Below, in pieces: positions 1 to 28,536 of a stretch of 28,536 bases of DNA. Position numbers and translations under genes: made by a program. Position 1 is the stretch's first letter. Every line of letters starts with the position of its first letter. The notes beneath the pieces are model-generated. The model saw nothing but the letters and a program-made list of their open reading frames with translations. It made no database searches and was not told where the DNA came from. This stretch comes from a virus. The DNA is taken from the IMG/VR virus record IMGVR_UViG_3300050821_012041, positions 1 to 28,536 of that record. One strand, given 5' to 3'.

Positions 1-244
1 TATTTGGATTAATGAAGTTTGTTCCATAACAAATAGTGTCTTGTACATGCTGTTGACTAGAATGACGAACCGTAGAAGTAAACGGACAAAGCTGCCCATC
101 ATAACGCCTTTTTAAAAGCAAAACTCGTTCATGGCCAGCAGCACTCAACCATTTAAGGCGATCTCTTATAGACGTAAAATAATATTCGAAGTTCGTCTGC
201 CCATGATTTGTTACGTCGGGGAGTATTTCAAATATATGCCCCAT
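1..244 (-). CDS. Partial phage structural-type protein (N-terminal 81 residues)
   Basis: An open frame begins with ATG at 244 and runs off the left edge without a stop. An AAGGAA ribosome binding site lies about 10 bases upstream. The start MGHIFEILPDVTNHG is followed by a basic stretch (VLLLKRRYDGQLCP) and then CYGTNF near the edge. The order 'basic KRR.DG..CP, then CYGT.F' resembles a protein often found among virion genes of large phages, where paired cysteines precede a 'CYGTGF' motif; that resemblance is from memory and the function is unknown. The gene sits directly behind the GIY-YIG gene (stop at 248-250). Its first four codons (MGHI) repeat the first four codons in front of the endonuclease (VGHI), suggesting that this gene was interrupted at its start. 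Confidence 0.7.
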   Translation of the reverse strand, partial: MGHIFEILPDVTNHGQTNFEYYFTSIRDRLKWLSAAGHERVLLLKRRYDGQLCPFTSTVRHSSQQHVQDTICYGTNFINPN

Positions 245-247
245 TAG

Positions 248-826
248 TTATTTTCCTTTTGTTCTTTGTTTCTTCCAACGCAATTTTTGAGCATTGCTTT
301 GATGCTCACGTTGTTCTGGAGTCCATTTCTTTCCTCGATGTTTTAAGCCACCAAGAATTAATGCTTTTCTCCATATTTTACTTTCTCTTCGAGCTTTTAC
401 ATTATTCTTTTTATGTTCATCTGTTTGTGAAATCCCCAAATGTGCAACTCGCATTTTTTGTTTAGTTTCTTCAGAATGTTTTAACCCCATGTTATTTTGA
501 GCTATTTTACGTATATTGAATCCTATTTTTCTATTTGCACTATTATAATAATCAATCCAATATTGTTCTCTTTGCTCTAACAATTCCTTGGTAGGATTTT
601 TAATAATTTCTACAATCTTAAATTCAAAAGCTTCTTCACCATATTTGTTCCAAAAATTCTGAAGCCTTTTATTTGAGTGTGTATTTTTATTTAACTTTAT
701 TCTGTGTTCAGACCAACGTTTAAAAAACAACAAGGCAGAACCAACATATACTCTTCCACTAAGAGTGTGGGTTATTGAGTAAATTCCACCCAATTTATAA
801 AATGAATCATCCATTATATGGCCCAC
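248..826 (-). CDS. Free-standing GIY-YIG homing endonuclease
   Basis: The frame is open further upstream, but GTG at 826 is the best start: an AAGGAG lies six bases before it. ATG at 814 is a second option. From the GTG the catalytic domain shows G-I-Y at residues 14-16, Y-V-G at 27-29, the active-site Arg at 37 and the metal-binding Glu at 87 (in QREQYW), with the typical WNKYGEEAF block between. A NUMOD3-like DNA-binding segment follows (GLKHSEETKQKMRVAHLG), and the tail is basic and rich in Lys/Arg. At 192 residues the size is usual for free-standing phage members, which nick or cut DNA and spread by gene conversion. I see no intron core next to it. The start codon and ribosome binding site appear to be borrowed from the downstream gene it interrupts. 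Confidence 0.9.
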   Translation of the reverse strand: MGHIMDDSFYKLGGIYSITHTLSGRVYVGSALLFFKRWSEHRIKLNKNTHSNKRLQNFWNKYGEEAFEFKIVEIIKNPTKELLEQREQYWIDYYNSANRKIGFNIRKIAQNNMGLKHSEETKQKMRVAHLGISQTDEHKKNNVKARRESKIWRKALILGGLKHRGKKWTPEQREHQSNAQKLRWKKQRTKGK

Positions 827-836
827 GTTTATCTCC

Positions 837-1514
837 TTATACTTTTGCGATGACCCACCAACCAGGAACACTGCCATCGGCTACGATGGTAATGGATGAA
901 TACTGGGCTGATAAGGTGAATGTAGCGGCCCCATCTATAGTTTGAGCTGTGAAAGCAGTTATCACTACATGATTAGCTGAAACATCTGTTTTTTTGAACG
1001 TGAATCTATAGGAGCTAACTACGGTTGCGTCCGGCAATGATACCGTTATGGCACCTCCAGTTGCATCACAAGGAAATACTTCCCCAACAGCCGTGAACGG
1101 ATTAAAAGATGACGTTTGTGGAAATATAGAAGGAGCCACCAAGGCGGTTCCGAGATCTGGCGAAATGGCGAATGCGTTAACTCCTGGGGTTCCAAAGACC
1201 TGGAAGTTACCACTATCGAACTGAAGTGAATTTGCCCCGCCATTAGTTATGACAAAGTTATTTGCTGCTGCCCTAAAAATACCACTGTTTGTTTCTGCGC
1301 TAAAAGCAATACCTGGAGCTGATAAAGTACCATCTGAAATAAGAAGCGCACCTGTAATGGAGTCACCAGCCTTATTTACAGGAGTATAACCGATATTTGA
1401 AACTGCTGCACCACTAGCTAATTTTGCAGCAGTAACTGACGCTGTTTCAATCTTAGCCGAAGTTAAAGTAGCATCTTGCGATTGTGTGTCAAGTCTAATT
1501 TGCGTAGTTCCCAT
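837..1514 (-). CDS. Tail fibre-type structural protein
   Basis: A 225-residue protein preceded by TAAGGAGATACATATATG, a strong ribosome binding site. The N-terminus carries the 'SAKIETASVTAAKLASGAA' type of segment common in phage fibres, followed by 'SNIGYTPVNKAGDSITGALL', the usual G-Y-T/P-V-N-K-A-G-D fibre repeat. The C-terminal half is rich in Thr, Ser, Ala and Gly and probably all beta. This composition fits an elongated trimeric fibre or appendage; the exact role is not recognisable. Its stop codon overlaps the ribosome binding site used by the GIY-YIG gene behind it. Confidence 0.75.
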   Translation of the reverse strand: MGTTQIRLDTQSQDATLTSAKIETASVTAAKLASGAAVSNIGYTPVNKAGDSITGALLISDGTLSAPGIAFSAETNSGIFRAAANNFVITNGGANSLQFDSGNFQVFGTPGVNAFAISPDLGTALVAPSIFPQTSSFNPFTAVGEVFPCDATGGAITVSLPDATVVSSYRFTFKKTDVSANHVVITAFTAQTIDGAATFTLSAQYSSITIVADGSVPGWWVIAKV

Positions 1515-1544
1515 ATATGTATCTCCTTAATTTATCAAATTATT

Positions 1545-2297
1545 TTAGTGCCAATACGTTGCAAGCAATACGCTTCCAGTCGTAGGAGCAGTATTAAATG
1601 TAATTGTAGCTCCTGAAATTGTGTAATCATTTCCTATACCAGCATTTTGAAGCAACCCGTTTAGAAAAACCATTTCCGAACCGACTGGAGCAGGTACATG
1701 TGCCAATGTAAAAGTAACATTTGAACTATTAATAGCTCCAGATGGAATTTCTCTCGTTGCTAAATGATTTGAAATACCAGTTGAAATTGAAGTAACACCT
1801 GTATTGGTAATGCCCACATCTCCGCTTACAGTTACAGGTGTGGCTACATTTGACCCATTACCAACTAAAATCTCTGCGCTAGGTAATGCCGCTAATTTAC
1901 TGTAGGAAATGGCCGCAGTTGCATTAACATCAGCATTAACTATTTGCCCCCAACCAGAAAGAAGAAAGTTGGAAGTTGTGCCAGTATCAAGAATTGTATA
2001 TGTTCTAGAAGCAGCAGGAGCAGTAGATGAAATTGTAATAGTATTAGTAGTGCCAAGAGTAATTTGATTTGTAGTATTAGAAAGAGTAATACTGTTTGAA
2101 GACGATGACCCCGCCAAAGAAGCTGATCCACTTCTAACAGTAATAACTGTGGTTCCCGTAGCATCTTTAATATAAACACCCTCTCCAGATCCTGGAAATG
2201 GCTGTAAAGTAAGTTTATCTACCTTTCCCTGCACATTAGAAATATCTACTGTTCCGTTAGCACTAGTAGTTCCATTTACTTCATAAATTGTTCCCAT
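1545..2297 (-). CDS. Tail fibre-type protein with a duplicated C-terminal module
   Basis: A 250-residue, Thr/Ser/Asn-rich beta protein. The middle region holds 'SSNSITLSNTTNQITLGTTN' and then 'GWGQIVNADVNATAAISYSK', which is typical of phage fibre shafts. The last ~70 residues (IPSGAINSSNVTFTLAHVP to the end) form a module with FLNG, GNDYTISG and TAPTTGSVLL blocks. The same module ends the neighbouring 159-residue protein, and a diverged copy ends the 447-residue fibronectin-like protein. The DNA of two parts of the module is identical in the two neighbours (77 and 63 bases), so the copying is recent or maintained by gene conversion. Probably a virion appendage protein. Confidence 0.75.
   Translation of the reverse strand: MGTIYEVNGTTSANGTVDISNVQGKVDKLTLQPFPGSGEGVYIKDATGTTVITVRSGSASLAGSSSSNSITLSNTTNQITLGTTNTITISSTAPAASRTYTILDTGTTSNFLLSGWGQIVNADVNATAAISYSKLAALPSAEILVGNGSNVATPVTVSGDVGITNTGVTSISTGISNHLATREIPSGAINSSNVTFTLAHVPAPVGSEMVFLNGLLQNAGIGNDYTISGATITFNTAPTTGSVLLATYWH
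1564..1640. repeat. Direct repeat A, copy 1 (77 bp)
   Basis: Identical base for base to 2351-2427. It encodes the GNDYTISGATITFNTAP part of the shared C-terminal module, close to the 3' end of the 250-residue fibre gene. Identity includes all third codon positions. Confidence 0.95.
1691..1753. repeat. Direct repeat B, copy 1 (63 bp)
   Basis: Identical to 2475-2537. It encodes EIPSGAINSSNVTFTLAHVP, the beginning of the shared C-terminal module. The ~50 bases between repeats A and B differ between the two copies. Confidence 0.93.
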
Positions 2298-2331
2298 ATT
2301 TATTTCTCCTAAAAATAATTTTAAATCTGTC

Positions 2332-2811
2332 TTACATTATATAATCAATCAGCAATACGCTTCCAGTCGTAGGAGCAGTATTAAATGTAATTGTAGCTCC
2401 TGAAATTGTGTAATCATTTCCTATACCCTTATGTTGTCGTAGGCCATTCAAAAATAGAGAGTCTGTATTTGCGACAGGTACATGTGCCAATGTAAAAGTA
2501 ACATTTGAACTATTAATAGCTCCAGATGGAATTTCTCCAATAACAAAATTTGAGGCTGAAAAAGTGTTTGTATATCCAGATTCAAAGGATGATGTATCAA
2601 TTGTTGCTGCAACAATAAGGCTCCCTCTAGAGACCATTCCACGTAGATAAAGTTGCATTGCAATAAGATCATCTTCTGTAACAACAGATAACAAATCCAA
2701 TGTGGCGAGTGATGCTACTACTATTGGAGTTAAGTTCTGCTCAAGTCCAGGAATTTTTAAAGTAAGAGTATATGGAGTATTATTGGTAATAGAGCGAATA
2801 ATTAATGCCAT
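2332..2811 (-). CDS. Tail/appendage protein, paralogue of two neighbours
   Basis: A 159-residue mosaic of two modules. Residues 1-75 (RSITNNTPYTL...LATLDLLSVVTEDDLIAMQ...G) match the N-terminus of the 191-residue protein at 15599-16174 (RSVTN...SATLDLLSVMSSETLHAMQ). Residues ~90-159 match the C-terminus of the 250-residue protein immediately downstream (SGAINSSNVTFTLAHVP, FLNG, GNDYTISG). This makes it a natural hybrid of a docking-type N-terminus and an exchangeable distal end. Function beyond 'virion appendage' is inference. Confidence 0.7.
   Translation of the reverse strand: MALIIRSITNNTPYTLTLKIPGLEQNLTPIVVASLATLDLLSVVTEDDLIAMQLYLRGMVSRGSLIVAATIDTSSFESGYTNTFSASNFVIGEIPSGAINSSNVTFTLAHVPVANTDSLFLNGLRQHKGIGNDYTISGATITFNTAPTTGSVLLIDYIM
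2351..2427. repeat. Direct repeat A, copy 2 (77 bp)
   Basis: Second identical copy of 1564-1640, inside the 3' end of the 159-residue gene, 787 bp away in the same orientation and the same reading phase. Confidence 0.95.
2475..2537. repeat. Direct repeat B, copy 2 (63 bp)
   Basis: Second identical copy of 1691-1753. Repeats A and B keep nearly the same spacing in both genes, so each gene carries one module with a variable centre. Confidence 0.93.
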
Positions 2812-2912
2812 GATTGCATCCTTATTTATTTTTGTATAAAAAATCTCAAGAACCGTAAATATTTAATTTACAATTCACGAAATCTTTTACTATAAAGTAC
2901 TAAAAGTTGGAG

Positions 2913-3188
2913 TTATTTAGAAGTAGGTGATTGCTGAAGATAAATATCAGAAGCTTCAATAGCACCTTGAAGTTTATGTTTCTTAATAATTAAATTCTTC
3001 AACTCTTCTTCACGAACTTCAATAGCATCTTTAACATTAGCTAATTGTTTGCGAAAGTCTTCTTTTGAAGTGGAAACTTTAGTTCGAAGAGCTTCCAGAG
3101 CTAATGTATCTTTATGCGCTGTTGGTGTTGTTTCTATCACTTGTGCATCTTGAATATTCTTTTCTTTATCTTTTTTAAAAAGATTCAT
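2913..3188 (-). CDS. Small coiled-coil protein, unknown function
   Basis: A 91-residue protein, highly charged, opening with MNLFKKDKEKNIQDAQ. From about residue 30 to 85 the Leu/Ile spacing and the dense Lys/Glu content predict a helical coiled coil (KEDFRKQLANVKDAIEVREE). It has no signal peptide or membrane segment. A good sigma70-like promoter lies just upstream (3230-3258), so it may be the first gene of its own transcript. A similar small coiled-coil gene sits at 12267-12464 among the tail genes; both could be chaperones or assembly factors, but that is inference. Confidence 0.7.
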   Translation of the reverse strand: MNLFKKDKEKNIQDAQVIETTPTAHKDTLALEALRTKVSTSKEDFRKQLANVKDAIEVREEELKNLIIKKHKLQGAIEASDIYLQQSPTSK

Positions 3189-3229
3189 TTCTTATCTCCT
3201 ATGATTATTTTACTGCGTATGTATATACT

Positions 3230-3258
3230 ACTATATCATACCCCGTCAAATTTTGCAA
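3230..3258 (-). promoter_or_regulatory. Sigma70-like promoter with extended -10
   Basis: On the minus strand TTGCAA (3258-3253) is followed by a 17-base spacer and TATAGT (3235-3230), with TGA directly before the -10 (extended -10). It lies in the gap between the 222-residue fibre gene and the 91-residue coiled-coil gene and points at the latter, about 40 bases upstream of its start. Confidence 0.6.
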
Positions 3259-3267
3259 TCCTATTTT

Positions 3268-3936
3268 TTACCCAATTAAAACCCAGGCTGTTCCATTCCA
3301 TAATTCCGCTTGGTGTGTATCTGTCCTATAAAAAACTTGACCTTCCGCAGGGCTTACGGGTTCGCTGGTTCCCTTGTGTAAAACCAGATTAAGAATTTGA
3401 TTCTGTCCCATATCCAGTGTTCCAGACATGGTTCCACCAGTTAAAGCCAAATCTAAACTTGCATGTCCTGCTAAAGATGCAGTTATTGTTCCTGCTGAGA
3501 AGTTGCTGGACCCATCTCTTTTTACTATGGTAGAAGGAGTATTTAAATTAGTGGCGGCATTTGCGGCCAGTTCAGCGTTGTGAATATTTGATGCGCTACT
3601 CCCGCCCACAGACAACACAGTTGTTAAACCAATATTGGAAATGGATACATCCCCAGTTACTGCTGTATCGGTAGCGACATTGCTTGCATTGCCGACAAAG
3701 ATATGGGATGAGGCAAGTGCTGTGGATAGTTCCCCAGTTGCATTAATCGTAATGGCTTGCCCAACTTGAGAGAGCGTAATATGTGCCCCAGAAACAAATT
3801 GAACATTGCCAGTTAAGTTAGGGTTACTGTCTGCATTTACAGACAACACCGCAGCATTAAATGCTAAAAGAGGTGCTGTTACGGACCCCAGAGTAAGCTG
3901 TTCAGAAGCATTTATGTGGTTAAAATTAAGTGTCAT
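3268..3936 (-). CDS. Tail fibre-type protein
   Basis: A 222-residue beta-rich protein. It has blocks common in phage fibres and host-range proteins: NVQFVSGAHITLSQ, 'NASNVATDTAVTGDVSISNIG', 'AELAANAATNLNTPSTIVKR', 'LTGGTMSGTLDMGQNQILNL' and a C-terminal 'GQVFYRTDTHQAELWNGTAW'. The last two are classic phage fibre motifs (G-T-M-S-G-x-L-x-M/G-x-N-x-I and F-Y-x-T-D-x-x-x-x-x-x-W-N-G-x-x-W). It precedes a short intergenic gap holding a promoter. Confident as a fibre or appendage, unsure of the receptor. Confidence 0.8.
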   Translation of the reverse strand: MTLNFNHINASEQLTLGSVTAPLLAFNAAVLSVNADSNPNLTGNVQFVSGAHITLSQVGQAITINATGELSTALASSHIFVGNASNVATDTAVTGDVSISNIGLTTVLSVGGSSASNIHNAELAANAATNLNTPSTIVKRDGSSNFSAGTITASLAGHASLDLALTGGTMSGTLDMGQNQILNLVLHKGTSEPVSPAEGQVFYRTDTHQAELWNGTAWVLIG

Positions 3937-3945
3937 AATGACCTC

Positions 3946-5289
3946 TTAGTATCTGACGTATTCTATACGAACAGTATCTCCAGATTCAGGAGCTGCTAGA
4001 AAAGTAAATTGCTGAGGGGGATTTAAAATATAATCTGAGATTAGTGACAATTTTGCACCGTTTAAAAATACTGACAATGTGTTGGATTTATATGGATACG
4101 CTGTAGTAAATAATGTATTTCCTTGAACAAGAACATCCCCACTATGCATTCCAGTTGTTGAAGAAACAACTAAATGAGTAGCGTCTGTTACTGTAATAAC
4201 TGTAAAAGAAATGGATGCAGTTGAATCTACCGCAGCCCCCGTTGTCCAACCAGTAGTACTGCCCACTACCAAATGCGTAGCATCCGTAACAGTGGTAATT
4301 GAAGTACTGATTCCATTTATTAGCCCACTAGGAGTTTCATTGTTAATAATATCTCCCGCTAAAATAACCGTTGGGAAAGGTTGTTCCTCAAACGAATGGA
4401 AGGACATATCCTGTGTTGGATTTGCAGTATCTAATGAACTTTCATTTCCACCATTGTCTAACGCTGTTACAATATAATAATAAACTAATCCAAAAGTAAA
4501 TGGTACGTGATCAATATAAGAAGTTACATTTGCTGCCGTACTATTAAGCAGTGCAAAAGAACTAATGTCAGTAGGGGAAGAACTTCTATATATTTTGTAG
4601 GCAACAATATTGTTTTCAATATTTGGAGCCCATTCCAATAGAAAGCCTCTGTCATCTAATAGATTTGTTACTTGTAAAGCCCTAACATTGGCTGGCCCTG
4701 CTAAAGTTGTAACAGGCCCTAAAGAAACAAAAGATGTTTGAACAAGCACTGAATTTCGTGCTTTTACTTGCCCATAATAAATAGTGCTTGGTAGAAGATT
4801 TACAAATTGGTGTGTTTGTGCTGTAATCCATCCTGAATCAATAACACCACTTGTAAAACTTGGGTCTGGAGAAAGTTGAACATCAAATTGTGTTCCAGAT
4901 GGATTTCCATTTTGAAGCCAAAAAGCTGTAACAGTTGTGGAAAAGATGGCTTGATAAGGTTGATTGACGGGTGACGTGGCTAAAGTGGTGGCAGAAGCTG
5001 CCGGACCAAATCCTGTTTCTCCAGTACCCATAGAATCTAGTGCTGCTGCCAATGCTACGGAAGCAGTTGTATTGGGCGGAAGACTAGAAACACTTTGGGA
5101 CGCTCCTAAAAGAAAAATTGGAGAAACTGAAAGACCACCTGAACCATCACAATAGAAAGTCGAGGTATTGTAAGAGACCATGAACACATAAAATGTTCCA
5201 CCAGGATTACCGTCTGCATTTCTAGTAATTGTAAACCCAGAAGAAGTTATGGCTGAAATTGTGGGTGCAACTGGTGTAAAAAGAGGCAT
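3946..5289 (-). CDS. Fibronectin type III-like tail/appendage protein
   Basis: A 447-residue protein. The N-terminal ~90 residues (VAPTISAITSSGFTI...ADGNPGGTFYVF) have fibronectin III/Ig-like character and match the N-terminus of the 270-residue protein at 5869-6681. A second fibronectin III-like domain follows at about 105-195 (STIYYGQVKARNS) and a third at about 200-285 (GFLLEWAPNIENNIVAYKIY, then YYYIVTALDNGGNES). Residues ~310-385 contain two copies of a 'TVTDATHLVV(G/S)STTG' repeat. The end (LSVFLNGAKLSLISDYILN...GDTVRIEY) is a diverged copy of the C-terminal module shared by the two neighbouring fibre genes. Ig/Fn3 domains are usual on phage surface proteins, where they may bind cell-surface sugars. 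It overlaps its upstream neighbour by one base (TAATG). Confidence 0.8.
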   Translation of the reverse strand: MPLFTPVAPTISAITSSGFTITRNADGNPGGTFYVFMVSYNTSTFYCDGSGGLSVSPIFLLGASQSVSSLPPNTTASVALAAALDSMGTGETGFGPAASATTLATSPVNQPYQAIFSTTVTAFWLQNGNPSGTQFDVQLSPDPSFTSGVIDSGWITAQTHQFVNLLPSTIYYGQVKARNSVLVQTSFVSLGPVTTLAGPANVRALQVTNLLDDRGFLLEWAPNIENNIVAYKIYRSSSPTDISSFALLNSTAANVTSYIDHVPFTFGLVYYYIVTALDNGGNESSLDTANPTQDMSFHSFEEQPFPTVILAGDIINNETPSGLINGISTSITTVTDATHLVVGSTTGWTTGAAVDSTASISFTVITVTDATHLVVSSTTGMHSGDVLVQGNTLFTTAYPYKSNTLSVFLNGAKLSLISDYILNPPQQFTFLAAPESGDTVRIEYVRY

Positions 5290-5843
5290 TAGGCTACCTC
5301 CCCATCATTAACAGACTCTGGAGTATTTTCTATTTTTTCAACAGTATCTAAATCTACAGCAATCAAATCAATTCGGATATTTTCCCAAAAAGGTTCATTT
5401 GTTTCAGGATTAATGAACGAAGCTTCTATCATATTATCAAAGCTTAAAAGCTCTGCTTGTCCATCAACGACTTTATTTACTTCCGCAACAATACCACGAG
5501 GAAAATTTAATATATAATTTTCACACACTGGTTTTCCAAGAGACCCAACACAATAAATTCCATTGGTGTCTTTAACTACTGTAGCTTTCACTTCCACATC
5601 TCGATTTAAATAAACTAAATCTCCAGACTTAAGTTCTACAGCAGCTACTTTATATATTTTCTCCACGTCAAGAGAAGCAACTTTTTCCACGAGGTTTTCC
5701 CCAAAACCTTCAGTAATAAATAAACCGAAATCGGAAGCAAGAATATTATCTTCCGAATCTATGTTAATCGTAAACGACACTTTATAAGTGCCATGAAGCG
5801 GCTTTTTGCCGCTGGCCTCTGAGAATGGAAGTTTTTCGCTCAT
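5289..5843 (-). CDS. Hypothetical structural-region protein, 184 residues
   Basis: A 184-residue acidic protein, unlike its neighbours in composition (fewer Thr/Ser, more Glu/Asp/Val). It starts MSEKLPFSEASGKKPLHGTY and ends in an acidic tail (TPESVNDGEVA). Alternating beta-strand-like segments (YKVSFTINIDSEDNI, DLVYLNRDVEVKATVV) suggest a compact beta domain. No motif is recognised. It lies between two Fn3-like appendage genes and is coupled to the downstream one by TAATG, so a virion or assembly role is plausible but not shown. Confidence 0.65.
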   Translation of the reverse strand: MSEKLPFSEASGKKPLHGTYKVSFTINIDSEDNILASDFGLFITEGFGENLVEKVASLDVEKIYKVAAVELKSGDLVYLNRDVEVKATVVKDTNGIYCVGSLGKPVCENYILNFPRGIVAEVNKVVDGQAELLSFDNMIEASFINPETNEPFWENIRIDLIAVDLDTVEKIENTPESVNDGEVA

Positions 5844-5868
5844 AGTGCTGCTCCTGTATGGGGATTTA

Positions 5869-6681
5869 TTACGATGGAGAATTCCAATTGAAACTTGAAC
5901 CTAAACTAATTTTTAAAAATTGCCCGATCTGCGATTGATACCTGGGGCTTGAGATGCCAAAAGCTCCTTGTGCAAAAATCTGTGTTTTCTTAAAATTCGT
6001 AATCATATGACGATAAAATTCTAACATATTCTGATAACTTTGGGAAATCTTTCCAGTCTGATCAATATTCAACGAAAGTCCATTATCATTGTAATTAAAA
6101 TCTTGAAGTGTTGCAGACATTTGAAAGAAAAGCTCAGCCATTAAACTAATACCGAAATATAAAAGAGGCAATGCGGCAGGAGTTAAGGTATCTGTCGTAA
6201 ATCCTTGTAGAGGTGGAAATAAATTGATGTCAGCCAAAACTACTTCAGCAAATGCCAATATGCGTTCATCGCTACAATTCACACTAAATTTCTCAGGCAT
6301 TAACAATCTACTTTGATTAATAATCTGTTGTTGCTGCGGTGTAAAAGCTCCTTGCGGAGAAACATTGGCCGTTAAGGAGGTAAACATAGTAAAAGGTCCA
6401 TAAGCCGTAGCATTAGACCCTTGGGCATCAGTAGCGGCAGAAGCAGAAACCAAGTATTGCGTTCCAGGAGCTGTGTTAACAACTGTAATTGTCTGAAGAT
6501 TATTATACATGTTAGCGATAGTGAGTAAGCCACTACTAGTAACATAACTAATAATTCCATTATAAATTACACGGAAGCTGTAAAAAGTACCAACAGGATT
6601 ACTATCTGCACCAGTGGAAACAGTGAAGGTCGTACTAGAAATTCCACTTATAATGGGTGCAACTGGTAAATTTAAAGGCAT
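5869..6681 (-). CDS. Fn3-like N-terminal domain protein of the tail region
   Basis: A 270-residue protein. Residues 1-90 (VAPIISGISSTTFTV...ADSNPVGTFYSFRVIYN) are paralogous to the start of the 447-residue protein at 3946-5289. The C-terminal part is different: largely helical (FTPQQQQIINQSRLLMPEKF, LLYFGISLMAELFFQMSATL) and ending GAFGISSPRYQSQIGQFLKI. That helical part resembles connector or neck-type proteins more than fibres, but I cannot name a family. The shared N-terminal module suggests a common attachment point on the virion. Confidence 0.65.
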   Translation of the reverse strand: MPLNLPVAPIISGISSTTFTVSTGADSNPVGTFYSFRVIYNGIISYVTSSGLLTIANMYNNLQTITVVNTAPGTQYLVSASAATDAQGSNATAYGPFTMFTSLTANVSPQGAFTPQQQQIINQSRLLMPEKFSVNCSDERILAFAEVVLADINLFPPLQGFTTDTLTPAALPLLYFGISLMAELFFQMSATLQDFNYNDNGLSLNIDQTGKISQSYQNMLEFYRHMITNFKKTQIFAQGAFGISSPRYQSQIGQFLKISLGSSFNWNSPS

Positions 6682-6693
6682 GTTAAATCCTTA

Positions 6694-6960
6694 TTAGAAG
6701 TTCGCTGATACAACCTCGTCAACCGTAAAAACTTGTGTTGCCGTTCCCAAGACAGTAGTATTAAAATCACTCAAATTTGCAGATTGAGTAGAAGTTAAAG
6801 GTGGAGCATAAAAAATCTTAGTTGCCCAAATAATTTGGTTGGCTAATGTAGAATCCACTTTATACACAATATAAGCAGTACTCGTATTTATATAATACGC
6901 TGTTCCTGTTTTTGCTTTCCATTCTGTATAAGTTAAATTGTAAATCTGAATGTTTGCCAT
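6694..6960 (-). CDS. Small tail-region protein, 88 residues
   Basis: An 88-residue protein beginning MANIQIYNLTYTEWKAKTGT. The 'I.N..Y..WK' start recalls the openings of the 179-residue protein at 9965-10504 (RIANVSYSQWKSII) and the 216-residue protein at 7475-8125, so it may be the shortest member of the same N-terminal docking family. No catalytic or membrane motif is seen. Confidence 0.6.
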   Translation of the reverse strand: MANIQIYNLTYTEWKAKTGTAYYINTSTAYIVYKVDSTLANQIIWATKIFYAPPLTSTQSANLSDFNTTVLGTATQVFTVDEVVSANF

Positions 6961-6976
6961 AAATTTTCTCCTGTAT

Positions 6977-7474
6977 TTACTTTACTCTCCATATTAAAGT
7001 TTGGGCTGCTACTTCATCCGGCGTAATAAATCCATTCTTTTCTGTTTTGAATATAATTCCTGCTGCTTTTTCTGAATTGGTAACATAAGTAGAACAAACT
7101 TCTGCGTGTTTAAATTGAATCCATCCAAATAAGAAACTTGGTAAATCATACCACTCATTTAAATGATCTTCTGCCCAATGAATTGCATCTAATTGTTGTC
7201 GAGGCGTGACATTCTTTACACGAAATAATTGTACATCATATTTTTTATTATATTCTTCCCAATCTATTTTAGAAATTCTTGTTTTTGGCCACACGGCTTC
7301 CATAACAAATAGGGGATCAAAGGCTACTAATGCAACATGACAATAAGGAACTTTAGTGGGAGCCATCCCCATGACTTTTTGACCCCATCCAATAAATTTA
7401 TCCGTAAGGGATGAAGAAGGCTTTACTTTAAAAAGTAAAATGTCACTAGGATGAAGATCTTCTTGCATAACCAT
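6977..7474 (-). CDS. Permuted papain-like (NlpC/P60-related, YiiX type) hydrolase
   Basis: A 165-residue protein. It has the order His before Cys that marks the circularly permuted papain-like branch of NlpC/P60: His46 in YCHVALVAF, an acidic residue at 59 (VMEAVWP), and Cys127 in AEVCSTYV. 'PSDILLFKVKPSSSLTDKFIGW' at 9-30 is the typical D-I-L-L-F opening strand followed by a helix. Members of this group cleave peptide or amide bonds and some phage members act on cell-wall peptides. No signal peptide or membrane segment is seen. Its place among tail genes would fit a virion-carried wall-degrading enzyme, but a lipid-directed or other amidase role is also possible. Confidence 0.7.
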   Translation of the reverse strand: MVMQEDLHPSDILLFKVKPSSSLTDKFIGWGQKVMGMAPTKVPYCHVALVAFDPLFVMEAVWPKTRISKIDWEEYNKKYDVQLFRVKNVTPRQQLDAIHWAEDHLNEWYDLPSFLFGWIQFKHAEVCSTYVTNSEKAAGIIFKTEKNGFITPDEVAAQTLIWRVK

Positions 7475-8125
7475 TTATTTATATCCCAAAAGATTGATGA
7501 ACAACATCGCATTGTTTGAACCTGTATTAACATATGTGGTACGAATATAAACGGTCAAGCCGTTATAGGTCGGAGGAATTGCAGAAACAGTATTCAAAAT
7601 AAAAGATTTTTCCGCATTGCTATACAAACGATATTGATTGGCAAATTGTGCCATTTGGATGAATGTAGATTGGTTTGTTGGATCGTCTCCGCTGTACACA
7701 CCTACATCGAAATTCACATAGTCTCCAGCATTAGCATTTGCCCATTGAATGTCTACGCCATTAAGTTTATAAGGAACTGAAAAATTAGTTACTGAATAGG
7801 CAGTTTGTCCTGCGGGAATTTGTAAATATCCGTTTGACCCATCAACCCAAAAAGTAAGGGAATCAGTGAACATAGCCGAAGCAACCATTGGAAGGCCGTC
7901 TACACTTCGAAATTCCAAGGGCTGATTACCAGCATTTTTAAAATTAGTTTCAAAATCTATTTGGTCGCTTCCGCCATCCTTCGGCATCATGTATTCGAGT
8001 TCAAAAGGACCATCAAATCCTTTTAACCAATAATTATCTCCAAGGTCCATCCATTGAATTGATAAATTACGATCCGAGATAAAACTTTTGAATATACTCC
8101 ATGAAGGGGCATTATAAGCTTGCAT
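7475..8125 (-). CDS. Tail-region structural protein, paralogue of the 9965-10504 gene
   Basis: The frame is open upstream from a TTG, but ATG at 8125 is preferred: GGAG lies nine bases upstream and the ATG overlaps the previous stop (TAATG). The resulting 216-residue protein has an N-terminal module (SWSIFKSFISDRNLSIQWMD...KDGGSDQIDFETNFKNAGNQPL) that matches the start of the 179-residue protein (KDGGANQTDFETNYKPTANQPL). The remainder is beta-rich and Asn/Tyr/Thr-rich with no match to that paralogue. This is consistent with a common base and an individual distal domain. Confidence 0.7.
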   Translation of the reverse strand: MQAYNAPSWSIFKSFISDRNLSIQWMDLGDNYWLKGFDGPFELEYMMPKDGGSDQIDFETNFKNAGNQPLEFRSVDGLPMVASAMFTDSLTFWVDGSNGYLQIPAGQTAYSVTNFSVPYKLNGVDIQWANANAGDYVNFDVGVYSGDDPTNQSTFIQMAQFANQYRLYSNAEKSFILNTVSAIPPTYNGLTVYIRTTYVNTGSNNAMLFINLLGYK

Positions 8126-8622
8126 TATCGTTCGCTCCAAACAACTTCACCGCTAATACTTTGCCCCACAACAGCAGCACCATTTAGTTTAATACAAAAT
8201 CCCTCTCCAACTCCCAACCACAACGCAACTCCATCTCTATGAAATTTAGTTGTGGCCCCATCACTGGCTGGACAACTTATTGTACAGAAAGGAGAATTAA
8301 ATACTACTCCAGTTGTCGTTAATCCCGTATCTAGCCATCTAGCATCCGTAATCTGAGTGCCAGCATCTCCACTATACATTTGTGCTACCGAAAGTGCTGT
8401 TCCACCAGTTGGTGTGGCTGTAGAAAATCTTACCAAATCATAACTTTGCGTACTACGAGTTACGGGTGTTCCTGAATCAAAAGCAAGAAGAAACTCCATA
8501 CGCTCAATAATGATAGTAACAGTTGAAGAGGTGCCATTACGCATTGAAAATATAGTAGCTCCAGAACCTGTTGTAGCCGTTTGTCTAATTTTGATTGGTA
8601 ACGAATAATAGTTATTAGCCAT
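8125..8622 (-). CDS. Beta-rich structural protein, 165 residues
   Basis: A 165-residue protein with small and hydroxylated residues and regular beta-strand alternation: SLPIKIRQTATTGSGATIFS, then STVTIIIERMEFLLAF, and an ending ISGEVVWSER. The pattern, a single jelly-roll-like domain with 'G.GEGFCIKL' near the end, is frequent among phage accessory virion proteins. Two Cys (FCTISC) lie near residue 113. It sits in a tightly packed run of virion-type genes and overlaps the next by one base. Confidence 0.65.
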   Translation of the reverse strand: MANNYYSLPIKIRQTATTGSGATIFSMRNGTSSTVTIIIERMEFLLAFDSGTPVTRSTQSYDLVRFSTATPTGGTALSVAQMYSGDAGTQITDARWLDTGLTTTGVVFNSPFCTISCPASDGATTKFHRDGVALWLGVGEGFCIKLNGAAVVGQSISGEVVWSER

Positions 8623-8625
8623 AAA

Positions 8626-9963
8626 TTATTTTTCGTAACCTCCGAAATTAGCTCTCCAAATTGTACTGCTAGTTGCCGCAGGTGTACAAGTTACACGAAT
8701 TACTACACCTGCTGCTATAGGAATTGGTTCAGCCAAAGTAGGTGTGGATGGACTATAGATATTATGGATACTGTCCTTTATATATACTTGTGTACCTGAT
8801 GGTGTTTCTAACGCTATTGTTCCAAGTACTACAGGATTATTGTTTCCTGGTAGTGAGGTCAAACGATTATTAAAATCAAAATATTCCAAATAAAAAGTTT
8901 TACCCGCTGTTACAGTATAAGTAAGTACAACTTGATTGGCTGTTGCTGTCGTTGTAGTTATAGTACCTGTTTTCATTACAACAGATTTTCCAATACTATT
9001 ACCCAGTGTGGTTATTATTGTACTTTGATCTGAAGCTATTGTAACAGGTAAAGAACTTGCCATTACCTTTTGCCCCACAGTAATAGAAGTCCCAACACCA
9101 TCAGTAAGACCTACTTTAACAATTCCTGTAGCAGCAATAGCAACAGCACTCCCGCCTACTTGAGCTATATTCTCGTTCCATGGTGTGGCATTTGCAGTAC
9201 CTTGATTCGCAGTGACAGTATCTGTAGACGTTAATGTTCGTATGGATCTAGGATCTATTTGCACACCCGCCACATCTATACCAACATCTAAAGCTCTTTG
9301 TATTCCGTTAACTTGGGATGTGATAGAATTTCCAAGACCGTCCTGAAGTTTTCTTGGTTGGGCAGCTTTAAGATCTGTATCAATGGTAGTTAAAGAACTA
9401 TCTAATCCTAAACCGCCAGTAGTTCCAATATTTGAAGTAACGGTTCCACTTACAGGCTGAATGCTAGGAAAATTAGATACATCTACTAGTAAAATATTTG
9501 AAGCATCACACTGTAAATTTTGGAAAAATCCTGATGGAGCTTGTGCATTCAAAACAGCGCGATTTAACGGGGCAATACTATTAGTTGAAACAGTGCGATT
9601 CAAAGGCAAAGAAGCTAAACCTGGGTCAACAGGACGCAATATACACTGTAAGAAAAATGTTGTCTGCGCTGTAGCACCATTTGTATATCTAAGTCTAATA
9701 TACTGCCAACTAAAAGGCGATCTAAAAAGTAACGTGCTAGTAACTGCAAAGCTGGTAGTTTGAGCAACAGTTATTCCATCCGAACTCACATCCAAAAATA
9801 AAGTTCCAGGTTGATCAGTAATTATAATTACGTCAACTACTGGAAAAGCAATCAAATTGCTAAATGTTCCAGTAAAAGTGGCATTGGACGTTAATGGAGT
9901 GGTAGTAGAATTAAGTGGATCTATTAACGTTGGTACAAGAATTGGTAATGATTGAAATCCCAT
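8626..9963 (-). CDS. Large tail/appendage protein with C-terminal jelly-roll-like domain
   Basis: A 445-residue protein. N-terminal ~110 residues form a beta domain with 'IIITDQPGTLFLDVSSDGI' and 'WQYIRLRYTNGAT'. The middle contains the low-complexity 'QPVSGTVTSNIGTTGGLGLD' and 'LQDGLGNSITSQVNGIQRAL' segments often found in phage virion proteins that bind other virion proteins. The C-terminal ~130 residues (VVLTYTVTAGKTFYLEYFDF to PIPIAAGVVIRVTC) match the layout of the C-terminus of the 260-residue protein at 12484-13266 (LSYTVPAGKTLSITGVYGWG to PIPATAGQIVTVNV). Probably an elongated appendage protein; exact position in the virion is unknown. Confidence 0.7.
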   Translation of the reverse strand: MGFQSLPILVPTLIDPLNSTTTPLTSNATFTGTFSNLIAFPVVDVIIITDQPGTLFLDVSSDGITVAQTTSFAVTSTLLFRSPFSWQYIRLRYTNGATAQTTFFLQCILRPVDPGLASLPLNRTVSTNSIAPLNRAVLNAQAPSGFFQNLQCDASNILLVDVSNFPSIQPVSGTVTSNIGTTGGLGLDSSLTTIDTDLKAAQPRKLQDGLGNSITSQVNGIQRALDVGIDVAGVQIDPRSIRTLTSTDTVTANQGTANATPWNENIAQVGGSAVAIAATGIVKVGLTDGVGTSITVGQKVMASSLPVTIASDQSTIITTLGNSIGKSVVMKTGTITTTTATANQVVLTYTVTAGKTFYLEYFDFNNRLTSLPGNNNPVVLGTIALETPSGTQVYIKDSIHNIYSPSTPTLAEPIPIAAGVVIRVTCTPAATSSTIWRANFGGYEK

Positions 9964-9964
9964 A

Positions 9965-10504
9965 TTATGTTTGCCCCAAAATGGTTACTATGATATTTGT
10001 TGCTGATCCTAAAGTCAAAGACACAACTCTGGAACGAATATAAAGTGAGGGTGCAATCATAGCACTTCCCCAAATAACGCCTTGTCCAAGTATATTTGTT
10101 GATGTAAGAATTGTAGAAAAATTAACACCATCCAAACTTCCCTCTAAAACAACATTCCATAAAGTAAGTGTAGGTATTCCAACAATTTGTACTTGTATTG
10201 CATATTGATCGAATGACTGAGAAGTAGATAGAACCATACCTGTCCCTGTAGTAGTAAAGGTATTTGCAACAGAATCAGTGTCAGCAGGTCTTGACCCAAG
10301 CGGTTGATTGGCAGTAGGTTTATAATTAGTTTCAAAATCGGTTTGATTTGCTCCACCATCTTTAAGAACTCTGGTTTCCCATGATATATGATATTCAATA
10401 GAAAAAATATCATAACTATCAGGATTTTCTATATATTGTACAGTTAAATCATTTGCGGAAATAATACTTTTCCACTGTGAATAAGAGACATTTGCTATTC
10501 TCAT
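9965..10504 (-). CDS. Tail-region structural protein (KDGG module)
   Basis: A 179-residue protein. The first ~80 residues (YSQWKSIISANDLTVQYIEN, then KDGGANQTDFETNYKP) share the module of the 7475-8125 gene. The C-terminal ~90 residues are a compact beta domain (YAIQVQIVGIPTLTLWNVVL, SLDGVNFSTIL, LYIRSRVVSLTLG). 'SLDGVNF' followed by a repeat strand pattern is common in phage virion beta-sandwich domains. Preceded by AGAGG about seven bases before the ATG. Confidence 0.7.
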   Translation of the reverse strand: MRIANVSYSQWKSIISANDLTVQYIENPDSYDIFSIEYHISWETRVLKDGGANQTDFETNYKPTANQPLGSRPADTDSVANTFTTTGTGMVLSTSQSFDQYAIQVQIVGIPTLTLWNVVLEGSLDGVNFSTILTSTNILGQGVIWGSAMIAPSLYIRSRVVSLTLGSATNIIVTILGQT

Positions 10505-10505
10505 T

Positions 10506-11405
10506 TTATACCTCTTGCCATATAACTGTAAAAGAATAGTTCATATTGTTGGTTGTGGGTTCCCCAGTAACCAACAAAGTATGATTTGCTGATACTCTGA
10601 TTAAACCATCAAAATTTATCGGCATGTCTGCTGGCGTACTTACATTTCCAGATCCAGTATTTATTGCAAATACTATTGCACCGTTTGCAGAAGCAGTGGG
10701 TCCTGAAAAAGCAGTCATCGCTGATGCACCTGCTCCTCCACCTATACTTGTTGATGAGATGGTTTGTGATGTACCATTTGCCGAAGTAGTTGGATCGCCA
10801 TATATACGAATAACTGCCGCACCATTTGTTGCATCTTCGCATGAAGCAGAAACAAGTTTCAAAACTAATGTTTTTCCAGAACCGCTTGGATTTTTAATAA
10901 ATACTGCTGGGGATTCCGTTCCGTTTGTTGGAAGATTAAATTCAAATACAGTTGTATAAACTTGACCAGAGGATGCAGCAGATTGACTTGGAGAAGCTAT
11001 TAAATTTACATCTAACCCCTGCTTTGCATCTAATGCTGTTGAAGTAATGGCCGTTCCAGAACCATCTTCAGTTTTAGAAACAACTCTTAAATCCCCTGCT
11101 GTAGTTAAAGATAATGGATTGGTTTGGGCCGTTACATACGATGGTGCTGCTGTAGTCACAGCACCCTGTACTAAATCTCCATGTTCCCCAGAAGTCGTGG
11201 AACCCTGAGCTACCCCAGTAACTCCAATATTATTTGTACCTGTTGGAACTGGTGAATTTGGAGATAGAGCCACTACCAAAGAATTATCGGCTGCAACAGA
11301 GGCTGTAGATGCTGCTTTAACGTTAGCAACATTCGCTGTCGTAGTCGGATCATTTACAACGATAGGGGTTGCCCCAGCATCCGATGTGATTGGCAGGTCG
11401 GCCAT
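10506..11405 (-). CDS. Repeat-containing appendage protein
   Basis: A 299-residue protein, Ala/Thr/Ser-rich. It carries one copy of a ~45-residue unit, 'AQGSTTSGEHGDLVQGAVTT' running on to 'NPLSLTTAGDLRVVS', that occurs twice in the next gene downstream. The C-terminal ~150 residues are a beta domain (YTTVFEFNLPTNGTESPAVF, IRVSANHTLLVTGEPTTNNM, YSFTVIWQEV). The 'G(D/N)LRV' endings of these units are common in phage virion proteins with unknown attachment sites. No enzymatic motif. Confidence 0.7.
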   Translation of the reverse strand: MADLPITSDAGATPIVVNDPTTTANVANVKAASTASVAADNSLVVALSPNSPVPTGTNNIGVTGVAQGSTTSGEHGDLVQGAVTTAAPSYVTAQTNPLSLTTAGDLRVVSKTEDGSGTAITSTALDAKQGLDVNLIASPSQSAASSGQVYTTVFEFNLPTNGTESPAVFIKNPSGSGKTLVLKLVSASCEDATNGAAVIRIYGDPTTSANGTSQTISSTSIGGGAGASAMTAFSGPTASANGAIVFAINTGSGNVSTPADMPINFDGLIRVSANHTLLVTGEPTTNNMNYSFTVIWQEV

Positions 11406-11440
11406 TTCTTATCCTTTTCTCTTACAACTTATCTTAATTA

Positions 11441-12256
11441 TTAATGGGTGAAAAATGTAACATAAAGATCTTGAGCATTTGTATCTCTATTTTTAAGAGT
11501 TACTTTTACAGATGATCCCGTAGGAATAACATATGGGTAAATTAATGAAAAACCAAAATCTTGATGAGACGCACTATTAAAACCATTCCAATAAGTAACT
11601 TCACTACCTGTAATACCAATAGCAACCGTGCCTTTCATTTCACCTGATGCCGTAAAATCAATTTTGTTTAATGAAACTGGGCCAGCAACAGAATGGGTTG
11701 TTGTAGCACCACTTGCCACAGCAGAATCTGTAAAATAAGTAAGTACTGGTGTTGGGGTGGGAGGAGTATTCTCAACAGCTACTCGAAGATTACCAGAAGT
11801 ATCAAGAGATAAAGGATTAGAAGTTCCAGTAACGTATGTTGGCGCAGCAGTTGTAGTTGCACCTAAAGGCAAATTACCTAATTGCCCAGATGTTGTTGAA
11901 CCTTGTGCATAAGCATCTGAATCTGCGGGAAAATTGTCTACGTCTACATGTAAATTTGCCCCTGTAGGTTGAACTACCGTAACATTGCCTGTTACGGCGG
12001 TGGTAGAACCAGAACCAGTTAATACACGTAAATTACCAGATGTATCAAGAGATAGGGGATTAGTTGTTGCTGTCGTATATGTTGGTGCTGCTGTAGTCGT
12101 AGCACCACCAGCTAGAATATTGTTTTCACCAGAAGTTGTAGATCCTTGTGCATAATCTTCGGCAGGATTAATTGTAGTACCTGAAGAATTAGCTACCTCA
12201 GTTGTAAAATTTGGGGCTGTTGTACGGACGGGTTGTAAAGCGTCAAAATCCACCAT
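11441..12256 (-). CDS. Appendage protein with two internal repeats
   Basis: A 271-residue protein. Two copies of the unit 'AQGSTTSG...GATTTAAPTY.T.T.NPLSLDTSGNLRV' occupy about residues 36-83 and 114-160; a third, more diverged copy lies in the neighbouring 299-residue protein. The C-terminal ~100 residues form a beta domain (FTDSAVASGATTTHSVAG, YPYVIPTGSSVKVTLKNRDT). Repeats of this kind probably build a regular shaft or display surface. The 35-base gap before it holds nothing beyond a ribosome binding site. Confidence 0.7.
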   Translation of the reverse strand: MVDFDALQPVRTTAPNFTTEVANSSGTTINPAEDYAQGSTTSGENNILAGGATTTAAPTYTTATTNPLSLDTSGNLRVLTGSGSTTAVTGNVTVVQPTGANLHVDVDNFPADSDAYAQGSTTSGQLGNLPLGATTTAAPTYVTGTSNPLSLDTSGNLRVAVENTPPTPTPVLTYFTDSAVASGATTTHSVAGPVSLNKIDFTASGEMKGTVAIGITGSEVTYWNGFNSASHQDFGFSLIYPYVIPTGSSVKVTLKNRDTNAQDLYVTFFTH

Positions 12257-12266
12257 TGTAATTCTC

Positions 12267-12464
12267 CTATTTCATCTTCGCTATAGAATCTTGAGTATTC
12301 TGAATATCTAAATTTGTTGCTTTTATATTTTCATCGATCTTTCTAAGTTCTTCGGCTATTTCAAGCTTGCGTAAATCCAACCTTTCGAGTTGAAGCTTCA
12401 TTTCTGTAACATGAACACTCAAACGTTTTCGGTTCAATTCTAAATTCGGCATTATATCTGCCAT
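12267..12464 (-). CDS. Small coiled-coil protein
   Basis: A 65-residue protein preceded by GAGGAGATTACG. Nearly the whole length (LNRKRLSVHVTEMKLQLERL, then IDENIKATNLDIQNTQDSIA) has heptad-spaced Leu/Ile and alternating charges, so it should form a continuous helix and coiled coil. Function unknown. It may act as an assembly helper or a trimerisation partner for the surrounding fibre-type proteins. Confidence 0.65.
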   Translation of the reverse strand: MADIMPNLELNRKRLSVHVTEMKLQLERLDLRKLEIAEELRKIDENIKATNLDIQNTQDSIAKMK

Positions 12465-12483
12465 CGTAATCTCCTCTTATCTC

Positions 12484-13266
12484 TTAATTCAAGGTACCTA
12501 ATAAATTGGCTTTGAAATCCTGTGTAGAAGTTTGGTATTGTGTTACATTTACTGTAACAATTTGTCCGGCTGTGGCAGGTATTGGAGCCGAAACATAATC
12601 CAAATGAAGGGTACGAAAAGATGGAGAAGACCATCCACCACCTACAAATACACTATCAACCTTTATTGCAAATTCTCCGTCAGCTTGCCCCCATCCATAA
12701 ACTCCAGTAATGCTTAGGGTTTTCCCTGCGGGAACAGTATATGAAAGAATTGCAGTTAAAACACCAGAAGGAACTGTTGTATTTTCTGAATATGTGTTTA
12801 CAGGCGTTCCGGCTGATCCTGTAGTTGTAACTATTAAAGCTCCACTACTAAATTGAAACTTATCTAGATCTGCCTTAACAGCTAATTGAGTACTTTCTAG
12901 TGAAGGACTTATTTCAACACCACTAGAGTCTCTTAAATTAACATGAAACGCTCGATATTGAGTTAAACGAACTGCCCCCTGAGTCCCTGTGGGTAAAGTA
13001 GGAGAGGTATCTTGATACACACCTCCAACAGTTTGTTCTAACGTGGTTCCATAAGTAAAGGAGTTTTTATCTGGAGCCCCAATTTCACCAATTGTAATAG
13101 AGCCACTAAATGTAGCTTCAACCACAAGTTCTCCATCACTTGTGATTTGAATTGGAATAAATTCGTTGGAAGGAGTCACGCCGTACAAAACCGACGTGGG
13201 AATCGTTGACATCAATTCATCGGCTGTAAGGGGAACTCCAAATTCTGGGGGGATTACTGAACCCAT
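12484..13266 (-). CDS. Tail/appendage protein with C-terminal jelly-roll-like domain
   Basis: A 260-residue protein with AAGAGG before the start. N-terminal ~50 residues: LTADELMSTIPTSVLYGV and 'EFIPIQITSDGELVVEATFS', a linker type seen in phage appendages. The middle holds 'PTGTQGAVRLTQYRAFHVNL', again a typical virion motif. The C-terminus (~residues 165-260) matches the last domain of the 445-residue protein in layout: SYTVPAGKTLSITGVYGWGQ to PIPATAGQIVTVNVTQYQ. This shared distal domain suggests duplication and specialisation. Confidence 0.7.
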   Translation of the reverse strand: MGSVIPPEFGVPLTADELMSTIPTSVLYGVTPSNEFIPIQITSDGELVVEATFSGSITIGEIGAPDKNSFTYGTTLEQTVGGVYQDTSPTLPTGTQGAVRLTQYRAFHVNLRDSSGVEISPSLESTQLAVKADLDKFQFSSGALIVTTTGSAGTPVNTYSENTTVPSGVLTAILSYTVPAGKTLSITGVYGWGQADGEFAIKVDSVFVGGGWSSPSFRTLHLDYVSAPIPATAGQIVTVNVTQYQTSTQDFKANLLGTLN

Positions 13267-13276
13267 GGTTGTCCTC

Positions 13277-13858
13277 TTATTGTGAAAGTCTTACTTGGAT
13301 ATTATTTCGGAATTGATGTGATTCGGTTTTACTTAATATTTCTTTAAGTAATTCTTTGTTGGATGTCTCTTTTATAAATCTAAGCTTAAGAAAATAAGAA
13401 AGTTTACTAAAATCGTCAAAAGTTTTCACGAGGCTGAAGTTAGACAACATACTTTGTGCTTCTGGCAAATTTGGTTTTACTTCTTGTTTTTCCTCCGCTT
13501 TTATAGAAACATTGTTAGGAGGGAGTGGGATTACAGGTATATCACCTGTTCCCTGGATGGGTTTAAGTGCTTCTAAAAATTTGAGTTCTTTTTCTGTAAG
13601 TGGCTTTGGTTCTGGTTTTACAATAAATTCTTCAATAAATCCACTATCTGTATAACGCTTAAGAGATCCTACAAGCCAACTCTTACGAACGTCTTCTTTA
13701 TCACAAGCATCTAAAGGAATTTCTTCACCCTCTTTTATTTTAAGAGGTTCTGCCCAACCGTTGGTCCATTTAACTACGAGATCGGGGAATGGCACATACG
13801 TTAAATTGTCTTTAGAGTTTTTTATTTTTACTCTATATCTTTTCTTTTCATCACTCAT
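13277..13858 (-). CDS. Hypothetical phage protein, 193 residues
   Basis: A 193-residue Lys/Glu-rich protein. Residues 1-80 (KKRYRVKIKNSKDNLTYVPF, then KIKEGEEIPLDACDKEDVRK) look like a small basic beta domain. It is linked by a Pro-rich segment (EPKPLTEKEL, PVIPLPPNN) to a helical C-terminus (LVKTFDDFSKLSYFLKLRFI). It overlaps the preceding 72-residue gene by four bases (ATGA type). The composition differs from the fibre proteins and suggests an intracellular or connector role; no family is recognised. Confidence 0.65.
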   Translation of the reverse strand: MSDEKKRYRVKIKNSKDNLTYVPFPDLVVKWTNGWAEPLKIKEGEEIPLDACDKEDVRKSWLVGSLKRYTDSGFIEEFIVKPEPKPLTEKELKFLEALKPIQGTGDIPVIPLPPNNVSIKAEEKQEVKPNLPEAQSMLSNFSLVKTFDDFSKLSYFLKLRFIKETSNKELLKEILSKTESHQFRNNIQVRLSQ

Positions 13859-14073
13859 ATCAATCCCTTTTCTTGGGCTTTCGTTTCTATGAAAGTGAGA
13901 TTATCTGGGAACTTAACACGCCATTCGCCAGAAAGATTTTGACCCCATTGGCCATCTTCTCGTGGCCAAGGATGCTGTATCCAATTTGTCTGACAATCCG
14001 TGCAAAAAAGTTGGTAATCACCCGATCCAAATACAAGCTTCTCGTGACTACAATCTTTGTAATCCTTAAACAT
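13855..14073 (-). CDS. Small zinc-ribbon-like protein
   Basis: A 72-residue protein with C8-H9 and C24-x2-C27 (CSHEKLVFGSGDYQLFCTDC), a spacing that can bind one zinc ion through Cys/His. The rest is Trp-rich (WIQHPWPREDGQW). Translationally coupled to the next gene by a four-base overlap. Function unknown. One of several tiny Cys-rich proteins in this window. Confidence 0.6.
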   Translation of the reverse strand: MFKDYKDCSHEKLVFGSGDYQLFCTDCQTNWIQHPWPREDGQWGQNLSGEWRVKFPDNLTFIETKAQEKGLI

Positions 14074-14089
14074 GATGTTCCTTCGATTC

Positions 14090-14554
14090 TTATCTAATTT
14101 CTATTTGGCAGTTTTCAATGCCTACAGCATTAATTTTTGCAAAAAGTTCTTTACAGGCGGTTTGAGTTGTATCAATATCATTTCCATCTCGAACGGCTCC
14201 ACACAAAATACAACCTTCACTACAGACTTCATCATTTCCCCAATGCATTAAAATTTCTGTTCTTCCTTCAACACCTACTAACATGGGGACTGTTGCGTTT
14301 CCAAGGTGTGGACTTTCATGCCATTCTAACTTATACATTCCCGCTGGAATATAAAGTTTTTCATTTTCAAGAGAAACAAATTTGAATATATCCCACGTTA
14401 AACTTCCATCTCCAAAAATACCTATTGTTGGTTCAAGTGGACCACGTTGTATTGAAATCGTATTTATATTATCAGGAGAAGGATTTGAAGCAGGGTTATT
14501 ACTCGACTGCCCAAAAAATTTTAAAATAAATTGGATAAGAAAGTTCCAATCCAT
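14090..14554 (-). CDS. DUF5675-like protein of the lysis-like region
   Basis: A 154-residue protein. A hydrophobic N-terminus (NFLIQFILKFFG) and a Ser/Asn/Pro linker precede a domain from about residue 40 with the DUF5675 signature blocks: TWDIFKF, 'LYIPAGMYKLEWHESPHLG', 'MLVGVEGRTEILMHWGN' and 'SEGCILCGA'. The His-Gly-Asn and Ser-x-Gly-Cys positions recall the layout of L,D-transpeptidase active sites, but the spacing and length differ and I do not claim that activity. The gene is next to membrane proteins that look like lysis functions, which is a common setting for this family. Confidence 0.65.
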   Translation of the reverse strand: MDWNFLIQFILKFFGQSSNNPASNPSPDNINTISIQRGPLEPTIGIFGDGSLTWDIFKFVSLENEKLYIPAGMYKLEWHESPHLGNATVPMLVGVEGRTEILMHWGNDEVCSEGCILCGAVRDGNDIDTTQTACKELFAKINAVGIENCQIEIR

Positions 14555-14555
14555 G

Positions 14556-14678
14556 TTATTTTCCTATGTTAAATATGGATTGACACTCACAACATTCTAA
14601 CAAATCCTTGCAATCTGGGTCACTACAACCACAACTCAATAAATTTACTATGCGTGAACCACAGGCTGGGCAAGTCAT
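14556..14678 (-). CDS. 40-residue Cys-rich zinc-binding protein
   Basis: A 40-residue frame, ATG at 14678 to TAA at 14556-14558, filling the gap between two accepted genes with one or two bases on either side. It contains eight Cys: C3-x2-C6 (MTCPACGSR), C16-x-C18, C23, and C29-C30-x-C32 (LECCECQ). Paired C-x2-C and C-C-x-C motifs strongly suggest a zinc ribbon. The tight fit between neighbours and the Cys spacing support a real gene in spite of its size. Confidence 0.6.
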   Translation of the reverse strand: MTCPACGSRIVNLLSCGCSDPDCKDLLECCECQSIFNIGK

Positions 14679-14679
14679 T

Positions 14680-15267
14680 TTAAATTCGAACCGACACACC
14701 AGCAATTATTCCTTTCGAACCCGTAACATCAAGCATTGGGCCAATCCAAAAGTTGGTATTATGTAAAACTTTACTTTCTGGACAATACCCAATAGCAACG
14801 AAAGCTGCTGTATGATTCAAATAATTATCCGCACCCATACCACCAATAAAATCAAGTTTATTATAATAATAAAGCTCGGCACCAACAATTCCTTTTACAC
14901 CTGTATTATTTATACCGAAACCGATGATGGGATTTAAAACAAAACCATGTGTTGCAGGTGTTACTTTAATTGTATCATCTTTTTTTATATCAACTGTAAC
15001 ACCCCTGGAACCATTTACAGTTTGAGTTCCATTTGGAGTGGTAATCTGAACTTCATTATTTTTAACTATAATGCGTTCTTTATCATCCTTGGGAAGAGGC
15101 TGTACAGTGGGGGTAGTTGGGCCGGAAATTGGGTTTTTGGGGGGAAATACACGATGATAACACCCTTGAGCCTTTGCAAAAAATATAGCTCCAAAAATGG
15201 CCGCTAACACTACTTTCCAATGTAATTTTATAAAATTCCAAAGTTTACTTAGGATTAACGTTAGCAT
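14680..15267 (-). CDS. Membrane-anchored protein of the lysis-like region
   Basis: A 195-residue protein with AAGGAG six bases before the ATG. Residues ~14-33 are hydrophobic (LHWKVVLAAIFGAIFFAKAQ), one membrane anchor or uncleaved signal. A Pro-rich linker follows (SGPTTPTVQPLPKDD), then a polar beta domain and a C-terminal region of repeating hydrophobic strands (NPIIGFGINNTGVKGIVGAE, FWIGPMLDVTGSKGIIAGVS) like outer-membrane or periplasmic beta structure. The architecture (anchor, linker, distal domain) would suit a spanin-like or envelope protein, and the gene overlaps the holin candidate by 23 bases. This function is inference. Confidence 0.6.
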   Translation of the reverse strand: MLTLILSKLWNFIKLHWKVVLAAIFGAIFFAKAQGCYHRVFPPKNPISGPTTPTVQPLPKDDKERIIVKNNEVQITTPNGTQTVNGSRGVTVDIKKDDTIKVTPATHGFVLNPIIGFGINNTGVKGIVGAELYYYNKLDFIGGMGADNYLNHTAAFVAIGYCPESKVLHNTNFWIGPMLDVTGSKGIIAGVSVRI

Positions 15268-15511
15268 CGTTTTTCTCCTTAGTCGAATCAGTATTAGTTT
15301 TGGAACAATATTTGTTCCCTATGCTTGAAGCGGCATAGGCTGTTACAATACTTGCAAAAATAGCAGCAACTGCATTGGGGATGGATTTTGTTTCAATACA
15401 TACCCAAAGGCACACTACTAACAAACTTAAACTCCACAAATTTAAATAAGTGTATCCTGGAAAATCTATAATTTCCAATAAATTGATTAAAAATGCAGTA
15501 ATTTTTTGCAT
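15245..15511 (-). CDS. Putative holin-like small membrane protein
   Basis: An 88-residue protein with two hydrophobic segments, about residues 22-40 (LNLWSLSLLVVCLWVCIE) and 45-65 (PNAVAAIFASIVTAYAASSI). The C-terminus is short and hydrophilic (KTNTDSTKEKNDANVNPK). Size, two membrane segments, charged tail and overlap with a membrane-anchored gene are typical of phage holins. No sequence family is recognised, so the call rests on architecture and location. Confidence 0.55.
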   Translation of the reverse strand: MQKITAFLINLLEIIDFPGYTYLNLWSLSLLVVCLWVCIETKSIPNAVAAIFASIVTAYAASSIGNKYCSKTNTDSTKEKNDANVNPK

Positions 15512-15552
15512 CGTTTTTCTATCCTTTTGCTTTTCTTTTATACAAAGGCATA

Positions 15553-15580
15553 AGGGGGCTGTGCTCTCGCAAAACCCCCT
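15553..15580 (-). terminator. Strong hairpin downstream of the 191-residue gene
   Basis: AGGGGG pairs with CCCCCT, with an inner TGC-GAGA-GCA stem-loop. It begins about 19 bases after the stop of the gene at 15599-16174. No U-tract follows on the minus strand, so it may act as a processing or partial termination signal rather than a classic intrinsic terminator. Confidence 0.4.
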
Positions 15581-15598
15581 CGAACCTTCGAATACTTT

Positions 15599-16174
15599 TT
15601 AGCTTAGTGTAACTGTGGATGTTGAAGAATGTGTTAATGTGCGGCTTACTGCGCTGATTGACAAAGTAACTGTATCAGCAGCCGAATCAGTAACAAGAAT
15701 ACTTGCAACTCCTGAACTTACGGTAAACGTATGAGGAGAAGCAAAACCATTAAGTAATGGTGTGCCTGTTCCTGAAGCAGCAACAGTAACTGTAGTAGAA
15801 CTATCATAAATATCGATAGCTCCAGCAGCATTTTCAATTTGAACAGCAACTGTAGCTCCTGCTGTATGTGTTCCACTGATCGCGGTCGGATTAAATACGA
15901 CCTGGGTATCACTAGACATTACATAAGCAAACCCAGCGGCTGGCCACAAACTTGAAGACTGAATTTGGGCAGCGACTGTAATACTACCATCGGCTACTAG
16001 CGCATTGAGTTGTCCTTGCATTGCATGAAGCGTTTCAGAAGACATCACTGAAAGTAGATCAAGCGTTGCACTTGGGGCAACTAAGACTGGATTATTCGTA
16101 TCATACCCTGGAACGAACAAGGGAAGAGACGTTGTTGAACTTGTGTTTGTAACTGAACGTGTTAATAGTGTCAT
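15599..16174 (-). CDS. Beta-rich phage protein with Ig-like domain
   Basis: A 191-residue protein with AAGGAG 11 bases before the ATG. Residues 1-75 (RSVTNTSSTTSLPLFVPGYD, SATLDLLSVMSSETLHAMQG) match the N-terminal module of the 159-residue protein at 2332-2811. From about residue 85 to 190 a bacterial Ig-like domain is suggested (AVQIENAAGAIDIYDSSTTV, SGVASILVTDSAADTVTLS). 'V.V......G.I.....STVTV.....G......G' is the usual strand pattern of such domains on phage virions. It is the first gene after the ~800-base RNA-rich gap and lies behind a promoter-like element at 16287-16304. Confidence 0.7.
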   Translation of the reverse strand: MTLLTRSVTNTSSTTSLPLFVPGYDTNNPVLVAPSATLDLLSVMSSETLHAMQGQLNALVADGSITVAAQIQSSSLWPAAGFAYVMSSDTQVVFNPTAISGTHTAGATVAVQIENAAGAIDIYDSSTTVTVAASGTGTPLLNGFASPHTFTVSSGVASILVTDSAADTVTLSISAVSRTLTHSSTSTVTLS

Positions 16175-16286
16175 TGTTATTTGTATCTCCTTAGTTTAAT
16201 TTTGGCCTTTCGGTCCTAATCAATTCTAGGAGCACTTTTCTTTAGCCAAATTTACGTATTTTATCGTCGAGGAATACTCCTCATAT

Positions 16287-16304
16287 ATACCACATTTTAT
16301 TATA
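16287..16304 (-). promoter_or_regulatory. Late-promoter-like element, copy 2
   Basis: The minus strand reads TATAATAAAATGTGGTAT. It shares 17 of 18 positions with the element at 24687-24704 (TATAATAAATTGTGGTAT). No -35 hexamer is seen, but TATAAT and an extended -10 form (TGG-TATATA) are both present. A hairpin GAGGA-GTAT-TCCTC (16269-16282) follows immediately; a hairpin follows the other copy too. It points at the gene starting at 16174, with an untranslated leader of about 100 bases. A GAAA-capped hairpin (GGACCGAAAGGCC) lies further along the leader. Confidence 0.5.
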
Positions 16305-16428
16305 GTCTTTTCTTGATTGTTTGGGGAATTTTAAGAATAAACGGCGGGACGTAACTATTTTTGCTTACTTTCTTTTCTTGGCGAAGCAAAAAGCCTCACT
16401 ATAACGGTCTTTGGTAACATCTGTTGAG

Positions 16429-16575
16429 AGTTGGCGGCGTAATTGCCTTTAAGGAGTGCTGTCCTCCAAATGGGGTTTAGTCGGCCTAAACCACGCTAAG
16501 AGAGCCATCTCGATACTAAGACTCTCACATCCAACTTAAATGTTTACAAGGTCCGAGAAGGACCATCCAAACATT
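16429..16575 (-). ncRNA. Multi-hairpin structured RNA, family unknown
   Basis: Six stable hairpins lie in 147 non-coding bases. An outer helix AGTTGG/CCAACT (16531-16536 with 16429-16434) closes a junction of four stem-loops: GAGAG/CTCTC (16500-16526), GGTTTAG/CTAAACC (16474-16492), GGAG/CTCC with loop GACAGCA (16453-16467) and GGC/GCC (16436-16447). Beside it a separate hairpin pairs AATGTTT/AAACATT and GGTCC/GGACC (16539-16575). No open frame with a ribosome binding site crosses it. I looked for group I intron core elements and found none convincing. It lies downstream of tRNA-Met and may be a phage small RNA. The pairings are visible; the function is not. Confidence 0.45.
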
Positions 16576-16637
16576 CTATATGCACATTGGATCGTGTAAT
16601 ATACCATATCCCTAATTGCTTTCGGGATCATCTCAAA

Positions 16638-16713
16638 TGGTTGCGCCGTGTGGAATTGAACCACAAATCAGTTGCTTATGAGACAACTAGGTTTACCAAA
16701 ACCTCTCGGTGCG
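16638..16713 (-). tRNA. tRNA-Met (CAU), slightly irregular
   Basis: A 76-base cloverleaf on the minus strand including an encoded CCA. The D stem is AGGT/ACCT, the anticodon stem GTTGT/GCAAC with loop CTCATAA (anticodon CAU), the variable loop 5 bases, and the T arm TGTGG-TTCAATT-CCACA. The acceptor stem is CGCACCG with CGGCGCA, giving a C1-A72 mismatch (a hallmark of bacterial initiator tRNA) and an A-C mismatch at the fourth pair. Position 8 is A instead of the nearly universal U. The anticodon stem lacks the three G-C pairs of initiators, so it could be an elongator, an initiator-like tRNA, or an Ile tRNA with modified C34. Confidence 0.8.
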
Positions 16714-16970
16714 AAATCATCCTTCTTGGGGTTTCGAGTTTACGCCCATTCCAAGAGGATCAGAGGTCAGCCCGTAAAAGCTAAGAGAGGTTGAATCGTC
16801 ATTTCCAATGGCTCGACCCATTTTCCATGTATCAAATAATCTGGCCTCAATACAATCTTTTGTCCCTCGATGTATTATTAAATTGTGCCTACAGGGGATA
16901 ACCCTATAGGGCTTTTTATTCAAGAGCTTTGTAAGCCCTGAGCCCAAAGCCGAAACATTGGGGGAATAAA
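16714..16970. other. Non-coding stretch between tRNA-Met and the 57-residue gene
   Basis: About 257 bases. It contains a hairpin GCTTTG/CAAAGC (16926-16950), several short GC-rich palindromes (for example CCCTATAGGG) and one open minus-strand frame of 76 codons from a TTG, without a ribosome binding site, whose stop abuts the tRNA. I regard it as leader or spacer for the tRNA rather than a gene. Confidence 0.4.
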
Positions 16971-17144
16971 TTACTTAAATCGTCTTTGAATCGCAGAGGG
17001 ATTATATAAACAAGAAGATTCGGCACATTCCCAAATTTCACCAGATATTTTACCTTCAAAAATCAAGCAAAAGGATTTTTGATGATATTTTGGACATTGC
17101 TTAACTTCATAAGCAAACTCATTCATCCAGTTTTTATCAATCAT
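16971..17144 (-). CDS. 57-residue hypothetical protein with paired cysteines
   Basis: ATG at 17144, TAA at 16971-16973. The start is four bases after the stop of the preceding 98-residue gene, so the two are probably co-translated; AGGAAAG lies upstream. The protein begins MIDKNWMNEFAYEVKQC and has four Cys (C17, C26, C41, C46), which could bind a metal. It ends in a basic tail (IQRRFK). Not recognised. The reading frame is clean and the codon use resembles the surroundings. Confidence 0.55.
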   Translation of the reverse strand: MIDKNWMNEFAYEVKQCPKYHQKSFCLIFEGKISGEIWECAESSCLYNPSAIQRRFK

Positions 17145-17148
17145 TTTA

Positions 17149-17445
17149 CTATAATAACTTTCCTAAAATCTCAATGTAAGTTAAATTGTCAAACCAGAAA
17201 TTACCATGTTTCTCAAAAAAATTCTGAAAAGCTTCTTTAAAAATAGCTACTCTTATTTTTGGCACTTCTACGGGTATAATCTCTTCCAACTTACTAAATT
17301 CTACATACCATTTCTTTGGGTCTCTATTATATGTGCGAAGAAGACTTGCACCATCTTCCCCTATTTTTATGACTAAATAACGAATGTTCTCACCTTTCAA
17401 GCGAACAAAGGAACCAAGAGTTATAGGTAAACTTAAATTATCCAT
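17149..17445 (-). CDS. 98-residue hypothetical protein
   Basis: The frame is open upstream to a GTG at 17523, but that part overlaps a strongly structured tRNA-like RNA, so ATG at 17445 (MDNLSLPITLGSFVRLKGEN) is the better start. From there a small beta-barrel-like part (LGSFVRLKGENIRYLVIKIG, then WYVEFSKLEEIIPV) leads to a helical C-terminus (AIFKEAFQNFFEKHGNFW). The G-x-x-V-x-L pattern recalls small RNA- or protein-binding barrels such as SH3-like folds, which is only a shape impression. Four bases precede the next gene. Confidence 0.55.
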   Translation of the reverse strand: MDNLSLPITLGSFVRLKGENIRYLVIKIGEDGASLLRTYNRDPKKWYVEFSKLEEIIPVEVPKIRVAIFKEAFQNFFEKHGNFWFDNLTYIEILGKLL

Positions 17446-17456
17446 AAATTTCTTCA

Positions 17457-17559
17457 GTGGACCAGACAGGTTCTGCCCCTGCTGCCTCAAGCTTGTGTTT
17501 ATCCACCATTTAGATGAATACACAAAGCTCGCGCTCTCCTAATTGAGCTACTAGCCCAC
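17457..17559 (-). ncRNA. tRNA-like cloverleaf with long anticodon arm
   Basis: Acceptor-like helix GGGCTAG (17557-17551) with CTGGTCC (17465-17459), extendable to 9 pairs. U8-A9 follow, then a canonical D arm GCTC-AATTAGGA-GAGC and G26. The anticodon arm is 44 bases: CGAGCTTTGTGT pairs with ACACAAGCTTG (one bulged T) and a further wobble-rich helix TTCATC/GGTGGA. A 5-base variable loop follows, then a T-arm of exact geometry (GCAGG-GGCAGAA-CCTGT) but without the TTCRANY loop sequence. The 3' end is A-CTG, not CCA. It ends 11 bases before the ATG of the 98-residue gene. Either a decayed tRNA or a tRNA mimic in that gene's leader. Confidence 0.5.
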
Positions 17560-17571
17560 AAAAGAAACCTT

Positions 17572-17784
17572 TTATTTTATCTTCGTCAAGCTGTCTAAAA
17601 ACTTTATTTGCTTCTTGAAAACTTTGTGTTCCGTTCTTATAATTGCAATAGCTTTTGGATCGTGGTCAAAACGACAATTGATACATTGGTATCGTTCTTT
17701 CATTTTAGGTGTAAAATGATGAAAGAAGCTAAAATCCCATCCACCAGTTTTCTTGCAAACGCAACATTTATAAGTTTTTGTCAT
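17572..17784 (-). CDS. Small zinc-finger protein coupled to the endonuclease
   Basis: A 70-residue protein starting inside the last codons of the GIY-YIG gene (ATGA overlap at 17781-17784), so translation is probably coupled; no separate ribosome binding site is seen. C-x2-C motifs at residues 7/8-11 (YKCCVCKK) and 34-37 (YQCINCRF) are spaced like a zinc ribbon. The rest is basic (HKVFKKQIKFLDSLTKIK). Possible nucleic-acid binding; partner function with the endonuclease is speculation. Confidence 0.6.
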   Translation of the reverse strand: MTKTYKCCVCKKTGGWDFSFFHHFTPKMKERYQCINCRFDHDPKAIAIIRTEHKVFKKQIKFLDSLTKIK

Positions 17785-18494
17785 ACTAAAATTAGTTTTT
17801 TGGCCTTATCTTTCTGCCATCTGGCTTTGTCTCGACATTTATGCGAACAAAATTTGGCGTTTTGCCCTTTCACAGTAAAAACAATGCCACACCATTGACA
17901 AACAAGCTCTCTTGGAAGTTGGTTTTTTCTAACTACTTTCAAATTTGCTTTTTGTTCTTCTGTCCATATATTACCCAATGGACTAAAGGCTGTTTTGTAT
18001 AAATTGTAACCAATATGCCTTTCGTAAGGTTTATATAAATTTAAATAATATTGTTCTCTAACTACAAGATCTTTCTCTTCGGCAACTTCTAAAATTTTAA
18101 ATTGGAAAGCCTTTTCACCGTATTTGTTCCACGCTTTCTGCAATTTGTCATTCTCATGTCTATTACCATAAAACTTGTGTACGTGCTCTTTCCATCGTGC
18201 CTCAATATCTTTGGAAGAACCTATGTAAATCATATTGTTAACAATATTAATGATAATATAAACACCTGACAAAGCGTATTCAACAAAAGTTAAAGATTGC
18301 ACCAATTTTGTTCTCTGTTCTGAAAAAGCTTTCTTTACTTCATCTACCGTTGGGCGATTTCGTAATTCGGCCTTCATATTTAATTTATATTTAGTTTGAT
18401 ATTTACCCCAACATCTTTGAGTACAAAATCTTTTATCTAGTTGTTTGGAGGTAACTTCAAACTCAATTGGGCAACCTAAGCATTTTCGTTTCAT
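17781..18494 (-). CDS. GIY-YIG endonuclease with flanking zinc fingers
   Basis: A 237-residue protein. An N-terminal zinc finger (C5, C8, C24, C28: CLGCPIEFE and FCTQRCWGKY) is followed by the GIY-YIG domain: G77-V-Y79, Y90-I-G92, catalytic Arg100 and metal-binding Glu147 (VVREQYYLNLY), with WNKYGEKAFQFKI between. A basic linker and a C-terminal zinc ribbon (LVCQWCGIVF and AKFCSHKCRD) complete it. It lies outside the group I intron, 91 bases beyond the stop codon of capsid exon 2. Such intron-adjacent endonucleases are known to mobilise ORF-less introns (collaborative homing). Transcription is probably from its own promoter, which leaves almost no leader. Confidence 0.88.
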   Translation of the reverse strand: MKRKCLGCPIEFEVTSKQLDKRFCTQRCWGKYQTKYKLNMKAELRNRPTVDEVKKAFSEQRTKLVQSLTFVEYALSGVYIIINIVNNMIYIGSSKDIEARWKEHVHKFYGNRHENDKLQKAWNKYGEKAFQFKILEVAEEKDLVVREQYYLNLYKPYERHIGYNLYKTAFSPLGNIWTEEQKANLKVVRKNQLPRELVCQWCGIVFTVKGQNAKFCSHKCRDKARWQKDKAKKLILV

Positions 18495-18500
18495 ATATTA

Positions 18501-18529
18501 ATTATATCATACTTTTATGAGTCTATCAA
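18501..18529 (-). promoter_or_regulatory. Near-consensus sigma70 promoter of the endonuclease gene
   Basis: TTGATA (18529-18524), a 17-base spacer, and TATAAT (18506-18501), with TGA just before the -10. The ATG of the endonuclease starts only six bases after the -10, where transcription itself should begin. The mRNA would be leaderless, and no Shine-Dalgarno is seen. Confidence 0.7.
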
Positions 18530-18551
18530 GAGGGGTCATTGCTGACCCCTC
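18530..18551 (-). terminator. GNRA-capped hairpin after the capsid gene
   Basis: GAGGGGTCA-GCAA-TGACCCCTC, a perfect 9-bp stem with a GCAA tetraloop, starting 33 bases after the exon 2 stop and abutting the -35 box of the endonuclease promoter. The following TTGATAG is only weakly U-rich, so termination may be partial. It could also protect the 3' end of the abundant capsid mRNA. Confidence 0.5.
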
Positions 18552-18584
18552 CAGTAGATTCACATCTATAATACGTCTGATTTT

Positions 18585-18614
18585 TTAGCTAACGACGATT
18601 TTAACAATGCCCTT
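18585..18614 (-). CDS. Major capsid gene, exon 2 (last nine codons)
   Basis: AAG GGC ATT GTT AAA ATC GTC GTT AGC TAA, encoding KGIVKIVVS and stop. It is in frame with exon 1, which ends after codon 313 at 18860. Its first five bases (AAGGG) pair with CCCTT of the intron guide (P10), which fixes the 3' splice site after the G at 18615. The capsid protein is 322 residues after splicing. Confidence 0.8.
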   Translation of the reverse strand, partial: KGIVKIVVS

Positions 18615-18859
18615 CTTTGGTTGTTACTTTCTCTATTGAGAAGGATTTCACATTTCTGGAAACCTCTCCACATTTCTGTGAAGGTCGGACTATAACTTCA
18701 TCCTTTCGGAGTCGGGCGTTTAGTCTCTACGGATACTTGAAACTTCTCAAGTCTTTCCTCGGTATTGTCTTCAACATTACTTGGTAAGAGTTTCACCGAT
18801 ACGGCCCAATTTTACTACGCCAAGGGTAATTAAGAAACTACGATTTTTACTATCGATTT
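18615..18859 (-). ncRNA. ORF-less group I intron in the capsid gene (245 nt)
   Basis: Self-splicing ribozyme elements, minus strand. P1: exon CTACGCT (18866-18860, ending in U) with guide GGCGTAG (18821-18815), giving the U-G pair at the 5' splice site. P10: CCCTT (18826-18822) with the start of exon 2. P3: TTGGGC (18809-18804) with GCCCGA (18717-18712). P4: TCGGT/ACCGA (18795-18799 and 18759-18763). P6/P6a: ACTTGA/TCAAGT (18731-18758). P7: GACTA (18725-18721) with TAGTC (18692-18688), inside AGAGACTA and AAGTTATAGTCC, close to the R and S consensus. P9 CTTCACA-GAAA-TGTGGAG (18666-18683) and two more hairpins follow. The last base is G. P2 and P7.1/P7.2 extensions are absent. No ORF inside except the first 30 bases, which extend the capsid frame. 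Confidence 0.88.
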
Positions 18860-19798
18860 AGCGTAGCGAATCAAGAAGCCTATATCTTCCCAGATTGCGA
18901 AAATATCTGCCATCTGATTCACATCTTTCATCGTCTCAACGGAAATATCTGTACGAACGGCGAGAACGCCGAGATAATCCGCAGGAGCTAGAACGTATGT
19001 GTTAGCTGTAGGAACAACGACGGACTCTAGGACATCAACGCCCCAGATTCCACCTACGCGACCTGCTTTCAATGCCATATCCTGGAAGTTAGGAGCGAAA
19101 ATTCCGGCTCCGCCTGTTCCTGATGTGGTTGTATTGAAGAGCATGAGATCAGCGGTTCGTAGTGGATTCAAATAAATCTTTGAAGCTACGAGCAACTTTG
19201 AACGTAGAGTAACGATACCCGTTACGAGGGTCTGCATGTCCAACTTACCAGTCGTGGTTAGCACGGTTGGGTTATTGGTTGCAGCGGAGGTTCCTGCTAG
19301 TGAGTTCACTGGGGTCTGATTTGTTAGACCAGCAGCGAAGTCGATGAGCTGAAAACCCTTTGTGTCTTCTTGAAGCATAATGGAAGCCTTCGCACGTTCT
19401 TGGGTACGATTAAGAACATCATACTTGCGGAAGTTTGATTCGTTCCAACGGATCAAGGGACGGGTTGCTAGTGGGCCTGTTTCGACGCGGATACGATCTG
19501 CTTCAACCTGGAGTTCCTGTGGCAAACCATGTACGGAAATGGATGCGGCTGGAACGTCTAGATCTGCATCAAATACGGCTTCCTCGCCTAGCGCGAGTTT
19601 GTACGTCTGGAACAACTGGCGAATACGACCTTCGTATAGAAGTTCGCGCTTTAGAGGGCTCAACATTTGCTGAGCGATCTTCTGCAATCCACCTGGGCTG
19701 TTCATCAGACGAGTTAGCTTTTCTTCAACCTGAGCGGCACTAAGCCCTGCGGCGTAGATGTCATCAGGAGAAGCGGTTTTGGTAACTTGTTCTGACAT
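18830..19798 (-). CDS. Major capsid protein (exon 1 plus intron-encoded C-terminus)
   Basis: A 322-residue protein with AAGGAG close before the ATG. Its place after terminase, portal, protease/scaffold and decoration genes, its length, and its more GC-rich, optimised codons mark it as the major capsid protein, most likely HK97-fold. Recognisable stretches: GLPQELQVEADRIRVETGPL, IDFAAGLTNQTPVNSLAG, KIYLNPLRTADLMLFN, SVETMKDVNQMADIFAIWED. True exon 1 is 18860-19798 (313 codons, ending LIRYA). Reading on into the intron adds KSIVKIVVS and a stop; splicing to 18585-18614 adds KGIVKIVVS. Both forms have 322 residues and differ only at residue 315 (Ser or Gly). The intron-borne stop lies three bases before the guide sequence, keeping ribosomes out of the ribozyme core. 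Confidence 0.85.
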   Translation of the reverse strand: MSEQVTKTASPDDIYAAGLSAAQVEEKLTRLMNSPGGLQKIAQQMLSPLKRELLYEGRIRQLFQTYKLALGEEAVFDADLDVPAASISVHGLPQELQVEADRIRVETGPLATRPLIRWNESNFRKYDVLNRTQERAKASIMLQEDTKGFQLIDFAAGLTNQTPVNSLAGTSAATNNPTVLTTTGKLDMQTLVTGIVTLRSKLLVASKIYLNPLRTADLMLFNTTTSGTGGAGIFAPNFQDMALKAGRVGGIWGVDVLESVVVPTANTYVLAPADYLGVLAVRTDISVETMKDVNQMADIFAIWEDIGFLIRYAKSIVKIVVS

Positions 19799-19860
19799 AA
19801 TAATTCTCCTTGAAAAATATACAAGTCATCATTGCTGACAATCTTGTTTAAAGCTTTGTT

Positions 19861-19878
19861 ATCTAATTGTTATTAGAT
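19861..19878 (-). terminator. Hairpin overlapping the decoration gene's stop codon
   Basis: ATCTAAT-AACA-ATTAGAT, a perfect 7-bp stem containing the TAA stop (19873-19875). AT-rich and without a U-tract. It could act in mRNA processing or decay between the decoration and capsid cistrons. Confidence 0.3.
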
Positions 19879-20364
19879 ATCCAATGTGATTCGTAGAACG
19901 TTGGGATTAACGGCCTGATCGAAAAATGTAACAACACCAATTGCAGGATTTGATCCAGCAGTTACAGTAATATTCGCTGCACCTGTTGCTGAATAATCAG
20001 CATAGACTAAATGCCCAATTGCGTATGTACCTGCTTCGAAAGGCTTCCCTGCGCCTAAACCATCATCATACAACTGGAATTCTCCACCATTGATGAATGC
20101 ACCCATTAAACCATCGCGGTTAAAATTGGTGTAATCAAATCCCTGACCAGCAACTAAGCCGGACGCGGGTTGGAGTGGAGGAATTACGTTGGATTCTGTG
20201 GCAAGACCGTAGGGCAATTGTGGAGTAGGTGTACCTGTACCAAAAGGCAACACTTTTCCAGTATTTGCGGGGTCCCAAGCTAGAACTGTTCCACCAGAAA
20301 TCGTACCCGAAAGAACGGGTGCGCCGATAGAACGATTTACTTCTTTGTAGATTGTAATAGCCAT
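19873..20364 (-). CDS. Head decoration-like protein
   Basis: An upstream ATG at 20430 is in frame, but ATG at 20364 is preferred because AAGGAG lies nine bases before it and the upstream part is charged and unlike a virion protein. The resulting 163-residue protein (MAITIYKEVNRSIGAP) is beta-rich, Gly/Pro-rich and lacks Cys. Blocks such as GTVLAWDPANTGKVLPFG, YGLATESN, GQGFDYTN and IGHLVYADYS are typical of head decoration/stabilisation proteins encoded directly before the major capsid gene. Position and style support the call; no named family is claimed. Confidence 0.7.
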   Translation of the reverse strand: MAITIYKEVNRSIGAPVLSGTISGGTVLAWDPANTGKVLPFGTGTPTPQLPYGLATESNVIPPLQPASGLVAGQGFDYTNFNRDGLMGAFINGGEFQLYDDGLGAGKPFEAGTYAIGHLVYADYSATGAANITVTAGSNPAIGVVTFFDQAVNPNVLRITLDI

Positions 20365-20568
20365 TGTGTGTAACTCCTTAATTAAATTAACTACATGAGT
20401 TGGTTGGCTATTCTTTGCTTTTCTTTTCAAGGAGAGAGTTGTTCAGAGACTCATTACTTTAACAACTTTTCCAAATGCATCAAGGAAATCATCGCTTTCA
20501 TTCTTTTAAGCTTTATATGTAACCATCAACTTTCCTCGAATTGAGGTTTTTAAATTGTACTTCTTAAA
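20365..20568. other. 204-base gap between scaffold and decoration genes
   Basis: Holds the decoration gene's ribosome binding site and a small hairpin CCTC-AATTC-GAGG. A 28-codon minus-strand frame (20443-20526) has GAGG before its ATG, reads MVTYKA, hits TAA, then continues KNESDDFLDAFGKVVKVMSL to TGA. The second half looks coding-like, so it may be the relic of a tiny gene. Confidence 0.35.
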
Positions 20569-23500
20569 TTACTGATTCCAATGAGAGCGTTTACCCATTT
20601 GATCGAAAATAGCTTTGATCTCATCTTCTTGAGTAGACACATTTTCCCATTTTATAAACGGAACGCGGTTAGCTTTCTTACTAACTTCTTGTTCAGGAAG
20701 TTTAATTCCATCAATCGTCTTTTCAATTGCTGCAAGTGCCACATCGTCGGAAGCCATAAGCTCTTTCAACTTTGCACTGATTGCATGATCAAGCGCAGCC
20801 TTACGAGCATCTAAAAGGTATGTCCCTTCCTGCAATTTGGATTTCAAAACTTCTTCATTCATACTAAGAACATTCTTTTCAAGCATAGCTTCAATTACAC
20901 GGCGGCAGCGATCTGTGCGAGAAGCAACAGCTTTCTGGAACTTCTCAGCCTTAATTTCGGCTTCCTGAGCAAGAAGAGCAGCTTCTTTCTTGTTGATTTC
21001 TTCTTCTTTAGCCTTAAGCTCAGCAGCTTTCTTATTAAGTTCTGCTTCAAGGGCAGAGGCTTTTAGCGAAGGAGTTTCTGAAGGCGAAGATTGTTCAGGA
21101 TGAACTTCAACTTTCTCTACTACTTCGTCAACTGGAGAAAGTGCCTCTCCTGGTTTTTCTTCTGTCTTCTCTTCTGTAGCAGGAAGACCAAGAACAGCCT
21201 TTAAAAGACTTGTGACAGATGCAACATCAGCACCAAAACCATCTGGTAGACGTTTTACTTCCTTACCATCTTTGGAAACGATGATTTCCTTAGTTTCTTT
21301 ATCCTTAGAAGCATCATATCCATCACCAATCGTTAGTTTGTCTTCAATTTTATCGAAAGCAGAACCAACTTCTGGCTTAGGAGCTTCTAATGATAGATTC
21401 TCTGTTTCATGTTCCACACCAGGAATAGGTGATTCTTGGGCAGCCATACATCCACATGCTTCTACAGGCTTAGAACATTTCTCACACATGCCCTCAGCAA
21501 CTTTCTTAGAAGATTCTTTATAAGCAGAATCAGGCTTCTGTGCTGGATTAGCTGGAGTAGGATACTGATCTTCTTTACAAGCACTATCTGGCTTGCTTGT
21601 TAGATCTGTATGCTTTTTATATTCGGTATCCTTTACTGAGGAATCTGGATCTTTATCTGATTTAGCTGGCTCTGGAGCTTTCTCCGCTTTAGCAGAATCA
21701 GGAGCCTTTGTTAAATCAGGAGTACCTTTTGGCATATTGTTTTCAGCTACTGATGCTTCTGGATCTTTATTAGGATCGGAAGCTTTTGGATATTGACTAT
21801 CTTTAACTGCTCCCTCTGGAGCATCACCAACAGTTTTTGCAGTTTTATTATAAGAAGAATCTGGTTCATCCCCAGAAGTCTTTGCATCTTTCTTGGGGTA
21901 CTGGCTTTCCGCTACTGCACCTTCAGGAGCATCCCCTACGGTCTTAGCAGCTTTTTTCTCAGACTTTTTTTCCTCATCATACATCAAATCACCTTTGTAT
22001 CCAGTTTTGACTTTCTCTTCAGATTTGGCATGTTCATCATCAAGCTTGGTTTTCTTATTTGTATTGACAAATTCACCTTCGGGCTTCTTAAAGTCATAAG
22101 TTGTTTTCACATCTTCATGCTTAGGTGCCGCAGGACCTTTCTGACCAGCTTCTGGAGCCTTACCTGAAATATCATAAACAATTTTAACATCTTTACCTTT
22201 TGGTGCGGCTGGGCCTTTTTGACCCTCTTGCTGTCCTGGGCCTGGAATATTGTATTCAATCTTAACTCGTTTGTCATTCCACTTATTCGAGGAATCTGAT
22301 CCAGGCTCAAAGAAACCCTTTGCATCAAAGAGCTTTCCCTTTCCTTCGGTAATATCAAATTTTTCGTCGATGTGTCCAGCTTCAACCTTTTTACCTTTAG
22401 TTTCTGCGTGTTCTTTTTCTTGCATATGTTTAATCTCCTCTGGAGTGTATTTATTAGAAGAATCACTTCCAGGTACAAAGAAATCTTTAGCTTTGAAAAA
22501 TTCGCCGTGTTCGGATGATTTATTCATGTCAGCCTCTTTATTTAATTTATATGAAACATCCCAAAGGTCGGCAAGTTTTTCAACGCCACCAAGTTTAGGG
22601 TCTAAAAATCGTGCAGCAATTGCTCTACCATACTCTTCACTGATTGCAAAATCTTGATTTGCTTTAAACTGATCACCCCAAATTTCATTGAGGGAAGCAT
22701 CTAAAATAACTTTGTCACTACCATCTAAAAGAGCCCAAGAAGATTTCATTGGTTCTTTTTTATTTACTGTAAATGTGGCGGTAAGAGAAGATTTCTTTGT
22801 GGGTTTATTGTATTCACTGCATTCCTCTAAACATGCTGGACAATTTGCATCACAAGGTTTACCATGCTTAGGATTTTTACAAACTTTGGCAATCTTCTCT
22901 ACTTTCTCTTCTTCAGCCAATCGTTGAATTGTTTTTGCAAATACTCGGCCAGCAGCCGTATTCTTTGCTTTCTCAAGAATACTGTTCATCCAATTACCAT
23001 CATTGGTTTTTGTATCGGCAGCAGCGGTTGCTTCTGCTTTGCGAGTCTTATGAAGAATATGGTTTTCTAATTTCTCCATATCATAAGCACTCATTTTCTT
23101 CATCAAATCTACAATTTCGTCATTAGATTCTTTCTTGGGGGTATCGGACATGTTATTCTCCTTGACAATTGGGCAACCGCAAAATTCGGCTTTGACCTGT
23201 TCTTTTGTATTTGCATCTAAAGTGTCTACAAGCTTTTCAAACTGCGCCACTAAATCGAGACGTTCTTCTTTTGTTAAATTCGCTTGTTTACTAATTGTAT
23301 TCTTGAGGTTACTTAAAATAGTTGTAACAAATGCACGAGGCCACGCTGGAACGCCAACAAGACTCAATTCATTAAAATTGATTTCGGAGTTGATAGCAAA
23401 ACTTTTTACTGATTCGCCTTTATGAATTCCATACTCTGGAAGATCAATTTCAGCAGTAAAATCATGCATCAATTTCCCTGGGCTAAGATGCTCACATTTA

Positions 23501-24018
23501 GGATCATCATCTGTTCGAAGGATGGTTCCGCAAACAGAACACTTTGACTCCCCACAAGAACAGCCCATTGAAACGGTGTTAAGTTCTCCAGTCGATACTT
23601 TACGCGCTATCTCAGGATGTAATTTCTGGTCAATTTTAGCAAGACACGAAATGGACCATTCACCATTGTCAGGATCTACTGTAGGAAAAGCATCGATAAT
23701 CTTCCCTACACTATACATAACGCTGGAAGCGTTATGATCGAGATAAATACCTTTTCCAATAAACGTTTGATATGCTGATTCAATTTCTTTCTTGGGAAAG
23801 TAGTCGGCATTTCCGTTGTAATTAAATTCGCGCTGACCATTTTTACCAATGGGACCTTCATCTCCGGCAGCAATGGCTTTTGCTACAAAATAAAGAAATT
23901 CTGGATTTTTGCCTTCAACCACTTTTGTCTCTTCAGTGAGAGGACGATCAATAAGAAGCTCTGTAGCAGAAGCAGCAGTCTTAGTAATCCTTAAAATGGT
24001 TCCACGTTTGATTAGCAT
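20569..24018 (-). CDS. Prohead protease fused to a long scaffold-like region
   Basis: A 1149-residue protein with AAAGGA before the ATG. The N-terminal ~230 residues are a prohead serine protease: His95 in GIYLDHNASS and Ser150 in NTVSMGCSCG fit the catalytic pair of the herpesvirus/T4 gp21-type maturation proteases. A Cys cluster directly after the Ser (C153, C155, C160, C163, C175) is a probable zinc knuckle. The middle (~300-900) is acidic, Lys/Glu/Pro/Asp-rich and repetitive: FF.PGSDSSNK twice, GQKGPAAPK twice, GDAPEGAV..SQYPK twice, and a run of (P/E)DSA-type units. Two further Cys clusters (KPCDANCPACLEEC and CEKCSKPVEACGC) lie within it. The C-terminus (~1000-1149) is helical and coiled-coil (KKAAELKAKEEEINKKEAAL), as in scaffolds. 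Expected to assemble the prohead and then digest itself. Confidence 0.82.
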   Translation of the reverse strand: MLIKRGTILRITKTAASATELLIDRPLTEETKVVEGKNPEFLYFVAKAIAAGDEGPIGKNGQREFNYNGNADYFPKKEIESAYQTFIGKGIYLDHNASSVMYSVGKIIDAFPTVDPDNGEWSISCLAKIDQKLHPEIARKVSTGELNTVSMGCSCGESKCSVCGTILRTDDDPKCEHLSPGKLMHDFTAEIDLPEYGIHKGESVKSFAINSEINFNELSLVGVPAWPRAFVTTILSNLKNTISKQANLTKEERLDLVAQFEKLVDTLDANTKEQVKAEFCGCPIVKENNMSDTPKKESNDEIVDLMKKMSAYDMEKLENHILHKTRKAEATAAADTKTNDGNWMNSILEKAKNTAAGRVFAKTIQRLAEEEKVEKIAKVCKNPKHGKPCDANCPACLEECSEYNKPTKKSSLTATFTVNKKEPMKSSWALLDGSDKVILDASLNEIWGDQFKANQDFAISEEYGRAIAARFLDPKLGGVEKLADLWDVSYKLNKEADMNKSSEHGEFFKAKDFFVPGSDSSNKYTPEEIKHMQEKEHAETKGKKVEAGHIDEKFDITEGKGKLFDAKGFFEPGSDSSNKWNDKRVKIEYNIPGPGQQEGQKGPAAPKGKDVKIVYDISGKAPEAGQKGPAAPKHEDVKTTYDFKKPEGEFVNTNKKTKLDDEHAKSEEKVKTGYKGDLMYDEEKKSEKKAAKTVGDAPEGAVAESQYPKKDAKTSGDEPDSSYNKTAKTVGDAPEGAVKDSQYPKASDPNKDPEASVAENNMPKGTPDLTKAPDSAKAEKAPEPAKSDKDPDSSVKDTEYKKHTDLTSKPDSACKEDQYPTPANPAQKPDSAYKESSKKVAEGMCEKCSKPVEACGCMAAQESPIPGVEHETENLSLEAPKPEVGSAFDKIEDKLTIGDGYDASKDKETKEIIVSKDGKEVKRLPDGFGADVASVTSLLKAVLGLPATEEKTEEKPGEALSPVDEVVEKVEVHPEQSSPSETPSLKASALEAELNKKAAELKAKEEEINKKEAALLAQEAEIKAEKFQKAVASRTDRCRRVIEAMLEKNVLSMNEEVLKSKLQEGTYLLDARKAALDHAISAKLKELMASDDVALAAIEKTIDGIKLPEQEVSKKANRVPFIKWENVSTQEDEIKAIFDQMGKRSHWNQ

Positions 24019-24031
24019 AAACTAAAATCCT

Positions 24032-24355
24032 TTAAGCAACACCTTCACTATTCACAATAACTTCGGGCAAGCCCTCTCCCCTAAGAATAACCGTACAATA
24101 ACAATTCACATGAGAATGTTCGAAGACTGGGGCATTATGTGCCAGCCCCGAAAGGAACATCACAAGTTCCCACTGCTGTCTTTCTAAATCTTCACAAATA
24201 GAGCAGGGAACTGGGGAAGTTGTTTTCCATTCAACTATTGTATATCCTTGGCTTGCTAAACCATCTAAAATTGGCAAACTCATATCTGTACGGGCAAGCG
24301 CAACTTTATTTATCTTACTGTGCTTTGAAGCTAAATCGTTTACCCAATTATCCAT
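24032..24355 (-). CDS. Mu gpF-like head morphogenesis zinc domain protein
   Basis: A 107-residue protein. A C-terminal motif 'PVPCSICEDLERQQWE...PVFEHSHVNCYC' matches the conserved end of phage Mu gpF/SPP1 gp7-type minor head proteins (P-C-x2-C ... P-x-H-x-N-C-x-C). Usual members are longer (250 or more residues) and this one has only the short C-terminal part plus ~45 N-terminal residues, so it is a minimal version. It lies between portal and protease, the normal place for this family. Role: a few copies inside the head near the portal, by family knowledge. Confidence 0.65.
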   Translation of the reverse strand: MDNWVNDLASKHSKINKVALARTDMSLPILDGLASQGYTIVEWKTTSPVPCSICEDLERQQWELVMFLSGLAHNAPVFEHSHVNCYCTVILRGEGLPEVIVNSEGVA

Positions 24356-24365
24356 TTCAAAACCT

Positions 24366-24632
24366 TTATTTTTGTGTTAAATCGTGATGCCCGTATTTAT
24401 CTAAAATCTTTTTAGCAAACTCAATTTTGTCGTAATACAAATCTTTAGTACTTCGTTCAAACTGTTGCCATGCTCGATCAGATTGGATGGCCATTCGTGC
24501 AGAATCTAGAGAAGCCCCCATAAGCAAAACAACAAGCGATTCTACAAATATATGTAGATTCAGTTTTTCTTTTCCAGTTTCGTCAACTGTTATGAACTCA
24601 ACTGGTTTTTTCTTCTCTTTATCAAGTGCCAT
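24366..24632 (-). CDS. Small helical head-region protein
   Basis: An 88-residue protein, mainly helical, starting with a charged stretch (MALDKEKKKPVEFITVDE). A moderately hydrophobic helix (IFVESLVVLLMGASLDSARM) follows, then an amphipathic C-terminus (RAWQQFERSTKDLYYDKIEF). It is the first gene behind the promoter-like element at 24684-24704. Function unknown. Confidence 0.6.
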   Translation of the reverse strand: MALDKEKKKPVEFITVDETGKEKLNLHIFVESLVVLLMGASLDSARMAIQSDRAWQQFERSTKDLYYDKIEFAKKILDKYGHHDLTQK

Positions 24633-24683
24633 ATAATCTCCTATCTGATCGATCCTTTTAAAATAACGGGATAAGACTCCCTA

Positions 24684-24704
24684 ATAATACCACAATTTAT
24701 TATA
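24684..24704 (-). promoter_or_regulatory. Late-promoter-like element, copy 1
   Basis: TATAATAAATTGTGGTAT (24704-24687) continuing to TATTAT, which gives an extended -10 (TGG-TATTAT). It is nearly identical to 16287-16304 and likewise followed at once by a hairpin, GGGA-GTCTTA-TCCC (24668-24681). No convincing -35 is present. It drives toward the gene starting at 24632 and hence the head-assembly genes. Confidence 0.5.
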
Positions 24705-24730
24705 TTTTTAAGGGGGTTTTAGACGTTTTC

Positions 24731-24964
24731 TTACCTAATTGTAAAACCAATAGCTTGCAGTCTTCCAATTAATTCCTGCATATCTTCAGCTTTATATTCT
24801 GTAATACCAATGCTTTTAAGTGCTTCGTGAAGTGCATTCACTGATAAAGTTTTATCTGGCCATTGTTCTTTTAACATAGAAGCAAGCAGATTTAAATCAA
24901 CCTCAAATGCACTTTGCTTGATTACTGATATTTTAGAAGGTGAACCTATTTTATTTAATGCCAT
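24731..24964 (-). CDS. Small helical protein after portal
   Basis: A 77-residue protein with two likely helices (AFEVDLNLLASMLKEQWPDK and AEDMQELIGRLQAIGF). It starts two bases before the portal stop and so is probably co-translated. The promoter-like element lies behind it. No family recognised. Confidence 0.6.
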   Translation of the reverse strand: MALNKIGSPSKISVIKQSAFEVDLNLLASMLKEQWPDKTLSVNALHEALKSIGITEYKAEDMQELIGRLQAIGFTIR

Positions 24965-24966
24965 AT

Positions 24967-26676
24967 TTACTCCACTGTTGGGGTTGCTGGTGTAACTGCT
25001 TCAGCGGCTGGACCGCCTACTGGAGCCCCACCTTCCGGCGCACCTGGAGCTACTGGGGCTTCTCCCGCTTCTGGAACTTCTCCACCAGGACCTGTGGGTT
25101 TAATGGGTTTGATCGGCTTAATTGCTCCTGGTGCTCCACCAACTCCGCCTTTTCCACCAAATCCTGTATCGCCCCCAGGCTTAACAACTGATTTATGAAT
25201 TTTTTCAGGCAACCTCGCTCCGTCACCTTTATCAAAAATAGTACCGCGCTCAAGTTCCAATTTCTTCTGTTCTGTCTTGAAGTCAAGAGTTGGGAATTTG
25301 GTAAAAAGAGTCTCTGTGCTAATAACTCCTGATTCCCACATTTTTACAAAAATATCGCGTTCTGCTTCGGCATCTTCAATATCTAAAGATTTCTTCCAAG
25401 AAAGTTCTGGAAGGATGAGCTTTTTCTCACCATTTTCCGTTGTGTAAAAACCATTTTTTTCGGCAATAGGCTCAAAAAACTTATGAATAATCCAATCTTC
25501 AAATTTATCTCGAACGAATTTATACTCCATCATCAAACGATGAAGCGACATACCTTTAAGTCCTGCACTAAAAGAGGGACCATCACCTGTCATCAAATTC
25601 TTATTAACACCTAATCCAATCATTAACTGACTGAGCGTGTATTCATACCATTCTGTATTCACTGGAAATGTTTTTCCCGCTGTACTTAAAGCTTCATATT
25701 TAACATATGGAGGTGTAACAATCGAAAACGGAGGTTGCTGAATCGATTGATTAATTAATTGTTTCCAGTTCTGTAGGTCAGTCGAACTTGGAATAATATT
25801 ATTAGCGAGATCTCCAATGGACCACATTTCCACTGGGAATACGTAGCGTTGGGCATAAGCCATCTGTGCCAAACGAATAAAGTCATTTAGAATCAAATCT
25901 TTAAATAAACATTGAATACGGCTTGTCCCGCGAGTAGCAGAAGGGTCTGTAAGATTGGCAATAATTGAAACATTCTCATCTGACAAACGAATATTTCTAT
26001 TTTCCCTAATAGCTTTCACAATCTCTGGAGACCATTCTTCTAATTGTTTTTGAGCCTCTGAATCTTCTGGGCGGGTGGAAGAAACAAGTTGCTTTAGTTC
26101 TGCTGTTGGCACCATTTCAAAGGTTTGTTTCCCGCTCATCATATCTGATTTAACATCAATTAATTCGGGTTCAAGAAGGACAAATTTTGTCCATTGAAAC
26201 TTGTCTCCCTTTTTTTCCATTGTGCCAAAACAAAGAGCCTCGCCAAATTTCTCATAACTTAAAGAAGCTTGTCCGATAAAATCAGTTAAGTTGAAATTTT
26301 TATTGAACGCCATCTGTTCATAAAATTGTTTAATTGTGGGGTCGCCACAAATAATTTCGAATTTAGAAAACGGATACTTGGAGTGCATATTGATAACGCT
26401 ATGCACAATAGGATTTAAATTGTAAAATACTCGTGCCCAACGACAAGTTTCCTGACGAGATTTAGGAAGAAGCCATGATTCCGTAGTTAATTCTGGCGAA
26501 TAGAAAAATGAAGACGTTTGTGACACGCCGAAGTTGGCTTGTTTTGCGAGAGAGCCAATTTTTGTTAAACCAGCATCCATCCCACTTTGAGAAGTAGATC
26601 CACTGATCCCTTCGCCAACAATAACTTGCTTTTCAGCTTGCTTTGAAATATTTTTACTACCACGAGGTCTTCCCAT
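24967..26676 (-). CDS. Portal protein
   Basis: A 569-residue protein, the usual portal size, encoded two small genes after the terminase. Typical portal features: the early 'WARVFYNLNPIVHSVINMHS' wing-region helix, 'LSYEKFGEALCFGTMEKKGD', 'VFPVEMWSIGD', the stem-region 'LGVNKNLMTGDGPSFSAGLK' motif found across portals, and a helical crown. The last ~70 residues are a Gly/Pro/Ala-rich tail (PIKPIKPTGPGGEVPE) that is probably disordered. Portals form the dodecameric ring at one vertex through which the terminase packages DNA. The start MGRPRGSKN is basic and resembles an AT-hook (G-R-P-R-G-S), which could contact DNA. Confidence 0.85.
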   Translation of the reverse strand: MGRPRGSKNISKQAEKQVIVGEGISGSTSQSGMDAGLTKIGSLAKQANFGVSQTSSFFYSPELTTESWLLPKSRQETCRWARVFYNLNPIVHSVINMHSKYPFSKFEIICGDPTIKQFYEQMAFNKNFNLTDFIGQASLSYEKFGEALCFGTMEKKGDKFQWTKFVLLEPELIDVKSDMMSGKQTFEMVPTAELKQLVSSTRPEDSEAQKQLEEWSPEIVKAIRENRNIRLSDENVSIIANLTDPSATRGTSRIQCLFKDLILNDFIRLAQMAYAQRYVFPVEMWSIGDLANNIIPSSTDLQNWKQLINQSIQQPPFSIVTPPYVKYEALSTAGKTFPVNTEWYEYTLSQLMIGLGVNKNLMTGDGPSFSAGLKGMSLHRLMMEYKFVRDKFEDWIIHKFFEPIAEKNGFYTTENGEKKLILPELSWKKSLDIEDAEAERDIFVKMWESGVISTETLFTKFPTLDFKTEQKKLELERGTIFDKGDGARLPEKIHKSVVKPGGDTGFGGKGGVGGAPGAIKPIKPIKPTGPGGEVPEAGEAPVAPGAPEGGAPVGGPAAEAVTPATPTVE

Positions 26677-26678
26677 TT

Positions 26679-26909
26679 TTATTCCTTCTCCTCTTCAATC
26701 ATTTCTACTTTCTTATCTTTTTTACTCTTTTGTAGTTCCATCATTTCTTCTAACACTTCAAGCTGCTTTACATCCTTTTCAATACCTTCTAAAACCTCAT
26801 TAATAAATACTTGTTCTTCTGGAGAATAACTTCTAAAGGATCTTCGAAGAGAATCATGAACAGAAATCAAATAGTTTTTGGAGTCTTCTAACACTTTTTC
26901 TTTTCTCAT
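26679..26909 (-). CDS. Small coiled-coil protein between terminase and portal
   Basis: A 76-residue, strongly charged protein (Glu/Lys). 'FINEVLEGIEKDVKQLEVLE' and the Lys/Glu-rich end (KSKKDKKVEMIEEEKE) suggest helix or coiled coil. It overlaps the upstream small zinc gene by four bases (ATGA) and is followed after two bases by the portal, so the three are one translational unit. Could be a packaging or portal assembly helper; unproven. Confidence 0.6.
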   Translation of the reverse strand: MRKEKVLEDSKNYLISVHDSLRRSFRSYSPEEQVFINEVLEGIEKDVKQLEVLEEMMELQKSKKDKKVEMIEEEKE

Positions 26910-27133
26910 ATCAATTTCTTTTCCTTTGCCAAAAATTCAATTGTTGATAAGTTGTCCATTCTAAAACGGTGACAGGTACATTTGCAATTTTTAATAAATA
27001 ACCTAGTTTGATCCCACACATTACAAACTAATGCCTTTCCCACCCATGCATTTCTGCCTGTATCTGGAAATCCCAACACTTTGCCTCGCACATGTTCTGA
27101 TTTTTTATGTTTGCAAAAACAAATACTTTCCAT
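26906..27133 (-). CDS. Small Cys/His protein after terminase
   Basis: A 75-residue protein with C5-x-C7-x-H9 (CFCKHKKSEH) and C50-x-C52-x-C54-x-H (NCKCTCHRF), a pattern that can bind zinc. It overlaps the terminase stop by one base (TAATG). Similar 'CxCxH...CxCxCH' small proteins are frequent in phages and mobile elements. Function unknown. Confidence 0.62.
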   Translation of the reverse strand: MESICFCKHKKSEHVRGKVLGFPDTGRNAWVGKALVCNVWDQTRLFIKNCKCTCHRFRMDNLSTIEFLAKEKKLI

Positions 27134-28536
27134 TATTTTAAAAATCTACTTTTCAAATTTGGATCATTTCCTGCTGGAATACCTCTAGATGCAACAGAAC
27201 TTGGTCCTGCTTGCGGCATTATCATTGGTTTAGTGGAAAACTGCCCAACAAGAGAGTCTGATCGTGATGCCGCCCACACTGCAAGACAATCGGCATTTGG
27301 ATGGTCATCGTGGAAATCAGAACTTGGAGCTTCAATTGTGTCATTAATTCCCTGACGTTGATGCCTTTCTATAAAACACCATTCTTGATATGCTTTGTTA
27401 AAAACTTTATCCTGTTGAAATTTTTCTAACTTGGGGTATTGAACTCTGCCACATTCAAGCTCAAAAACAAATTGGTTAAAGATCGCATTTTTATAATTCT
27501 TCCCAGTAATTTCCTCCTTCATACTATAAGTGATAGGAATTAAGGGAATTTTTTCACGTCTAAAAATATCATCGATAGCTGGGGCAATATTACTATAATC
27601 TACACATCCAGTAACGCAGGGAAATAAACCTGTTTCTGGATGAATAATTCCCTTTATGTCATCAATTAAATCTAACGGGGCTGTGCCACGCCACTCGAAA
27701 GCCGCGATTTTCTGACAAATATTATCATGGGTTTTTCTAAAAATTGAAAGAGCAGTATAGTCCAAATCTTTCTTTCCTGGTAAGATACTTCCCGCTGCTG
27801 TATCGAGTCCAAAGAAATATTTTTCCATCCATTGCTTCTGGGCTTTTTCAAGCGGATCAAAATCTCCAGAAACCAATCTAATTTGATTCTCTTCACTAAG
27901 GACAAGATTTGCATCGTTTTCCCAGATCATCGCGTAATGGGAATTAAAATCCAATTCTGTCATTCCTACAACGCTATCATAATGCCATTCGGGTTTGTCT
28001 GGAAAATAAAATCTTTTAAGAGTAATTGGCATCTTATCAATTACTTCTTTTGGAAGTTCCATACCTTGATAATTAACAGAACCTTGATTGAGCAGAATTG
28101 GGCACTGTGTCCAATCTTTCACAATTACTTTGAAAGCGGTATTGGGTGCAGCACAACTTTTCCAAAAATGGTTTCTACCAACAGCTACTCCCAACTTAAT
28201 CAACTTAGAAATTTTAAATGACCCAAGCATTCCTGAAATACGAGTAGCAATACTTGCATCGCTTACGGCATGGGCTTCATCCACAATTACAACTGAAAAG
28301 TGGTATCCTTCCTGTTGGCTTTGTTCGGAAGCAGACAAAGCTAAAACATCTGAGCCATTTTTAAAACGAACATGAGAATGGGAAGTATTGCTCCAATCAA
28401 TAAAATTGTAACAGGGGGAAGAGGGGAGGAGCAAATGTCCAATAAGTTCTTCTTTGATGATGCGGTTAGCTTGTTCTTCTTTAGGAGCAAAAATCCCAAC
28501 AGAAAGACCTGGATAATCCAGACACATCTTAACAAT
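27133..28536 (-). CDS. Terminase large subunit (5' end beyond the window)
   Basis: The frame is open to the right edge (three more codons, IVK, precede the first internal ATG at 28527), so the N-terminus with the Walker A motif is missing. From that ATG: Walker B V-V-I-V-D-E-A-H at 79-86, followed by the coupling region. The RNase H-like nuclease domain shows Asp242 in FFGLDTAAGS, Asp256 in LDYTALSIF, Asp310 in GCVDYSNIA, and the closing FHDDHPNADCLAVWAAS with its Asp residues. Together these are the ATPase and headful or cohesive-end nuclease of a DNA-packaging motor. The visible 464 residues are about the C-terminal three quarters of a normal large terminase. Confidence 0.9.
   Translation of the reverse strand: MVKMCLDYPGLSVGIFAPKEEQANRIIKEELIGHLLLPSSPCYNFIDWSNTSHSHVRFKNGSDVLALSASEQSQQEGYHFSVVIVDEAHAVSDASIATRISGMLGSFKISKLIKLGVAVGRNHFWKSCAAPNTAFKVIVKDWTQCPILLNQGSVNYQGMELPKEVIDKMPITLKRFYFPDKPEWHYDSVVGMTELDFNSHYAMIWENDANLVLSEENQIRLVSGDFDPLEKAQKQWMEKYFFGLDTAAGSILPGKKDLDYTALSIFRKTHDNICQKIAAFEWRGTAPLDLIDDIKGIIHPETGLFPCVTGCVDYSNIAPAIDDIFRREKIPLIPITYSMKEEITGKNYKNAIFNQFVFELECGRVQYPKLEKFQQDKVFNKAYQEWCFIERHQRQGINDTIEAPSSDFHDDHPNADCLAVWAASRSDSLVGQFSTKPMIMPQAGPSSVASRGIPAGNDPNLKSRFLK

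What the first reader, a model, noticed from the sequence alone, without database searches (positions are those of the whole stretch)
18585..18866. Group I intron that encodes a replacement C-terminus for the capsid protein it interrupts
The intron splits the capsid gene after codon 313. Reading from exon 1 into the intron gives AAA TCG ATA GTA AAA ATC GTA GTT TCT TAA (KSIVKIVVS). The real exon 2 is AAG GGC ATT GTT AAA ATC GTC GTT AGC TAA (KGIVKIVVS). The proteins have equal length and one difference, while the DNA matches at only 20 of 30 positions, including Ser TCT versus AGC, which share no base. This argues for selection on the protein rather than a fresh duplication. Splicing is therefore nearly neutral to the phage: full-length capsid is made either way. 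The coding extension is the loop of P1, and its stop lies three bases before the guide. I know of introns placed in essential phage genes, but not of one that carries such an amino-acid mimic of its 3' exon.
Basis: partly seen in the sequence, partly recalled or inferred. Interest (0 to 1): 0.95.

Follow-up and report, generated by a model that had tools for sequence, protein, structure and literature searches.

The report
Phage intron copying its downstream exon
A self-splicing intron sits nine codons from the end of a bacteriophage capsid gene and begins with its own recoded, in-frame copy of those nine codons, so nearly the same capsid protein is encoded whether or not the intron is removed; mobile introns carrying such copies are known from fungal mitochondria, but I found none described in a virus of bacteria.

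Summary
On the minus strand a 245-nt group I intron (18859-18615) splits a phage-G-like major capsid gene after codon 313. Rfam Intron_gpI scores 44.9 bits, E 2.9e-10. P1, P10 and the terminal G are in place, and the core covaries with sibling introns. Near-identical intron-less capsids (L001, L002) end RYAKGIVKIVVS*, exactly the predicted spliced product. The first 30 intron bases read in frame as KSIVKIVVS*, matching exon 2 at 8 of 9 residues and 20 of 30 bases. Chance and a fresh duplication are excluded. An independent contig (L007) has the same arrangement; sibling introns at other sites lack a mimic. Intron-bearing genomes also carry a free-standing GIY-YIG nuclease gene, missing from the two intron-less ones. 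The single amino-acid change falls where the copy would otherwise extend P1 and compete with P10.

Most likely the copy is a sister allele's 3' end captured during homing and kept as a fail-safe against incomplete splicing. Capture is well supported; splicing, use of both products and continuing selection are untested. The principle is known: Tremella mitochondrial introns begin with an analogue of the following exon. New here are the phage host, the minimal P1-loop form and the near-perfect mimic.

The parts
18860..19798 (-). Exon 1 of the major capsid protein gene, codons 1-313
   Evidence: family: phage G gp27, 6wkk; annotated major capsid proteins
18615..18859 (-). Group I intron, 245 nt, ends in G
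   Evidence: Rfam RF00028 44.9 bits, E 2.9e-10, just under the gathering score of 50; boundaries from P1, P10 and intron-less alleles
18830..18859 (-). C-terminal mimic KSIVKIVVS plus stop, the 5' part of the P1 loop, in frame with exon 1
   Evidence: identical 30/30 in L007
18860..18866 (-). 5' strand of P1 in exon 1 (CUACGCU, U at the splice site)
   Evidence: pairs with 18821-18815; duplex energy
18815..18821 (-). Guide, P1 part (GGCGUAG), forms U.G at the 5' splice site
   Evidence: sequence
18822..18826 (-). Guide, P10 part (CCCUU), pairs with exon 2 AAGGG at 18614-18610
   Evidence: sequence; duplex energies
18656..18813 (-). Catalytic core P3-P9
   Evidence: 38 proposed pairs over 6 sibling introns: 96% paired, 13 pairs with changes on both sides, 0 of 500 shuffles reach this
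18585..18614 (-). Exon 2, KGIVKIVVS plus stop
   Evidence: protein identical to intron-less L001/L002
17781..18494 (-). Free-standing GIY-YIG endonuclease gene just downstream, probable homing partner
   Evidence: Pfam PF01541 E 2.5e-12; no relative found in intron-less G001/G002, 91% identical copy beside the intron in L007

Best explanation
A small mobile group I intron, probably spread by the neighbouring free-standing GIY-YIG nuclease, sits nine codons from the end of the capsid gene. Its P1 loop holds a recoded copy of those nine codons and a stop. Spliced mRNA encodes ...RYAKGIVKIVVS and unspliced mRNA encodes ...RYAKSIVKIVVS, so capsid is made from either. The copy is the 3' end of a sister capsid allele, captured when the intron homed with an irregular 5' junction. 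It is kept because it removes the cost of incomplete or late splicing of the most demanded phage mRNA, and because a ribosome can finish inside P1 without entering the catalytic core. Its DNA has to differ from exon 2 so that the guide does not pair it in P10 fashion and, probably, so that the homing nuclease does not recut the occupied site. Shown: anatomy, mimicry, intron-less end point, flank signature of homing. Inferred: splicing, use of both products, selective retention, nuclease target.
For: Intron: Rfam match, core covariation across siblings, perfect P1 and P10, and intron-less alleles equal to the predicted spliced product. Mimic: chance 1.3e-10, and 5e-6 for keeping at least 8 of 9 residues through 10 random changes. 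Sister-allele origin: the ending VVS occurs only in this clade; relatives end TLP, SIT, TIS, NIT, DIS and so on. Tolerated Ser: intron-less relative L187 has KSIVRIDIS. RNA constraint: the mimic changes all three G of the P10 target AAGGG (to AAATC); predicted pairing with the guide falls from -22.4 (exon1-exon2) to -13.8 kcal/mol (exon1-mimic), and this accounts for the only amino-acid difference. Homing: excess divergence from intron-less L001 in the last 120 coding bases (18/120 against 46/849, p 5e-4; L007 p 2.6e-5), not between the two intron-bearing alleles (p 0.2); the nuclease gene co-occurs with the intron (2 with, 2 without). Maintenance of the ribozyme: window and L007 differ only in loops, in a wobble pair of P9 and near the 3' end. 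Negative controls: sibling introns at other sites carry no mimic.
Against: Only two alleles carry the mimic and they are identical over it; at the intron's overall divergence, zero changes in 30 is not surprising, so selection after capture is not demonstrated. If read-through capsid is fully functional, splicing should decay, yet the core is intact; this could mean that splicing still matters or that the insertion is recent. No RNA or protein data. The nuclease's target is unknown.
Confidence: 0.5

Rival explanations
1. Captured relic: the mimic is a leftover of an irregular homing or recombination event that joined a recipient's intact capsid 3' end to the donor's P1 loop. The intron splices efficiently, exon 2 supplies the real C-terminus, and the mimic has no function and is too young to have decayed.
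For: Explains equal length, silent divergence and clade-specific VVS without selection inside the intron; sister alleles already differ by 6 of 30 silent bases; mimic identical in both alleles; flank signature of homing.
Against: TCT against AGC and the TCG codon need several changes beyond those seen between known sister alleles, with the reading frame kept; the loss of all three P10 G fits adjustment within an active intron.
Confidence: 0.3
2. Dead intron with a vestigial exon 2: the gene is now exon 1 plus mimic, transcripts are not spliced, and intron plus exon 2 are a downstream remnant, as reported for five of six comparable Tremella insertions.
For: Tremella precedent: one of six was a true intron, three were retained in cDNA, two were downstream sequence (PMC7315562). 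The ORF 18830-19798 is complete.
Against: P1, P10, the core and the terminal G are intact in both alleles, all differences between them avoid core helices, and exon 2 still encodes the exact intron-less C-terminus with one silent change between alleles.
Confidence: 0.15
3. Chance similarity or assembly artefact.
For: None found.
Against: p about 1.3e-10; same structure in a second, divergent contig L007.
Confidence: 0.005

Closest known systems
Tremella fuciformis mitochondrial introns with duplicated host-gene fragment (PMC7315562)
   Same: [quoted passage not shown] proposed to be imported and to replace the exon. cDNA shows both spliced and unspliced cases.
   Different: Fungal mitochondria; the two introns whose sizes are given are about 2.1-2.2 kb; copies 72.5% and 81% similar. 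Here a phage, a 245-nt ORF-less intron, a 9-codon copy inside the P1 loop with 8 of 9 identity and equal length.
Homing-endonuclease insertions with alternative C-termini (Allomyces and Phlebia atp6, Phlebia cox2, Ophiostoma rps3; discussed in PMC4019555)
   Same: A mobile element near a gene's 3' end brings or restores a C-terminus while the old 3' end lies downstream.
   Different: Described as insertions with an upstream copy in use and a displaced downstream copy; here an intact ribozyme would join the downstream copy exactly and both routes encode a full-length protein.
Phage capsid and tail introns of mycobacteriophages LittleE and BAKA (PMC3706429)
   Same: Introns in virion structural genes, spliced in infected cells; U before the 5' site, G at the 3' end; one (BAKA, 265 bp) lacks a nuclease gene.
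   Different: No mimic of the 3' exon is reported in the passages read.
Collaborative homing of phage introns by free-standing nucleases (from general knowledge; reviews PMC2988022, PMC3984707)
   Same: ORF-less intron next to a free-standing nuclease gene.
   Different: Nuclease cleavage of the intron-less capsid site is untested here.
Engineered home-and-rescue gene drives (e.g. PMC7968924)
   Same: Element in an essential gene carrying a recoded rescue of the target's coding sequence (analogy only).
   Different: Synthetic CRISPR constructs; no relation by descent.

Membership tests
Group I self-splicing intron | Conserved catalytic core P3-P9 | tested here: met
   RF00028 44.9 bits, E 2.9e-10, below the curated 50-bit cut-off, but L007 47.2, L137 60.8 and L138 (in the L051 contig) 58.9 bits; 13 of 38 pairs covary
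Group I self-splicing intron | P1 with U.G at the 5' splice site, P10, terminal G | tested here: met
   CUACGCU/GGCGUAG; AAGGG/CCCUU; last intron base G
Group I self-splicing intron | Removal restores the intron-less gene | tested here: met
   Spliced product ends RYAKGIVKIVVS, as in L001/L002, which differ from it at one residue elsewhere
Group I self-splicing intron | Self-splicing activity | not testable with these tools
   needs RNA
Intron with duplicated host-gene fragment (Tremella type) | 5' part of the intron encodes an in-frame analogue of the following exon | tested here: met
Intron with duplicated host-gene fragment (Tremella type) | Absent from intron-less alleles of close relatives | tested here: met
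   L001, L002
Intron with duplicated host-gene fragment (Tremella type) | Common descent with the fungal elements | not tested
   No reason to expect it; similar arrangement only
Collaborative homing intron | Free-standing nuclease gene linked to the intron and missing with it | tested here: met
   present in window and L007, no relative found in G001/G002 (possibly incomplete records); only two of each
Collaborative homing intron | Nuclease cuts the intron-less allele and not the intron-bearing one | not testable with these tools
   needs protein

The most novel reading that the evidence does not exclude
A natural fail-safe intron: a phage parasite of an essential, highly expressed gene that carries a recoded rescue of its target's C-terminus, maintained by selection, so that neither splicing nor its timing costs the phage, and recoded so that guide RNA and homing nuclease ignore the copy. 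It would be a natural counterpart of an engineered home-and-rescue drive, and invisible to gene finders because the interrupted gene looks intact.
Probability: 0.35. Interest if true: 0.8.

Novelty: new variant of a known kind. Interest (0 to 1): 0.62.

Why it matters
Group I introns are rare in bacterial protein genes, partly because translation follows transcription and can disturb ribozyme folding; an in-frame stop early in the intron is thought to help (PMC3984707). This intron suggests a further solution: let the ribosome finish a usable protein inside the intron. It gives a concrete, testable case of how a mobile intron can settle in one of the most expressed genes of a virus, and it warns that introns near gene ends can hide behind apparently intact reading frames.

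Tried and rejected
More alleles were sought with three intron patterns, the nuclease protein, the capsid profile and a degenerate pattern for the C-terminus: only L007 shares the mimic; genome contigs gave no relative. AlphaFold of the capsid from a 16-sequence alignment was poor (mean pLDDT 38), so the C-terminal strand it shows was not used. L005 downstream sequence resembled a P8-like hairpin by eye but has no Rfam match. Other 8/9 tail repeats in the scan were spurious reverse-strand frames. A distant relative as source of the mimic was rejected: no relative matches it above 21 of 30 bases, and the VVS ending is confined to this clade. Eight literature searches returned no phage precedent; the library holds only openly licensed papers, so this is weak evidence of absence.

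Full report
Observation. The window is a fragment of an uncultured tailed phage. The gene on the minus strand at 18830-19798 is a major capsid protein: a profile of its relatives matches the phage G capsid gp27 (6wkk, E 6e-35) and annotated major capsid proteins of phage G and mycobacteriophages. Reading the minus strand, the ORF runs into a group I intron. Exon 1 ends CTACGCT and pairs with GGCGTAG in the intron with the usual U.G at the splice site. The five bases before that guide, CCCTT, pair with AAGGG at the start of exon 2. The intron ends in G. Rfam gives Intron_gpI at 44.9 bits, E 2.9e-10, slightly under the curated cut-off; the copy in L007 scores 47.2, and sibling introns L137 and L138 score 60.8 and 58.9. 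Across six sibling introns my proposed P3-P9 helices keep 96% standard pairs, with 13 of 38 pairs changed on both sides and no shuffle or slid register coming near. Intron 18859-18615 is 245 nt.

The mimic. The first 30 intron bases continue the capsid frame as KSIVKIVVS and stop; exon 2 encodes KGIVKIVVS and stop. Eight of nine residues and 20 of 30 bases agree. A random read-through would do this with p about 1e-10, and random change of 10 of the 27 sense bases of exon 2 would keep eight residues with p about 5e-6. Near-identical intron-less capsids L001 and L002 end RYAKGIVKIVVS, the exact spliced product, and more distant relatives nearly all have KGI at the same place. L007, a 151-kb contig from another sample whose capsid DNA differs by 5.7%, has the same intron and the same 30 bases.

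Where the copy came from. The ending VVS is found only in this clade (window, L007, L001, L002), while other relatives end TLP, SIT, TIS, NIT, DIS, TVS and others. The copy therefore derives from the clade's own gene. Yet it differs from both known clade alleles by 9-10 bases. Because the two real 3' ends (exon 2 and L001) already differ by six silent bases, a sister allele captured with its own silent differences explains most of the divergence. The remaining special feature is codon 2, TCG for GGC/GGT. With the silent AAG to AAA change beside it, this removes all three G of the P10 target. The exon1-mimic junction pairs with the guide at -13.8 kcal/mol against -22.4 for exon1-exon2. An unmodified copy would extend P1 through the splice site and compete with P10. 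I infer that the one amino-acid change is the price of RNA function, and it is a mild one: intron-less relative L187 has Ser at that position (KSIVRIDIS).

Mobility. Divergence from intron-less L001 rises in the last 120 coding bases for both intron-bearing alleles (p 5e-4 and 3e-5) but not between them, as expected when flanks are co-converted with an incoming intron. A free-standing GIY-YIG gene (17781-18494) lies just downstream in the window and in L007, and no relative was found in the contigs of L001 and L002. The intron lineage occurs at other sites, always with about 241-248 nt between the splice-site probes used: twice in the capsid gene of L051 and in the portal gene of L137/L204 and L202. 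Read-through there gives unrelated tails. In L203 a related core lies in another structural gene and was read only by eye. The mimic is not a general property of the lineage; the window site, nine codons from the end, is one where a complete replacement fits in a P1 loop.

Mechanism. I favour a fail-safe: ribosomes that reach the intron before it folds finish a full-length capsid inside P1, and spliced messages yield the standard protein. The ribozyme core is unchanged between the two alleles, with differences confined to loops, a wobble pair in P9 and the 3' tail, so splicing has probably been kept. What is not shown is that the copy has been under selection since capture; two alleles with identical mimics cannot tell retention from youth. 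The relic and dead-intron rivals therefore stay open.

Comparison with what is known. Tremella fuciformis mitochondria contain six insertions that begin with an analogue of the following exon; cDNA showed one to be a real intron, three to be retained in cDNA and two to be downstream sequence (PMC7315562). Related C-terminal replacements are discussed for atp6, cox2 and rps3 in fungi (PMC4019555). Spliced introns in phage capsid and tail genes are known (PMC3706429). The arrangement here is a new variant: in a phage, reduced to the P1 loop of a 245-nt intron, equal in length and nearly identical in protein to exon 2.

Noticed in passing
L051:5493-6060: The capsid gene of this contig seems to be interrupted by two group I introns, with only a 27-nt (9-codon) exon between them.
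   Followed up: partly
L137:1500-3199 (same contig as L204): The portal-like gene carries a sibling group I intron and, further on, a long in-frame insertion that looks like an intein by eye.
   Followed up: no
L141:1440-1570 and 1564-2499: A group I-like match (25 bits) within the 5' part of a related capsid gene, next to an ORF of nuclease-like look.
   Followed up: no
window:248-877: A second GIY-YIG gene whose start overlaps the end of the upstream gene 837-1514 by about 40 bases; its effect on that gene's C-terminus was not examined.
   Followed up: no
L003:4413-5110: A different putative nuclease-like ORF occupies the position just after the capsid gene of an intron-less relative, suggesting a hotspot.
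   Followed up: no
L051:5761-5798: The P1 loop of the second L051 intron has the same length (38 nt) as the window's, without a mimic, so the mimic may have replaced an existing loop.
   Followed up: partly
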